From positions 236,308 through 300,307 of the forward strand of contig SWDS01000010.1 in the NCBI GenBank assembly GCA_005116745.1: a DNA stretch of 64,000 nucleotides. Reading direction: 5' to 3'. The notes below the pieces were generated by a model. It ran no database searches. It was not told where the DNA came from and worked only from the letters and a program-made list of their open reading frames with translations. The position numbers were made by a program, and so were the translations under genes. The DNA is from Nitrospira sp. (lineage in GTDB: Bacteria; Nitrospirota; Nitrospiria; Nitrospirales; Nitrospiraceae). Shown here piece by piece: positions 1 through 64,000 of this stretch. Every line of letters begins with the position of its first letter. Position 1 is the first letter of the stretch.

Positions 1-70
1 ATCGGCCTTTTGCGCGTCACCTCACCGCTGGAGCTGTTAAGTAAGTGCCATTCGGTACCGACCCGATTCG

Positions 71-688
71 TCAAAAAATTCTTTTATAATGTTTTGAGTG
101 AACACCTGATTCGTCGGCGAAACCAAGGGATCCCTTGTCTGGGCTGCCGGTATCATTCAAGTCGATACGGTAGTAGCCACGAACTTGCTCCATGGCCACC
201 TCGAATGGAACGCCATTCGGATAAAGCGTCCCGGGCGCATGGGCTCCTCGTGTCAGCGTACGGATCGTATCTACTTCCGCGAGTTGCTTGTCTGAAAAGA
301 TGTAGATGTCGGCAATGGTGTGATCACCCAGTTTGTGGCCGGGTGTGGTCGAGGGAAGCAATTCACCGAGGGTGCCCTTCAGGCGTGCTTGCTTGAGGCG
401 TTGCAAGAGAGCGACGATCTGGCTATCCGTCGCTTGTGAGGGAACGATTAAGCCCAGGGTGTTCATCTCCAAGATCGTCGTCTGGACCTTAAACATGACA
501 GGCGCGGCTTCCGGATCCTCGATGACCGAGACAGTGGGACCTTCAGTCCCGGCGGCTTGTTTGTTCCTCGAACTGGGGACGATCAGGGCCACGAACAACC
601 AGAGTCCCATGAGGATGCCGAATACCACGAGCAGCGGATGAGCGCCGGCACGCTTTCCCTCTTCGTAGGGTCCTTTGTCCTTCGTCAT
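71..688 (-). CDS. Membrane-anchored hypothetical protein
   Basis: I do not recognise the family. The 205-residue product has a charged, lysine-rich N-terminus, then one hydrophobic helix (about residues 18-37), then a hydrophilic domain of about 165 residues. This fits a single-pass protein with its bulk outside the cytoplasm. No catalytic motif or cysteine pair is visible. Its ATG overlaps the stop codon of the upstream mazG gene by 4 bases, so the two are probably translated together. That does not by itself show a shared function. The start is supported by this coupling. Confidence 0.7.
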   Translation of the reverse strand: MTKDKGPYEEGKRAGAHPLLVVFGILMGLWLFVALIVPSSRNKQAAGTEGPTVSVIEDPEAAPVMFKVQTTILEMNTLGLIVPSQATDSQIVALLQRLKQARLKGTLGELLPSTTPGHKLGDHTIADIYIFSDKQLAEVDTIRTLTRGAHAPGTLYPNGVPFEVAMEQVRGYYRIDLNDTGSPDKGSLGFADESGVHSKHYKRIF

Positions 689-1560
689 GGGGCGCGATCT
701 CCGGCGTGAGAGGTGGTGTCCGGCTGTGGTTTTTGTAATCGTCGCTTGGCTTCATCCCACAGCTCGTCCATTTCGGCCAGCGTCATGTCCGTTAGCGCCG
801 TGCCTTTCACCGCTGCTTGCGTTTCAACCAGATGAAATCGATCGATAAAGCGATTGGTCGACCGGCGAAGCGCCTCTTCCGGGTTGACCTTGACGAAGCG
901 GGCGAGATTGACCAGAGAGAACAGAATATCTCCTAGTTCCGCTTCAATATCGGTTTGCCTGCCGGGCTGGTTTGGGCCTGACTCTGCCTGAGCCAGCGCC
1001 TCCTTCAACTCGCCGACTTCCTCCGCCACTTTTCCGAAGATTTGTTCGAGGCCTGTCGCATTCTGCGGCCAATCAAATCCGACCCGGGCGGCTCTGGCTT
1101 GTGTTTGATAGGCCCGGAGCAGGGCCGGCAAGGTTTTCGGCACGCCGTCCAGGGCGGAGCGTGCGCCACCGGCCGCCGTTCGCTCGGCACGTTTAATGTC
1201 TTCCCATTGACTGATGACCTGTTCGCTATTCGTGACGCCGGCAGTTTGATCGCTGGTCCCGAAGACATGGGGGTGCCTGCGAATGAGTTTCTCCGCGAGC
1301 GTCTCCAGCACCTCGTCAATCGTGAACGATTTGCTTTCAGCGGCGATCTGGCTGTGAAAAATAACTTGTAGGAGCACATCGCCTAGCTCCTCCCGCAGTT
1401 TGGCATCGTCGCGCTGGTCGATCGTCTCCAAAACCTCGTACGTTTCTTCAAGCAGGTAGGGCTTCAACGACTCGTGGGTCTGCTTCCGATCCCAAGGACA
1501 GCCGTTCGCGGCGCGGAGCGCCGCCATGATACCGACGAGGTTGGCAAATCGTTCTGACAT
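685..1560 (-). CDS. mazG: Nucleoside triphosphate pyrophosphohydrolase MazG
   Basis: MazG hydrolyses (d)NTPs to the monophosphate and pyrophosphate, clearing abnormal nucleotides or tuning nucleotide pools in the cytoplasm. The protein has the two tandem MazG domains of the long form. The first carries the acidic Mg-binding helices EETYE and EELGD. The second carries EEVGE and ELGD. I chose the ATG at 1560 (protein begins MSERFANLVG), because the in-frame codon 36 bases upstream adds an unusual N-terminus. Length of about 291 residues is normal. It is the first gene of a two-gene minus-strand unit, overlapping the next start by 4 bases. Confidence 0.93.
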   Translation of the reverse strand: MSERFANLVGIMAALRAANGCPWDRKQTHESLKPYLLEETYEVLETIDQRDDAKLREELGDVLLQVIFHSQIAAESKSFTIDEVLETLAEKLIRRHPHVFGTSDQTAGVTNSEQVISQWEDIKRAERTAAGGARSALDGVPKTLPALLRAYQTQARAARVGFDWPQNATGLEQIFGKVAEEVGELKEALAQAESGPNQPGRQTDIEAELGDILFSLVNLARFVKVNPEEALRRSTNRFIDRFHLVETQAAVKGTALTDMTLAEMDELWDEAKRRLQKPQPDTTSHAGDRAP

Positions 1561-1723
1561 GGCTCTACCGTCGGAAAAAAAACAGTCTCGATGCAATGGA
1601 TTGGCTCGCCACTGTATACCGAGAACTGCCGTCGCTTCAATGGCGTCGGTGAGCGACGGGTAGAACTTGACGGTGGGTATGAATCGGCGGAAAATGTGCC
1701 CGGCTTGTTATTGCCCCTTATGA

Positions 1724-1915
1724 ACAGCGCGTACGAAACGAGCCACGTGCCATACGTTCAGCCATTCGTTTGCCACGCACCTAATCGAAAGCGGCTCTGA
1801 CATTCGAACCGTCCAGGAGTTGTTGAGGCATTGCGATGTCAAAACGACAATGATCTATACGCACGTCCTTCATCGCGGGCCAGCCGGGGTCCGTAGTCCG
1901 CTGGATGGGATGTAA
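1724..1915 (+). pseudogene. intI: Integron integrase remnant (C-terminal end)
   Basis: Read from 1724 to the TAA at 1913-1915, the sequence encodes about 63 residues that match the C-terminus of a tyrosine recombinase. It has the box II motif HSFATHL, then [10 protein letters not shown], then TTMIYTHVL with the presumed catalytic tyrosine, ending [13 protein letters not shown]. The THVL..RG..GVRSPLD ending is typical of integron integrases rather than phage integrases. An in-frame TGA lies directly upstream (1721-1723), and no catalytic N-terminal part is present, so this is a fragment. The usual arginine of HxxR is replaced (HSFATH follows CHTFS rather than CHTFR). It lies on the same strand as the cassettes that follow. 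Confidence 0.82.
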
Positions 1916-2252
1916 GCCTCTTCAATGAGGGGATGTTATGCGGATCCGTATAACCTCCCGTGAGAAATGGCCCCGCAGTCGCAACTCATTGGACTGACAA
2001 TGGTTATAGCGTATTGTTCAGGAACAATAGCAGTGTGTTACACGGACAGATATAGACAGATCCGGTTCTTATGCGGATGGGCCTAAACATAGTTGAGCCG
2101 ACGCTTCGCGTCGACTCAATGGCCCCGCGGATGGACCTCCGCTGGCTGACCCGCGAAGCGCGGCCCAACCCGCAGATCAGCGGACACCCGCTGCGCAAAA
2201 GTCGTTTGTTCTGCGGCCGCCGCTGATCCGCGGGGGCCGCTGAGGTCAAAAG
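1916..2252. other. Structured region between integrase remnant and first cassette
   Basis: No gene is visible in this stretch. It holds a 20-base near-palindrome at 1935-1954 (GTTATGCGGATCCGTATAAC). An attC-like hairpin sits at 2079-2125: outer arms GGGCC/GGCCC enclose TTGAG.CGACG/CGTCG.CTCAA, with GCCTAAAC at 2081-2088. A long inverted repeat spans 2134-2247, with outer arms GACCTC/GAGGTC and inner arms GATCAGCGG/CCGCTGATC. The sequence TTATGCGGAT occurs at both the 1935 palindrome and about 2069. By position this could hold the attI site or degenerate attC sites, but I cannot assign it with certainty. Confidence 0.4.
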
Positions 2253-2879
2253 GTGCCTCCCTCTCACTACCAGGGCTACTGCTTCCGAATCGACGAGGCA
2301 AAGCGTCTCGCCAGCCTCGCGGGAGCGGAAATTGATATGCGTGCTGTTGTCGACGTCTGCGAACGTCTAGATGCACTGGGGGATACTTCGAAGTTGGACT
2401 TTGTTCTTTGGGAAGCACTGTCTGGTGCCGCGGTTATCCGCTACGGTCGGTGCTTTAAGCAGGGCGTTCGTCATTACCTTCCTACACGAGCCCTTTCGGC
2501 GGCACCGCACGAACTTCAAGAAACACATGCGTTCGTCATCGCGCTTCGAGACAAGCACGTTGCTCATTCGGTGAACCCATTTGAAGAAAATGAGGTCACG
2601 GTGCAGATAGGTGACCATTTCAACTCATCACAAGAAATCACCTCAGTGAACACCGCCCATGGTCGTGTTCTTGGTCTGTTGTTCGGAATGCCCGCCCAGT
2701 TGGGCGAGCTTGCGAAATGGTGGCTTGGTTGGCTGAATCGCGAAGGCAAGATTGAACGCGAAAAGTTGGTGTCCCTTGCTAGAACATTCACTCTTGAGGC
2801 ATTGAAACGCCAACCCCAAGGAGTTCTCGGTGCCGATACAGGCCGCCATACAGTTACAAAGAGACGGAAGCGTCCATGA
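2253..2879 (+). CDS. Cassette-borne hypothetical protein
   Basis: A 208-residue soluble protein of unknown function. It opens with a GTG, and the stop at 2877-2879 falls directly before an attC site, as expected for an integron gene cassette. The middle contains RDKHVAHSVNPFEENEV, a conserved-looking stretch I associate with cassette-encoded and other orphan proteins of unknown role. The C-terminus is basic (KRRKRP). No membrane segment or catalytic motif is evident. The start is uncertain, since other in-frame starts exist a little downstream, and no clear ribosome binding site distinguishes them. Confidence 0.65.
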   Translation: MPPSHYQGYCFRIDEAKRLASLAGAEIDMRAVVDVCERLDALGDTSKLDFVLWEALSGAAVIRYGRCFKQGVRHYLPTRALSAAPHELQETHAFVIALRDKHVAHSVNPFEENEVTVQIGDHFNSSQEITSVNTAHGRVLGLLFGMPAQLGELAKWWLGWLNREGKIEREKLVSLARTFTLEALKRQPQGVLGADTGRHTVTKRRKRP

Positions 2880-2880
2880 C

Positions 2881-2967
2881 CTCTAACATGGCGCTCAACC
2901 TCGGTCCCTTCGGTCGCTGGACGCTGCGCGATAACGCCGCGCAGCGCCGGTTAGCTCTACGTTAGGC
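2881..2967 (+). repeat. attC recombination site (best preserved)
   Basis: The left end is CTCTAAC (R'' box) at 2881-2887 and the right end is GTTAGGC (R' box, GTTRRRY) at 2961-2967. Inside them lie GCTCAACC (L'') and GGTTAGCTC (L'), giving imperfect complementary arms. A further GC-rich hairpin sits in the centre (CGCTGCGCG/CGCGCAGCG). The length of 87 bases is normal for attC. It sits directly after one ORF and 8 bases before the next, as in a cassette array. Confidence 0.85.
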
Positions 2968-2975
2968 GAGCAAAT

Positions 2976-3455
2976 ATGCCGTACCGATCATCCGCTGGCT
3001 TGCTTCTGATTGTCAGCGCATTCGCATTCGTCTTGGGCCTATGGCGTCTTGCGAAATCGCGTCGGTGGCGTTTGTTTGCCGTGGTGACAACTGCGTTCTT
3101 TGGGTACGCAGCCCTCCTCTACGCCGTCTATCTGATCCCTGACACCCACCTCCGGCTGTGGACCGCGGCCGTGGTCCTAATTGGCTTTCCCGTGTGGATC
3201 ATGGCTGGCCCCATCGTGTATGGCATGTCGTCGCCTACACCAGAACAATTGTTGGGCGAAGGGTCACCTCATTCTTCTGCTCGCAGCATTCGGCGTCGGG
3301 GAGGAATCGTCTTTTTCCTCGGCGCGGCTGCGTGGTGCTATGGCGCATTCGGTTCAAATCTACCGCGCCAGATCGAACTGGTCGTACTCGCAGTAGCGCT
3401 TTATGGGTTTCTTCTCGGTGGCTATTGGCTACTCAATGGGCGGAAGCTCGCCTAA
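2976..3455 (+). CDS. Cassette-borne four-helix membrane protein
   Basis: A 159-residue hydrophobic protein starting 8 bases after an attC site. It has about four predicted membrane helices: residues 6-24, 34-54, 60-82 and 108-152 (the last a pair). A charged linker at about 87-107 contains RSIRRR. I recognise no family or active site. The stop codon overlaps the GCCTAAC box of the next attC-like site, a common cassette arrangement. The ATG at 2976 is the only sensible start, and there is almost no leader, so expression would depend on an upstream promoter. Confidence 0.7.
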   Translation: MPYRSSAGLLLIVSAFAFVLGLWRLAKSRRWRLFAVVTTAFFGYAALLYAVYLIPDTHLRLWTAAVVLIGFPVWIMAGPIVYGMSSPTPEQLLGEGSPHSSARSIRRRGGIVFFLGAAAWCYGAFGSNLPRQIELVVLAVALYGFLLGGYWLLNGRKLA

Positions 3456-3514
3456 CCACACAATCGAGAGGGACGCCCCGCAAGAGGAACGCCACTCATT
3501 GTGAACGTTGAGGC
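3450..3514 (+). repeat. Degenerate attC-like site
   Basis: GCCTAAC at 3450-3456 forms the R'' box. The right end reads GTTGAGGC (3507-3514), which is GTTAGGC with one inserted base. Between them CAATCGAGAGG pairs imperfectly with CCACTCATTG, so the extrahelical palindromic layout of attC remains. The damaged R' box suggests the site no longer recombines well. Confidence 0.6.
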
Positions 3515-3607
3515 TGTAGACCCTCCCCCCAGGCCCCTCTCTCCCATAGAGATAATTTGACGCACTGCGAACAAAGCATGGGGGCAAGTCTTGTAATTAC
3601 GCATCCA

Positions 3608-3684
3608 GCCTAACTGGACGCTCAACCGGAGCGCGGTCTTATTTTTCAGCTTTCCATGCCGCGCCCGGTAGCTTTACGTCAGCC
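3608..3684 (+). repeat. Degenerate attC-like site
   Basis: Begins with GCCTAAC (3608-3614) followed by GCTCAACCGG (L''). The right side reads CCCGGTAGCTTTACGTCAGCC, which aligns with the CCGGTTAGCTC..ACGTTAGGC pattern of an attC right half but has substitutions in L' and R'. The stretch 3515-3607 before it contains no gene. That stretch does contain GGCAAGTCTTGTAATTAC-GCAT (3583-3604), a near copy of the promoter region at 3903-3924. Confidence 0.55.
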
Positions 3685-3712
3685 GGACAGACAAACGCAG
3701 CAGAGAGCCACG

Positions 3713-3778
3713 ATGAAGTGTTTCGTGATCATGCCCTTCGCCCCGGAGTCTGGAAACGTCTATGCCATGATTCGCTGA
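3713..3778 (+). pseudogene. Truncated cassette gene, MKCFVIMPF-type N-terminus
   Basis: An ATG 28 bases after the preceding attC-like site opens a 21-codon frame beginning MKCFVIMPFAPE and ending in TGA at 3776-3778. Proteins starting (K)CFVIMPF are, in my memory, TIR-like or nucleoside-deoxyribosyltransferase-like proteins of well over 100 residues. This would therefore be the broken N-terminus of such a cassette gene. The stretch 3779-3887 holds no further readable part of it. The family assignment rests on one short motif. Confidence 0.45.
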
Positions 3779-3887
3779 AGCCACCTATGGGTCCGGATCT
3801 TCCATGATGCATCCCTGTAGCCAGCGGCTGCAGGTGTCCGATGCATACATCAAGAATATGGCCTCAATTCCGGGCTACAGAATTGAA

Positions 3888-3916
3888 TTGAATCGTCTCC
3901 GTGGCAAGTCTACAAT
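3888..3916 (+). promoter_or_regulatory. Sigma70-type promoter of the DUF433/DUF5615 pair
   Basis: TTGAAT (3888-3893), a 17-base spacer, then TACAAT (3911-3916). The start codon at 3923 lies only 7 bases beyond the -10 box. Transcription would therefore start at or next to the ATG, giving a leaderless mRNA. No ribosome binding site is visible before 3923, consistent with this. Confidence 0.55.
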
Positions 3917-3922
3917 TACCGC

Positions 3923-4141
3923 ATGATTGATTGGTCTTCTTGCCCAGCCGTTGAGCGTGACCCCGAGCGTGTGAGTGGCGCGTGGGTGTTTCGCGGCACA
4001 CGTGTTCCTGTGACTGCCCTCTTCCAGAATCTCGAAGATGGGGCACAGGTCTCAGACTTCATTGTCTGGTTTCCGGGTGTCACGCTCGAGCAAGTCCGCG
4101 CGGTGCTTGAGCATGCTGCCCGCTCTCTAGAAGCAGCTTAG
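3923..4141 (+). CDS. DUF433 domain antitoxin-like protein
   Basis: A 72-residue protein of the DUF433 family. It shows the family pattern in which a short strand region (residues 20-31, GAWVFRGTRVPV) leads into a winged-helix-like core (ALFQNLEDGAQVSDF). The end is the typical FPGVTLEQVRAVLEHA. DUF433 proteins are usually paired with a DUF5615 PIN-like protein and are regarded as antitoxins that bind DNA and the partner. The partner follows directly, with the stop TAG immediately followed by its GTG. The location among attC-like sites fits the known role of such pairs as stabilisers of cassette arrays. Confidence 0.82.
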   Translation: MIDWSSCPAVERDPERVSGAWVFRGTRVPVTALFQNLEDGAQVSDFIVWFPGVTLEQVRAVLEHAARSLEAA

Positions 4142-4462
4142 GTGCGCGTTCTGTTTGACCAGGGTACTCCGGTCCCTCTTCGCAAGTACCTTGCAGCTCA
4201 TCAGGTCACTACCACTTTTGAACTTGGTTGGAACTATCTGAAGAACGGTGAACTGCTGCAAAAATCGGAAGAGAGCGGCTTTTCCGTTCTGGTCACGACC
4301 GACCAGAATCTCCGATATCAGCAGAACCTCTTGAGTCGCAAGATGGCAATTGTTGTGCTGACGACAACCAGTTGGCCACGCATCGAACGCGAGGTTGAGA
4401 GGGTGACAAGGGCGGTTGATTCTGCCGAACCAAGCAGTTACGTTGAGATCCTTATTCCGTGA
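4142..4462 (+). CDS. DUF5615 PIN-like toxin
   Basis: A 106-residue protein of the DUF5615 (PIN-like, Mut7-C related) family. The N-terminal strand MRVLFDQGTPVPL carries the first conserved acidic residue (Asp6). SVLVTTDQNLRYQQN carries the second (TTDQN), both expected at a metal-dependent nuclease centre. These proteins are the likely toxin partner of DUF433. It starts with GTG directly after the TAG of the antitoxin gene, so translation is coupled. I infer an RNase role from the family, because the biochemistry of this group is not well settled. Confidence 0.8.
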   Translation: MRVLFDQGTPVPLRKYLAAHQVTTTFELGWNYLKNGELLQKSEESGFSVLVTTDQNLRYQQNLLSRKMAIVVLTTTSWPRIEREVERVTRAVDSAEPSSYVEILIP

Positions 4463-4537
4463 CCGCTACTACTCCGTTAGTCATGCGCAGCTGTCAGGAA
4501 CTCCACTCTTGTATCCCACTTCTTCCTTTCTTCTGAT

Positions 4538-4600
4538 GGCGAACACCGGTCACAGGGGACGGCCCGCTGCACAACTCGCTGCTGAACCGGACCGTTAGGC
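4538..4600 (+). repeat. attC-like site after the toxin gene
   Basis: The right end CCGTTAGGC (4592-4600) contains a clean R' box, GTTAGGC. To its left GAACCGGACCG could pair with CACCGGTC (4545-4552) next to GGCGAAC (4538-4544), which would be a weak R'' box. The left half is poorly conserved. About 75 bases lie between the toxin stop and this site and hold no gene. Confidence 0.5.
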
Positions 4601-4619
4601 GTCATTGATAGTACGGCTC

Positions 4620-5009
4620 ATGCTTCACCCCAATCAATTTAACGTCAACGATGCTTGGATTGCTTTTCGGCTCAATGATGCGCCTATTGTCATCGAGCGA
4701 GATGGCGACTTTGATTGCATCGCCTTGATGGACGCGGCGAGTTGCTACATTCTCGGTATGGAAATGTATTCTGCCCGCGCCACGGGTCCGTCCGCACCAG
4801 AGTTGCGCCACTTGCTGCGGCAGGGGCAGGGACGCGAAGGCAAGTTGCCGCAAAGGCTCTTCGTTGCAGAAGGATACGTTGCAGGCGCGATGTATGAGGA
4901 AGCAGCTCGCCTGAACATCGAGGTTGTCGTTGTTCCGGAGGATGACCTGCTCGTGTTCATTGGCGAAGCACGTGACGGGTTCAAGGAACGGTTTGGGAGA
5001 ACCCAGTGA
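4620..5009 (+). CDS. Cassette-borne hypothetical protein
   Basis: A 129-residue soluble protein of no family I recognise. It begins just after a GTTAGGC attC end, as cassette genes do. The sequence is mixed alpha/beta (for example VIERDGDFDCIALMD, LNIEVVVVPEDDLLVF). The pattern of an acidic strand end and PEDDLLVF is compatible with a small nuclease-like fold, but I see no definite catalytic set. I prefer the ATG at 4620. A TTG at 4605 in the same frame would add five residues. Confidence 0.6.
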   Translation: MLHPNQFNVNDAWIAFRLNDAPIVIERDGDFDCIALMDAASCYILGMEMYSARATGPSAPELRHLLRQGQGREGKLPQRLFVAEGYVAGAMYEEAARLNIEVVVVPEDDLLVFIGEARDGFKERFGRTQ

Positions 5010-5135
5010 CGCCTATGTTGCGCCATTGTCAGCAACGATGAACCAGCGTACGTGGTCCACAAAGGATTTCGAGTCAATATCCTGGCAGGACTGCCATGTT
5101 CCGAATACAAGTGCCAGGCAGAGCGAACGCAGTGC

Positions 5136-5170
5136 TGGCTAACTGGGCGGATTCAACCGGTCGACGCAAC
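5136..5170 (+). repeat. attC left half-site
   Basis: GGCTAACTGGGCGG-ATTCAACCGG closely resembles the left half (R'' and L'') of the attC-like site at 3608: GCCTAACTGGACG-CTCAACCGG. No L'/R' half follows. Instead a transposase fragment begins 23 bases later. The array appears to have been cut here. Confidence 0.45.
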
Positions 5171-5192
5171 ACCTTTGATTGAGGAGGTGTTT

Positions 5193-5270
5193 ATGGGCCG
5201 ACCTGCGGGATGGATGCAAAAGTTGACGGGGCGAGGCGCGATGCGCTCACCGGGTGCCCCGTCGGCTCGC
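5193..5270 (+). pseudogene. IS30-family transposase N-terminal fragment
   Basis: After a good ribosome binding site (GAGGAGGTG, 5181-5189), an ATG at 5193 opens MGRPAGWMQKLTGRGAMRSP, then GAPS. This is the characteristic N-terminus of one subgroup of IS30-family transposases. The similarity ends after about 25 codons. The helix-turn-helix and DDE catalytic parts are absent, and unrelated sequence leading to the next gene follows. No terminal inverted repeats can be assigned. Confidence 0.65.
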
Positions 5271-5344
5271 GCACGGACGGCTGGCGCCTTGCGACCGAAT
5301 AGGCCCTATGGTAGGGTACTGGGAATATTTGGGTGAGGGGAAAA

Positions 5345-5725
5345 ATGGCAGAGGAAGAGCAAGGGTTTGTTGTTCGTGATCGGCGAGCCAGCGGAGGAGC
5401 CGAGGCCGCTCCGGTCGCAGCGTCGCCTTCAAAACCGTCGATCTCCGCGACTTCGGCGGCGGAACCAGCGCAAGTGCCTCCGGTCACCTTCTCGTCGTTT
5501 GTGATCTCATTGGGCTCGTCGTCGCTCATGCTCATGGGCGAGCAACTGGACCCGAATCAGGCATCGATACCTGTCAACCTGCCTCAAGCCAAGGAAATCA
5601 TCGATCTGTTGTCTGTCTTGGAAGACAAGACGAAAGGCAATCTGACCTCTGACGAGCAGACGGTCCTGCGTGACATGCTGTATGCACTACGCATGAAGTA
5701 TGTCACGCTGGCATCACCGAAGTAG
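5345..5725 (+). CDS. DUF1844 domain protein
   Basis: A 126-residue protein. The first 45 residues are rich in Ala/Pro/Ser and probably disordered. The rest matches DUF1844 (FSSFVISLGSSSLMLMGEQ, then NLPQAKEIIDLLSVLEDKTKGNL, then LRMKYV). The family is small, cytoplasmic and of unknown function. The ATG at 5345 is preceded by GAGGGGAAA and is preferred over the in-frame GTG 12 bases upstream. Confidence 0.85.
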   Translation: MAEEEQGFVVRDRRASGGAEAAPVAASPSKPSISATSAAEPAQVPPVTFSSFVISLGSSSLMLMGEQLDPNQASIPVNLPQAKEIIDLLSVLEDKTKGNLTSDEQTVLRDMLYALRMKYVTLASPK

Positions 5726-5789
5726 TATCCCATCTTTCGGTCCTACTACGCCGCCGGGTCTCTGGACGCTGCGAGTTGTGCGGCAAACT

Positions 5790-5818
5790 TTGAGACTGTC
5801 TTGTAAGTCGGCTATAGT
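5790..5818 (+). promoter_or_regulatory. Promoter upstream of ntrY-like gene
   Basis: TTGAGA (5790-5795), a 17-base spacer, then TATAGT (5813-5818). The start codon at 5869 follows a purine-rich site (GAGGGGCGAG). The match suggests constitutive sigma70 transcription of the two-component pair. Confidence 0.55.
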
Positions 5819-5868
5819 GAGACAGGCTTCTGTTTCCATGCACTAATAGTCTCTAGAGGGGCGAGTGA

Positions 5869-8202
5869 ATGCCAGAGCTCAACCATCCCACGGGTGCATT
5901 TAGATCAGCCTCTGGAGGACTTCCGGAGGTTCTGCCCGTGGTGATGGGCGGTCACGTCCGTACAGCGTTGGCCGACCAACCGAAGAAGCTGGAGCGAAAA
6001 CCACCTCATCTTCGCCCTGTCTGGATCGTGCTGATTCTCTTGATCCCCTGCGTGGCCCTCACGCTGTATTACTCACAAGTTGTTGCGCCGGGCTCCGAAG
6101 AGAACGGCTCTTTCCTGCCGACGACGAGCTACGCACTGGTTCTCCTGCTGGTCAATCTGGACCTGATCGGCTTTGTTGTGTTGGTCCTGTTGTTGTCGAG
6201 GAATCTGATCAAGGCCTATTTCGAACGCCGGCACCGTCTCGTTGGGTCAGGATTTCGCACCAAGCTCATCGCGGCCTTTATCGGCTTTTCGCTGATCCCG
6301 ACGCTGCTCCTGGCAATCGTCGCGAGTGGGCTGGTTAACAAGGCGGTCGATGTCTGGTTCAGCGAGCATATCGAAAAAGTGATGAAAGATTCGTACGAGG
6401 TGGCTCGCATGCAGCATGCGGGGCATGTCGCGCTCGCAGTGAACAGCGCACGGGCGATTTCTCAAGAATTGTTTCGCGAAGACCTGTTGACGCCCGTCCA
6501 GCGGGATCTCTTGATTGCCGCGATGGCTCGGAAACGCATGGAATACGGCGTGGCCGGGATCGAAGTGTTTTCCAACAAGATGGAGACCCTCACTAAGGCC
6601 CTTGATAGCGACATTCCCTCCGGGGTGTTGGATCTGCCGATCAGTCAGCTGGTCTTACAAGTCATTAACGGCAAGCAGGAGTTTACCTCTGTCCAGGAAG
6701 CCCAGACGGGACGGTTAGTGCGCGCCGCCATCCCGGTGGCCTCCGGAAGCCGGCGAGGCGAGATTGAGGGGGTCGTGGTCGTGGAAACCTACGTCCCTGA
6801 ATCCCTGTTGACCAAGATGGAGGGGATTGGCCGTCAATACACGGCATACAAGCAGATCAAGGCGATGAAAAACCCGATTAAGGCCGGGGCCTACCTGTTT
6901 GTGGCCGTCGTGGCGGTATTGATTCTCTTCAGTGCGACGTGGTTCGGGTTTTATGTGGCGCGCGGTATCACCGTTCCGATTCAACGATTGGCGGAAGCGA
7001 CCGAAGCCGTCGCCCAAGGCGACCTGTCGGTACAGGTCGATGCTAGGGCAACTGATGAAATCGGGACGCTGATCGAGTCGTTCAATAGGATGACGCAGGA
7101 TCTGCAGGGCAGCAAGTCGAAGCTTGAGGAAGCCAACCTGACTCTGCGGAATACCAATGTCGAGTTGGATCGCCGCCGTGCCTATATCGAAACGGTCGTC
7201 GATACGATCGCCGCCGGCCTGCTCTCGATCGATCGGAGCGGAATGATCACGACGTTCAACCCATCGGCTGAACGTATTCTTGGGTTGGCTGCCGACCGGT
7301 TCAAAGGACGGCTGGCCAATGAGGCGTTCAAGGAGTTCGGCCTCGACTCGTTCCAGACTGCCTATGACCGTATGCTGGCCGATGAGCGAGACGATTTGGA
7401 TTTGGAAGGGCAGTTGGATATCCAAGGGAAGCTGATCACGATTGGGTTGAAAGGTTCCCGCATGCGGGATGAGGCGAACAAGGATTTGGGGTTTGTGTTG
7501 GTCTTTGAAGATCTGACGGAATTGATCAAGGCGCAGAAAGTGGCCGCGTGGCAGGAAGTCGCGAAACGCGTCGCCCATGAAATCAAGAATCCACTGACTC
7601 CGATTCAACTATCGGCGCAGCGATTACGTAAGAAGTTCTTCGAGAAGTCCCCGGACCTGGATCGCGTGTTCGACGACGCCACGAATGTCATCATCAACGA
7701 AGTCGGGAGTCTGAAACAGATGCTGGACGAATTTTCAAAATTCGCCCGTCTGCCTGTTCCGCAAATGACGCGGCAATCCCTGCACGACGTGGTACGGGAA
7801 GTGATCACGCTCTATCGCGAGGCGCAGAAGGATATTGAGCTGATTGTGGAACTGGATGAGGATCTGCCGGCCATCAATTTCGATCGGGAACAACTGAGAC
7901 GTGTGTTCGTCAATCTTTTCGACAACGCGGTTCAAGCCATGAATCAAAAAGGGCGACTGTGGGTCGGGACGAAGTATGATACGAAACGCCGTCGCGCGGT
8001 CGTCGCTGTCGCGGATGAGGGGCCAGGGATCACGCCGGAGGATCAGGAACGGTTGTTTGTACCGTATTTTACCCGTAAGAAGACCGGAACCGGGTTGGGG
8101 TTGGCGATCGTCCGCCGGATTATTACGGACCATGATGGACAGATCCAAGTTGGGAACCATCACCCGAAGGGCGCCGTATTTACATTCGATTTGCCGGTGT
8201 AG
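5869..8202 (+). CDS. ntrY: NtrY-type sensor histidine kinase
   Basis: A 777-residue inner-membrane histidine kinase. Hydrophobic helices lie at about residues 49-70, 87-112, 131-156 and 342-366. The last two enclose an extracytoplasmic sensing domain of about 185 residues. Then come a HAMP linker (about 366-420), a PAS domain (about 438-545), a HisKA domain with His570 in AHEIKNPLTPIQ, and a HATPase domain with N686 (NLFDNAVQA), DEGPGI and GTGLGLAIV. This is the NtrY layout. The kinase should phosphorylate the sigma54 activator encoded 40 bases downstream. The ligand is not readable from sequence, and nitrogen control is inferred from the family. Confidence 0.92.
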   Translation: MPELNHPTGAFRSASGGLPEVLPVVMGGHVRTALADQPKKLERKPPHLRPVWIVLILLIPCVALTLYYSQVVAPGSEENGSFLPTTSYALVLLLVNLDLIGFVVLVLLLSRNLIKAYFERRHRLVGSGFRTKLIAAFIGFSLIPTLLLAIVASGLVNKAVDVWFSEHIEKVMKDSYEVARMQHAGHVALAVNSARAISQELFREDLLTPVQRDLLIAAMARKRMEYGVAGIEVFSNKMETLTKALDSDIPSGVLDLPISQLVLQVINGKQEFTSVQEAQTGRLVRAAIPVASGSRRGEIEGVVVVETYVPESLLTKMEGIGRQYTAYKQIKAMKNPIKAGAYLFVAVVAVLILFSATWFGFYVARGITVPIQRLAEATEAVAQGDLSVQVDARATDEIGTLIESFNRMTQDLQGSKSKLEEANLTLRNTNVELDRRRAYIETVVDTIAAGLLSIDRSGMITTFNPSAERILGLAADRFKGRLANEAFKEFGLDSFQTAYDRMLADERDDLDLEGQLDIQGKLITIGLKGSRMRDEANKDLGFVLVFEDLTELIKAQKVAAWQEVAKRVAHEIKNPLTPIQLSAQRLRKKFFEKSPDLDRVFDDATNVIINEVGSLKQMLDEFSKFARLPVPQMTRQSLHDVVREVITLYREAQKDIELIVELDEDLPAINFDREQLRRVFVNLFDNAVQAMNQKGRLWVGTKYDTKRRRAVVAVADEGPGITPEDQERLFVPYFTRKKTGTGLGLAIVRRIITDHDGQIQVGNHHPKGAVFTFDLPV

Positions 8203-8242
8203 AGTAGACCGGTGAGACGTACACGGTAAGGAGAGGGGGAGT

Positions 8243-9634
8243 ATGTCGGCATCGATTCTAGTGGTGGACGACGAAGAGGCAATTCGCACGTCCCTGCGAA
8301 GCATCCTCGAAGATGAAGGGTATGAGGTGTCAGTAGCCGCCAATGGGGTCGAGGCGTTGAAAATCTATGGGACTGATCCACCGGATCTCATGATTCTGGA
8401 CATCTGGATGCCGGTAATGGACGGACTGGAGACGTTACGTCGTGTCAAAGAATTTGTGCCTGCGACTCAGATCATGATGATGTCCGGGCATGGGTCCATC
8501 GAAACGGCCGTGAAAGCCATCAAGCTGGGTGCGTACGACTACATCGAGAAGCCGTTGTCGCTAGAGAATGTCACGTTCCGTGTGAAGCAAGCGTTGGAGC
8601 AGTTCCGATTGGCGCAAGAGAACCGGTCATTGCGGACCAAGGTTCAGCAAAAGTTCGAATTGGTCGGACAGTCTCCGGCCATGCTGCGGCTACGGACGCT
8701 CATTGAAACGGCAGGCCCCACGAACAGTCGCGTATTGATCGGGGGCGAGAACGGAACAGGCAAGGAGTTGGTTGCTCGAGCCATTCATCTGCACAGCACC
8801 CGATCGGATCATTCGTTCGTGGCCGTCAATTGTGCCGCCATCCCTGAGACATTAATTGAGAGCGAATTGTTCGGTCACGAAAAGGGTTCTTTCACCGGAG
8901 CCACATCCATGAAGCGCGGTCAGTTCGAGCAGGCCGATGGGGGCACGCTGTTTCTGGATGAAATCGGCGACATGAGCCTCAGTACGCAGGCAAAAGTGTT
9001 GCGGGCGTTACAGGAACAACAGTTCACGCGAGTCGGCGGGACCAAATTGATGAAGGTCGATGTGCGGGTGCTGGCGGCTTCGAACAAGGACTTGGAAAAA
9101 GAAATCGGCAAGGGACATTTTCGAGAGGATCTGTACTACCGTCTCAACGTGGTCCCGATCGTTGTGCCTCCACTGCGGGAGCGGCGAGAAGATATTCCGG
9201 CTCTTGTGCGGCATTTCATGAAGACGCATGTTGAAGAGCAAGGATTGCGAATGAAGGATGTCTCGCCGGAGGCGATGGCCGTATTTCAGCAATACGAATG
9301 GCCCGGGAACATCCGGGAATTGAGGAATTTGATCGAGCGGCTCATGATCATGGTGCCGGGATTTGTGATTGAAGCCTCGCAGGCCACCGTGTCGCTACAG
9401 GGACGAACCGTCGGGGTGGTGCCGGTGGGCAATCACACGGCCAATCCACTTCTCAGTAAATCTTATGACTCCCTACGAGACGCTCGGAATGCGTTCGAGA
9501 AGGAATACATCAGCCGTAAACTTCGGGAACACCATTGGAATATTTCACGGACCGCGGACGATCTCAAGATCGAACGAAGTCATCTGCACCGGAAGATTAA
9601 ATTGCTCGATGTGGAGATGCGTCCGGAAAGCTAA
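8243..9634 (+). CDS. ntrX: NtrX/NtrC-type sigma54 response regulator
   Basis: A 463-residue sigma54-dependent activator. The receiver domain (residues 1-120) has Asp53 in LMILDIWMP as phospho-acceptor. The AAA+ domain (about 145-370) has GENGTGKE (Walker A), GSFTGA (the loop that touches sigma54, with Ser in place of the usual Ala) and GGTLFLDEIGD (Walker B). The C-terminus is a Fis-type helix-turn-helix (WNISRTADDLKIERSHLHRK). It follows the kinase gene with its own ribosome binding site (GGAGAGGG), so the pair is an operon. Confidence 0.93.
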   Translation: MSASILVVDDEEAIRTSLRSILEDEGYEVSVAANGVEALKIYGTDPPDLMILDIWMPVMDGLETLRRVKEFVPATQIMMMSGHGSIETAVKAIKLGAYDYIEKPLSLENVTFRVKQALEQFRLAQENRSLRTKVQQKFELVGQSPAMLRLRTLIETAGPTNSRVLIGGENGTGKELVARAIHLHSTRSDHSFVAVNCAAIPETLIESELFGHEKGSFTGATSMKRGQFEQADGGTLFLDEIGDMSLSTQAKVLRALQEQQFTRVGGTKLMKVDVRVLAASNKDLEKEIGKGHFREDLYYRLNVVPIVVPPLRERREDIPALVRHFMKTHVEEQGLRMKDVSPEAMAVFQQYEWPGNIRELRNLIERLMIMVPGFVIEASQATVSLQGRTVGVVPVGNHTANPLLSKSYDSLRDARNAFEKEYISRKLREHHWNISRTADDLKIERSHLHRKIKLLDVEMRPES

Positions 9635-9651
9635 GGATCGCAGCGGCAGGA

Positions 9652-10269
9652 TCAGCGCGCGGCGCACGCGGAGCAGACGAGATCCTGAAACTTCGTCTGG
9701 GGGTGGCTCTGTACATATTCGTCGAGAGCGGTGTCAGACATATGCGCGGGATGAGATTTCTTGCATGATGGGCAGACAGGGATCAATTGCTGTAATGTCG
9801 CCATGTCGCGCAGGGTACGATCGAGCTCGCTGATGACTTTTGTCAGTTCCTGTTCCCAGTGATTTCGTTCCTCTGTTTCCTGTTTGAGTTTGAGCGTAGC
9901 TTTGACTCTCGCCAGGAGTTCCACCCGTTCCACTGGTTTTCTGATATAGTCTGTCGCCCCGGCGTCGAAGGCGGCTTGTAAGAAGTCCCTTTGGTCCCGC
10001 GCCGTCACGATGATAATCGGAATCCCCACAAATGCGTCGATGGCTTTGATGCGACGGCAAGCCTCCACTCCGTCCATGTCTGGCATCTTGATATCCATCA
10101 AAATAAGATCCGTCTTGACGCCGTTTGCGCCTTCATGATCGTAGTCCAAATGCATGAAGACATCACGAGCGGAGGAGACCGTGATCAAATCCCGATACCC
10201 CGCGGTCTTCAAGATGTGATGGAGTAACAGACGTTCATCGGGAGAGTCGTCAACGATTAAAATAGCCAC
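9652..10269 (-). CDS. Response regulator with CxxC...CxxC C-terminal domain
   Basis: A 205-residue protein. The CheY-like receiver covers residues 1-125, with DDSPDE, LILMDIKMP and the switch residues. A coiled-coil stretch follows, then a short C-terminal module with VCPSCKK and LVCSACAAR. The four cysteines in two CxxC pairs suggest a zinc-binding knuckle. The GTG at 10269 is preferred because an AAGGAGGGG site lies 6 bases upstream. An in-frame ATG further upstream has no such site. A paralogue with the same module is at 18696-19334. The output role is unknown to me. Confidence 0.85.
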   Translation of the reverse strand: MAILIVDDSPDERLLLHHILKTAGYRDLITVSSARDVFMHLDYDHEGANGVKTDLILMDIKMPDMDGVEACRRIKAIDAFVGIPIIIVTARDQRDFLQAAFDAGATDYIRKPVERVELLARVKATLKLKQETEERNHWEQELTKVISELDRTLRDMATLQQLIPVCPSCKKSHPAHMSDTALDEYVQSHPQTKFQDLVCSACAAR

Positions 10270-10456
10270 CAACCCCTCCTTGGTCGGATTGTTCGCCGGA
10301 AGAGTGCAGACATGTGACAAGCCTAGTATAGGGCGTATTCCAAGAGCGGCAAGAAAAAAACAGAAGGCGGGGTAGATGGAGTCGTGTCGGGTGGCTTCAG
10401 ACAGCCGCGTTGACCTCTGTTGGACCCTCCGCTAAGATGCGCCACGAACATATGTA

Positions 10457-10473
10457 AGGCTGAGTTTCAGCCT
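10457..10473 (+). promoter_or_regulatory. Short hairpin in the purM leader
   Basis: AGGCTGA and TCAGCCT form a perfect 7-base stem with a GTT loop, 34 bases before the purM start. There is no T-run, so it is not an intrinsic terminator. It may be a leader structure, but no known purine riboswitch core is visible. Confidence 0.25.
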
Positions 10474-10506
10474 CATCACAACCGTAGCTTTTCGGGATAT
10501 CTATTC

Positions 10507-11544
10507 ATGACGACCTATCGTGATGCTGGTGTGGATATCGATGCAGGCGATGAGTTTGTCGATCGCATCAAGCCGTTTGTTCGATCGACGTTTCGCCCTG
10601 AAGTTCTGACCGACCTCGGGGGCTTTGGCGGCCTCTTTGGTTTTCAATCCGGGAAATATAAGGAGCCGGTGCTCGTATCCGGAACCGATGGGGTCGGGAC
10701 TAAACTGAAGATCGCGTTCATGATGGACAAACACGATACCGTCGGAATTGATTTGGTGGCGATGTGTGTCAATGACATCGCAGTGAGTGGGGCGGAGCCG
10801 CTGTTTTTTCTCGACTATTTCGCCACCGGGAAGTTATCTGTTTCAAAGGCTCAGGAAGTGGTAGCCGGTATCGCCGACGGCTGTCGTCAAGCCGGATGTG
10901 CGCTGATCGGAGGTGAAACCGCAGAAATGCCTTCATTCTATCCTGATGGGGAGTACGATCTGGCCGGTTTTGCCGTCGGCGCCGTCGATCGCCCAAAGAT
11001 GATCGATGGTCGGCACATTGTGCCCGGGGATGCCGTCATCGGATTGGCTTCATCCGGACTTCATAGCAACGGCTACTCACTGGCCCGGCGGGTGCTGTTT
11101 GAGCAAGCCAAGTTGACGGTTGCCAGTCGTCTCTCAGAGCTTGAGGGGACTATCGGCGAGGTGCTTCTGACACCCACCAGAATTTATGCGAAGCAGATTT
11201 TGGCGCTCGTCGAACAATTTCCGATTAAAGGCATCGCCCATATTACCGGAGGGGGCATTACGGAGAATTTGCCACGCGTGTTGCCGAAGGGCGTGCGGGC
11301 GAAGATCGCTAGGACGGCCTGGTCGGCACTGCCGATCTTTGGAGTGATGAGCCGGTTGGGACAGGTCGATCGTGAGGAGATGTATCGGGTGTTCAACATG
11401 GGTATTGGATTGATTCTCGTGGTCCCACCTGATTTCGTGTCCGGAGTGCTAGCTTGCGCCGAGGCTCTGGGAGACCGAGGCTGGCAGATTGGCGAAATCG
11501 TTTCCTCCACCGGAGAGGAGCCGGAGGTCGAGTATGTCGATTAG
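10507..11544 (+). CDS. purM: Phosphoribosylformylglycinamidine cyclo-ligase
   Basis: PurM (AIR synthetase) closes the imidazole ring in purine synthesis, turning FGAM into AIR with ATP. The family landmarks are present: [12 protein letters not shown] at the N-terminus, [37 protein letters not shown] and [11 protein letters not shown], and near the C-terminus [10 protein letters not shown]. The length of 345 residues is normal. The ATG at 10507 gives the standard N-terminus. Its 3' end overlaps purN by 11 bases, so the two are cotranscribed. Confidence 0.96.
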
Positions 11545-12208
11545 CCGAACGACTCCGTTGCGGGTGGCAGTGCTGGCATCCGGACGAGGCTCGAACTTGC
11601 AAGCGATCATCAATGCGATCGAAGCAGGGCAGGTGCAGGCGAAGCTCGTTGCTGTCATCAGTAACAAAAAGGATGCAGTTGCATTGGAGCGGGCACGGAA
11701 GCACGAGATCAATGATCTGTTCGTCGATCCGAAGCCATTTGCCGGACGGCCGGACAGCCGTGAAGCCTACGACCGATCATTGCTGGAAGTACTTCAGCAA
11801 CATAATGTCGAACTTGTCTTACTCGCAGGGTACATGAAAATCGTCACGGCAGTGCTGGTCAATGCCTATGCCAACCGCATGATGAATATCCATCCCTCTC
11901 TGCTGCCGTCATTTCAGGGACTGGACGTGCAGAAGAAGGCCATCGATTGGGGTTGCAAATTAGCGGGCTGTACGGTGCATTTCGTGACAGAAGGTGTGGA
12001 TGAAGGCCCAATCATTATCCAAGCAGCTGTGCCCATCTTGGACGACGATACGCCAGAAACCCTCGCCGCCAGAATCCTCGTCCAAGAACACAAAATCTAT
12101 CCCCGTGCCGTGCAGTTCTTTGCTGAAGGCCGACTACGGGTCGATGGGCGACGAGTCCTTATCGACGCCGCCAAGCCGGACGGAGAGGCGATCATCAGTC
12201 CCACATAA
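11534..12208 (+). CDS. purN: Phosphoribosylglycinamide formyltransferase
   Basis: PurN transfers a formyl group from 10-formyl-THF to GAR, the third step of purine synthesis. Visible landmarks are [13 protein letters not shown] (phosphate loop), LAGYMKI, the catalytic region [12 protein letters not shown] with Asn and His, and [13 protein letters not shown] with the catalytic Asp. The 224-residue length is normal. The ATG at 11534 lies inside the end of purM. An upstream in-frame codon would extend the protein into purM without homologous residues. Confidence 0.95.
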
Positions 12209-12219
12209 CGGGTCTCACA

Positions 12220-13125
12220 TTACCGGTATCCTTCATGGCGTAGGTAACTTATGAGTGCCTGCACTGTGAGTGGCGCATTACCTTCGGATCTGTTGTTCAC
12301 CAGCACATAGGCCTGGCGATTCTCTCCCACAGCCTGCCTGATGAGGGTTACGGCTTCTTTGCGCATCTGAGGCAACACTTCCACGATCTTGTTGTAGGGT
12401 GCCGCTCGTTTCTTGGCTGCTTCGTAGCTCATGTTGAGTGGCGTGAGTAGGCGGATCACGGTGAACGGCGCGGTGAAACGTTCTTCCATGTTTTTGTGCT
12501 GTTGCAGCAACGGCGGCATGTAGGACCAGTGGTTGTAGGCGTGTGCCACACCATGGCTCTCTAAAACCTTCCGATAGTTCTCCTCAAGCAAACCTGCATT
12601 ACGGATCTCGACCGCATACCGGAAATCATTCGGTAGCTGGCCGAGGAACTGATCGAGCCGTGAGCAGAACTCCTCGCTGGTCAGGCCGTGCCTCTGAAAC
12701 TCAAAAATGAATGGCCCCATGTGCGGCTCGAATTTGGTTTCACGGTATGGCGCCAGAACCAGATCATTGAACAGCCTTGCGTCGAGAAAGCGAGGATTCG
12801 GTTGTCCGGCCTTGGGACCGTAGCGAACGTGATTCGCAAAACGTGGAATGGTAATTTCTTCCCAGACCTTGAAACACATCTCGAAGTCTTCTGGAATCTG
12901 CGTGAGATAGTGATTAAGCTGGTTTGTGGTGGGAGGGTGGTAGAAGGTGGAATCGCTGCCGACTGTCAGAAAGAGCGGTTCGCCGGTATGGAGATACTGA
13001 CAATATTCACCTAAACATTCACGTGCAAAGGTGGTTTTCGTGTACGGCCGCTGATAAATCTGTCCTTGCCAGCCTTCATAGGCCCACGTTGAAGTGCCGA
13101 AGCGAATCAGAGGAGAGAGGGACAT
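12220..13125 (-). CDS. DUF72 family protein (YecE-like)
   Basis: A 301-residue protein of the DUF72 family, a TIM-barrel group of unknown function. It begins IRFGTSTWAYEGWQG and continues through FLTVGSDSTFYHPP, FEMCFKVWEEITIP and RYAVEIRN. A TTG at 13176 would give a 17-residue Ser/Pro/Thr-rich extension. I prefer the ATG at 13125, which matches the family's usual start. It converges on purN with an 11-base gap. Confidence 0.85.
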   Translation of the reverse strand: MSLSPLIRFGTSTWAYEGWQGQIYQRPYTKTTFARECLGEYCQYLHTGEPLFLTVGSDSTFYHPPTTNQLNHYLTQIPEDFEMCFKVWEEITIPRFANHVRYGPKAGQPNPRFLDARLFNDLVLAPYRETKFEPHMGPFIFEFQRHGLTSEEFCSRLDQFLGQLPNDFRYAVEIRNAGLLEENYRKVLESHGVAHAYNHWSYMPPLLQQHKNMEERFTAPFTVIRLLTPLNMSYEAAKKRAAPYNKIVEVLPQMRKEAVTLIRQAVGENRQAYVLVNNRSEGNAPLTVQALISYLRHEGYR

Positions 13126-13224
13126 GGGGCCTGTATTGTTCAGCGAACTAGTGGGAGCAGGAGTAGAGTCAGTCAAGGTGTGTTGTAAGGAGAATGACTA
13201 CAACCGGCAGTTTTAGTGAAGATT

Positions 13225-13300
13225 TGGTGGAGGGCAGGGGAGTTGAACCCCCGACCCCTACGTTGCGAACGTAGTGCTCTCCCAACTGAGCTAGCCCCCC
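13225..13300 (-). tRNA. tRNA-Ala(CGC)
   Basis: On the minus strand the sequence folds as a full cloverleaf: acceptor GGGGGGC/GCCCTCC, D arm GCTCAGTTGGGAGAGC, anticodon stem CTACG/CGTAG with loop TTCGCAA (anticodon CGC, reading GCG) and T arm GGGGG-TTCAACT-CCCCT. The CCA end is encoded (13225-13227). Total length is 76 bases. Confidence 0.97.
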
Positions 13301-13623
13301 ACCCATGGGATATCGTGACCGCGACCTCAGGATCTCGCATGGTTTGCTGCACATGCAGTATGCAGTGTTATTGCTGCGTTCGAAGAACGGTTATGAATGT
13401 AGGGTCGCGTTTCCCCTGGGTCATTATACACAACCTGTTACAGAGTCTCCACCAGTACTTGATCACACAGGAACGGAAGATATCATCATCCTAATAGGGC
13501 ATTCCAAAATTCTCGACTTCATGTCTCCTCAGGGATGGCATTGCCTGTGGTTGCATGATGGCCTATGACGATCGTGATGCTTCTTGCAAAATTGCAGACT
13601 GGTAGCTCTCGAAGCAAGGCAGG
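13301..13623. other. Intergenic stretch without a supported gene
   Basis: About 320 bases lie between the tRNA and the IS3-type remnant. Short open frames occur on the plus strand but overlap each other, have no ribosome binding sites and resemble nothing I know. I see no terminator with a T-run and no repeat here. It is probably eroded insertion-sequence or island DNA. Confidence 0.4.
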
Positions 13624-13776
13624 CTAGGGCACTGTCATGGCATTGAACTTCCTCCGCCAGAGGTAGTAGCTGGCATTGAGGAACTGATGCTGTCGATACA
13701 GATCTTTGACCGTGACCCAGGCCGCTGCCTCCGGTAAGAACGCAATAATCAGAACCTTTGAAAATCGCTTCTTGAA
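13624..13776 (-). pseudogene. IS3-family OrfA-like transposase remnant
   Basis: The minus-strand frame encodes FKKRFSKVLIIAFLPEAAAW, then VTVKDLYRQH and ASYYLWRRKFNAMTVP. This matches the N-terminal helix-turn-helix of IS3-type OrfA (KKRFSEEQII..L+EAEAG..VKDLCRQHG.S.ASYY.WR.K+.GM). It stops straight after MTVP, so the leucine-zipper end and OrfB are missing. The frame continues upstream to 13887 with sequence that is not transposase-like. Substitutions at conserved positions (Glu-rich EEQ to KVL) support decay. Confidence 0.6.
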
Positions 13777-14068
13777 CGACCGCCAATCTCCTTCCGGCTG
13801 AGAGATTGAATTCCAAATCGTTCCGCTACTCAGTACGGGGGTGATCTCTGGTGTGTAGGATAAGCAGTACAGATTTTCTACGAGCATACTTCATACTCTC
13901 ATCTATCTTTCGGTCCACCACATTTTGAGTTCTTCAACGATTTCAAACTCTTTGGCCAAGCCGATGATCAGCTTTATTGGCAATGCTGGAGAGTGGCATC
14001 GCTTATGCTCGGAATCCCCATATAGTTGGGTATCACTATAAATATCTCGTATGTAATGTAGGGAGAGT

Positions 14069-14911
14069 ATGTCGTCTCAATTTTACTATAAACTCCGAAT
14101 CCTTATTCACAAGAAACGGTGGTTGCTTCGCGGTACGCAAATAGTCCGTGGATGGTGGATGGTAGGTCCATTCAGGAGGTACGTGGTCCGCTACTACCAA
14201 CGGCGCAATTATGTCCAACCCATTCGGATTGAGAGGCAGGACATATTTCAAAAATTTGATGTTGATCCTGTGGTTCATTCGCTGAATGAACGAGGGTATG
14301 CAAATGGATGGGAGATTCCAGAAGAGTATGTGTCGCGGATCGTCCAGTATACGAAGGACACGAAGTTCCTGAAGTACTGGAATCCGCATCGAGAGTGTGA
14401 GGCTATAGATCAGATTGCCAGGAACGAGAAGCTGGTGGAGATTGCCCGGCAGTACTTAGGTGCTGAACCAATTTTGTGGTTGAGTCAATTAAAGTGGTCG
14501 TTTGGTGATCAGGCGTCCAAAGAAGAACGGCAAGGTTTGCTGTCGAGTAATAACGAGCCTGAACAACATGATGGGGATGCATTTCACTATGACACGTTGG
14601 ATTTTAAGTCCTTAACCATTTTTATTTATCTCACCGATGTAGACGCTTCTTGTGGTCCGCATGTTCTCATCGAGAATACTCATAACGCTAAGAGTTTTAG
14701 AGACATTTGTCAGATTATTCTGAGTGATACGGCTGCTCGGCAGAGGTTTGGCGATCGCATTAAGGTGATTCTGGGAAAGAAGGGGACCATGTTATTCGAG
14801 GAGACCAGCACTTTCCATAAGGCTAGTCGATGTCAGACCAAGAGGTTGATGCTTTCAATCGACTATGTGTTGCAGCGATCACCACCTCCTGAACATCCGG
14901 TTCTAGCTTGA
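14069..14911 (+). CDS. Phytanoyl-CoA dioxygenase (PhyH)-like protein
   Basis: A 280-residue protein resembling PhyH-type Fe(II)/2-oxoglutarate dioxygenases. The metal-binding HxD appears in DAFHYDTLDFKSL. A distal histidine occurs in TSTFHKASR, followed by an arginine-rich stretch (CQTKRLML) that could hold 2-oxoglutarate. The N-terminal 50 residues are basic and aromatic. The substrate cannot be told. The gene stands alone between an IS3 remnant and the phosphorelay cluster. Its codon use appears more AT-rich than its neighbours, so it may be acquired. The start follows a GGGAGAG site. Confidence 0.75.
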   Translation: MSSQFYYKLRILIHKKRWLLRGTQIVRGWWMVGPFRRYVVRYYQRRNYVQPIRIERQDIFQKFDVDPVVHSLNERGYANGWEIPEEYVSRIVQYTKDTKFLKYWNPHRECEAIDQIARNEKLVEIARQYLGAEPILWLSQLKWSFGDQASKEERQGLLSSNNEPEQHDGDAFHYDTLDFKSLTIFIYLTDVDASCGPHVLIENTHNAKSFRDICQIILSDTAARQRFGDRIKVILGKKGTMLFEETSTFHKASRCQTKRLMLSIDYVLQRSPPPEHPVLA

Positions 14912-15007
14912 GGATGAGGAACCTTTCGAATGACTATGATGTGGGAACTGCTGTCCGAAGCCGATGAAAATTGAGGGTCGGATGAACAAGGTCGCGTGCT
15001 CTATCCT

Positions 15008-15331
15008 CTAGCGGTAGACAACCGTCACGCGTTTGAGGAAGTCTTCCAGCTGTACAATATGTTGTTCGATTGTTGAGTGGTCCTCGAGTTGTGCTGCGCG
15101 CTCCATCGCCGCTCCGATTTCAGTAATTCGATCAAACCCAAATCCGCCTCCATCGCCTTTCATGCGATGGCCCAGATTTTGAACAGTCCTGAGGTCTTGC
15201 TTGCTCAGTGCGCTTCGAAGTGTCTGGACATCCTTTTTCCGGTTATCTAGGAAGATCGGAACAATAGTTTCAAGGTCTCGACTAATCTCTACAGTGAGTT
15301 GGTCTGTTGGTTCGGGTTGTGAGGTGTACAT
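15008..15331 (-). CDS. Histidine phosphotransfer (HPt) protein
   Basis: A 107-residue single HPt domain. His55 in NLGHRMKGDGGGFGFDRI is the phospho-accepting histidine, with the small glycine-rich segment after it that HPt bundles need. HPt proteins carry phosphate from the receiver of a hybrid kinase to a separate response regulator. Its ATG lies 2 bases after the stop of the hybrid kinase gene, which has two receivers but no HPt domain of its own. This protein is the obvious missing relay part. Confidence 0.9.
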   Translation of the reverse strand: MYTSQPEPTDQLTVEISRDLETIVPIFLDNRKKDVQTLRSALSKQDLRTVQNLGHRMKGDGGGFGFDRITEIGAAMERAAQLEDHSTIEQHIVQLEDFLKRVTVVYR

Positions 15332-15333
15332 CG

Positions 15334-17595
15334 TTAGACGACGTGCTCCTTGTACGCTCGAAGCACTTCCAGTAATGTGGATTTCTTTACAGGCTTCGTG
15401 AGATGTGTGTTGCAGCCTGCTTCAAAGATGCGGGCCGCTTCTTCCTTGAGGGCCAGTGCAGTGAGCGCGATAATTGGTGTGGGTGGAAGATCATGATCCC
15501 GTTCCCACGAGCGGATTGCCCTTGTCGCGGTATAGCCGTCCATGACGGGCATTTGCACATCCATCAGGATGACGTCGTAGTGAACGGACTTGAATTTGTC
15601 CAACGCGATGGCGCCATGTTCTGCTACGTCAAGGAAGTAGTCGGTCGGCGTCAGATATGCTCGTACGAGCAATTGATTGTCAGGGGAATCTTCCACTAAC
15701 AATATCCGTAAGGGCCGTGTCGAAGCCGTCGACGGTGGCGTTGTGACTACCACACTCGTTGGTGGTGTTTCTTTTGTCCGGCCGATGGCGATTTCGATAG
15801 TTTGTGCAAGATCGGACCGTCGGATGGGTTTAATCAGATACCCGCCGAGACCAAGGTCATACGTCCGTGCGATATCGTCCGCCCAATGATGGGAAGTCAG
15901 CATAATGACGGTCGGGCAACTCCCCTTGGGCAGGGACTTCAGCTGTTCCACAACATGAAAGCCGCTCATCTCAGGCATGCGGCAGTCGAGGAGCAAGAGC
16001 TTGTACGCCTGTCCTTGTTCGGATGCGTGGCGGAGTTCGTCCAACGTGGTCATCCCATCGCTCGCTTCCGTCACCTGAGCCCCCCAGGCACTCAGTAGTT
16101 CACGGAGGATGAGGCGGTTGATGGGATGATCGTCCACGACCAGAACTCTGATTCCCTTGAGGTTGATCGGTGTTGCAGATTGCTGATGGCGCGGTTCTGT
16201 TTGAGCCTGAAGCAGGAGGGAGCAGTGGAAGGTGCTCCCCGTTCCCACAATACTTTCAGCCCAGATCCGTCCGTTCATATGTTCGGCAAGGCATTTGGTG
16301 ATCGCGAGGCCGAGTCCGGTCCCTCCATACTGCCTGGTCGTTGACGCATGTGCCTGCGTAAAATTGTCGAAGATCGAGACGAGTTTGTCGGACGGGATCC
16401 CGATTCCGGTATCGGTTATAGAAAACCGAACAGCACCGGCGATATTCTTATCGGAGTCGTTGGTAACACGTATGATAACCGAACCTTTCTCTGTGAATTT
16501 GATGGCATTGCCGATGAGATTGATCAATATCTGCGTCAGCCGCGTTGGGTCACCGACTAACTGATACGGCACGTTCCGATCCACATGGCAGGCAAGCTCT
16601 AGTTCCTTCTCGTTGGCTCGCATCGCCAGTATATCGATGGCCTTATCGATGACTTCATTCAGGTCGAATGCGATAGATTCCAACTCCAGCCGGCCGGCTT
16701 CGACTTTCGAGAGGTCCAAAATATCATTGATCAGATTCAAGAGTGTGCCACCCGCACGTCGGAAGATCCGTAGATACTTTCGTTGGTCTGGTGTGAGCGG
16801 AGTATCCCAGAGGAGATCGGCCATGCCGACGATGGCATTCATGGGGGTTCGGATCTCATGACTCATGCTGGCTAAGAATTCACTCTTGGCGCGGTTGGCC
16901 ACTTCGGCGGCTTCCTTGGCAACACGGAGCGCTTGTTCCACTTCACGCCGTTCAGCCGCTTCTAAGGCAAGGGATGTCATGGTTGCGAGTAGGCTGATGA
17001 GGTCTTCTTCATGCCGAGTCCATCGCCGAGATGTGCCGATGGACTCGGCACAGAGTGCTCCTACGAGCTTTCCGTTCTGCCTGATCGGCGCACTCAGCAT
17101 GGCATTGATACGGAAGGAGGCCAGGTACCACGGTGCTAGGTTCTTGAAACGTGGATTTCTGGAAACATCGTGAACTGCGATGGTGCGCTGTGTGCGCGTC
17201 AGCGATCGAAGATGTGCAGGCCAGTCTGAGAGCCAAAACACGAAGGAAGGGTTGGAATGGTGTCGTCCGGATGTGCACACATTGATCAGTTCGATGGCCG
17301 CGCGCTCATGAGTCAGCAGCCAGAGGCTGGCGCGTTTGACGTGCAGCATGCTGCAGCAGGCCTCTGAAATAACGCAAAAGACACGGGAAATGTCGCTGCT
17401 GTTCAAGGCCTTACTTTGTGCTAGTTTTCGGAGTGTGCCTTGATACTGCTTGAGCCGTGTGGTCGCACTCTGCTCCAATAAAGGGAGTGTTCGTTCAGAG
17501 AGTTTCCGTTCAGGGGAAGTGGTTCGTCTGGTCTTAGTGCGGGAATGACGAACAGCTCTCATGGTTGCGAGACTCGCTCTTGATGTCGTACCCAT
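15334..17595 (-). CDS. Hybrid sensor kinase (GAF-HisKA-HATPase-REC-REC)
   Basis: A 753-residue soluble hybrid kinase with no membrane helix. A GAF-like domain (about residues 60-215) is followed by a coiled linker. The HisKA domain has His246 in [13 protein letters not shown]. The HATPase has [21 protein letters not shown] and GGTGLGLAI. Two receivers follow, starting [12 protein letters not shown] and [12 protein letters not shown], with phospho-Asp in [13 protein letters not shown] and [13 protein letters not shown]. The signal would be sensed by the GAF domain in the cytoplasm. The start is uncertain: an ATG 33 bases further in is equally possible. It lies third in a four-gene minus-strand cluster. 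Confidence 0.92.
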
Positions 17596-17646
17596 GGATG
17601 GCGTGACATGGGGGTGTGAATGACCAGCGAATAGTTGGGGCGGTCT

Positions 17647-18651
17647 CTAGTCGTCGTGTGACTCTTGAACCAGCGACAGAATACTGGCTGATTTGGTCCG
17701 ATTGCGTCCCTCTTGTTTCGCTTGATAGAGGGCCTGATCGGCGGCCCTGATGAGATCGGTAGGAGAAGAGTTTCTGTTCGGGACCATGCAGGCATACCCA
17801 ACGCTGATCGTCACGAGCTCCCCATCTGTGTGTTTCATACCTAGGGATTCAACCCGGCGTCGAAGATTTTCCGCGACCTGTGCGGTGCCATCAATCCCTG
17901 TGCCTGGCAGGACCGTCACAAACTCATCTCCGCCATAGCGGGCAACCAAATCGCCTGGCCGATTCACGGAGCTCGAAATTGCCGCAGCGACCTGTCTGAG
18001 ACATTCATCGCCGATTGTGTGGCCCTTGGTGTCATTATAATTTTTAAATCGGTCGATATCGAAGATAATGAGTGATACCGGAGTTGATTCGCGCGCCCCT
18101 CTCCTCCATTCCTGATCCAGAAAGTCATCGAACTGGCGTCGGTTGGTGATACCTGTCAATCCATCCAAGCAGGAGAGACGGAGCAACATCTGATTGGCTT
18201 CTTGGAGTTGGCGCATGACCTCGAGAAGTTCCTGCTCACGTGCGCGGCGGCGGTCGATTTCGTGGACAAGCCGGAGCACCGACCGTACTCTAGTCAGGAG
18301 CTCGACCTTATTGACCGGTTTGGCGACGAAATCCATGGCTCCGGCGGCAAACGCGAGTTGAAGATCGACCGGATCGGTCTTGACGGTGACCATGATAATC
18401 GGAGTGTCTCGGAACCGGTCGGCGGCTTTGATCTGGCGACAGGCTTCAATACCGTTCATCTGCGGCATCAAAATATCCATGAGGATCAGATCAACTTGCC
18501 CGCCGCTGTGCTTACCTCCGTCCAGGCCGAGATGCTGAAACGCGGCTGCGGCGGAATCCGCGGTCAGAATATTTTCATAGCCGGCAGCCGACAAAATGGC
18601 CTGCAACAGGAGTCGATCATCTGCGGAATCGTCGACGATGAGGATGCTCAT
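17647..18651 (-). CDS. Response regulator diguanylate cyclase (REC-GGDEF)
   Basis: A 334-residue PleD-like protein. The receiver domain occupies residues 1-125 ([15 protein letters not shown]). A coiled linker (about 130-165) leads to a GGDEF domain with an intact active site RYGGDEF (residues 240-244). An RxxD product-inhibition site (RPGD) lies exactly five residues before GGDEF. It should make cyclic di-GMP when phosphorylated, with feedback control. It lies in the same strand and cluster as the hybrid kinase and HPt, so it is a likely final target of that relay. Confidence 0.93.
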
Positions 18652-18695
18652 AAGTTCACACAGTCTTGGGGCAAGAAGCTTTTAAACGGTACCAG

Positions 18696-19334
18696 CTACT
18701 CTTGATAAACGCTAGGATAAAGCTTTTTGAGGCAGGGTTGACAGAGTCCGTGGCTAAACTCCGCTTCGGAATGTTCGCCGATATATTCTTCGAGTTGTTG
18801 CCAGAATCCACCATCATTACGGATGTTCTTACAGGAGGCGCAAATCGGAATGAGCCCGCGAAGCACTTTGACTTCACGAAGGGCGCGTTGGAGTTCCTCA
18901 TTGCTGCGGCTAAGCTCCGTTTCCCGTTTCTTGCGGCAATCCATCTCGTGCTTCAAGGTAAGCGCCGAGGAGACGCGGGCAAGCAACTCTACTCCGTTCA
19001 CGGGTTTATTGATGTAATCCATGGCGCCGGCAGAGAACGCTTCCTTGAGGCTATTAAGGTCATTCTTCGCGGTCACCATGATGATTGGAATGTTTCGAAG
19101 ATGCTCCTGCTGTTTGATATGTCGGCAAGCTTCCACGCCATCGATGTCGGGCATGAGAAGATCCATCAGAATCAAGTCGACCTTGACTGATGTTGGTGGG
19201 CCATCAAGGTTTAAGGCGGTAAACGCTGCCCGGGCCGAATCAACGGTGATAATCTCATCATGACCGGCCTTTGTCAGGATAGACCGCAGTAGGAGATGCT
19301 GGTCGGGAGAGTCATCGACTATGAGGATCGCCAT
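18696..19334 (-). CDS. Response regulator with CxxC...CxxC C-terminal domain
   Basis: A 212-residue protein. Its receiver (residues 1-125) starts MAILIVDDSPDQHLLL and has phospho-Asp in LILMDLLMPDIDG. A coiled coil (about 128-160) leads into a module with IPICASCKNIRNDGG, then EEYIGEHSEAEFSHGLCQPCLKKLYP. Two CxxC pairs suggest a zinc site. The same C-terminal module is known from the ends of many sensory proteins, but its job is unclear to me. It is the first gene of the phosphorelay cluster, and a paralogue lies at 9652-10269. Confidence 0.85.
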   Translation of the reverse strand: MAILIVDDSPDQHLLLRSILTKAGHDEIITVDSARAAFTALNLDGPPTSVKVDLILMDLLMPDIDGVEACRHIKQQEHLRNIPIIMVTAKNDLNSLKEAFSAGAMDYINKPVNGVELLARVSSALTLKHEMDCRKKRETELSRSNEELQRALREVKVLRGLIPICASCKNIRNDGGFWQQLEEYIGEHSEAEFSHGLCQPCLKKLYPSVYQE

Positions 19335-19417
19335 ACCACTTCTTAACGGCTAAGAGTAGACGAAACTAAAGCCACCCATGGAATAGGATTCAGTATAGCA
19401 AACGATGCTAGAGACGA

Positions 19418-19864
19418 TCAGGAGAGCTTGCTTTTGACCAGGTCGCTGATTTGCTTGCCGTCGACGGATTGCTCGGCGAGGCGGGCCATCACAGCCTTCA
19501 TGACGACTCCCATATCTTTCTGGGTGCGGGAGCCTGTCTCTGCAACGACCGCTACGACAATGGCCTCAAGCTCTTGAGGGGAGAGCGGTTTGGGGAGGTA
19601 GGCCTCGATAATTTCAATTTCCTTTCGTTCCTTAGCAGCCAGTTCCGTCCGTTGAGCTTTTTCAAATTGTTCGACGGATTCCCGGCGCTGTTTGACGAGA
19701 GTTGTCATCACGCGGCTCATTTCAGCATCATCAAGGTCCCGCTTCAACTCGACTTCTTTGTTCAGGACGGCGGCTTTAACCATTCGGATGACATCCATGC
19801 GAAGTTGATCGCGTGATTTCATCGCATGCTTGAGGTCTTCGGTCAGGCGATCGGACAGTGACAT
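19418..19864 (-). CDS. yqeY: GatB/YqeY domain protein
   Basis: A 148-residue YqeY-type protein. It matches the family throughout: LTEDLKHAMKSRDQLRMDVIRMVKAAV, EIIEAYLPKPLSPQELEAIV and KDMGVVMKAVMARL near the end. YqeY resembles the tail domain of the GatB subunit of tRNA amidotransferase, and its exact role is unknown. I favour the ATG at 19864 (MSLSDRL), preceded by GAGG. An ATG four codons upstream is possible. Confidence 0.9.
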   Translation of the reverse strand: MSLSDRLTEDLKHAMKSRDQLRMDVIRMVKAAVLNKEVELKRDLDDAEMSRVMTTLVKQRRESVEQFEKAQRTELAAKERKEIEIIEAYLPKPLSPQELEAIVVAVVAETGSRTQKDMGVVMKAVMARLAEQSVDGKQISDLVKSKLS

Positions 19865-20020
19865 GGGAGGCCTCATGGATTAGTGATTGAAACGGTTTTC
19901 GAAGCATACCCTCTTGGTTTCAATGAGTCAACGAGAGGAGTACGGAATGGTATTCAGATAAAGGGATGGTATGATACCGGTACGGATTGTATAGGTATCA
20001 TCACGAAGGGGAGGGTGTGT

Positions 20021-20242
20021 ATGTCGGAGAAAACGATATGGATGACGGGGTTCAAGAAGGAGTTGAGCGCTGCTGGCGTAGGGGTCGTGCTGTTGGCGAT
20101 GGGAGGTTGTGCCAGCGATGCACCAAAGCCTGCCCAGACGGTGACGCAGGACCAGGTTCGAAGCAATGCTGACAAAGCGTTTGAAAAACTGAAGCAAGAG
20201 GAAAAGAATCGTGCGATCGACTCTGGAGTAGGTCCTTACTAA
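20021..20242 (+). CDS. Small putative lipoprotein
   Basis: A 73-residue protein. A basic start (TGFKKEL) and hydrophobic stretch (AAGVGVVLLAMGG) end at Cys30 (MGGCAS), a weak lipobox because Met is at -3. The mature part is about 44 residues and ends in a Lys/Glu-rich helix (KAFEKLKQEEKNRA). The ATG at 20021 follows GGGGAGGG. The frame is open further upstream, but that part looks non-coding. Its last 4 bases overlap the end of the convergent MFS gene. Function is unknown. Confidence 0.6.
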   Translation: MSEKTIWMTGFKKELSAAGVGVVLLAMGGCASDAPKPAQTVTQDQVRSNADKAFEKLKQEEKNRAIDSGVGPY

Positions 20243-21642
20243 TTAAGGTTGATCGCCCGGCGTGAGAGTCGTCGCAGGGGTTTCAATAGCGGCAGTTCCC
20301 AGAGTAAGTGCTGGTGGGCACGCTGCTCCACATGGCGAGGCTCATGAAACGTGCGGAGAAGTGTCATCGAGACAATCAAGCGCAATAGACCGGAGAGAAA
20401 GAAGATAAACGGGAGATTGGAGACGGGCTCCAGCATCAAGTTCCAAGCCTGCAGCCTATCCGGTAGCGTGTTGATCAGTATGCTTCCGATCACGGTTCCT
20501 ATTGCCCATCCAATACCATTCACAATGCTTGAAATAGCAACCGCTTTCCCGCGATCCGTAGGCTGGACCACGTCGAAGACGTAGTTATTCAATCCAAGTC
20601 CAAGTCCTGCCCAGACCACGCCTCCAAAGAAATTGACGATGACAAGAAACGGCCATGCGGTCCCGAACAGATACAACATCGGCAGGAATGCTACAAGTAG
20701 CCCAGTGAAGGTGAGCAATGCCTTATTCCCAAAGCGATCGCCGAACTGCCCCCAGGCTGGCAGGGTCAGAAATTGGCCGATGATGCCGGCGGCCAGCCAG
20801 GTTCCATATTGCCAATGTGCGAGATGCAGGTCCTGAAGCAGGTAGATGACGAAGAATGGACCAGCAACCAACACAGCCGAGTGCATGAGACCTGAAAAGA
20901 GCAGGAAGTGGCGGAAATTTTTAGACGTGCCGGTGCGGAGAAAGACCAGAAATCCAGTTGGATTGCCACTCGGCTCATGCGATGGTAAACCGCGTACCTT
21001 CAGTAGTAAGAGAGCTGACGTGCTCCGGCAGAGCCCAGCCGTGAGGAACATCACGGCAAAGCCGATCCAAAGGAGTTGCTGTTGCTCGAAGAAACTCAAT
21101 AGCGCTCCAGCCAGGCAGAGTGCGAGAAAACTGGTCATTGCAATGGTGCGTGATCGTCTGGCGAAGTACGTGCCTCGTTCGTTAGGCTCAAGCAAGTCGG
21201 TGATGAGACTATTCCATGCAGGAGAAGTGAAATGAGTAAAGGTGAAATACACGGCGACGGCTGCGATGAGCAGCCACGGTCCTTGATCAGGCCAGAGCAA
21301 GGGCAGTACGAGAATGGGGATCCAGGCGAGGGATTGTCCGATGATGCCCCAGAAGACTTGAGAGGCCAGGCTGGGGAACCAGTGGGCGACTTTGACAGAA
21401 ACCAACTGCGCCCATGTGCCTAAGAGCTGGGGAATAGCCGAGAGAATACTCAATTGGAATGGTGTCGCGTGCAAGAGTAAGGCAAAGGCCGAGAGATACT
21501 GCTCGCCTCCGCCTTGGGCAATAGCCTGGAACAGTCCATCACGAATGCCAAAACGACGACCGGATTCGTGTGGCATGATGGGAGCGGGATCGTTGTCAGG
21601 AGTATGTCTAGTTGAATGTGGTGATGCTGGTTGGGCGGTCAT
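20239..21642 (-). CDS. MFS transporter
   Basis: A 467-residue membrane protein with about 12 hydrophobic helices and an MFS-like loop. It contains DLLEPNERGTYFARRSR between helices, similar to the helix 4-5 loops of MFS exporters, and DVVQPTDRGKAVAISSIV in the second half. The first 45 residues are hydrophilic, and an ATG at about 21576 is a plausible alternative start. The substrate is not deducible. Some members of this MFS type are annotated only as putative permeases. Confidence 0.82.
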   Translation of the reverse strand: MTAQPASPHSTRHTPDNDPAPIMPHESGRRFGIRDGLFQAIAQGGGEQYLSAFALLLHATPFQLSILSAIPQLLGTWAQLVSVKVAHWFPSLASQVFWGIIGQSLAWIPILVLPLLWPDQGPWLLIAAVAVYFTFTHFTSPAWNSLITDLLEPNERGTYFARRSRTIAMTSFLALCLAGALLSFFEQQQLLWIGFAVMFLTAGLCRSTSALLLLKVRGLPSHEPSGNPTGFLVFLRTGTSKNFRHFLLFSGLMHSAVLVAGPFFVIYLLQDLHLAHWQYGTWLAAGIIGQFLTLPAWGQFGDRFGNKALLTFTGLLVAFLPMLYLFGTAWPFLVIVNFFGGVVWAGLGLGLNNYVFDVVQPTDRGKAVAISSIVNGIGWAIGTVIGSILINTLPDRLQAWNLMLEPVSNLPFIFFLSGLLRLIVSMTLLRTFHEPRHVEQRAHQHLLWELPLLKPLRRLSRRAINLN

Positions 21643-21725
21643 AATAGGAAAGCCAAGAGCACTCTAGCATAGAACCAGCCTGGCACAAGGATTCATCGGA
21701 TGATGGCTGGCAATCATTGATCCCC

Positions 21726-22400
21726 ATGGCGTGCTTCAGTACGATAAATTCTATGGCGCAGGATGCTCCGGCAACAAGATGGTCAAGAGGTTGGTTGGCC
21801 GTTGGCGTGGTGTGCGTCGCCTTGCTCCATGAGCAGGTAGGGATTGCCAAGGACCTCCTGCCTCCCAAAGCGCAAGAGTCCACGGAGATTGGATCGACCC
21901 AAAGCCCCTCCTTCGACTATCAGGAAAAAGACATTCCGCAGTCGCTTTTTACTTGGATCAAGATGGCGAAAGGGTTCGAGGTAGAATGGGATACGTTTGG
22001 ACGTAAAGGGTGGTATACCCAGGATCCGCGGCTGAAACCGATCGGACTGAGTTCTATATTCACGCCGGAGATTCCAGCAATCTATATTGTTTTTGAAGTA
22101 GCCCCCTTGGAGGATCCGGCACAATTTGCAGTGCAATGGCATGTAGAGAAACTCAGCGGCCAGTTGAATGAGAAGCCGTTAGGGAAAGATGTATTGGAGG
22201 TGTCAGGACACGAGCGATATGGGTACCTTGAGTTGAAACGGTCAGGCGAGAAATGGCCGGTGGGCAATTATCTGGCGAAGATCTATATTGCGCCGCTAGG
22301 CCAACAACCGTTTCACGCCGTCAACCACGTCGGCGTGATGCGTTTTACCATTGCAGATGCTGTTCCTACCTGGTCTCCTGAACAGAAGTCGGTCAGGTAG
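21726..22400 (+). CDS. Secreted protein of unknown function
   Basis: About 224 residues. An N-terminal hydrophobic segment (WLAVGVVCVALLHEQVGIAK) suggests a signal peptide or anchor. The remaining domain is rich in beta-strand patterns (IYIVFEVAPLEDPAQFAVQW, GNYLAKIYIAPL) with no cysteines or metal motifs. It may form an Ig-like or beta-sandwich fold, but that is a guess. The start is uncertain (21717 TTG, 21726 ATG or 21753 ATG). It lies 21 bases before another small unknown gene, so they may form a unit. Confidence 0.6.
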   Translation: MACFSTINSMAQDAPATRWSRGWLAVGVVCVALLHEQVGIAKDLLPPKAQESTEIGSTQSPSFDYQEKDIPQSLFTWIKMAKGFEVEWDTFGRKGWYTQDPRLKPIGLSSIFTPEIPAIYIVFEVAPLEDPAQFAVQWHVEKLSGQLNEKPLGKDVLEVSGHERYGYLELKRSGEKWPVGNYLAKIYIAPLGQQPFHAVNHVGVMRFTIADAVPTWSPEQKSVR

Positions 22401-22421
22401 GTCCCTGGAGAAAGGATATTC

Positions 22422-22709
22422 ATGGGAGCGCGTGTGAAGGTCACAGATCCAGAAAAACTAGCCTTGCTCTATGAACGGTTTCGAGATGTGTGTTTGGTTG
22501 AGAAAGAGGTCTGGAAAGAAATCTTTATGCCACGGGAGGTGACCGGAGGGCCGGTCAGAACGAACATTCAGGATCGGTATGACGTTGAGATTAACGACCT
22601 CGACATTGAGCATGCCATTGAGGCCAACATCTCACGGGGGAGTACGATCTTGGGCGCGGCCATTGATGAGTACCGCGCCCACATCGTGTTTTTCAAGAAA
22701 CAGGATTAA
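22422..22709 (+). CDS. Small hypothetical protein
   Basis: A 95-residue soluble acidic protein with no recognisable family. The ATG has a good ribosome binding site (AGAAAGGA). The sequence looks alpha-helical at the start (PEKLALLYERFRDVC) and mixed later (RAHIVFFKKQD). It overlaps the end of the convergent htpX gene by 4 bases and probably shares a transcript with the secreted protein gene upstream. Confidence 0.6.
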   Translation: MGARVKVTDPEKLALLYERFRDVCLVEKEVWKEIFMPREVTGGPVRTNIQDRYDVEINDLDIEHAIEANISRGSTILGAAIDEYRAHIVFFKKQD

Positions 22710-23593
22710 AGCCTCTCCAACGCCGCGATCCGTACCTCAAGCGGGGGGTGCGTTGAGAATAAGCTCATAAACCCACCAGTGTTGCCTGAAATCTTCATCG
22801 TTGCGAGTGCGTCTTGCGTGGAGTATTCGAATTGAGCACGATTCACCCATCGATCAATCGCTCGGAGCGCACTGATCATCGAGTCTTTCCCGTACACCTT
22901 GGCAGCAAACGCATCGGCTCCAAATTCTCGACGACGTGAAAACCAACTGATGACGACGGAGGCCAGGATGCTGACGATGATCTGTATTACCAGTGACAGA
23001 CCGAAACCTAAGGCTGCCTGATCCCGCTCCGCGAAGAAACGCCGTACCCACATGGCGATGTAATACACAAAGGTGTTCATCAGCCCGGCTAGCACAGTCG
23101 TAGCGAACATGTCTCCGTTATAGACGTGACCCATTTCATGAGCCAGAACAGCCTTTACCTCATCTTCTTTGAGGTTCTCCAGTAATCCGGTTGACACCGC
23201 CACCATCGAATTGTTTTTGCTTGGTCCCGTCGCGAAGGCATTGGGATCGGGAGAGTTGTAGATCCATACCTCAGGCATGGTGATATTTAACCGTTGGGCG
23301 ATTTCCTGCACGGAACCATACACAACCTGTTCCGCGTGAGAACGAGGCTGGGTGATCTGCTGGCAGTCGAGCATGGCGCGCGCCATTTGCTTTGAGAATG
23401 CCAAACTGATGAATGCCCCACCGAACCCGAACATGGCAGCCCATACCAACGATGTTAGATCGACAGAACCGCGGACATCGACTCCGAACATCGGTAAGAT
23501 CACGTTGATCACAATGGGGATGGTGATTGACAGCGTCACCATGATGAGAATATTTGCGATCAGCAGCAGACCTACGCCTTTAAGCCACTTCAT
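22706..23593 (-). CDS. htpX: Membrane protease HtpX
   Basis: HtpX is an inner-membrane M48 zinc protease that degrades damaged membrane proteins. The 295-residue protein has two N-terminal helices (about residues 7-27 and 37-57), the zinc motif in VLAHEMGHVYNGD and two more helices in the middle. The third zinc-ligand region is RRREFGADAFAAKVYG. The ATG at 23593 (MKWLKG) is preceded by AAGGAGG and is preferred over an ATG seven codons upstream. Confidence 0.94.
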   Translation of the reverse strand: MKWLKGVGLLLIANILIMVTLSITIPIVINVILPMFGVDVRGSVDLTSLVWAAMFGFGGAFISLAFSKQMARAMLDCQQITQPRSHAEQVVYGSVQEIAQRLNITMPEVWIYNSPDPNAFATGPSKNNSMVAVSTGLLENLKEDEVKAVLAHEMGHVYNGDMFATTVLAGLMNTFVYYIAMWVRRFFAERDQAALGFGLSLVIQIIVSILASVVISWFSRRREFGADAFAAKVYGKDSMISALRAIDRWVNRAQFEYSTQDALATMKISGNTGGFMSLFSTHPPLEVRIAALERL

Positions 23594-23805
23594 TATGAGC
23601 CTCCTTGGAAACAAACGACCGCCTCATGTGAGGCAACGAGCTGAACTGCCATGATTATACACAAACCCGTTGCCTGCGACACACTGTCAGTCATAGAGTG
23701 CATAGGGCTATGAGTAAGACCTCATTATTCAAAGTCAAGATGAGTGAGGTCTCTGAAAGTACGTGGATAACCTTGACCGTCTCCCGACGCTCCTGTTAGA
23801 AAGCC

Positions 23806-24249
23806 ATGATCATGAGGGTTGATGCAACATGCTTCTGGACACTGGTGATAGGGAGTTGGTTGACCCTAGTGCCTATGTCGGTTGGACTCGCTGCGGATAC
23901 TTTCATGCCAGGCCCGCCGACCATTGTCTCCATTTCTCCTGATGGAGTTCAACGGGCTACCATTATTCTCGACAGTTATTCCTACTCACCGAACCATCTG
24001 GTCGTGGAGAGCGGCAAGCCAGTTGAGTTGACCTTGACGAGTCGTACGACATTCATACCCCATAACTTCGTCATGAAGGAGTTGTTGGCCGGTCTTTGGA
24101 TTGAGCAGGACGTTGGTGCAGGGAAAACTATCATCGCGAAACTCGTTCCCACTCACCCTGGGTTCTTTCCGTTCTTTTGTGATAAACGACTGTGGCCCAT
24201 CCCCAGTCATCGAGATAAGGGAATGGAAGGACTATTGGAAGTCAGGTAA
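23806..24249 (+). CDS. Periplasmic cupredoxin-like protein
   Basis: A 147-residue protein with a signal peptide (about residues 1-30, ending VGLAADTF) and a cupredoxin fold. The blue-copper ligands can be read as His in FIPHNFVM, then Cys, His and Met in FFCDKRLWPIPSHRDKGMEG. It probably carries electrons in the periplasm. Its TAA shares one base with the ATG of the squalene synthase-like gene (TAATG), so the two are coupled. The reason for that pairing is not obvious. Confidence 0.85.
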   Translation: MIMRVDATCFWTLVIGSWLTLVPMSVGLAADTFMPGPPTIVSISPDGVQRATIILDSYSYSPNHLVVESGKPVELTLTSRTTFIPHNFVMKELLAGLWIEQDVGAGKTIIAKLVPTHPGFFPFFCDKRLWPIPSHRDKGMEGLLEVR

Positions 24250-25301
24250 TGGATCTCCCCACGACGACCCTATCTTCCAAGCACGAGCTGCTCTGTGACC
24301 TTCTCAAGCAAGTTTCCCGTCTGTTTTACACAACGTTAGTTGTTGTGCCGGCGAATGTTCGTGATCAAGTAGGATTGGCGTATCTCTTTGCCCGGGCCGC
24401 CGATACGATTGCCGATACGGAACTGATCGACCGATCGCGTCGTCTCAGTTTGCTTCACCGCTTCAGCGAGCAATTTCTCGGTGAGCAGCTCGACTGGGCT
24501 CAGATTCGTACGATTCAGCAGGCTGTGGGACCGCTTCAACGCGTGTCGGCTGAACGAACCCTGCTCGAACGGTTGGACGAGTGTTTCCGCCTTTTGCTCA
24601 CCTGTTCGCTGGACGACCGACGTAGGATTCAGCGGGTGATGACGACCCTGACTCAAGGAATGGAAATGGACCTGAGTACGTTCCCTGGGGCTTCCGTGGA
24701 GGATCTCACCGCGCTCAAGACCTTTGATGATCTGGACCTTTACACCTATCATGTGGCCGGATGTGTCGGCGAGTTCTGGACCGATCTCATGTGCGCTCAT
24801 CGCAAGGCGCTGGCGAGCTGGAATATTCAGCAGATGTCGGACATCGGAGTACGATTTGGCAAGGGGCTGCAACTGACGAACATCGTCAAGGACATTGCCC
24901 ATGATCTGCAAAATGGGCGTTGTTATATTCCAGAAATGATGCTCCATGAAGCTGGACTGAAGCCGCAGGACCTGTTGCAGCAGACCAATCTTCCTCGCTT
25001 CAGACCTGTGCTCCGCAAACTCATTCGTCTGGCGGTTGAGCACCTTGATCAGGGTTGGCTCTATACGATGGCCATCCCACGCTACGAAACTCGGTTGCGG
25101 CTGGCTTGTATGTGGCCGATTCTCTCTGCCGGAGAATCGCTCAAGCTCGTCATGGATTCCCCTGATCTGTTGAATCCCGCCGTGAAGGTCAAAATCCCGC
25201 GCAGCAAGGTCTATCAGATCATAGCGATGACGACAGGTACCGCTGCGTGCGCATACGCCGGAACTGCCTATTGGGGGCATTTACGCAAGCAGATTGTGTG
25301 A
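24249..25301 (+). CDS. Squalene/phytoene synthase family enzyme
   Basis: A 350-residue prenyl-diphosphate condensing enzyme. Both Mg-binding motifs are present: the first in ARAADTIADT (DxxxD) and the second in NIVKDIAHDLQNGRCYIP. The family tyrosine/valine region YTYHVAGCVGEFW lies between. A hydrophobic segment at the C-terminus (IIAMTTGTAACAYAGTAYWG) could anchor it in the membrane, as in long squalene synthases. Squalene for hopanoids is the likely product, but carotenoid chemistry cannot be excluded. No hopanoid or carotenoid gene adjoins it. Confidence 0.85.
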   Translation: MDLPTTTLSSKHELLCDLLKQVSRLFYTTLVVVPANVRDQVGLAYLFARAADTIADTELIDRSRRLSLLHRFSEQFLGEQLDWAQIRTIQQAVGPLQRVSAERTLLERLDECFRLLLTCSLDDRRRIQRVMTTLTQGMEMDLSTFPGASVEDLTALKTFDDLDLYTYHVAGCVGEFWTDLMCAHRKALASWNIQQMSDIGVRFGKGLQLTNIVKDIAHDLQNGRCYIPEMMLHEAGLKPQDLLQQTNLPRFRPVLRKLIRLAVEHLDQGWLYTMAIPRYETRLRLACMWPILSAGESLKLVMDSPDLLNPAVKVKIPRSKVYQIIAMTTGTAACAYAGTAYWGHLRKQIV

Positions 25302-25320
25302 GGATCTGCAGGCCTTCGTC

Positions 25321-25629
25321 CTACCCTATTTTTTTCTGCGGTTCCAAGAGCTTGTCGCCCTTCTTGAAAACGGCGTAGATTGCCTGTGAGGGGCAAGCGT
25401 CGAGGCAGAGCCGGCAGCTTTCAAGACAGCGCGAAGGATCAAATTTGTAAGGTGGTGTTGAGAGCCAGGCGCTGGTCGGGCAAATCGGCACACAGACGGC
25501 CTGGTGCGTGCAGCGGTCAGGGTGGCGGACGAGGTGATCACGAATGACTAACATGGGCTTGACTCCTTCAAAGAGGCCTTGAGAGAAGATCTCGAACATA
25601 TTTCTTTTCGGCAAGCTGCTCATTTCCAT
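25321..25629 (-). CDS. 4Fe-4S ferredoxin-like protein
   Basis: A 102-residue ferredoxin-type protein. Two cysteine clusters are visible: CTHQAVCVPICP (C-x5-C-x3-CP) and CLESCRLCLDACP (C-x3-C-x2-C-x3-CP). These can bind two [4Fe-4S] clusters, although the spacing is not the classical CxxCxxC and one cluster may be altered. It starts inside the end of the upstream gene (10-base overlap), so it is translated with it. Electron-transfer partners are unknown. Confidence 0.82.
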   Translation of the reverse strand: MEMSSLPKRNMFEIFSQGLFEGVKPMLVIRDHLVRHPDRCTHQAVCVPICPTSAWLSTPPYKFDPSRCLESCRLCLDACPSQAIYAVFKKGDKLLEPQKKIG

Positions 25630-26033
25630 TCCTTGACGAGTTCTTTGAGCCGATCTTTGAGCTCAGGAATCTGTTCGAGATTATTCTGAATCGCACCGAT
25701 GATCTTTTCCAGCCGAGCCGAGCGAAGCGCTTCCTTATCCTTCTTCACCACACGGTCATAGTCCTCATAGGCTTGTCCGTGTTTGGGTTCCAGATGTTTC
25801 CTGGCATCCACCAGGGCTTGGCCCAACTCCCACGGTTCCGGCGCCGGGAGAGAAGCGATCGTAAACGACCCATCGGTAAACACGATGACCGAGGCACTCG
25901 GTTTCCCGGTCAAAGGAACCACGGCTTCAATCGTTTTGCGTTCGCAGACGTTCCAGTCCAGCGTGAGTCCAGGAAACTGTTTGGTGAAGGCCACCTTTTC
26001 CATGTTGGCCTTCCATTTGTCTTCGGTTGGCAT
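25620..26033 (-). CDS. Hypothetical protein beside ferredoxins
   Basis: A 137-residue soluble protein without a known family. The N-terminal half is mixed (LTLDWNVCERKTIEAVV, ASVIVFTDGSFTIA). The C-terminal half is a long charged helix (RLEKIIGAIQNNLEQIPELKDRLKELVKEW). It overlaps the ferredoxin gene and lies 30 bases after the [2Fe-2S] protein gene. It may therefore assist an electron-transfer unit, which is inference from position only. Confidence 0.7.
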   Translation of the reverse strand: MPTEDKWKANMEKVAFTKQFPGLTLDWNVCERKTIEAVVPLTGKPSASVIVFTDGSFTIASLPAPEPWELGQALVDARKHLEPKHGQAYEDYDRVVKKDKEALRSARLEKIIGAIQNNLEQIPELKDRLKELVKEWK

Positions 26034-26062
26034 GGATGTATAGTGGTATCGAACAGGAAGCC

Positions 26063-26416
26063 TTACAGTTTTTTGAGCGGTACCAGCTGTTCTGGAACCG
26101 GATGGTCAGGCATGAGCAATCGAGTGACGATTTCACCGTTCAGCACGTGCCGCTCCATGATCTCGGTGACATCGTCCTCCGTACCGACCCAGTACCACAC
26201 GCCTTCAGGATAGACTACGACACTTGGCCCGAGGTCACAATGATCGAGGCAACCGGCTTTGTTTGCTCGGACAACCCCTTTGAGATTTAACCGCTTCGTT
26301 TCACTCTTGAAGTGCGCATGAAGTTTTTCCGAACCCAAGTTCGCGCAGCAGCCGCGTGGATCGTCTTTTGGACGCTGATTCGTACAGATGAAGATATGTC
26401 GTTGAAATGATGGCAT
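26063..26416 (-). CDS. Thioredoxin-like [2Fe-2S] ferredoxin
   Basis: A 117-residue protein of the thioredoxin-like [2Fe-2S] ferredoxin family. It opens HIFICTNQRP and has GCCANLGSEKLHAHF, then RANKAGCLDHCDLGPSVVVYPEGVWY. The four ligands would be Cys11, a cysteine of the GCC pair, and Cys and Cys in GCLDHC. It probably shuttles electrons in the cytoplasm. It is second in a run of four small minus-strand genes, three of which encode cysteine-rich proteins. Confidence 0.88.
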   Translation of the reverse strand: MPSFQRHIFICTNQRPKDDPRGCCANLGSEKLHAHFKSETKRLNLKGVVRANKAGCLDHCDLGPSVVVYPEGVWYWVGTEDDVTEIMERHVLNGEIVTRLLMPDHPVPEQLVPLKKL

Positions 26417-26428
26417 TGGGTTAGGTCG

Positions 26429-26812
26429 CTAGACGGGCATCGTCAGGGTATTGAGCCGTTCCATCAGGAGCGTCACATCGTCGCCCCTTAAGAATGGAGA
26501 TGGGTGCTGGGTTGTGTTCAGGATAGTCGAGATCTCATGTAACCGCAATGATGCTCGTCGGAACTCGTCGCCCTTGGCGAGTTCCGATACGTGCTCAGCA
26601 CGTAACTTATCGAATTCAGTACAGATGTCACGGAAGTCACGTTGTAAGTTTTTGTGTATCGAACACGGGGTGCAATACCATTTTGGACTTTGATCTGATA
26701 GCGGAGACAGGCGATCGTAAGGGCGGCCGAAAAAGTCTTTTCCCAGGGAAAGCTTTGTCAGTGGACCGTTGCCGGCTCCGCAGGCCTGACAGGATTCGCT
26801 CCAGGAGTCCAT
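26429..26812 (-). CDS. Small CxxC hypothetical protein
   Basis: About 127 residues. The N-terminal part has two cysteine pairs, SCQACGAG and WYCTPCSIH, suggesting a zinc ribbon. The rest is alpha-helical (FRDICTEFDKLRAEHVSELA). I favour the ATG at 26812, preceded by GGAGG with a 5-base gap. An ATG at 26824 is possible. The frame stays open far upstream, but that part runs antisense into the alanine dehydrogenase gene and is not credible. Function is unknown. Confidence 0.6.
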   Translation of the reverse strand: MDSWSESCQACGAGNGPLTKLSLGKDFFGRPYDRLSPLSDQSPKWYCTPCSIHKNLQRDFRDICTEFDKLRAEHVSELAKGDEFRRASLRLHEISTILNTTQHPSPFLRGDDVTLLMERLNTLTMPV

Positions 26813-26986
26813 CTTCACCTCCATACTAAACCACATCGAAGAAGGGTGCATCTTACAACACGCTTTTCCAGACTGTCCACGGGCAGCACCGCAGATGGTG
26901 TGGCGATCAACCCGATCACGTTGTGGATCCATGTATAATGACACAATGAGGCTTGCAGTGCTCATAGCCGGAAGGGGGGACCTTTT

Positions 26987-28090
26987 ATGGTCATCGGTGT
27001 TCCGAAGGAAATCAAAGATCATGAGTATCGTGTCAGTCTGACGCCGGAGGGTGCAGCGACCCTTCGGCAAAGTGGGCATGAGGTCTGGCTTGAATCGTCT
27101 GCCGGGCAGGGCAGTGGATTTAGCGATGATGAGTATCGTAAGGCTGGGGCCTCGGTTGCCGGTTCGAAAGAGGAGGTCTTCAAGAGAGCTGATTTGATTG
27201 CGAAGGTGAAAGAGCCGTTGCTTGCTGAGTGCCATCTGTTTCGTCCAGGCCAGGTCCTGTTCACGTATTTACATCTTGCCTCACTCGTGGATGTGACCAA
27301 GGAACTTCTGAGTGGTAAGGTCACGGCTATTGCGTATGAAACGACCGAGTCGAAAGATGGCAGTCTTCCGATGCTCAAGCCGATGAGTGAAATCGCCGGA
27401 CGAATGTCGGTGCAGATTGGTGCTCAATATCTGGAGAAAATCAACGGAGGTCGAGGTGTGCTGTTGGGGGGAGTTCCGGGAGTGGAACCGGGCAAGGTCG
27501 TCGTACTTGGAGCCGGGATCGTTGGAAGCTCGGCGATTCGTATTGCGGTCGGGATGGGAGCCCAGGTGACGGTGATCAATTTGGATGTTGAACGGTTGCG
27601 GCGTCTCGATGATCAGTACCAGGGCCGGATTATCACGCGCGCTGCGAGTTCTACGACCATTGAGGAGGCTGTGTGCTCAGCAGATCTTGTTATCGGCGCT
27701 GTACTGGTCCCCGGAGCCAAGGCACCCACGCTGGTGTCCCGTTCGCTGGTCTCACGGATGAAGCCTGGGTCGGTGATCGTGGATGTTTCTGTCGATCAGG
27801 GGGGCTGTGTTGAGACCACAAAGCCGACGACTCACTCGGCGCCTGTCTATGTCGTTGATGGCGTCGTACATTATTGTGTTGCTAATATGCCAGGAATCGT
27901 TCCTCGCACATCCACCTACGCTCTGACCAATGCGACGTTGCCGTATCTGCTGCGGCTCGCGTCTGACGGTGTGGATCGAGCGATTCACGCTGATCCGGGG
28001 TTGGCGAAGGGGGTTAACCTTAAAAATGGAAAAATTGTTCATCGAGGTGTGGCTGAAGCTCATGGGTTGCCTTTTACCCCCGTCTTGTAA
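26987..28090 (+). CDS. ald: Alanine dehydrogenase
   Basis: Ald interconverts L-alanine and pyruvate with NAD and ammonia. The 367-residue sequence shows [20 protein letters not shown] at the N-terminus (substrate arginine and lysine), [17 protein letters not shown] and the NAD-binding [19 protein letters not shown]. The [17 protein letters not shown] stretch with catalytic Asp follows, and [19 protein letters not shown] lies near the end. Full length and intact. The ATG follows GGAAGGGGGG. A TATAAT box at 26934-26939 may be its -10 element, though no good -35 is visible. Confidence 0.96.
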
Positions 28091-28126
28091 GACAATCAGA
28101 CGTTCGGTTTGTCTACTTGGTCTTGT

Positions 28127-28572
<446 letters not shown>

Positions 28573-28869
28573 ATGCCTCAATCGGGCGATGAACCACCCG
28601 TTCGAGTACACGTTCTCGTGGTCGGTCGTGTGCAGGGAGTAGGGTTTCGTGCATTCGCGGCACGTATCGCCACCAGGCTGAATCTGTTGGGGGGCGTCCG
28701 CAATCTTGTTGACGGCCGGGTTGAGCTGGAGGTCGAGGGTGGGAAACTGGTGATTGAAGACCTTCTGCGAGAATTGAAAGTCGGTCCTCCAGCTGCGCAT
28801 GTCAGGACGATTGCGGTGGAATGGAGCGTCGCAACCGGCCGGTATTCACACTTCGACATTTGGCAGTAA
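28573..28869 (+). CDS. acyP: Acylphosphatase
   Basis: A 98-residue acylphosphatase, which hydrolyses acyl phosphates such as carbamoyl phosphate or 1,3-bisphosphoglycerate. The phosphate-binding loop is [11 protein letters not shown], with the catalytic Arg in GFR. The catalytic Asn sits in [17 protein letters not shown]. Length and order are normal. The sigma factor gene starts 13 bases downstream, so the two may share a transcript. Confidence 0.92.
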
Positions 28870-28882
28870 GGAACGAGGAGTC

Positions 28883-29836
28883 ATGAGTCGACAGGAAGAC
28901 GAGGAGTCCGAGTTGAGCGAAGCTCGACGGCACACTGCCGATGATATGGACACCTCAGAACCTGTGACCGCATCTGATCAGGGCGAGCGAGAAACAGGTC
29001 GATCAGAAGGTCTTGACACGCTGAAGAGCTACTTGCGGGAGGTTCGTCGATCGACACTGCTCACCTTCAAGCAAGAACAGCAGCTCGGCAAGCGAGTGAT
29101 GGCTGGCGATGAGCAAGCCCGGCAAGAGATGATCGAATCGAATCTGCGGCTTGTCATCAGCATCGGGAAGCGCTACATGCACCGAGGGTTTCCGTTTTCC
29201 GACATCGTGGAGGAAGGCAATTTAGGACTGATCAAAGCAGTCGAGAAATTCAATTATAAGCGGGGCTTCAGGTTTAGCACCTACGCGTCTTGGTGGATCC
29301 GGCAATACATCGAGCGGGCGATCATTAATCAAGGTAAGCTGGTGCGTCTGCCTGTGCACGTGGTGGAGCGTCTCAATCGTTATCTGAGTCGTGTCGAGCA
29401 GTTGGTGCAAACTCTCGGGCGGGAGCCGAGGGCGGCCGAAGTGGCTGCCAAGATGAAGACATCGGAAGAAGAGGTATTGGACCTGAAGCAGTTGGTGCGT
29501 ACGACCTGCTCACTCGATAGTCCGCTGAATGACCACACTGATACTTTTCTGCGCGATGTGATCGAGGATCCCGTTGGGCTCTTACCTGATGAGACCGCCG
29601 ATGGGGTTCGGCGGAGGACGGAACTGATGGCGTGGGTAAAGGAGTTGCCTGAGAAAGAGCAAACTGTTATTGTGTCAAGGTTCGGACTCGACGGTGACGA
29701 GGCGAAGACGCTCGAAGAAATCGGTCGTACCATGGGGCTGACTCGTGAGCGCGTCCGACAGATCGAAATGGCGGCGTTAGTTCGGCTTCGCAACACGATC
29801 GGCAGAAAAGCCATGACACAGGCAGACTTGCTCTAA
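28883..29836 (+). CDS. Sigma-70 family RNA polymerase sigma factor
   Basis: A 317-residue group 1/2-type sigma factor. After an acidic N-terminal tail of about 45 residues come region 1.2 ([25 protein letters not shown]), region 2 with [39 protein letters not shown], region 3, and region 4 ending in the DNA-binding [19 protein letters not shown]. The size and lack of a long region 1.1 fit an RpoS-like alternative sigma rather than RpoD. I do not assign a name. The ATG at 28883 follows GAACGAGGAG. Confidence 0.9.
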
Positions 29837-29841
29837 ATCCA

Positions 29842-30366
29842 GTGACCACCGTCAACTATCAGGCACTCATTCGCGAAGTGCCGGACTTTCCGAAGCCCGG
29901 TATTCTCTTTTATGACATCACCACACTCTTAAAAAATCCTGCTGCGCTTCGGAGTCTTGCCGACCAATTGACGACTCGGTATCAGGATCGAGAGATCACC
30001 AAAGTTGTCGGGATTGAGTCGCGGGGGTTTATTTTTGGCGGGATTCTTGCCGCCCGTCTCGGAGCTGGATTTGTTCCAGTTCGTAAGCCTGGAAAACTTC
30101 CGGCTGATTGTTATGAAATCAAATATAGTCTTGAGTATGGACAGAACAGTCTTGCCGTGCACCGTGACGCGATCCAAATCGGAGAGCCTGTGCTGATCGT
30201 CGACGACTTGTTGGCGACCGGAGGAACGGCAGAAGCGACGGTCCAGCTTGTTCGTCAACTTGGTGGGACGATTGTCGGACTGGATTTTCTGGTTGAACTG
30301 AAGAGTTTGAGGGGACGCGACAAACTCGCTGGGTACGAGGTTCATTCAACCATTACCTATCCATAA
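29842..30366 (+). CDS. apt: Adenine phosphoribosyltransferase
   Basis: Apt makes AMP from adenine and PRPP in purine salvage. The 174-residue sequence is standard: [21 protein letters not shown] at the N-terminus, [14 protein letters not shown], then [10 protein letters not shown], and the PRPP motif [16 protein letters not shown]. The start is a GTG at 29842, 5 bases after the sigma factor stop, with no obvious binding site. Translation is probably coupled to the gene before. Confidence 0.95.
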
Positions 30367-30390
30367 TGGTTAGGTATCCTTCTGAGCCAC

Positions 30391-30420
30391 TTGCCCAAGG
30401 GGCACAGGGCGTGGTATACA
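30391..30420 (+). promoter_or_regulatory. Possible promoter of the dksA-like gene
   Basis: TTGCCC (30391-30396), an 18-base spacer and TATACA (30415-30420) precede the start codon at 30478. The boxes match only 3 and 4 of 6 positions, so this is a moderate candidate. Confidence 0.35.
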
Positions 30421-30477
30421 AGCCGGAATTTTCTGACCCTCCAACTACGTACCTTATTTCTGGAGCGGACTCTCTTT

Positions 30478-31041
30478 ATGGCAACAAAAATACAGGCAAA
30501 GAAGAAGGGTGAGGCAAAGACGAAATCAGTGGATGCTGTCATCAAGAAATCTCAGTCAGCGACCACGGAGGCAGCTGCGGTGCCTAAGGTGACGTCCGAG
30601 GTTGAGATAACGGTGCCGGTGCGGCCTAAGGAAACGGCGAAGGAGCGGGAAGCACGGGAACAGCGTCAGGATGTGCTTCATAAAATGCTCATTAGCAAAC
30701 GCCAAGAGATTATTAGAGAGATCGAAGAGAGTTTGGGGCAGTCGCTGACTGAAGATCAGCAGCGGCGCCTGGAATCAGCGCGTGATGTCGGCGACCAAGC
30801 CTTAATGGATCTTGAGCGTGAACTTGGGATTTCGTTGATGGAGATGCGTAATCGCCGTCGCCAGTCGATCGATGAAGCTCTCACTCGGTTACATGACGGG
30901 ACGTACGGGATGTGTGCCGAATGTGGGATTGAGATTAGCGAAAAGCGTCTCCAGGTGGTCCCCTTTGCCAAGCTCTGTGTGGAGTGCCAATCGCGCGTGG
31001 AATTGCTGGAGAAAATCGAACGCGAAGAGGATCGCGACTAG
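30478..31041 (+). CDS. DksA/TraR family zinc-finger regulator
   Basis: A 187-residue DksA/TraR-type protein. The N-terminal 65 residues are Lys/Ala-rich and probably disordered. A coiled coil follows (about 70-145, with LISKRQEIIREIEESLG). The C4 zinc finger reads GMCAECGIEISEKRLQVVPFAKLCVECQ. DksA binds in the RNA polymerase secondary channel and works with ppGpp. The coiled-coil tip residues cannot be judged with confidence. The ATG at 30478 starts the part that looks coding. Confidence 0.88.
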   Translation: MATKIQAKKKGEAKTKSVDAVIKKSQSATTEAAAVPKVTSEVEITVPVRPKETAKEREAREQRQDVLHKMLISKRQEIIREIEESLGQSLTEDQQRRLESARDVGDQALMDLERELGISLMEMRNRRRQSIDEALTRLHDGTYGMCAECGIEISEKRLQVVPFAKLCVECQSRVELLEKIEREEDRD

Positions 31042-31089
31042 CTTACAACATTCCCTCTCCCTTCACCCTGCATCCTTTCCTTTCCCCTC

Positions 31090-31788
31090 ATGAATGGGCA
31101 GATTTCAGAGCGAGCGGTCGTTCTTGCTAGTGGCGGATTGGACTCCACTGTCACGGCAGCCATTGCACGACGCGATGGGTATGCGTTGTACCTACTGACC
31201 ATTGCATACCAACAACGTCACGCGGTGGAGGTTGAGCGGTCGAGACAGGTGGCGACGGCTCTAGAAGCTCACCAGCATGTGGTGATCAACGTCGATTTAG
31301 GGACGATTGGTGGATCGGCCCTGACCGGCAATCTGTCGGTGCCGAAGCTTCGGACTGAATCTGAACGGAGCCGGGATGTGCCTGTGACCTACGTCCCAGG
31401 CCGAAACCTGATTTTTCTATCTTTGGCTGCGGCTCACGCGGAAGCGCTGGGAGCCTCGATCATCTACTTCGGCGCCAATGTCATTGACTATTCTGGTTAT
31501 CCAGACTGCCGTCTGGAGTTCATCCAAGCCGTGGAGGCAGCACTTCAAACGGGAACAAAAGCAGGAATCCAGGGCAAGGGCATTGAGATTCGAGCGCCAC
31601 TGCTTCGGATGTCGAAGGTGGAAATTATCAGGCTGGGCCTGACTCTGAACGTTCCCTTTCATCTTACGCATAGTTGTTATGACCCAATCGGGGCGATTGC
31701 CTGTGGGCAATGTGACAGCTGTCTGATTCGGAAACGGGGATTTGCGGAGGCGGGAGTTGTAGATCCGATTCAGTATGCGGTATGTTGA
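31090..31788 (+). CDS. queC: 7-cyano-7-deazaguanine synthase
   Basis: QueC converts CDG to preQ0 with ATP and ammonia, for queuosine in tRNA. The 232-residue protein has the ATP pyrophosphatase loop ASGGLDSTV near the start. It also has VPGRNLIFLSLAAAHAEALG, GANVIDYSGYPDCR and the C-terminal zinc site SCYDPIGAIACGQCDSCLIRKRGF with four cysteines. Full length. No other queuosine gene lies next to it. Confidence 0.95.
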   Translation: MNGQISERAVVLASGGLDSTVTAAIARRDGYALYLLTIAYQQRHAVEVERSRQVATALEAHQHVVINVDLGTIGGSALTGNLSVPKLRTESERSRDVPVTYVPGRNLIFLSLAAAHAEALGASIIYFGANVIDYSGYPDCRLEFIQAVEAALQTGTKAGIQGKGIEIRAPLLRMSKVEIIRLGLTLNVPFHLTHSCYDPIGAIACGQCDSCLIRKRGFAEAGVVDPIQYAVC

Positions 31789-31824
31789 GCCAATAGTTCG
31801 ACTCGAATAAGCAGATCAAGATCT

Positions 31825-32223
31825 ATGCAATCATCATCACTAATACTGTGTGCGAGTCTTGTTGTCGTGATTCTTGGTGCCACATCGGGGTGTAGCCAAC
31901 ATGAGGTGGAACCAAAGGGAACGGCTACCGTGGCCTCTGCACCGGTGGAATTGCGGGAAGGAGAGCAGAAGTTCAACGCCAACTGTTCACTCTGCCATGG
32001 GATCGGCGGAGTCGGAACGACTCAAGGCCCGTCGTTTCTTCACAAGGTCTATGAACCGAATCATCACGGCGATGAAGCGTTTCAACGAGCGGCGGCTAAT
32101 GGAGTAAAGGCGCATCATTGGCAGTTTGGCGACATGCCGAAGATCGATGCCGTCAAACCTGGTGATGTGGACCACATTGTAAAGTACATCCGCTGGCTTC
32201 AGAAGCAAACTGGCATTTTTTGA
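31825..32223 (+). CDS. Cytochrome c lipoprotein
   Basis: A 132-residue single-haem class I cytochrome c. A lipoprotein signal (LVVVILGATSGC, lipobox TSGC) would place it on the membrane facing the periplasm. The haem motif is CSLCH. A methionine for the sixth ligand can be found in GDMPKID near the end, before the C-terminal helix VDHIVKYIRWLQ. It probably donates or accepts electrons in respiration. No oxidase or reductase genes adjoin it. Confidence 0.9.
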   Translation: MQSSSLILCASLVVVILGATSGCSQHEVEPKGTATVASAPVELREGEQKFNANCSLCHGIGGVGTTQGPSFLHKVYEPNHHGDEAFQRAAANGVKAHHWQFGDMPKIDAVKPGDVDHIVKYIRWLQKQTGIF

Positions 32224-32269
32224 CCGTCCTACCTCATTGTCTCTCATCATCTAGAACAATCTGACGTGA

Positions 32270-32857
32270 TTACTGTCGGGTGGGTGTCCATTTCTTGGCC
32301 CGTTCTTCGGATTCGGTAATCTGGCTGCGAGTCATTCGTGTGGCGATAGTGTCGCGTGATTCAACAGCTCGCTTCTCACCATAGGCTGCTGAAAGGCTGT
32401 ACCACATGTGCGCTTCAACAAGACTCTGAGGCACGCCCCGCCCGCGTTCATACATCATTCCGAGCTTGGCAAATGCGAGCGCATGTTGCTGTTCGGCTGC
32501 TTTCTGAAACCAGAACAACGCCATGTGATCACTGTACGGGGCTCCCTGTCCAAGTGAATAGAGTGTTCCAAGATTGACTTGAGCACCTGCGTGTCCTTGA
32601 TCGGCGGCCTTTTTAAACCAATCCTTGGCCTCGAGGTAGTTTTGTGGAAGACCATGCCCTTCGCTATAGTGTATGCCCAATTGATTTTGAGCATTGGGAT
32701 CGCCGGTCTGAGCATGTTTGAGGACTTCGCTCACGGCTGGTTCGCCAATGAGTAGTTGTGGTGGACTAGAAGGGGGAGTGGTGCAGCTTGATGTGAGAAA
32801 GGATACCAAAAGAAGTCCTACGAGAGTCACATACTGGTAGGGTAGCCGGTGAGCCAT
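32270..32857 (-). CDS. Sel1-repeat lipoprotein
   Basis: A 195-residue protein with a lipoprotein signal (LLLVSFLTSSC, about residues 12-25) and three Sel1-like repeats. Examples are NQLGIHYSEGHGLPQNYLEAKDWF, then AQVNLGTLYSLGQGA, then AKLGMMYERGRGVPQ. Such repeats form helical solenoids that bind other proteins. It is related to the next gene upstream (33122-33709), and the two look like a duplicated pair. Confidence 0.85.
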   Translation of the reverse strand: MAHRLPYQYVTLVGLLLVSFLTSSCTTPPSSPPQLLIGEPAVSEVLKHAQTGDPNAQNQLGIHYSEGHGLPQNYLEAKDWFKKAADQGHAGAQVNLGTLYSLGQGAPYSDHMALFWFQKAAEQQHALAFAKLGMMYERGRGVPQSLVEAHMWYSLSAAYGEKRAVESRDTIATRMTRSQITESEERAKKWTPTRQ

Positions 32858-33121
32858 TCTGAATGATTGTGAACGTGATTAATGTCTGCTGGCCAGTTAG
32901 CGAACTACAGCTCGATATCCTACGCAGTGGGAGGGCGCAACTTCAAGGGGGCCAATCGCTGGTAAGGGGTAGACTGATGGAGAGCCCTGAAGGTAATCAC
33001 GTTCTCCAAAGGCGTTCGTGTAGCCTACGGTATGAGTGGCGAGCAGGATAAGCCGACTTCAAGGAGTGTATCTCAGTTGGTGGTCGCAGATGACAAAGAG
33101 CAAGCTGAAGAAACCCATGGG

Positions 33122-33709
33122 CTACTGTTCTTGAAGTGAATTATGGGCTTTGGGCTTCCAATTCCGTGCAAGAAATTGTGCCTGTTCGATTTGGGTCGGC
33201 GTCATATTCGTGGCCAGACGATCTCGCCACTTCGCTCCATTCTCCTGCCCGTTAGCCGCCGCCAAGTTGTACCACTGGTAGGCTCGGATGACATCCTTGG
33301 GAACACCCCGTGCCTTTTCATGATAGGTGGCGATTAGGAACATCGCTGGTCCATGCCCCTGGTCCGCGGCAAGGTGGCACCACCGTAGAGCTTCCTGATA
33401 GTCCTGCGGCATCCCACGACCGATGTCCGACAGCACACAGAGCCGATAGAAGGCACCGATATGTCGCTGGGTGGCCGCCATGCGGTACCATCGAACGGCT
33501 TCCCTATGGTCTTTCGGTAAGGCGTTCTCATATCGCAAGCCCAGGTTGTACTGATCCTCGGCGCTCCCTTGTTCTGCGGCTGACTGCAACTCATCGATCC
33601 GTGACGTTGTGTCCCGCACGTCGACGTAGGGGGATTTCGGTGGATCGATGCATCCCGACAGGGTGCAAAGAGCGGTCATCATTATGAGATATCGCAGGCA
33701 GGTCTTCAT
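33122..33709 (-). CDS. Sel1-repeat lipoprotein
   Basis: A 195-residue protein with an N-terminal lipoprotein signal (MMTALCTLSGC, lipobox LSGC) and Sel1-like repeats (DQYNLGLRYENALPKDHREAV, FYRLCVLSDIGRGMPQ, AMFLIATYHEKARGVPKDV). It is 264 bases upstream of a paralogue on the same strand. The ATG at 33709 follows GAGGG. The leader contains a strong hairpin (33732-33773). Function is unknown. Confidence 0.85.
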   Translation of the reverse strand: MKTCLRYLIMMTALCTLSGCIDPPKSPYVDVRDTTSRIDELQSAAEQGSAEDQYNLGLRYENALPKDHREAVRWYRMAATQRHIGAFYRLCVLSDIGRGMPQDYQEALRWCHLAADQGHGPAMFLIATYHEKARGVPKDVIRAYQWYNLAAANGQENGAKWRDRLATNMTPTQIEQAQFLARNWKPKAHNSLQEQ

Positions 33710-33731
33710 AATCCCTCTCATTCGAAACGTC

Positions 33732-33773
33732 CCTGCATTGGCTGCTGCCTATCTGAGCAGCAGCCAATGCAGG
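33732..33773. repeat. Perfect 17-base inverted repeat
   Basis: CCTGCATTGGCTGCTGC (33732-33748) and its exact complement GCAGCAGCCAATGCAGG (33757-33773), separated by 8 bases. It lies 23 to 64 bases upstream of the minus-strand Sel1 gene start and 130 bases before yqgE on the other strand. There is no T-run on either side, so it does not look like an intrinsic terminator. Confidence 0.8.
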
Positions 33774-33905
33774 AACTACTCTAGCACATCTCGCTCTCTA
33801 GAAAGCTACCATACCAAGCGTACCATCACGAGCTTCTTCTGCCACGCCCTATTGCTTTCACTGAAGAGAAAAGATATTTGTTAGCCTTGGCATCAAGGTG
33901 AAATC

Positions 33906-34541
33906 TTGGCTCTTGTTGTGGTGCGGAACATTACGAGAAGCACCCTCCTTATGGGAACCTTGTTCCTTGTGTCCACGTTATCGGCTCAGGCTCAACAAGA
34001 GTTTTCGCCTGGGTCGCTCGAAAAGGGCATACTCTTGGTCGCGAGTCCCTCGCTGAGTGATCCCAACTTCCATCAAGCCGTCCTGCTCATTATCGAACAC
34101 GGACGAGGCGGGACGGTTGGGCTCATTCTGAACCGCGCTACGAATGTGCTGGTATCCGAAGTCTTGCCGGATTTTACTGCGCTGAAGCGTACTACTCACC
34201 GGTTGTTTGCCGGAGGGCCAGTCGAGCAAACGCAGCTGATCCTGTTGTTCAGACTCACGCAGCTCTTGCCTGATACACGTCAGATTGTCGATGGAATCTA
34301 CGTGGGCACGCCTCGCGTCCTGGAACGCATCATGACTCAGCCTAAACCGACCGAGACCTTCCGCGCATTTTCCGGATTCGCCGGATGGGCACCGGGGCAG
34401 CTCGAACATGAAATGCTCGAAGGGGCATGGGGCGTTTTGCCGTCAAATGCGTTCAATATATTCGACATAGACCCGGCCACACTCTGGCCGGACAGCATCA
34501 GCCGTCTTCAGGCCCCCAGAACTATTTCCATTGTGCGATAG
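33906..34541 (+). CDS. YqgE/AlgH family protein with signal peptide
   Basis: A 211-residue YqgE/AlgH (DUF179) protein. The core shows GILLVASPSLSDPNFHQAVLLIIEHGRGGTVGLILNR, then GGPV, then FSGFAGWAPGQLEHEM, and GAWGVLP near the end. Family members are normally cytoplasmic and about 185 residues. This one carries an N-terminal hydrophobic segment ending LSAQAQQ, which looks like a cleavable signal peptide. The start is a TTG with AAGGTG upstream, and an ATG at 33951 would still leave most of the hydrophobic segment. Confidence 0.85.
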   Translation: MALVVVRNITRSTLLMGTLFLVSTLSAQAQQEFSPGSLEKGILLVASPSLSDPNFHQAVLLIIEHGRGGTVGLILNRATNVLVSEVLPDFTALKRTTHRLFAGGPVEQTQLILLFRLTQLLPDTRQIVDGIYVGTPRVLERIMTQPKPTETFRAFSGFAGWAPGQLEHEMLEGAWGVLPSNAFNIFDIDPATLWPDSISRLQAPRTISIVR

Positions 34542-34581
34542 ACGGGTAGACCGGTTTCTCTGTGCGCCTGTTGGAAAGGTG

Positions 34582-34600
34582 AGGTCGTCTTAAGCGACCT
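34582..34600. terminator. Hairpin between convergent genes
   Basis: AGGTCG (34582-34587) and CGACCT (34595-34600) with a 7-base loop, between the convergent yqgE and esterase genes. There is no T-run, so it could only be a weak or factor-assisted terminator. Confidence 0.3.
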
Positions 34601-34617
34601 AGCCCCGTTCGATTCAA

Positions 34618-35505
34618 TCACTCGACTCCTGCTGCACGACATGCTCCGAAGAACGTTGTGATGTCTTCCACGACGGGGACTCTCTGTCGGTTCCACCATG
34701 ACAGGGCTTCGATAAGATCGGTGTGATCGGCATTCGGATAGATGCGTGATCGTACGCAGCCGCCTCGTTGCTTGATACGCTGCTCCAGCCTTTCAAGATT
34801 GGCAAGTTTCACGGCTGTGTCTTTGTTGCCGTAGAGCAGCAGCATCGGCGGTTGTGTGCCGTCGATGAACGTGGTGACCTGCATGTTTGGATAATTCTGC
34901 GGTGGGCCGAATATGTCTTCCAGATCAGGTTCGTCAGGAGTAAAGGCGTAGGGGCCGGCGAGGCCGGCGAAATCGTGAACGGTCAGTGAGCGGTCTTTTC
35001 CCACGTCGGCAAGGTAGTGGGGATCAGCGGCGAGCAACGCGCCGATATGAGCTCCGGCGGAATGCCCTACCACATGGATTCGAGCTGGATTGCCGTGCCA
35101 CTCGACGATGTGATCAGAAACCCATGCCAGAGCCCTCGCCCCGTCTTCGACGAATACTGGAAAACGCACTTGGGGATACTTTCTGTAATCGGGAATGACG
35201 ACAATAAAGCCCTCCTTTACGAATGTCGCAGCGATAAACCGATAATCTTCCTTGGCCCCATAGGTCCAGCGTCCACCATAAAAAAAGACAAGCACGTCGA
35301 GTTGTTTCTCCATAGTGTTGGCGGGAATGTAGACGTCGAGTTTCTGTAATAGCTCTGAGCCATACGCCCGATCATGCTCAACAGCCATCTCGACCAAGTG
35401 GGTGGGAAGGTTGGCGGCTGTGAATGCCGCTTGGGTACAGGCAGACATCAGAAGCAGGTGGGCAAGGAGCAGGATTCTGGAGCATCGGTCTTTCACGTCA
35501 TTCAT
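34618..35505 (-). CDS. Alpha/beta hydrolase (esterase), lipoprotein-like
   Basis: A 295-residue alpha/beta hydrolase. The nucleophile elbow is VVGHSAGAHIGA (Ser). The acid may be Asp in YGNKDTAVK, and the base is His in NADHTDLI. FFYGGRWTYG stands where the oxyanion HGGG loop occurs in hormone-sensitive-lipase-like esterases. An N-terminal signal (LLLAHLLLMSACTQ) has a lipobox cysteine. I prefer the ATG at 35505. It probably cleaves small esters or amides outside the cytoplasm. Substrate unknown. Confidence 0.85.
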   Translation of the reverse strand: MNDVKDRCSRILLLAHLLLMSACTQAAFTAANLPTHLVEMAVEHDRAYGSELLQKLDVYIPANTMEKQLDVLVFFYGGRWTYGAKEDYRFIAATFVKEGFIVVIPDYRKYPQVRFPVFVEDGARALAWVSDHIVEWHGNPARIHVVGHSAGAHIGALLAADPHYLADVGKDRSLTVHDFAGLAGPYAFTPDEPDLEDIFGPPQNYPNMQVTTFIDGTQPPMLLLYGNKDTAVKLANLERLEQRIKQRGGCVRSRIYPNADHTDLIEALSWWNRQRVPVVEDITTFFGACRAAGVE

Positions 35506-35636
35506 CGGATATGGCCTCACATCGTTCTCGCTACGGCAGAAGTCAACTGTTCATAGCATGGGTTGATCGCGAAGGACTCCTGCACGTCGTAGTTCGTATA
35601 GTAACTCCTTAACTGCTTTGTGTCCTCTTCAAGAAG

Positions 35637-35665
35637 TTGACAGGGTTTGGAGGTTCCAGTAGGAT
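35637..35665 (+). promoter_or_regulatory. Promoter of the pyrimidine operon
   Basis: Consensus TTGACA (35637-35642), a 17-base spacer and TAGGAT (35660-35665). Transcription would start near 35672, about 160 bases before pyrR. The stretch 35506-35636 before it shows no gene or other motif. Confidence 0.65.
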
Positions 35666-35680
35666 GACAAAACCTTTAAT

Positions 35681-36395
<715 letters not shown>

Positions 36396-36408
36396 ATCGG
36401 AGGATCCC

Positions 36409-37332
36409 ATGAGCCTCAAGCGCAAAGATCTGCTGAGCCTCGCTTCGTTGTCTGTGGACGAGATCATGCTTGTCCTGGAGACCGCAGATTCTTTCAAGGA
36501 AGTGACTGGGCGCGAAATCAAAAAAGTGCCGGCTCTCCGAGGCAAGACCGTCGTGAATCTTTTCTTTGAGCCGAGCACCAGAACGCGTACGTCCTTCGAA
36601 TTGGCGGCCAAGCGTCTCAGCGCCGACGTGATTAACTTTTCTCCCTCCTCTAGCAGTGTGGTGAAGGGAGAAACATTGCTCGATACCGCCCGCAACATCG
36701 AAGCCATGCAGGCGGACATCATCGTCCTCCGCCACTCCTCGGCCGGCGCCGCCGAAACCCTGGCGCATGGCGTCAAGTCATCCGTCATTAACGCAGGCGA
36801 TGGATGGCATGAGCACCCGACGCAGGCATTACTCGATCTCTACACGATCCGGCAACGAGGCATGAATTTCAATGGGCTGCGCGTGGCGATCGTGGGAGAT
36901 GTGTCGCATAGCCGTGTGGCTCGATCGAATATCTATGCGCTCATCAAGCTGGGCGCCGAGGTGCGTCTGGTGGGACCGCCAACGATGATGCCGAGTCGGG
37001 TGGAGAAACTAGGCCCGAAAGTTTACTACAACATGGATGAAGGTTTGCGCGACGTACATGTGATTATGATGCTTAGGCTGCAGTTGGAGCGGCAGGGACG
37101 TGCGCAGTTTCCGACGATCCGGGAATACTCAAGGCTCTATGGCTTGACTGCTGAGCGAATGCGACTGGCCGACGCCGGCGCGATCGTGATGCATCCGGGA
37201 CCGATTAACCGAGGAGTGGAAATTGCGCCAGATGTCGCCGATAGTTTGTCCTCGGTGATTCTCGATCAGGTGGCCAATGGCGTCGCCGTGCGCATGGGAG
37301 TTCTGTACCTCATGTCCGGGGCAAATTCCTAA
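36409..37332 (+). CDS. pyrB: Aspartate carbamoyltransferase catalytic subunit
   Basis: PyrB joins carbamoyl phosphate and aspartate, the first committed pyrimidine step. The 307-residue protein has [13 protein letters not shown] (carbamoyl phosphate site), [25 protein letters not shown] and [13 protein letters not shown]. Further motifs are [13 protein letters not shown] and [12 protein letters not shown]. The ATG at 36409 follows GGAGG. A frame open from 36265 lies inside pyrR and is not real. No pyrI regulatory subunit is present, so control is probably at the RNA level. Confidence 0.97.
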
Positions 37333-37361
37333 TCTGATGATTCATGAGAGAGGAGCGTTGC

Positions 37362-38648
37362 GTGTCGATATTGATTAAGGATGGTCGGGTCATTGATCCA
37401 GGTAAGTTTGACGGCATCGCCGATGTGCTGATCGAGAACGGTCAGATTGTCGCGCTAGGGTCGAATCTTTCAGCCCCGGTCGGCGTCCGGACCATTCACG
37501 CTACGGGGAAGTTGGTGGTACCGGGGTTCGTTGATGTCCACGTCCACTTTCGGGAACCGGGATTCGAGTACAAAGAAACGATTCAGAGTGGCAGTGCTGC
37601 GGCGGTTGCGGGCGGATTTACAACGGTGTGTTGCATGCCAAACACGAACCCGGTGAATGACAATCAAGCCGTCACGGAGTTTATCCTAGAGCGATCCCGG
37701 CTGGCCGGCCTCGCCAATGTGTTGCCGATCGGGGCCATCACGAAAGGCTCGGAAGGGAAGGAACTTGCGGAGATCGGTGATTTACGGCGGTCTGGTTGCG
37801 TGGCGATTTCTGATGATGGTAAGCCGGTCATGAACAGCCTGGTGATGCGGCGAGCGATGGAATATGCCGTGGCCTTTGATCTGACAGTCGTCGACCATTG
37901 CGAGGATCTGCATCTGGCAGAAGGCGGCTGTATGAATGAGGGGTTGATCTCAACCGAGCTTGGGTTGCCGGGGATCCCGTCAGCAGCTGAAGATGTGATG
38001 GTGGCGCGGAATCTCTCACTTTCGGAGCTGACAGGAGCTCGTTTGCATCTTGCCCATATCAGCACCGCCGGGTCTGTTCGCATGGTGCGGGAGGCGAAAG
38101 CTCGGGGTATCCGCGTGACGGCCGAAGCCTGTCCTCATCATTTTACGCTGACGGAAGAACTAGTGCGCGGCTATAACACCCACGCCAAGATGAATCCCCC
38201 TCTGCGTACCTGGGCCGATGTCCAGGCGATCAAGGAGGGCTTGCGGGATGACACGATCGATGTGATTGCGACCGATCATGCCCCCCATGCGACGCAGGAG
38301 AAACAGCAGGATTTCACCGAGGCCCCATTCGGAATCGTGGGACTTGAGACGGCGCTTCCGCTGACGTTGGGGTTAGTAGAGGAAGGGGTGCTGTCGCTGG
38401 AACAAGCGATTCAGAAACTGACCTCGGCTCCGGCTGCGGCATTCGGACTCAAGAAAGGGACGTTGACGGTCGGTGCCGATGCCGATGTCGTCCTCATCGA
38501 TCCGCAAGAACTGTGGGAAGTTGACCCGTCCAAGTTTCGATCCAAGAGCCGCAATACGCCGTTTGTGGGGTGGAAGGTGAAAGGGCGAGTGATGACAACC
38601 ATTGTAGGGGGCAAGATAGTGTTCGAGGACGGTCCGGTGGAGCGGTAG
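37362..38648 (+). CDS. pyrC: Dihydroorotase
   Basis: PyrC closes the dihydroorotate ring. The 428-residue sequence is of the long, class I type. It has VDVHVHFREPGFEYKET (zinc HxH), CMPNTNPVN, DHCEDLHL, LHLAHISTAGS and ATDHAPH with the catalytic Asp. I prefer the GTG at 37362 (MSILIKDGRVIDPG), with GAGAGGAG upstream, over the ATG at 37344, which has no binding site. It follows pyrB by about 30 bases. Confidence 0.96.
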   Translation: MSILIKDGRVIDPGKFDGIADVLIENGQIVALGSNLSAPVGVRTIHATGKLVVPGFVDVHVHFREPGFEYKETIQSGSAAAVAGGFTTVCCMPNTNPVNDNQAVTEFILERSRLAGLANVLPIGAITKGSEGKELAEIGDLRRSGCVAISDDGKPVMNSLVMRRAMEYAVAFDLTVVDHCEDLHLAEGGCMNEGLISTELGLPGIPSAAEDVMVARNLSLSELTGARLHLAHISTAGSVRMVREAKARGIRVTAEACPHHFTLTEELVRGYNTHAKMNPPLRTWADVQAIKEGLRDDTIDVIATDHAPHATQEKQQDFTEAPFGIVGLETALPLTLGLVEEGVLSLEQAIQKLTSAPAAAFGLKKGTLTVGADADVVLIDPQELWEVDPSKFRSKSRNTPFVGWKVKGRVMTTIVGGKIVFEDGPVER

Positions 38649-38652
38649 TGCT

Positions 38653-39174
38653 GTGCGACGGTTGCCCCACTGGGGGATGGTCGGGTGTCTTGCTCTTGAG
38701 TGGGTCGCGCTGGCTGTCTGGGTTGGAGGCATGATCGTACTGAGCGGAGCGGTGATCCCGGCGGTGTTCAATACATTCGGAGGACAGGATTCTGGGGGCA
38801 TGTTGTTGACCCGAGCATTCGACGGGTACCATCGTTTCGTCATCGGAGCTTGTGTGATCCTCAGCGCTGCGGTGTGGTATCGTTGGTGGAGTGGGAATCC
38901 AATCGTGGCGGTCGGTCGGGGTGAGGTGATCGTCCTGGCCAGCATGGTGCTCATAGCCGGGCTCATCATGATGGTATTGCACCCCAATGCCGTGGCGCTT
39001 CAAGCCCAGGCATTCGCAACAAAAGATGAGACAGCCAAGAAAGCGGCGTTAGAGGCGCTGTTTCGTGTGCTTATGCCGACTCGGTCGTTGTATATGATGA
39101 ATCTGGTCTTGGGCATCGTGCTTGTCGTGATCAAGGTGAACGGTTCACTTGATCTGAATAGAAAGCAGTCGTGA
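38653..39174 (+). CDS. DUF4149 membrane protein
   Basis: A 173-residue membrane protein of the DUF4149 type with four helices (about residues 10-38, 62-80, 90-112 and 142-163). The region between helices three and four is helical ([22 protein letters not shown]) and matches the spacer typical of the family. It starts with GTG 4 bases after pyrC, and its TGA overlaps the GTG of carA, so it is translated inside the pyr operon. Why a membrane protein sits here is not known. Confidence 0.8.
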
Positions 39175-40343
39175 AAAAAGCATTACTGGCACTAGCAGAC
39201 GGAACGGTGTTCGAAGGCCGCGCTCTTGGCTACGAGGGCGAAACGGTTGGAGAGGTCGTCTTTAATACGGCGATGACCGGTTATCAAGAGGTTCTGACCG
39301 ATCCATCCTATAAAGGACAGATCATCACGATGACCTGTCCCCATATCGGAAACTATGGTGTCACACCTGAAGATGTAGAATCCGGTCGGTCATGGGCAGA
39401 GGGGTTCGTGGTCATGGAAGCCAGCCGTCTCGCCAGTAACTGGCGAAGTCGACAGACCCTTCAGGAATCACTTGCGGAAGCAAAGGTGGTTGCGATCGAG
39501 GGCATCGATACGAGAGCCTTAACAAGGCACTTACGCGAGCATGGGTCACAGCAGGGAGTCATCACGCATCTTGATCTCGACCCCGATCGAGCTGTGCAAC
39601 GAGCCAGGCAGGCTCCCGCTATTATCGGTCGAGATTTGGCTGCTGAGGTCACCTGCGCACGTTCCTATGACTGGACAATGGGAACCGGAGATTGGGCACC
39701 GTTGGCACACGGTAAGGAACGTGGACCGTCCAGGCCTTGGCGAGTTGTAGCCTATGATTTCGGTATTAAACACAACATTCTGAGACGATTGGTGGATGTC
39801 GGCTGTCAGGTGACGGTAGTGCCAGCTGCGACATCAGCAGAGGAAGTCTCGGCTCTACAGCCAGACGGCATTTTCCTTTCAAATGGACCTGGCGATCCGG
39901 AAGGCCTTCCCTATGCCGTGAAGACAATGGAGAAACTGATCGGCCGCTATCCGATCTTTGGCATTTGCTTGGGCCATCAGATTCTCTGCTTGGCCTTTGG
40001 CCTCAAGACCTATAAGCTGAAGTTCGGTCACCATGGGGCGAATCATCCTGTGATGGATCTGCGGACGAGAAAAGTCGAAATCACGTCGCAGAACCATAAT
40101 TTTGCCGTGCAGGGTCCTACATCATTCCGTGAAGTACCGAAGTTCCCACCAGTGGTCGATACCCGCTATGGCAACCTGTCGCTCACCCATGTCAGTTTGA
40201 ACGACTACTCGATTGAGGGGATGGCCTGTCTCGATCACCCGGTCTTCTCGGTCCAATACCACCCGGAAGCGGCACCGGGACCTCATGATGCTGCCTATTT
40301 GTTCGATGAATTCGTGCGTCTTATGGAGACTCATCATGCATAA
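39171..40343 (+). CDS. carA: Carbamoyl-phosphate synthase small subunit
   Basis: CarA is the glutaminase that feeds ammonia to CarB for carbamoyl phosphate. The 390-residue protein begins [15 protein letters not shown] and has [19 protein letters not shown]. The class I amidotransferase core has Cys266 in IFGICLGHQ, then SQNHNFAV. It closes with [14 protein letters not shown], which holds the catalytic His and Glu. The GTG overlaps the end of the DUF4149 gene (GTGA). carB lies two genes downstream rather than next to it. Confidence 0.96.
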
Positions 40344-41286
40344 CCGTGTTCTCATTGGGGTCATCGGACTGGTGCTGTCTGGATGCACGTTTAATTTCCC
40401 ACTGTTTCCAGGCCCGGGGCCTCTGCAAGAGGCGCAGGTCGAGGGGACCGGTAAAGCAAAAGTGCTGCTGATCGAAATTTCCGGGATGATCAGCTCTCAG
40501 GAAAAAGATGGACTCCGGTCCGCACCCAGCATGATTGCAAGCGTGAAGGAACAGCTGACCCGGGCGGCTAAGGATGAGAACATCAAAGCCGTTGTGCTTC
40601 GTATCAACACGCCTGGGGGAACAGTGACGGCGTCGGATATTATTTATCACGAGCTGAAAACGTTCAAAGCCAGTCGCAAGGTCCCCATTGTGGCATCTAT
40701 TATGGATCTAGGGACTTCAGGGGGCTACTATATCGCCGCCGCCGCGGACACGGTACTGGCGCATCCTTCATCCGTGACCGGCAGTATCGGCGTGATCATG
40801 CTCACCATGAATGCGCGAGGGCTGTTGGAGAAGGTGGGCGTGGAGGCTACGGCTGTGACGTCGGGGCCTCGCAAAGATATGGGTTCGCCGTTTCGGACCA
40901 TGACGACTGAAGAGCGCGCCATCTTTCAAGGGCTGATCGATTCGTTTTATCAGCGGTTTTTGAATGTCGTGCAGGAAGGCCGCTCTAATTTACAGATGGA
41001 GCAGATCAAACGGTTAGCTGATGGACGAATCTATACCGGAGAGCAAGCGAAGGAGGCTGGTTTGGTCGATGGGATCGGCTATCTCGAGGACGCAGTCGAA
41101 TTAGCCAAGAAGAAAGCTGGTCTGACGGAAGCTCGAGTCGTGACGTACCAACGGCCTGGAGAATATTCGAACAACGTCTATTCCAAACTGTTGGCGCCGA
41201 GTGGGCTTGCTAGTCTTGCCGATCTCGATCTCCTGACAGTTGTCCGTGGGGGAACTCCCCAGTTCATGTATATGTGGATGCCATAG
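40336..41286 (+). CDS. sppA: Signal peptide peptidase SppA
   Basis: A 316-residue SppA of the short form, a serine protease with a Ser/Lys dyad that cuts leftover signal peptides in the membrane. The nucleophile region is [18 protein letters not shown], and the fold contains [20 protein letters not shown] and [15 protein letters not shown]. The N-terminus is a lipoprotein signal (IGLVLSGC). The ATG at 40336 overlaps carA by 8 bases, so it is translated with the operon. The more usual neighbour here would be carB. Confidence 0.92.
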
Positions 41287-41367
41287 GGAGAGAAGGCGCC
41301 AATCGCATGACTGAGAGTATCGAGACTGATAAGATGATGCGAAGCGGCCTTGATCGTGAGATTCGAG

Positions 41368-42330
41368 ATGACAGAGTCGGCAGATCAGCAGATCGACCTC
41401 CTGTTTTCAACGCCCATCGAGCGTCGTGCGTTGCTTCGCCATTGGGCTCGCGGAATATGGGGAGTGACGTGCCTTTCGTGTCTTGGAACAACGGCTGGTG
41501 TGCTTGCAACTCTGGGGGGATGTGTCCGCGCGCCAGGAACGGCACGAGATCAATTCATCTATATCTCTGAGGAAAAAGAAATGGCGATGGGCATCAGCGG
41601 CTATCGCGAATTACTGCGACAGGCTCCAATCAGTAACGATCCTGAGTTAACTGAGATGGTCAACCGGGTTGGTCAGCGAATTGCCGCGGTGGCCAATAAA
41701 CCAGAGTATGAGTGGGAGTTCGCCATTATTCGGGACGACCGCATGATCAACGCCTTCGCGCTTCCGGGTGGCAAGGTTGCCGTGTTCACGGGCATTCTAA
41801 AGTTGACGAAGAACGAAAACGGGTTAGCAACCGTGATTGGGCATGAGGTGGCGCATGCGCTTCAACGCCATGGGGCAGAGCGGTATAGCCGAAGTATCCT
41901 TGAAACGATCGGCCAAGTCGGTGCGTTGGCAGCCGGAGCCGCAGTCGGTCGTCCGGATGCGGCGATGGCGGCGATGAGTGCCTATGGAGTTGGGGTTTCG
42001 CTGCCGTTTGGAAGAAAACAGGAATCGGAGGCCGACTATATCGGACTGAAGTTAATGGCGCAGGCTGGCTATGACCCTCGAGAGGCCGTGCCATTTTGGG
42101 AGCGCATGAGCGGGTGTCCCAGGCAGATGATCGATAAGGTCTGTTTTCGGTCGAAACATAATGTCCCGGAGTTTTTGTCCACACACCCCTCCGATCTGGC
42201 GCGTATCAACCAGATTGAAACGTGGCTGCCGGAGGCCATGAGGTATTATCATGCGGCGCAGGGCGATGCTCCCTCTGTACCGCCGGTCCCGTATCACCCA
42301 CGGATTGGTCCCGCGCTTCCGTCCAGCTGA
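41368..42330 (+). CDS. M48 family metalloprotease
   Basis: About 320 residues. The N-terminal region has a basic stretch and a hydrophobic signal ending LATLGGC, suggesting a lipoprotein or an anchored periplasmic protease of the BepA/LoiP type. The zinc motif is [20 protein letters not shown]. The downstream glutamate ligand is in [37 protein letters not shown] near the end is typical of this group. The ATG at 41368 is my choice. A TTG at 41350 adds six residues. Confidence 0.9.
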
Positions 42331-42347
42331 TCGACCATCACAACACC

Positions 42348-45300
42348 ATGCCAAAACGTACGGACATTCAGTCAATCCTCATGATCGGTTCCGGTCCGAT
42401 CGTCATCGGCCAAGCCTGTGAATTTGATTATTCCGGCACACAGGCCTGCAAAGCCCTCAAAGCGGAGGGGTACAAAGTCATTCTCATCAACAGCAATCCG
42501 GCGACGATCATGACGGATCCAGAGATGGCTGATCGGACATATGTCGAACCGATTACCTTAGATGTGGTTGAGAAGGTAATCGAGCGAGAGCGCCCGGATG
42601 CCTTGCTTCCGACCATGGGCGGACAAACGGCGCTGAACACCACCATGGGATTGGTGAAGCGAGGGGTTCTCGAGAAATACAAAGTCGCGCTCATCGGCGC
42701 GTCGGCGGAAGCGATTCATAAAGCGGAGGATCGGGATGCCTTCAAACAGGCGATGCATCGAATCGGCCTGCGAGTGCCGACGAGCGGCACGGCGCATACG
42801 CGACAGGAAGCGCTGGCCATTCTGGAGACGGTCGGCTTCCCCGCGATCATTCGGCCGTCCTTTACCATGGGGGGGACCGGCGGAAACATCGCGTACAATC
42901 GTGAGGAATTCGAGCGGCTGATCGATTGGGCGTTGGCCATGAGTCCGGTCAGTCAGGTGTTGATCGAAGAGTCGGTCATTGGATGGAAAGAATATGAATT
43001 GGAGGTCATGCGCGACCTGAAAGACAATGTTGTGATCATCTGCCCTATCGAAAATTTCGATCCGATGGGCGTGCATACAGGAGACAGCATCACGGTCGCG
43101 CCAGCCATGACGTTGAGCGATAAAGAATACCAACGGATGCGGAACGCAGCACTGCGTATCATCCGAGAGATCGGGGTTGATACGGGAGGATCAAACATTC
43201 AGTTCGGTATCAACCCTGCCAACGGGGAGATGGTTGTCATCGAAATGAATCCTCGGGTCTCTCGAAGCTCAGCGTTGGCCTCAAAGGCCACCGGGTTCCC
43301 GATCGCCAAGATCGCGGCCAAGCTCGCTATCGGCTACACGCTGGATGAGATCTCCAATGACATTACCGGTGTCACGAGGGCTTCCTTTGAACCGGCGATC
43401 GATTACGTAGTTGTTAAGATTCCGAGATTTGCTTTTCAGAAGTTCAAGGGGGCCGATCCGACCTTGACGACGCAGATGAAATCGGTCGGGGAGGTGATGG
43501 CGATCGGACGTACCTTCAAGGAGTCTCTCCAAAAAGCCATTCGCTCCCTGGAGTTAAACCTCAATGGGTTGGCGTCCCGGTTTGGGCTTGATCGAGGTAT
43601 TTCAGCCGAGTTTAACCGGTCAGAAGCGATCGAGAAGCTCAACCGGGTGCTGCGGACACCAGTAGCTGAACGACTGTGGTATGTGGCCGATGCCATGCGC
43701 CTGGGATTCACGGACGAGGAACTGTTTGCCACGACCAAGATAGATCCCTGGTTTTTAGACCAAGTGAGACAACTGGTGGACTTCGAACACATGCTTGCTG
43801 GTCATGCTGCCAACCCAGCGACCGTGTTGGGTAGTGAGTTGCTCTGGGAGGCGAAAGAACTCGGATTTTCGGATGATCGGATCGCACAATTGCTCGGATG
43901 CGAGCCGGGTGCAGTTCAGATCGCACGGACACAACAAGGGGCACGCGGAGTCACCTATAAACGAGTTGATACCTGTGCTGCTGAGTTCGAGTCGCAGACA
44001 CCGTATCTCTATTCCACCTACGGCAGGGAGTGTGAAGCCCGGCCATCAAACCGACAAAAGGTCGTGATTCTTGGCGGAGGCCCGAATCGAATCGGGCAGG
44101 GGATTGAGTTTGACTACTGCTGTGTTCATGCGGCCATGGCGCTTCGAGAGGAAGCGGTCGATACGATTATGGTCAACTGCAACCCGGAAACCGTCAGCAC
44201 GGATTACGATACCTCCGATCGACTGTACTTTGAGCCACTGACGCACGAAGATGTGCTCAATATTGTGCATCGTGAGCAGCCGCTTGGAGTGGTCTTGCAG
44301 TTTGGGGGGCAGACGCCGTTGAAACTCGCGCTTTCGCTCTCGAACGCCGGTGTGAAGATTCTCGGGACTAGTCCTGATGCGATCGATTTGGCGGAAGATC
44401 GAGAGCGGTTCCGGGAACTTCTCAATCGGTTGGGGTTACGGCAGGCGGAAAGCGGAATCGCCCGATCCATTGAGGAAGCGGTGCAAATCGCCGGACGGAT
44501 CAGCTATCCGGTCATGGTCCGTCCATCCTATGTGTTGGGTGGCCGGTCGATGCAGATTGTCTATGATGAAGTCGGCTTGCTGGAGTACATGCATTCCGCC
44601 GTCAAGGCGTCGCCCAATCATCCGGTCTTGATCGACAAGTACCTGGCCGATGCCATCGAAGTCGATGCCGATGCGATTTCGGACGGTGAAACTGTGGTCG
44701 TGGCAGGAATCATGGAGCATATCGAAGAAGCTGGTGTCCATTCAGGCGATTCGGCCTGCTCCCTTCCTCCCTATACACTCGACAAGACCATTGTGCGTGA
44801 GATTGAGCGTCAGATGTGCATGTTAGCGCTGGAGTTGGGGGTTATCGGGCTCATGAATGCACAGTTTGCCGTCAAAGGGCAGACGATTTTTGTCCTTGAG
44901 GTCAATCCACGCGGATCTCGGACCGTGCCATTCGTCAGCAAGGCGATCGGCGTACCCCTCGCAAAGTTGGCCATGAAAGTGATGATGGGGAGAACGCTCA
45001 AGGAACTCGGATTTACGAGCGCTCCTCTCCCCAAGCATTTTTCGGTCAAAGAAGCGGTGTTTCCATTCAATCGATTTCCCGGGGTCGATGTGCTGCTGGG
45101 GCCGGAGATGAAATCGACCGGTGAAGTGATGGGTATCGACGAAGATTTTGGATGGGCGTTCGCAAAATCACAAGCAGGGGCAGGGGCGGTGTTGCCGACG
45201 TCAGGAACTGCCTTTATCAGTGTGAAAGCCTCCGACCGTCCCGCTGCGTTGGAAGTGGGTAGGGCGTTAAACAAGTTGGGGATGCGTATTCAGGGAACGA

Positions 45301-45599
45301 GTGGGACAGCGGGGTATTTACGTGAACATGGGCTTACCGTGGAAATTGTGAACAAGGTGACTGAGGGGAGGCCGCACATCGTCGATCACATCAAGAATGG
45401 CTCGATCGCCCTCGTCGTGAATACGGTACGAACGGCCTCGGCGCATCTGGACTCGTTAGCCATCCGGCGGGAAGCCCTTCATCGCAGCATTCCGTATTTC
45501 ACGACGATGAGGGGCGCGCATGCTGCGGTGATGGGTATCGAAGCGATCGTCAAAAAGGGCTTAGCAATTCGCACATTGCAAGAGTATCATCGGCCATAA
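42348..45599 (+). CDS. carB: Carbamoyl-phosphate synthase large subunit
   Basis: CarB makes carbamoyl phosphate from bicarbonate, ammonia and two ATP. The 1083-residue protein has the two ATP-grasp halves. The first begins [22 protein letters not shown]. The second begins [22 protein letters not shown]. The C-terminal MGS-like regulatory domain is about residues 950-1083. Conserved loops such as [16 protein letters not shown] and [16 protein letters not shown] are intact. The ATG at 42348 gives the standard N-terminus. An earlier frame start lies inside the M48 gene. Confidence 0.97.
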
Positions 45600-45621
45600 C
45601 CTGTTCAGGAGCGACCAGAGC

Positions 45622-46098
45622 ATGCCGACACCAATTACGAAGAAAGGCTACGAGGCGTTAAAGGTAGAATTGGATCGTTTGCGCAAGGTCGAGCGGCTCA
45701 AAAACATCGAAGCCATCGCGGAAGCCAGAGCGCATGGCGATCTTAGTGAGAACGCCGAGTATGACGCCGCCAAAGAGCGCCAAGGCTTCATCGAATCGCG
45801 CATCGCTGAACTCGAAACCAAGCTGGCCGATGCCCGCGTGGTGGAGATCGCCGGACGCATCAGCGAGACGATCGTCTTCGGTGCGACGGTCTTGGTTGTT
45901 GAACAGGAGTCTCAAGCCAAGAGACAGTATACCTTGGTTGGACAAGACGAAGCCGACATGAAATTCAACAAGATCTCAGTGCAGTCCCCTGTTGGGCGAG
46001 CGCTGATTGGAAAGCGTGTTGGAGACTTCGTGGAAGTGAAGACACCTGTCAAGATGGTCGAATACGAGGTCATGGAGATCAAATTCGAGGAACTCTGA
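45622..46098 (+). CDS. greA: Transcription elongation factor GreA
   Basis: GreA rescues backtracked RNA polymerase by stimulating cleavage of the nascent RNA. The 158-residue protein has the N-terminal coiled coil (ITKKGYEALKVELDRLRKVERLKNIEAIAEARAHGDLSENAEYDAAKERQG) with the acidic tip residues DLSENAEYD. A C-terminal FKBP-like domain follows, ending SPVGRALIGKRVGDFVEVKTP. Full length. It sits 22 bases after carB, and its stop is next to the following GTG start. Confidence 0.97.
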   Translation: MPTPITKKGYEALKVELDRLRKVERLKNIEAIAEARAHGDLSENAEYDAAKERQGFIESRIAELETKLADARVVEIAGRISETIVFGATVLVVEQESQAKRQYTLVGQDEADMKFNKISVQSPVGRALIGKRVGDFVEVKTPVKMVEYEVMEIKFEEL

Positions 46099-46099
46099 C

Positions 46100-46897
46100 G
46101 TGCAGGATGCACGCCCCCTTATCACGCTGCTGACGGATTTTGGCGAGCGGGATTGCTTCGTGGCAAGCATGAAAGGGGTTATTCTGTCGATCAATTCTAC
46201 CGCTGCCGTCGTCGATCTCTCTCATCAAATTGCCTCTCATCAGATTCAGGAAGCCGGGTACTTTCTCAAGTCTTGTTATCGCTATTTTCCAGCAGGAACT
46301 ATCCATGTTGCTGTGGTCGATCCCGGAGTCGGAACCGAGCGACGGGCATTGCTCGTGTCCGCGGCCGGTTCATTTTTTGTCGGACCGGATAATGGGTTGT
46401 TCAGTGAACTCCTAGAGCAGGAGCAGGGGGCGAAGATATGGCAGATCGTGAATCAGGACTATCGTCTTGAAACGATAGGGTCGACCTTTGATGGGCGAGA
46501 TGTGTTCGCGCCGGCTGCTGCATGGTTGAGCAAAGGCGTGCCACCGGCATTTTTTGGGCCGGTGGTCCAGGATCCGATTCACCGTTCCGTGGCGATCCCC
46601 GTGTGGCATGAAGAAGTGCTGATCGGCAGGATTGTCTCCGTCGATCGCTTCGGGAATCTCATCTCTAATATCACTGCGAGGCAGGTGAGGGAGTTTCGGG
46701 CAGTCGGGGGGCAATCTCTCGAGATTTATGTTGGAGCCTATGTCATCAATGATTTGGTTGGGAGTTACAGCCAGGGCAATCGAGAGAGTCCCTCTGCGCT
46801 CATCAATAGTAGTGAGAATTTGGAAATCTTTTTGCAGGAAGATAGCGCGGCGCGCTGTCTGCAAGTTGGTGTGGGAGAAGAAGTTCGTCTGTGCTAA
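46100..46897 (+). CDS. SAM hydroxide adenosyltransferase (DUF62)
   Basis: A 265-residue DUF62/SAM_adeno_trans protein, which hydrolyses S-adenosylmethionine to adenosine and methionine. Landmarks are ITLLTDFGERDCFVASMKGVI at the start, VVDLSHQI, HVAVVDPGVGTERRALL, FVGPDNGLFS and RIVSVDRFGNLISNI. It starts with GTG one base after the greA stop, as the last gene of the pyr-led run. The physiological need for SAM breakdown here is unclear. Confidence 0.92.
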   Translation: MQDARPLITLLTDFGERDCFVASMKGVILSINSTAAVVDLSHQIASHQIQEAGYFLKSCYRYFPAGTIHVAVVDPGVGTERRALLVSAAGSFFVGPDNGLFSELLEQEQGAKIWQIVNQDYRLETIGSTFDGRDVFAPAAAWLSKGVPPAFFGPVVQDPIHRSVAIPVWHEEVLIGRIVSVDRFGNLISNITARQVREFRAVGGQSLEIYVGAYVINDLVGSYSQGNRESPSALINSSENLEIFLQEDSAARCLQVGVGEEVRLC

Positions 46898-46903
46898 GTC
46901 GTC

Positions 46904-48103
46904 TCAGCCGATCACATTGTCGATGTGATCGCACACATGGCTGGCGAAGGGGAGCGAGCAGGTAAAGGCGGGAGACACGGCGTTGAGCACGTGCATGGAG
47001 CGGTTGTCGCCTTCCAGGACGAAATCCATTTCAAGCTTTTTTTTCGTGATATCGAGGAGCTGGGCTCGAATTCCTGGACGCCCCCATGTATGGTAGTTGC
47101 GCTCGGCCACGCCTTCGGCGAGTACCGAGGCAAGTGCCACCATCTTGCCCCGCGAGTATTTGGCAACCTCCTCCATCGCTAAGCGTCGGAAATCAAATCC
47201 AGCTCCGGTCAGTAACCCGATTCCTCGACTTGCAACTTCAACAAGTTCACCGAAATTGAAGTTGCCGAACCCCTCATAATTCTCTCGCCACAACGCTGGA
47301 ATGGCTGTTGGGCCGATCTTGGCTTTTCCGTCGGCCGTGATTGTGAAGTGGACACCCAGGAACGGATTCCTGAGATCTGGAACGGGATAAATATTGGTAC
47401 GAATCGCACCTGCTGGTTCATCGGAATAGAGATAGAGGCCTTTAAAAGGCAGGATGCGATACTTTTCTGAGAATCCATAGTCCATCGCAATTTTGTCGGC
47501 ATACAGGCCAGCGGCGTTCACGACGTAGCCGGCCTCAATGCTGTCGCGGTCGGTGTACACACTTGTGTTGTCTCGTCGTCGATAGGCTGTGTTGCACTGA
47601 ATTTGAATACCCTCCCGGAGTGCATCTTCCTGCATCGCGTTGACCACTTGAAGCGGACTTACCGTCGAGGTACGTGGCGAAAAGAGGGCGCGTTGGTAGG
47701 TCTTGACTCGTGGCTCAATGGACTTGGCTTCTGCTTCCGTGAGAGGCTGGAGTTCAATGCCGTTGACTTGTCCTCGACGGAATAATTCATCCAGCGATGG
47801 CAAATCGGCCGCATCCTTCGCGACGACGAGCTTGCCGCATTTATTGAGGGGGATGTGTTTGTCCTCGCAGTAGGCGGTCAGTCGTTCGTTCCCAAGACGA
47901 GTAAACTTCGCTTTCAGGCTGTCGGGTGAGTAGTAGAATCCCGCGTGCAGGACTCCGCTATTGCGTCCACTGGCATGGGCCCCGCAAGAAGGTTCCTTTT
48001 CAATTAACAGCACGCGGGCATCTGCCTGGCGTTTGCGAAGCTCACGCGCGATGCTGAGGCCGATGACTCCACCTCCGATGACGAGAAAATCACAGGTTTG
48101 CAT
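46904..48103 (-). CDS. lhgO: L-2-hydroxyglutarate oxidase
   Basis: A 399-residue FAD-dependent oxidoreductase of the LhgO family, oxidising L-2-hydroxyglutarate to 2-oxoglutarate and often giving electrons to the quinone pool. It starts CDFLVIGGGVIGLSIARELRK (FAD dinucleotide fold). It then has SGRNSGVLHAGFYYSPDSLKAKF and YRILPFKGLYL, and ends PFASHVCDHIDNVIG. The start and length are standard. It converges with the SAM hydrolase gene and runs on the same strand as bioA, 48 bases away. Confidence 0.93.
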   Translation of the reverse strand: MQTCDFLVIGGGVIGLSIARELRKRQADARVLLIEKEPSCGAHASGRNSGVLHAGFYYSPDSLKAKFTRLGNERLTAYCEDKHIPLNKCGKLVVAKDAADLPSLDELFRRGQVNGIELQPLTEAEAKSIEPRVKTYQRALFSPRTSTVSPLQVVNAMQEDALREGIQIQCNTAYRRRDNTSVYTDRDSIEAGYVVNAAGLYADKIAMDYGFSEKYRILPFKGLYLYSDEPAGAIRTNIYPVPDLRNPFLGVHFTITADGKAKIGPTAIPALWRENYEGFGNFNFGELVEVASRGIGLLTGAGFDFRRLAMEEVAKYSRGKMVALASVLAEGVAERNYHTWGRPGIRAQLLDITKKKLEMDFVLEGDNRSMHVLNAVSPAFTCSLPFASHVCDHIDNVIG

Positions 48104-48151
48104 AATGTGTCGTGGCTCTCTTGGCGATTGGGTGACGCATCTCAGTGAGAC

Positions 48152-49519
48152 TCAATCACTGTGCAGAGTCTCTATGGATTTCTTGATGATTTCTAGCATT
48201 TTCTTTAATTCTTCTGTTGTTGTCGAGAGGGGAGGTATGAGCACAAGTATGTTCCCGATAGGTCTTAAGATGAGTCCCTTCGATCGGGCGATGGCCGCCA
48301 CGTGATGACCAGTCTTGGCGCTGAGGGGGTACGGTGTTTTGGTTGTTGTGTCTTGGACCAGCTCGATCCCAACCATGAACCCACGCTGTCGGATGTCGCC
48401 GACATGAGGAATATCAGCAATCGGCTTCAGCCATTGGGTCAACATCTTGATCTTTGCGGACAGTCGGGACAGTGTTTTTTCCTGGCGGAACACTTGGAGA
48501 TTGGCCAGGGCCACGGCACAGCCCAGGGGATTTCCGGTAAAACTGTGCCCATGAAAGAAGGTCTTGAATTCGTCGTAGGTGCCTAAAAATCCTCGATAGA
48601 TTTCATCGGTTGTGAGGGTCGCCGCAAGCGGCATATACCCGCCGGTGAGTCCCTTGCTGATCGCCATCAGATCCGGTGTGATCCGTTCATGCTCGCACGC
48701 GAACATCTTGCCGGTTCGCCCGAAACCCGTTGCGACTTCATCGGTGATCAAGAGGACGTTGTATTTTGTGCAAAGTTCTCGGACTCGTTTCAGATACCCG
48801 GCCGGCTGGGGAATCATACCGGCAGCCGCTTGCATCAGCGGTTCGATGATGAACCCGGCTAGTTCGCGATGACGACGTTTCAAGATTTGTTCAATTGGGT
48901 CGATGCACGCGATCTTGCAGGAGGGGTAGGCGAGTTTGAGCGGGCAGCGGTAACAATAGGGTGGCTCTGCTGCCAGCGTTGGGAACAACAGCGGTTTGAA
49001 CCGAGAATGAAACAGCGCGATATTGCCGACGCTCACGGCTCCGATCGTATCCCCGTGATACGCCATCTTGAGATGGAGAAAGGTATTTTTGGGGCCGGCC
49101 TTCGGATGCCGTTGCTGCCAGTATTGGACAGCCATTTTGAGCGCGATCTCCACGGCGGTAGAACCGTTGTCCGAATAGAAGACGCGCGTGAGCCCCTTCG
49201 GTGCGATCCGGATCAAGTCGCGGGCCAGTTCAATAGCCGGTGGATTGGAGAGACCAAGGAACGTGCAGTGGGCGATGTTATCGAGTTGTTTCTTAATGGC
49301 TCGATCGAGGACAGGATGGCGATGCCCATGGACATTGACCCAAATGGATGAGGTGCCATCGAGATACCTCTTGCCCTCCGTATCAATGAGGTAGGAGCCC
49401 CGGCCACGCTCGATGATGAGCGGATCTTCCTGTTCCCATTCCTGCATCTGGGTAAACGGATGCCAGAGATAGCGGTGGTCCCAGTTCCTCAGCTGCTTCG
49501 TAGAAGGTGGTCGAGTCAT
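48152..49519 (-). CDS. bioA: Adenosylmethionine-8-amino-7-oxononanoate aminotransferase
   Basis: BioA makes DAPA in biotin synthesis, using SAM as amino donor and PLP as cofactor. The 455-residue protein has WHPFTQMQEWEQEDP near the start, TSSIWVNVHGHRHP, YSDNGSTAVEIALKMA, AYHGDTIGAVSVG and DEVATGFGRTGKMFACE. The PLP lysine is in DLMAISKGLTGGYMPL. Full length. It diverges from lepA, with an overlapping promoter pair between them. Other bio genes are not in the window. Confidence 0.95.
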   Translation of the reverse strand: MTRPPSTKQLRNWDHRYLWHPFTQMQEWEQEDPLIIERGRGSYLIDTEGKRYLDGTSSIWVNVHGHRHPVLDRAIKKQLDNIAHCTFLGLSNPPAIELARDLIRIAPKGLTRVFYSDNGSTAVEIALKMAVQYWQQRHPKAGPKNTFLHLKMAYHGDTIGAVSVGNIALFHSRFKPLLFPTLAAEPPYCYRCPLKLAYPSCKIACIDPIEQILKRRHRELAGFIIEPLMQAAAGMIPQPAGYLKRVRELCTKYNVLLITDEVATGFGRTGKMFACEHERITPDLMAISKGLTGGYMPLAATLTTDEIYRGFLGTYDEFKTFFHGHSFTGNPLGCAVALANLQVFRQEKTLSRLSAKIKMLTQWLKPIADIPHVGDIRQRGFMVGIELVQDTTTKTPYPLSAKTGHHVAAIARSKGLILRPIGNILVLIPPLSTTTEELKKMLEIIKKSIETLHSD

Positions 49520-49626
49520 GACTCCATGAATGCTCGTTCGTCAATCCTATGATCAGCCTGGACGATCTGTAATTGATTCTTGACGACTGCCGATGGACGA
49601 GGAAATGGCCTCGATGGCGGCGCGTG

Positions 49627-49655
49627 ATTATAGGTGGAGGCGATCTCTTTGACAA
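49627..49655 (-). promoter_or_regulatory. bioA promoter
   Basis: On the minus strand: TTGTCA (49650-49655), a 17-base spacer, then TATAAT (49627-49632). It matches the sigma70 consensus at 11 of 12 positions. Its -35 box overlaps the -35 box of the lepA promoter on the other strand. The mRNA leader of bioA would be about 100 bases. Confidence 0.7.
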
Positions 49656-49677
49656 CCCAGGAAGCAGTTACTATAAT
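49649..49677 (+). promoter_or_regulatory. lepA promoter (perfect consensus)
   Basis: TTGACA (49649-49654), a 17-base spacer, then TATAAT (49672-49677): all 12 positions match the sigma70 consensus with ideal spacing. The predicted start is near 49684, giving a leader of about 20 bases before the TTG at 49706. Confidence 0.85.
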
Positions 49678-49705
49678 GACCCATTTTTCACCAATGAGCT
49701 AGGAT

Positions 49706-51501
<1,796 letters not shown>

Positions 51502-51505
<4 letters not shown>

Positions 51506-52275
51506 GCCTCGATCAGAATCCGAGAAATGTGGATAAGTTGCCAGGTGCTCCGCGTGGGGGGGGAGATCAGGCCGCGCTCTCGGAGGCCAAACTCGCCGAC
51601 AACACGGACCAATCGGGGCGAAAGTCTCTTGTCCGGGAATATGCGGAAGCGATCATTGTGGCGATGCTCCTGGCATTTGCCATCCGCGTGTTCGTCGTGC
51701 AAGCATTTAAGATTCCATCAGGATCAATGATTCCGACCTTGCAGATCGGCGATCATATTTTGGTCAGTAAGCTCTCCTATGGCCTGCAGTGGCCGACGGA
51801 CTGTAAAGTGCTATGGAGTTTCCCACCGCTCAATTGCTACACGTCCGAAACGGTTGTGACGTTCGGCAAGCCGCAGCGGGGCGACATCATCGTATTTCGG
51901 TTTCCCGAGGATGAAGAGAAAGATTTCATCAAACGCATTGTCGGTCTGCCAGGGGATATTGTCCAACTGAAGAATAAGAGCGTCCTTGTAAACGGCCAGC
52001 CACTCGACGATAAAGCCTTTACGCAACGAATCGATCCCGGCGTCATTGATGGGACGATCAACCCCCGCGATAATTTTGGACCGGTGACGGTTCCGGATGG
52101 ATCGTATTTCGTGATGGGCGATAATCGCGACCAAAGTCTGGACAGCCGGTTTTGGGGCTATGTGCGCGAAGAAAAGATTCGTGGGAGAGCGTTCCGTATC
52201 TATTGGTCCTGGAATGGGCAGGGAAATTGGACGGAGTGGGTCAGATGGGAACGATTCGGAAAGGCGATTCAATAA
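51502..52275 (+). CDS. lepB: Signal peptidase I
   Basis: LepB cleaves signal peptides at the outer face of the inner membrane. The 257-residue protein has a hydrophilic start of about 45 residues and one membrane helix (about 47-66, [18 protein letters not shown]). The nucleophile is Ser75 in [10 protein letters not shown], and the general base is Lys144 in [12 protein letters not shown]. Box E is [14 protein letters not shown]. It overlaps lepA by 4 bases and the next gene by about 31 bases. Confidence 0.95.
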
Positions 52276-53312
52276 CAAAACGCAGCGTCTCTTCCCTTCC
52301 GAGTGCAGACTCGAATGGGAAGAGTGATGCGTTGTCGCCCAAGGTGCTCCGAGAGTATCTTCAGCGATTTCCGCAGGCATCGATTCTCGTTGTCGGCGAC
52401 CTCATTCTCGATCACTATGTGATGGGACGGGTCAGCCGGATTTCCCCAGAAGCTCCGGTTCCGGTAGTTCATGTTGAGTCGGAATCTCTGCGGCTTGGTG
52501 GGGCTGCGAATGTGTTCAACAATGTCTTGGCGCTTGGCGGAAAGGCCGATCTCTGCGGTGTGATTGGGTCGGATGAAAGCGGGCGTCTGTTGATGAAGGA
52601 GCTCGGCAACAAACGATCAAGCCGCGGGGGGGTGGTGATCGACCATGATCGCCCGACGACCAGAAAAAGTCGCGTGATCGCGCATAACCAGCAGATTGTA
52701 CGGTATGACATCGAGGGACGGAGCGAACTGAAAGTCGCGCTGCGGCAGAAGATTCTCCGGTATGTGGAGTCACGGATTCGAGAGTTGTCCTGTATCGTGG
52801 TGTCGGACTATGCCAAGGGAGTCGTGTCGCCGGCACTCATGTCCGACCTCATACGACTTGCTGCGTTGAGAAAAGTTCCGGTCATTGTCGATCCGAAGGT
52901 CGAACATTTCAGCTACTACAAAGGCGTCACCGTGCTGACGCCGAATCATCTTGAAGCGGCTCAAGCCTCTGGGTTGCACGGAGACAGTGACCAGACGATC
53001 GACGAAGCCGGCGCGATGATTCGGCAGCGTCTCGGATGTCAGTCCGTCTTGATTACACGCGGTGAAAAAGGCATGAGCTTGTATGAGCGCAACGGCGCGT
53101 CGTGGCATTTGCCGACGAAGGCTCGGCAGGTCTACGACGTCACCGGTGCCGGGGATACGGTCATCGGAACCTTGGCGCTGGCCCTGTCGGCTGGAGCCAG
53201 CATCAAGACCGGAGCGGTTATGGCGAATTATGCGGCAGGAATCGTGGTGGGTATGGTCGGCACCGCGACGGTCTTGCCGAAACAGTTGTCCGAGGCGTTT
53301 GGAGATGAATAA
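52245..53312 (+). CDS. hldA: Heptose 7-phosphate kinase (HldA-type)
   Basis: A 355-residue PfkB-family kinase of the RfaE/HldE domain I type, which phosphorylates heptose 7-phosphate for ADP-heptose. Landmarks are SILVVGDLILDHYVMGRVSRISPEAPVPVV, LGGAANVFNNV, TRKSRVIAHNQQIVRYD, VDPKVEHFSYYKGVTVLTPN and the catalytic TGAGDTVIGTLALAL. It has no nucleotidyltransferase domain, so the adenylyl step needs a separate HldC elsewhere. The start at 52245 overlaps lepB and is the least certain part. Confidence 0.9.
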   Translation: MGTIRKGDSITKRSVSSLPSADSNGKSDALSPKVLREYLQRFPQASILVVGDLILDHYVMGRVSRISPEAPVPVVHVESESLRLGGAANVFNNVLALGGKADLCGVIGSDESGRLLMKELGNKRSSRGGVVIDHDRPTTRKSRVIAHNQQIVRYDIEGRSELKVALRQKILRYVESRIRELSCIVVSDYAKGVVSPALMSDLIRLAALRKVPVIVDPKVEHFSYYKGVTVLTPNHLEAAQASGLHGDSDQTIDEAGAMIRQRLGCQSVLITRGEKGMSLYERNGASWHLPTKARQVYDVTGAGDTVIGTLALALSAGASIKTGAVMANYAAGIVVGMVGTATVLPKQLSEAFGDE

Positions 53313-54105
53313 GGGTTCACGGTCCGTCACCGTTGTGATTCCAGCTCGATATGGCTCGTCACGGTTCCCGGGCAAGCCGCTCGTCGAGCTGAATGGGAAG
53401 CCGATGATTCAACATGTCTATGAACAGGCTGTGGCCTGCCGTGCCGTTTCGAGCGTGTTAGTTGCGACCGATGATGAGCGCATCAAGCAAGCCGTCGAGG
53501 CCTTTGGTGGACGTGTGGTCCTTGTCGTCGGTGACTATAAGACCGGAACAGACCGCGTCGCGGCAGTGGCTCGCATGTTTGCGGGAGAGTACTTTTTGGA
53601 CTTACAGGGCGATGAGATTCCACTGAACCCAGAGTTGTTGACTGATCTTATTGAGCCGTTTCTTGAAAGCGGCGTCGGCATAGGGACGTTGAAGCGGGTC
53701 ATGGACTCTCTAGAGGATCTCCACAATTCCGCAGTGGTCAAAGTCGTGACGGACGCCAAAGGCGAGGCCCTGTACTTTTCCCGATCTCCGATCCCATTCG
53801 TCCGTGATGAGCCAGGAAGGCAGGTGATCGGAGGGCTCCACTACATCCATCTGGGCTTGTACATGTATACGAAGGAGACTTTACTGCGATTCGCGGCTCT
53901 GCCGTCCAGTCGTTTGGAGGACGCCGAAAAGCTTGAACAACTCCGTGCATTGGACCATGGGATTCGTATTCGGGTGTGGGAAACCAAACACGCCTCGTTG
54001 CGAGTTGACCGTCCTGAAGATGTGCCTGACGTCGCGGAACGCCTGCAGCAATACGAGGCGGTCAGGCGTGAGTTGCAGAACAGTGGGGTATTGTTTAAAC
54101 GATGA
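53305..54105 (+). CDS. kdsB: 3-deoxy-manno-octulosonate cytidylyltransferase
   Basis: KdsB activates KDO with CTP for LPS core synthesis. The 266-residue protein opens TVVIPARYGSSRFPGKPL, has VATDDERI and GDEIPLNPELL, and continues with YFSRSPIPFVRDE. HLGLYMYTKETLLRF and ETKHASLRVDRPEDVPDV lie near the end. It overlaps hldA by 8 bases and lies 49 bases before pyrG, whose product CTP it uses. Confidence 0.95.
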   Translation: MNKGSRSVTVVIPARYGSSRFPGKPLVELNGKPMIQHVYEQAVACRAVSSVLVATDDERIKQAVEAFGGRVVLVVGDYKTGTDRVAAVARMFAGEYFLDLQGDEIPLNPELLTDLIEPFLESGVGIGTLKRVMDSLEDLHNSAVVKVVTDAKGEALYFSRSPIPFVRDEPGRQVIGGLHYIHLGLYMYTKETLLRFAALPSSRLEDAEKLEQLRALDHGIRIRVWETKHASLRVDRPEDVPDVAERLQQYEAVRRELQNSGVLFKR

Positions 54106-54154
54106 GAAGTATATTCGAATTGGGGTGCTCTGACGTCCAACAGAGGGGACAACC

Positions 54155-55756
<1,602 letters not shown>

Positions 55757-55765
55757 TTGTTGGCT

Positions 55766-56593
55766 ATGGCACAACTCGTCGAAATCGGTTCGTTCAAGGT
55801 CGGCCAGGGACAGCGTCCGTTTCTCATTGCCGGGCCTTGTGTGATCGAGAGCGAGCAGCTCGTGATGGACACGGCCGGCCAGGTTGCGGACATTGCGAAG
55901 TCACTGGGAATTCCGTACATCTTCAAGTCATCATTCGATAAGGCCAACCGAACGTCCATTACTTCATTTCGTGGTCCTGGAATCGAGAAGGGCCTGGCGG
56001 TATTGAAGAAGGTAAAGGACCAATTCGCTCTGCCTGTCTTGACTGACGTGCATACGGAGGAGCAGGCGACTGAAGCGGGGAAGGTGGTGGATGTCCTTCA
56101 GATCCCAGCTTTTCTCTGTCGGCAGACGGATTTGCTGATTGCCGCTGCAAAAACAGGAAAAGTCGTGAACGTGAAGAAGGGGCAATTTCTCTCGCCGATC
56201 GAAATGGGCAATGCAGTCAAAAAAGTCGAAGAATGTGGAAGCCGTCGGCTTCTGCTCACTGAGCGTGGGTCGTCATTCGGCTACAACAATCTTGTTGTGG
56301 ATATGAGATCCTTTCCTCTTATGAGAACTTTTGGGTATCCTGTCGTCTTCGATGCGACGCACAGCGTTCAGCTGCCGGGTGGTGGTGGAACGAAATCCAG
56401 TGGCCAGCGGGAATTTGTCGAGCCGTTGGCGTGCGCCGCGGCCGGAGCGGGTGTCGATGGATTCTTCATGGAAGTCCATCCCAATCCAGACGAGGCGCTG
56501 TCTGATGGGCCCAATATGGTCCCATTACATCAACTCAAGTCCTTGCTGGAACGGGTTCTACGCATATGCGACGCGGCCAAGCCGAGAAGCTGA
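55766..56593 (+). CDS. kdsA: 3-deoxy-8-phosphooctulonate synthase
   Basis: KdsA condenses arabinose 5-phosphate and PEP to KDO 8-phosphate. The 275-residue protein shows [66 protein letters not shown] and [22 protein letters not shown]. An Asn occurs in [16 protein letters not shown], and an FLCRQ cysteine is where metal-dependent types carry their ligand. I use the ATG at 55766. A TTG three codons upstream is possible. Confidence 0.95.
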
Positions 56594-56676
56594 AACCTTC
56601 AGCGCGGCGCGGTCAATCTACGACGGTGAAGGCAGCTCATCCAGTCGCGAGGGTTGCGAAAAGGCGACGTGACACT

Positions 56677-57078
56677 ATGACAGTGAAGCCATCTGGCCGG
56701 GATTCGAAAATTTCGAAAATAGAAGAGAGTCTGGCCGACGGTCGGCGCGTGCTTGAAATTGAAGCGCGAGCCGTCCAATCGCTTGTGGACCGGTTGGATG
56801 CCAAGTTCGCAAAGGCGGTGCAGTTGCTTGTTCAGTGTAAGGGAAAGGTCGTCGTGTCGGGCATGGGGAAGTCCGGCTTGATCGGTCAAAAAATCGCCGC
56901 GACGCTTGCCAGCACCGGTACGTCGTCGTTTTTTTTGCATCCCGCCGAGGGCGTGCATGGAGATCTGGGCATGTTGGCGCGACGTGATGCGTTGGTCGCG
57001 ATTTCCAACAGCCCAGAGGGTACCAGAGAAACGGATCCCCGTAGCAAGCTACGGGGAATCACAAGTTCAAACGAATAA
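56677..57078 (+). pseudogene. kdsD: Truncated arabinose-5-phosphate isomerase (KdsD) gene
   Basis: The first roughly 110 residues match KdsD/KpsF: EARAVQSLVDRLDAKFAKAVQLL, then GKVVVSGMGKSGLIGQKIAATLASTGTSSFFLHPAEGVHGDLGM, then RRDALVAISNS. Similarity stops at ISNS, where the family continues GETEE. The frame then runs about 20 residues into a REP-like palindrome and stops. KdsD normally has about 325 residues with two CBS domains, all missing here. The SIS fold lacks part of its active site, so I call it a pseudogene. It follows kdsA as expected for the pathway. Confidence 0.85.
57036..57057. repeat. REP-like palindrome
   Basis: TCCCCGTAGC (57036-57045), spacer AA, then GCTACGGGGA (57048-57057): a perfect 10-base inverted repeat. 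Palindromes of this kind (CCCCGTAGC..GCTACGGGG) occur as dispersed REP-like elements in several genomes. It lies inside the frame after the broken end of kdsD. A second small hairpin, CCAACC-GT-GGTTGG, occurs at about 57100. Confidence 0.6.
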
Positions 57079-57194
57079 GTGAACAAATCAAATATAACCA
57101 ACCGTGGTTGGAGTGCAATTTCAGGAAAACCAATTACGTGAATCTGGGCTCGCTGCAAAACGTAATAACCCACCAATCCTATTTTCTTGCTTGA

Positions 57195-57518
57195 CTCCTC
57201 TTTTCACCGTTTCTTGGATTCAAAGGAGGCAAGGGGGTCGCCACTGCGCTTGGCTCTGTCCTCGGTGTTGCACCGCTGATCGGACCGTTGCTGCTGCTGG
57301 CCTGGATCGGAGCGGTGGCTCTCTGGCGCTACTCTTCCGGTGGTGCGCTCACTGCCTTTGGACTCTTTCCCGTCCTTGCTGCCTCTCTTCGACCGACGGC
57401 TCCCTTTGCGTTGTTCTCCGTGCTCGTGACCAGTCTCATTGTGATCAAGCACAAGGGAAATATTAAACGGTTGTGGAAGGGGACGGAGAGCAAGATGGGG
57501 CAAGGTCGTCCCGGTTGA
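57195..57518 (+). pseudogene. plsY: C-terminal fragment of PlsY acyltransferase gene
   Basis: From 57195 the frame reads LLFSPFLGFKGGKGVATALG and goes on with ALWRYSSGGALTAF, then IVIKHKGNIKRLWKGTESK, ending in TGA at 57516-57518. FKGGKGVATA, RYSS and HKxNIxRLxxGTExK are hallmark motifs of PlsY, the glycerol-3-phosphate acyltransferase. Only the last 105 or so of about 200 residues remain. An in-frame TGA at 57192-57194 precedes it, so there is no intact start. The downstream stretch 57519-57791 shows no gene. Confidence 0.85.
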
Positions 57519-57791
57519 TCCAAGTGCTCGCAGAACCCCCACGTCTGCCTATCAGTATTCCAGTGAAGGAGAACAACGTGGTCGCTCCATGCGCGCAGTT
57601 TTGGATTCAACCGGGCCACCCTTGTGAGAAGGGAGGGTGAAGCATCATTATTCGGCAGCCATAAGAGTATAGAAGCAGATGTTATTTGCCAAACAGGGAG
57701 AGTTAACCTCGGCAATGAGCTGCTGGCCAACAACAACCAAATCGCCGCTGTTGAACGGTCGGTTCGATCGCTTCGTTGAGCGACAAGAATC

Positions 57792-58334
57792 CTAAGGGTT
57801 CTGGAGTTCTCGCTGCAGCTCGCGGATTCTGGCGACCACTGCGCTATCTACTTGGGCTCCACTGACAGATGTGAACACTCGCTCAACCGAACTAAGACCT
57901 GATAGATCACGGATCATCTGCAACGCGCGCTGATACTCTCGCTGGAACTCTGAGATTGCAGCCTCGCGCTCCGTTGAGTCCTGGATATCAAGAATGTCCG
58001 GCGGGTCGAGCCAGAGCGCAGTGCAATGCAGACCAACTTCCTCGATATAGAGGCTGAGTCGATCCGACAATTCTGCTATTGCGAGGCCCGCGTGCATGAT
58101 TGCATCCTTGGCCTCCTTCCGTTTTGAAGGTGGTGCTTCAAGGGACGCGGAGAAGACTCTCCGAGCGTTGCCCATTGCGTGGAATAGAGCCTCAAACGCC
58201 TCGAGTCGCCTGCTGAAAATTGCCTGTGCGAAGGATTCCGCTCGGTTCCGCCGCCTGATAAATTCGTTCAACCCGACTCCGGTCAGTGCAGCGCTTGCCC
58301 CAATCAGTGGGCCGAGGAGTGAATCAAAGCTCAT
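57792..58334 (-). CDS. Hypothetical protein with N-terminal helix
   Basis: A 180-residue protein of unknown family. The N-terminus (SFDSLLGPLIGASAALTGVGLNEFI) could be a membrane helix or amphipathic segment. The rest is a long, mainly alpha-helical domain (AQAIFSRRLEAFEALFHAMGNARR, ELSDRLSLYIEEVGLHC). I prefer the ATG at 58334. A longer version from 58466 has an unconvincing N-terminus. It lies alone on the minus strand in a decay island. Confidence 0.6.
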   Translation of the reverse strand: MSFDSLLGPLIGASAALTGVGLNEFIRRRNRAESFAQAIFSRRLEAFEALFHAMGNARRVFSASLEAPPSKRKEAKDAIMHAGLAIAELSDRLSLYIEEVGLHCTALWLDPPDILDIQDSTEREAAISEFQREYQRALQMIRDLSGLSSVERVFTSVSGAQVDSAVVARIRELQRELQNP

Positions 58335-58664
58335 TGTAGCTCTCGGCCCTCGCCACCCAATTGTTGAGCATACTGACCAGCATAGTTCCGTTATTGCTGT
58401 GAATTGCCACCCTTGGACCAGCGCATCTACTGGACTGCGTGCGCGTTGTCCACCTCGATTCAACACGTTCGTGTCGATTATAGTCGTTCTAGCAAAAGAG
58501 CCGAGTCATTGTACTTTTTCTAATAGGGAATGAAAAGTACGAGTAAGAGGTATGTGGGAAAGCCGCTACTACTGTCTTGTGCCGAATGATGCCGAACTCA
58601 ACGTATCGGAATGTGCTATGGAAAACAATCGGGCGACGATGCTGACTTGTGCAGAGTAGCCTAG
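58335..58664. other. Intergenic stretch without a supported gene
   Basis: About 330 bases. Plus-strand and minus-strand open frames here are short, overlap known genes or have no binding site. I recognise no repeat, RNA gene or promoter. Confidence 0.35.
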
Positions 58665-58887
58665 TTAAGCAAGGAGATGCTCGCAATCTTCCCAGGTGAG
58701 GCCAAATGCGTGTACGTCGGCGACGCCGAGCTCGCCACAACCTCACGAATAGTCGGAGGATAGGCTGGGTCGAATTCGCCGTCCATCATTGCCGATTCGG
58801 CCCAGGCACCAGGTTGCCCAGCGACAATTCATGGTGCAGGTGGGTAGCAAGCTTTTCAGCAACGGTCTTACGTATGATGAGTACCAT
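58665..58887 (-). pseudogene. Frameshifted small gene of unknown function
   Basis: Reading the minus strand gives MVLIIRKTVAEKLATHLHHE and SLGNLV in one frame. WAESAMMDGEFDPAYPP and TIREVVA continue in a second, and LGVADVHAFGLTWEDCEHLL in a third, ending in TAA at 58665-58667. The three pieces join into one plausible protein of about 75 residues if two single-base shifts are undone. I recall similar small orphan proteins with GVADVRAFGLTWEDC but no function. Confidence 0.55.
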
Positions 58888-58914
58888 GGCCGTTAGACTT
58901 TGATGCCCTAAGTC

Positions 58915-59241
58915 TTACGCAGCGCGTCGTCGTTTGGCGCGCCCGCTCGAACGCGTTGTGAGACGCGATGATTTCTCCGTGAATCGGCCTGTCACGAACT
59001 TGTGTAGCACACTGGCAATGAGCGTTTGGTAAGGCACTCCTTCTTCGGCTGCACGGGTTTGGATATCCATCAAATCGGGTGAGGACAATCTCACGTTGAC
59101 ACTCCGGTTCTTGATGAACGTCGCCCGGGCCGCTTCTTTGAAGCGGTTGAGTTCGGCCTTTGAGGGAGCAACGGACTTAAACCGGCCTTTCTCATATTCT
59201 TTGGCAATTTGTTCTTCATACGATGGTCGACGTTTTTTCAT
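58915..59241 (-). CDS. Antitoxin-like protein (ribbon-helix-helix type)
   Basis: A 108-residue basic protein. The central part, NVRLSSPDLMDIQTRAAEEGVPYQTLIASVLHKFVTGR, matches the CopG/BrnA-like antitoxins that often accompany BrnT-like toxins. The ribbon (VNVRLSS) and two helices can be followed. The C-terminal end is a run of Arg/Lys (GRAKRRRAA). It starts directly after the stop of the toxin gene (TAA then ATG), so the order is toxin then antitoxin. It should bind DNA and repress the pair. Confidence 0.8.
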   Translation of the reverse strand: MKKRRPSYEEQIAKEYEKGRFKSVAPSKAELNRFKEAARATFIKNRSVNVRLSSPDLMDIQTRAAEEGVPYQTLIASVLHKFVTGRFTEKSSRLTTRSSGRAKRRRAA

Positions 59242-59520
59242 TTACACACCGCCTTTCAGGTAGTCACGGGTCGCCTTCCTGTTCGGAATGATCGTTTTAA
59301 GGAAGTAGTGGTCGGCTTCTTCCACGAACGGAACCAAGTAGGCATAGTGCTCGATCGCGACAACAAACATTCGTTGACGAGGGTATCTGCCGAGGTTGGG
59401 ATGTACCACGATATCAAGCACTCCATCGGCTTCAATGGCAAGCACGATTTCCTCGAAAGAAATATTTCGTTCAGCTTTCAGTCGTTCATTCTTTTCGTGG
59501 CTCCAACGAAACGGCTTCAT
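59242..59520 (-). CDS. BrnT-like toxin
   Basis: A 92-residue protein that resembles BrnT-type RNase toxins. It begins FRWSHEKNERLKAERNISFEEIVLAIE (the N-x-x-K-x-x-x-R..F-x-E pattern). It continues with VVHPNLGRYPRQRMFVVAIEHYAYLVPFVE and ends FLKTIIPNRKATRDYLKGG. The basic and acidic residues expected at the active site are present, but I cannot check the exact set. The adjacent antitoxin gene supports the assignment. Confidence 0.8.
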   Translation of the reverse strand: MKPFRWSHEKNERLKAERNISFEEIVLAIEADGVLDIVVHPNLGRYPRQRMFVVAIEHYAYLVPFVEEADHYFLKTIIPNRKATRDYLKGGV

Positions 59521-59712
59521 GGGCCAGTTTAGCCCAATGTGTGTTTCATGTCATCACTAGCTGAGGACGCTCGATCGTCACGTCTGTGTTGAACATGATG
59601 CTATGCCTGCACTGGAAAATTAGGTTCGCGGTTCCACCATTGAATTGACTCTCCCTCACCCCATTCATATAATGCGAGTCGCTCTTAGTTCCCTCTTATC
59701 TGACAGTCACTT

Positions 59713-60084
59713 ATGCCATCACCCACCAAGGACCGAATGGCTCAAAAACTTGCGAAAGTTCGTATTGGATTGCGCCATGCGTTTGCCGTTCGACCTGAGA
59801 CTGAGTCCCTCGCCATTGAAGATGTCCAATTGCTGGAACGAATAGCCGAGATGGTCGTCAAGCGTGGTATGGCGGCTCCGGCGACGATGTTTTTGGAATC
59901 CATGGGGCCGATGAATTTTCTTGGCAGTCAGGCCCTGCATTTCATCACGCCGATCATTGATTGCGTGATGAGTGCCAAAGAAGTTGAGCAGGTCGCACGA
60001 TTGCTCGAGCGCCGGGATACGGTGACTCATCTGATTGCCATCATTGAAGCCAAGTCTGCTCCACAGGGAGCAACGGCTCAATGA
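59713..60084 (+). CDS. Small helical protein coupled to GlmL-like gene
   Basis: A 123-residue mainly helical protein. It contains GLRHAFAVRPETESLAIEDVQLLERIAEMVVKRGM, then NFLGSQALHFITPIID and EVEQVARLLERRDTVTHLIAIIE. I know no domain name for it. Its TGA overlaps the ATG of the GlmL-like gene by 4 bases, so the two are translationally coupled. An ATG at residue 8 (MAQKLAKVR) is an alternative start. Confidence 0.75.
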   Translation: MPSPTKDRMAQKLAKVRIGLRHAFAVRPETESLAIEDVQLLERIAEMVVKRGMAAPATMFLESMGPMNFLGSQALHFITPIIDCVMSAKEVEQVARLLERRDTVTHLIAIIEAKSAPQGATAQ

Positions 60085-61922
60085 CAGCTTCTGCCTCCAG
60101 TCCTCCTAAGATTGATCGCCCCCTCAATGTGATTGTCGCCACCGATTGTGGCAGCACCACGACGAAAGCCATTCTCATCGAAAAAGTCGGTGATGAATAT
60201 CGACAGACCTATCGCGGTGAAGCGCCGACGACGGTGGAAGCACCGTTTGAGGATGTGACACGCGGTGTTCTGAATGCCATCGCGGAAATTGAAGAGCTTT
60301 CGGGCCGGAAGATTCTGGATGGGGACAAGATCATTACGCCTTGCCGGGGCGACAAGACGGGCGTCGATATTTATATCTCGACCAGCAGCGCCGGTGGTGG
60401 CTTACAGATGATGGTGACTGGCGTCGTGCAGAATATGACCGGTGAAAGCGCGCAGCGCGCCGCGCTGGGGGCCGGCGCTATCGTCATCGACGTGTTGGCG
60501 GCTAACGACGGCCGGTTGCCTCACGAAAAGATCGAGCGGATTCGTTCCATGAGACCTGACATGATTCTGATGTCAGGTGGGACTGATGGAGGGGCGGTCA
60601 CCCACGTCGTGGAGATGGCGGAATATATCGCTGCGGCGGAACCACGGCCACGGTTTGGCGTGACCTACAAGTTACCGTTGATCTATGCGGGCAATAAGGA
60701 AGCCCAACCGCAAGTGAGAAAGATTTTGGAAGATAAGTCGGCGCTGGTGGTGACGGAGAACATCAGGCCGGTCCTGGAGCGAGAGAACTTGGCGCCGGCG
60801 CGGAACAAGATTCACGACCTGTTCCTTGAGCATGTGATGCAGCAGGCGCCTGGTTATAAGAAGCTTATGGAAATGGCGGGGGCGCCGATCATGCCGACTC
60901 CCGCTGCAGTCGGCCTCATCATGGAGGCGATCGCCAAACGGGAACATCTGAACCTGATCGGTGTGGATATCGGAGGAGCGACGACGGACGTGTTTTCCGT
61001 CTTCGACGGCCTATTCAACCGGACGGTCAGTGCCAATCTCGGCATGTCGTATAGCGTGTCGAATGTGCTTGCGGAGGCGGGACTGGCCAATATCATGCGT
61101 TGGGTGCCGCTCACGATCGATGAGCAGACGTTGCGCAACCGGATCAAGAACAAGATGATCCGCCCCACCACCATTCCGCAGACGCTCGATGAACTGCAGA
61201 TCGAGCAGGCGATCGCACGCGAAGCCTTGCGATTAGCCCTGATCCATCACAAGTCCCTTGCGACCGGATTGAAGGGTGTGCAGCAGGAACGAACGATCTC
61301 CGACGTCTTCGAACAACAGACCTCCGGCAAGACACTGATCGATATGTTGAAGCTGGATTTGATCGTCGGAAGCGGGGGGATTCTGTCACATGCTCCGCGG
61401 CGAATCCAATCGATGTTGATGATGGTCGATGCCTATGAGCCGATGGGCTGTACGCGGTTGTCCGTCGACAGCATCTTCATGATGCCGCATCTTGGAGTGC
61501 TCTCCACGATCAATGAGAGGGCAGCGACCGACGTGTTCGTCAGAGATTGCATGGTTTACCTTGGGACCTGTGTGGCGCCGATTGGGCAGGGAAAGGACGG
61601 TGATCACTGTGCCGACTATGAAATCACCTGGCCCGATGGGAAGACCACGAAGGAGCCATTGAAGTTCGGCGAGTTGCGATTGTTTCCATTGGAGTCCGGC
61701 AAGCAGGCCACGATCAAAGTACAACCTGCCAAGGGGGTCAACATGGGGTCAGGGGCGGGTGTGGCCGTGACCAAGGAAGTTCATGGCGGTGTCGTCGGGC
61801 TCTTGCTCGATGGCCGTGGGCGACCGCTCCGACTTCCAGCTGATCAACCAGGCCGTGTCACAGCGCTGACGAAATGGTTCAATGCCGTTGGGCTCTATCC
61901 AGGACCGAGTATCGAGCGATGA
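60081..61922 (+). CDS. GlmL/MutL-type ASKHA ATPase
   Basis: A 613-residue protein of the glutamate mutase L (MutL) family, ATPases of the actin-like ASKHA fold. In clostridia the MutL protein accompanies the B12-dependent glutamate mutase. The nucleotide motifs are TDCGSTTTKAI (phosphate 1), GVDIGGATTDVFSVFDG (phosphate 2) and VGSGGILSHAPRRI (adenosine). No glutamate mutase epsilon or sigma subunit gene is next to it here, so a chaperone role for another target is likely. Coupled to the small gene upstream. The lipoyl/KOW-like gene follows 71 bases later. Confidence 0.85.
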   Translation: MTASASSPPKIDRPLNVIVATDCGSTTTKAILIEKVGDEYRQTYRGEAPTTVEAPFEDVTRGVLNAIAEIEELSGRKILDGDKIITPCRGDKTGVDIYISTSSAGGGLQMMVTGVVQNMTGESAQRAALGAGAIVIDVLAANDGRLPHEKIERIRSMRPDMILMSGGTDGGAVTHVVEMAEYIAAAEPRPRFGVTYKLPLIYAGNKEAQPQVRKILEDKSALVVTENIRPVLERENLAPARNKIHDLFLEHVMQQAPGYKKLMEMAGAPIMPTPAAVGLIMEAIAKREHLNLIGVDIGGATTDVFSVFDGLFNRTVSANLGMSYSVSNVLAEAGLANIMRWVPLTIDEQTLRNRIKNKMIRPTTIPQTLDELQIEQAIAREALRLALIHHKSLATGLKGVQQERTISDVFEQQTSGKTLIDMLKLDLIVGSGGILSHAPRRIQSMLMMVDAYEPMGCTRLSVDSIFMMPHLGVLSTINERAATDVFVRDCMVYLGTCVAPIGQGKDGDHCADYEITWPDGKTTKEPLKFGELRLFPLESGKQATIKVQPAKGVNMGSGAGVAVTKEVHGGVVGLLLDGRGRPLRLPADQPGRVTALTKWFNAVGLYPGPSIER

Positions 61923-61993
61923 GAAACGAGGCAGACCTCCGCACCAGTCTCTTTACTCAGCACTCAGTCCGCAGCATTCAGGATTCTCGTTAA

Positions 61994-63118
61994 ATGGCCC
62001 ATTCGTACACCCCTGGCTTAACAGTGACGGATCAGACGGTCATTCACCGTCGGCGCATGTTGCCGTTGCCGGGGACGGTCGTGGTCACTGTCGGCGATCT
62101 GGTCCGTTCCGATCAAGTTGTGGCGCGTGCAGAGTTGCCGGGGAAAGTGTTTCCGGTCAATCTTGCCAATCAGCTCAGCGTGGCTCCGGGTGAGATCAAA
62201 GACTATCTGATCAAAAAAGAAGGCGATGTTGTCGAAAAGGACGAAATCCTCGCTGAGAACAAACCGCTGATCAAATGGTTTAAGACGGAGATTCGTTCGC
62301 CGGTCGCGGGGACGATCGAATCGGTGTCGAGCATCACAGGACAAGTCCTCTTGCGCGAACCTCCACGAGTGCTTCAGCTGCTCGCCTATGCGAACGGCAT
62401 GATCATCGAAACGATTCCGCAGCAGGGCGTCGTGGTCGAAACGACGTGTAGCCTGGTCCAGGGGATCTTCGGCATCGGTGGAGAAACGTCCGGGGAGATT
62501 GTCATGGCGGTGAAGGGGCCTGATGAAGCGTTGACGCCTGGACACTTCAATAGCGCCATGAAGGACAAAGTCGTGGTCGGGGGATCCTTCCTTTCAGCCG
62601 AGGCGATGAAGCAGGCCAAGGCGGTTGGTGTTGCCGGTTTGGTGGTCGGTGGGATTCACGATGAAGATTTGCGCGCCTTGCTAGGCTATGACCTGGGTGT
62701 GGCCATTACTGGAACAGAACAGGTGGGGTTCACGCTGATTCTAACTGAGGGGTTCGGGACGATTCCGATGGCGGCTAAGACCTTCAAGCTACTTTCCTCG
62801 CATGTCGGCCAGAAGGCCTCGATTTCCGGTGCCACCCAGATCAGGGCCGGTGTGATTCGTCCTGAGATTATTATTCCTCAGGAACACACCAGTTCGAAGG
62901 GGGCAGCTCAGTCACAACGCGAAGGCATTCGTCTCGGCGACCCGGTCCGGATCATCCGCGATCCGATGTTTGGGCGTATCGGTGAAGTATCGGCGCTTCC
63001 ATCAGGGCTCACCAAGATCCCCACAGAGAGTGAGGTGCGGGTCTTAGAAGTGAAATTTGCCGATGGAAAGAAAGCCGTTATCCCGCGGACGAACATCGAG
63101 GTGATCGAAGGGGCATGA
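61994..63118 (+). CDS. Barrel-sandwich/KOW-like protein of the GlmL operon
   Basis: A 374-residue soluble protein. The first third (GTVVVTVGDLVRSDQVVARAELPG, KDYLIKKEGDVVEKDEILAE, RSPVAGTIESVSSITGQVLL) has the strand-turn pattern of biotin/lipoyl-like barrel-sandwich hybrids, but no MKM lysine for a cofactor. The middle holds Gly-rich segments (VQGIFGIGGETSGEIVMAV). The C-terminal part, LGDPVRIIRDPMFGRIGEVSAL, then VLEVKFADGKKAVIPRTNIEVIE, looks like KOW/SH3 barrels. I do not know its job. The next ATG overlaps its stop. Confidence 0.8.
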   Translation: MAHSYTPGLTVTDQTVIHRRRMLPLPGTVVVTVGDLVRSDQVVARAELPGKVFPVNLANQLSVAPGEIKDYLIKKEGDVVEKDEILAENKPLIKWFKTEIRSPVAGTIESVSSITGQVLLREPPRVLQLLAYANGMIIETIPQQGVVVETTCSLVQGIFGIGGETSGEIVMAVKGPDEALTPGHFNSAMKDKVVVGGSFLSAEAMKQAKAVGVAGLVVGGIHDEDLRALLGYDLGVAITGTEQVGFTLILTEGFGTIPMAAKTFKLLSSHVGQKASISGATQIRAGVIRPEIIIPQEHTSSKGAAQSQREGIRLGDPVRIIRDPMFGRIGEVSALPSGLTKIPTESEVRVLEVKFADGKKAVIPRTNIEVIEGA

Positions 63119-64000
63119 GCGACGTGAATTCTCAGGCGTTAATCGGGCAACGGAGCGTCTGTATGATTGTCTGGACACTACTGGTGTCTGGCTGGCTCTG
63201 TTCCTCTGCCTTGGCACAGACATCGATCAGTGCGCCTCAAGATATGCGGGTCTTCGATACGCCGAGTGATGGTGGAGGCAGCCTCACGGTGCAGTGGGCT
63301 CCTTCGTCATGGGATGGTCCTGATGCACGGTATCAAGTCTTGGCCGGTGATGCGGCTGTGACCGACCCGGCAGCGCTCACGATCATCGCGGAGTTCCCAG
63401 GGAACTCGAAGTACGTCAAAGATGCAAAAACCGCGTGGTGGACAAGGAACGTCGACAAAACCTGGCATCAGGTCCTGGTCAGAAGCGCGAAGGGATTCGA
63501 GGTCAAGGATGGGACATCCTATGCCGTTGCTGTGGCAGCCGTTCAAGGCGACCAGCGGGTCTTCAGCCAGGTCTTGGTGGCCAGTCCTTCGCCGGACTGG
63601 TTTAATTGGAATCAGCTCAATAATCTCATCATCGCGTTGTCGTTCGGCGGGCTCGTGTTTTACTCGATCAGCTACGCGAAGCGACACGAGATCTTCCTAC
63701 GGCGGATTCCAGGTCTTGATGCAGTTGATGAAGCGATCGGACGTGCGACGGAGCTGGGTAAGCCGATCCTCTATCTGACCGGCGCGCATGATCTGCATGA
63801 TCCTTCGACGATCGCCGCCGCGGTTATTTTGGGGAAAGTTGCCAAACGGGCCGCGCTGTACGAAACCGAACTGCTGGTGCCGCACCGCGAACCGATCACG
63901 ATGGCAGTCTGCCAGGAAATTACCAAGCAGGCCTATTTGGAAGCGGGCAAGCCGGATCTTTTCAAGGAAGACGCCAACTTTTTCATCACGGCCGATCAGT
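63115..64000 (+). CDS. FN3-transmembrane (DUF6754-like) protein, partial
   Basis: The gene starts at an ATG overlapping the previous stop by 4 bases and runs off the window after 295 codons without a stop. A signal peptide (MIVWTLLVSGWLCSSALAQ, residues 17-35) leads to a fibronectin type III-like domain (about 40-150, TVQWAPSSWDG, then ARYQVLAGD). A membrane helix follows (about 170-190, NLIIALSFGGLVFYSISY). Then comes a cytoplasmic domain with RRIPGLDAVDEAIGRATELGKPILYLTG that I associate with DUF6754. It may anchor a complex of the upstream proteins at the membrane. Confidence 0.8.
   Translation, partial: MSDVNSQALIGQRSVCMIVWTLLVSGWLCSSALAQTSISAPQDMRVFDTPSDGGGSLTVQWAPSSWDGPDARYQVLAGDAAVTDPAALTIIAEFPGNSKYVKDAKTAWWTRNVDKTWHQVLVRSAKGFEVKDGTSYAVAVAAVQGDQRVFSQVLVASPSPDWFNWNQLNNLIIALSFGGLVFYSISYAKRHEIFLRRIPGLDAVDEAIGRATELGKPILYLTGAHDLHDPSTIAAAVILGKVAKRAALYETELLVPHREPITMAVCQEITKQAYLEAGKPDLFKEDANFFITADQ

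Follow-up and report, generated by a model that had tools for sequence, protein, structure and literature searches.

The divergent bioA and lepA genes of this Nitrospira sp. are, in our reading, served by two back-to-back housekeeping (sigma70/sigmaA-type) promoters that share a single -35 box, so that the orientation of the bound RNA polymerase would pick the operon to be transcribed, the bioA -10 box being a later addition; we give this reading a probability of about 0.82. The element spans 51 bp (positions 49627-49677 of the window, i.e., of the whole 64,000-nt stretch of DNA that was analysed), and to judge from its sequence it is a real, conserved variant of overlapping divergent promoters in which the -35 is the shared part.

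Anatomy of the shared element

On the plus strand the element reads ATTATA, 16 bases, TTGACAA, 16 bases and TATAAT. The features of the element and of the flanking genes are the following:

46904..48103, minus strand, L-2-hydroxyglutarate oxidase-like gene, 48 nt after bioA and likely in the same operon
48152..49519, minus strand, bioA, adenosylmethionine-8-amino-7-oxononanoate transaminase, ATG at 49519 (TIGR00508, 557.7 bits against a cut-off of 405)
49618..49626, minus strand, bioA discriminator, a G+C-rich stretch (88% G+C) from the -10 to about the predicted start
49620, minus strand, predicted bioA transcription start (+/-2, placed from the -10 position), leader of ~101 nt
49627..49632, minus strand, bioA -10 TATAAT, spacer of 17
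49649..49655, no strand assigned, shared -35 heptamer TTGACAA, read as TTGACA for lepA and as TTGTCA for bioA
49649..49654, plus strand, lepA -35 TTGACA (sequence match)
49650..49655, minus strand, bioA -35 TTGTCA (sequence match)
49672..49677, plus strand, lepA -10 TATAAT, spacer of 17
49684, plus strand, predicted lepA transcription start (+/-2, placed from the -10 position), leader of ~22 nt
49706..51505, plus strand, lepA, elongation factor 4, start codon TTG (TIGR01393, 976 bits against a cut-off of 533.9)
51502..52275, plus strand, lepB, signal peptidase I, overlapping the end of lepA and likely in the same operon

The preliminary description had assigned a perfect consensus promoter, TTGACA-17-TATAAT, to lepA and TTGTCA-17-TATAAT on the opposite strand to bioA, and both were recovered as sequence matches, with 12/12 and 11/12 positions, respectively. 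Its statement that the two -35 boxes overlap in TTGACAA also held: the hexamers, which lie on opposite strands, overlap by 5 bp, and their union, TTGACAA, is centred on position 49652, which is the centre of the 51-bp element. Both genes are transcribed outward from the element (bioA on the minus and lepA on the plus strand, 186 nt apart), and 28 bases separate the end of the lepA promoter from its TTG codon, and 107 bases that of the bioA promoter from the bioA ATG. Since lepB overlaps the end of lepA and the oxidase-like gene follows bioA by 48 nt, two operons probably hang on the element.

At positions 49694-49708 of the window, a lepA-frame ATG that precedes the TTG start by 12 nt is stopped by a TAG at the third codon (ATG AGC TAG GAT TTG). 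Of the 63 same-genus loci, 34 have both this upstream ATG and its stop. Sister genera were represented by 23 loci chosen by their promoter pattern, and 16 of these have an open frame (ATG AGC CAG GAT TTG). An ATG start of lepA may have been lost, or initiation may be affected by the two-codon frame. A structured RNA at the element was rejected, because no Rfam family reached its gathering score between positions 49300 and 50000, where the one match was at chance level (E 0.78).

The element is near-palindromic in the window (ATTATAG...CTATAAT around TTGACAA), as would suit an operator for a dimeric regulator, instead of or besides two promoters, and TTTGACAACC is conserved slightly past the hexamer within the family. 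However, the base beside the bioA -10 varies (C in 29, A in 23, G in 16 and T in 3 of 71 loci) and C occupies the mirror position in 75 of 80; furthermore, spacer length mostly changes on one side only, and the lepA half occurs alone in sister orders. As the main reading a palindromic operator was rejected, because outside the promoter hexamers the symmetry is not maintained, and we regard an operator in any form as very improbable. In E. coli, BirA represses bioA/bioB. The N-terminal DNA-binding domain of a ligase that controls a bio operator was not found here: at E 0.001 the biotin ligase, a 280-aa frame, matched just two models, BPL_LplA_LipB and BPL_C, and no HTH, so that repression of bioA by the ligase is unlikely.

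Rarity of the promoters and of the composite

The preliminary description had called both matches exceptionally strong, and the boxes are near consensus. TTGACA-16..18-TATAAT without mismatches has one site in the window, where 0.01 would be expected by chance. The perfect TTGACA-17-TATAAT is found five times in the whole 3.86-Mb genome, and with at most one mismatch 32 times, against four for the reversed control. The 51-bp composite, when up to three mismatches of its 19 letters are allowed, has a single site in the genome, and its reversed control has none. With at most one mismatch, the composite is present in 144 of 395 genomes of the phylum, and the reversed control in one (G218). Broken down by rank, a match is present in 46 of the 54 genus members, in 43 of 56 further genomes from the family and in 15 of 33 further ones from the order, and beyond the order in 2 of 20 additional genomes from the class and, by difference, in 38 of 232 from elsewhere in the phylum; the matches outside the order (40 of 252 genomes) count sites anywhere in the genome and are not tied to the position upstream of lepA. 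A composite formed by chance was rejected on these window, genome and phylum counts against the reversed controls.

Conservation within the genus

The loci were chosen by LepA similarity and not by promoter pattern, which avoids circularity. LepA matches were found in 111 genomes; the regions upstream of lepA were read in 90 of these, the window's own included, and comprised 63 loci of the genus, seven of family f2, 18 of f3 and two of f4. The genus set was taken as 61, i.e., the 63 minus L047, which is truncated, and L063, which carries extra DNA before lepA. TTGACA and TATAAT of lepA are present in all 61. The bioA gene is divergent and adjacent in 59 of them and lies kilobases away in the other two. 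Of the 59 loci with adjacent bioA, 57 have a perfect TATAAT as its -10, versus neither of the two with displaced bioA. L024 and L030 had been considered as loci without bioA, which was rejected, as the gene lies farther off on the same contig.

The two exceptions among the 59 are L018 and L053, in which bioA is adjacent, the sequence upstream of the -35 is different and there is no back -10; the best substitute bioA promoter in these two loci scores just 8/12. Another, repeat-like intergenic sequence stands there where the bioA -10 would be. The first impression that L063 had lost both promoters was also rejected: the whole element is intact, and ~230 bp of extra repeat-like DNA lie between it and lepA. 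The repeat-like sequence in L018, L053 and L063 may belong to dispersed small repeats of Nitrospira.

The heptamer TTGACAA is present in 110 of 113 tallied loci, 23 of them chosen by pattern, the three others being L047 (truncated), L063 (misread) and L079 (TTGACAC). The spacer of bioA is 18 bp instead of 17 in 7 of 62 readable same-genus loci. A bioA tree was then built from 57 of the 63 same-genus loci, with no filter on the bioA motif, and used to count changes by parsimony; L024 and L030 (bioA displaced), L036 (short bioA), L047 (truncated), L058 (18-bp lepA spacer) and L063 (element missed by the scan) were left out. No change was counted in TTTGACAA and none in the lepA -10. The bioA -10 had two changes per column, or two to seven unless the 18-bp spacers were allowed for, the bioA-side spacer one to 14, and positions farther out 16 to 25 (16 to 26 unadjusted); the spacer-adjusted counts lean toward the motif, and for this reason the unadjusted ones stand alongside. 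The two changes per column in the bioA -10 are put down to L018 and L053, the only two of the 57 without TATAAT. The four-fold sites of bioA had a mean of 19 changes on an 80-tip tree, whose conservation figures drop genomes with a deviating bioA-side -10 or spacer and include 23 loci found via the pattern itself (f1other, L248-L270); the case for conservation is therefore based on the tree of 57 loci.

The discriminator of bioA has 88% G+C (55 same-genus genomes), compared with 65% for that of lepA and 57% for the flank just beyond. In E. coli, a G+C-rich discriminator is associated with stringent control. Hence, a growth-rate switch might be envisaged, in which ppGpp would weaken the bioA promoter and free the shared box for lepA; the G+C-rich stretch could, however, stem from other constraints, and we consider such a switch unlikely.

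The bioA half in other families and at separated genes

The shared box is kept wholly or partly in three other families of the order, so that both promoters are retained in the genus, f2 and f4 and, in part, in f3. All seven f2 loci and both f4 loci have a perfect bioA -10, as do seven of the 18 f3 loci. In f3, 13 of 18 loci have a bioA -10 with at least 4/6 letters including the key A and T; the perfect box is missing in 11 of 18 and nothing with 4/6 matches is present in 5 of 18, which suggests that part of the order can do without this bioA promoter or uses another in its place. In four f2 loci (L065, L066, L067 and L068) the intergenic region is 95-96 nt long, and in L065 a distance of 11 nt separates the bioA -10 from the bioA ATG; with such short intergenic regions the bioA mRNA would be nearly leaderless, as opposed to the leader of ~100 nt in the window.

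Twenty further genomes of the window's family were added, 13 without and seven with a match to the composite pattern; lepA was present in 16 and its start in 14 (seven without and seven with a pattern match). In these 14 the back -10 is perfect in nine and good in 13, and in the seven loci without a pattern match it is perfect in three and good in six. The exception among the 14 is L313 (G385), where the heptamer is doubled (TTGACAAC-TCT-TTGACAAC), the copies starting 11 bp apart, i.e., about one helical turn; with two copies of TTGACAAC, each gene can use its own box.

A second case of un-sharing is G056, in which bioA and lepA are ~2.7 kb apart and two diverged copies of the promoter region lie 2.4 kb apart (at positions ~174 and 2585 of L342). 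In the copy next to bioA, TTGTCA-18-TATAAT is intact and the lepA -10 is absent; the copy next to lepA retains the lepA promoter, its back -10 being TATAAC. Each gene thus keeps the half that it needs, and this single case is the best non-experimental evidence that the left half is the bioA promoter. In G023, bioA lies ~3.2 kb away and the back -10 is gone; no promoter with at least 9/12 positions was found in front of the displaced gene. Un-sharing was seen in L313 and G056 only.

These loci bear on the alternative that lepA alone has a real promoter here, the match on the bioA side being due to chance or a decaying relic and bioA being started elsewhere. Some f3 loci, as well as L018 and L053, indeed lack a bioA -10 despite an adjacent bioA, and the long leader in the window might also point that way. 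However, the perfect bioA -10 in 57 of 59 genus loci, with few changes on the tree, argues against a relic, as does the fact that the box is lost or decayed when bioA is displaced and retained next to bioA where the element is duplicated. In addition, the box of L065 lies where a promoter would be expected. We therefore regard a lepA-only element as quite improbable.

Origin of the sharing

For the rest of the class and phylum 38 genomes were requested, 37 of which have lepA, and loci were obtained from 30. The lepA promoter is complete (12/12) in 10 of these 30 loci and not in the other 20, and bioA was found in none of the 30 within up to 1.5 kb upstream of lepA. In the other orders of the class (16 genomes), 10 of 14 readable loci have the perfect lepA promoter, with TTGACAA in 10 of 10; a perfect back -10 occurs in none of these 10 and a 4-of-6 match in one. 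The bioA gene was on another contig in all four sister-order genomes tested. Since the heptamer is present in 10 of 10 sister-order loci without a nearby bioA, its near-symmetry was probably not made for sharing. Apparently, going by the present-day distribution, the lepA promoter with TTGACAA is the older one, and bioA co-opted the back face of its -35 box: in an ancestor of the order, bioA would have landed upstream of lepA and gained a -10 at 17-18 bp from that back face.

Predicted polymerase exclusion and possible competition

In RNA polymerase holoenzyme, sigma region 2 contacts the -10 and region 4 the -35 (PMC12825309). At the shared element, sigma region 4 would dock on TTGACAA in either orientation, and the docking orientation would decide which -10 opens, the right one (lepA-lepB) or the left one (bioA), a second polymerase being excluded while the first is bound. 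Counted between their first bases, the two -10s lie 45 bp from each other, and the predicted starts of lepA and bioA are ~64 bp apart. A bound polymerase covers about 64 bp or more. With a footprint as large as the distance between the starts or larger, two polymerases should not bind together, so that mutual exclusion, which follows from the geometry, is plausible. If one polymerase binds at a time, docking would be divided between the operons according to the quality of the -10, the spacer and the start region, and lepA should be favoured because it has the perfect hexamer. Transcription from both promoters is predicted from the sequence; a literature search found no mapped transcript ends for Nitrospira or for these genomes. 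Competition between lepA and bioA, which the preliminary description had expected, may occur and is made more plausible here by the near-consensus boxes.

The sharing could instead be a compact but neutral inheritance, with both promoters working, an occupancy too low for interference and no regulatory effect. This explanation has the same anatomy as the preferred one and differs on function only, and we give it somewhat less than an even chance. In its favour, at five of five E. coli bidirectional promoters basal transcription was too low for competition, and weakening one direction barely affected the other (Warman et al. 2026, NAR; PMC12825309). Furthermore, the heptamer seems older than the adjacency of bioA, so that the sharing may be a historical accident, and the 18-bp bioA spacers mentioned above indicate that the exact geometry is unnecessary. 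On the other hand, the hexamers here are near consensus, and in the same E. coli study raising one -35 did cause competition at all but one promoter (PMC12825309). Un-sharing has occurred, but was seen in L313 and G056 only.

Recurrence at other gene pairs

The exact composite was matched in at least 118 stretches of the collection; among the matches listed, 10 are titled Nitrospira, Nitrospiraceae, Nitrospirales or Nitrospirae. In at least 77 of these stretches, an open frame of at least 80 aa starts within 350 nt on both sides. Among the matches listed, 14 Bacillaceae stretches have one or both members of a HIGH nucleotidyltransferase/YceD pair, and seven stretches titled Ruminococcaceae, Oscillospiraceae or Clostridiales have an RluA-family synthase and YceD, one member per cluster having been identified by models and the rest by similarity. 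The Bacillaceae HIGH nucleotidyltransferase is presumably of the ylbM/tmcAL type. In both clusters the perfect TTGACA faces YceD, i.e., the ribosome- or translation-related side, as in Nitrospira. Individual examples of the recurrence are L094, L110, L108 and others.

The Bacillaceae ylbM/yceD and the Oscillospiraceae/Ruminococcaceae RluA/yceD cases thus have the same 51-bp composite between divergent genes as the Nitrospira element, but they concern other gene pairs in another phylum, and the composites at the yceD pairs would be of independent origin. The ylbM-rpmF neighbourhood is highly conserved in Firmicutes (PMC4634966), and the accessible text of that paper holds nothing on its promoters. 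It is possible, and we put it forward tentatively, that shared -35 promoters form a distinct, recurrent and selected class, in which the strong promoter of a translation-related gene (lepA or yceD) lends the back face of TTGACAA to a divergent partner, and one docking site for sigma region 4 divides polymerase between two operons and sets or switches their ratio. The bacterial bidirectional promoters described so far as an abundant class share the -10 and not the -35. A shared -35 retained through much of an order, with a plausible origin, cases of un-sharing and recurrence would offer a clean system for asking whether competition for initiation is itself selected, and it predicts a coupling of a biotin gene with a translation factor that would otherwise not be looked for.

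Comparison with known systems

A search of the open-licence PMC literature, in which terms like -35 are unsearchable, found neither a -35 common to divergent promoters nor the lepA/bioA locus, which is weak evidence of absence. Bidirectional promoters were reportedly described by Warman, Grainger and colleagues in Nat Microbiol in 2021. Bidirectional promoters that share a -10 are abundant (PMC10268837); by definition their starts lie 7-25 bp from each other, the commonest distance being 18 bp. The element resembles them in that one stretch of DNA would serve two divergent starts, would be bound by polymerase in a single orientation at once and is expected to show competition if strong. Unlike in these promoters, it is the -35 that is shared here, the -10s lie at the outer ends and the predicted distance between the starts is ~64 bp, which places the element outside that class.

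The overlapping opposed promoters Pr and Pc of pLS20 are also used by polymerase one at once (PMC4207663). For these, the authors favour an arrangement in which the -10 of one is the -35 of the other, the two are of unequal strength and the regulator Rco acts on both (PMC4207663), whereas in Nitrospira the -35s coincide, both promoters are near consensus and a regulator is not known. Finally, the divergent bioA/bioB promoters of E. coli (PMC12825309) likewise have bioA on one arm of an overlapping divergent promoter. There, however, bioA is paired with bioB and it is the -10 region that is shared, whereas in Nitrospira bioA faces away from lepA, the two promoters have the -35 in common and no HTH match was found in the ligase; the presence of bioA in both elements is a coincidence of gene and not of architecture.
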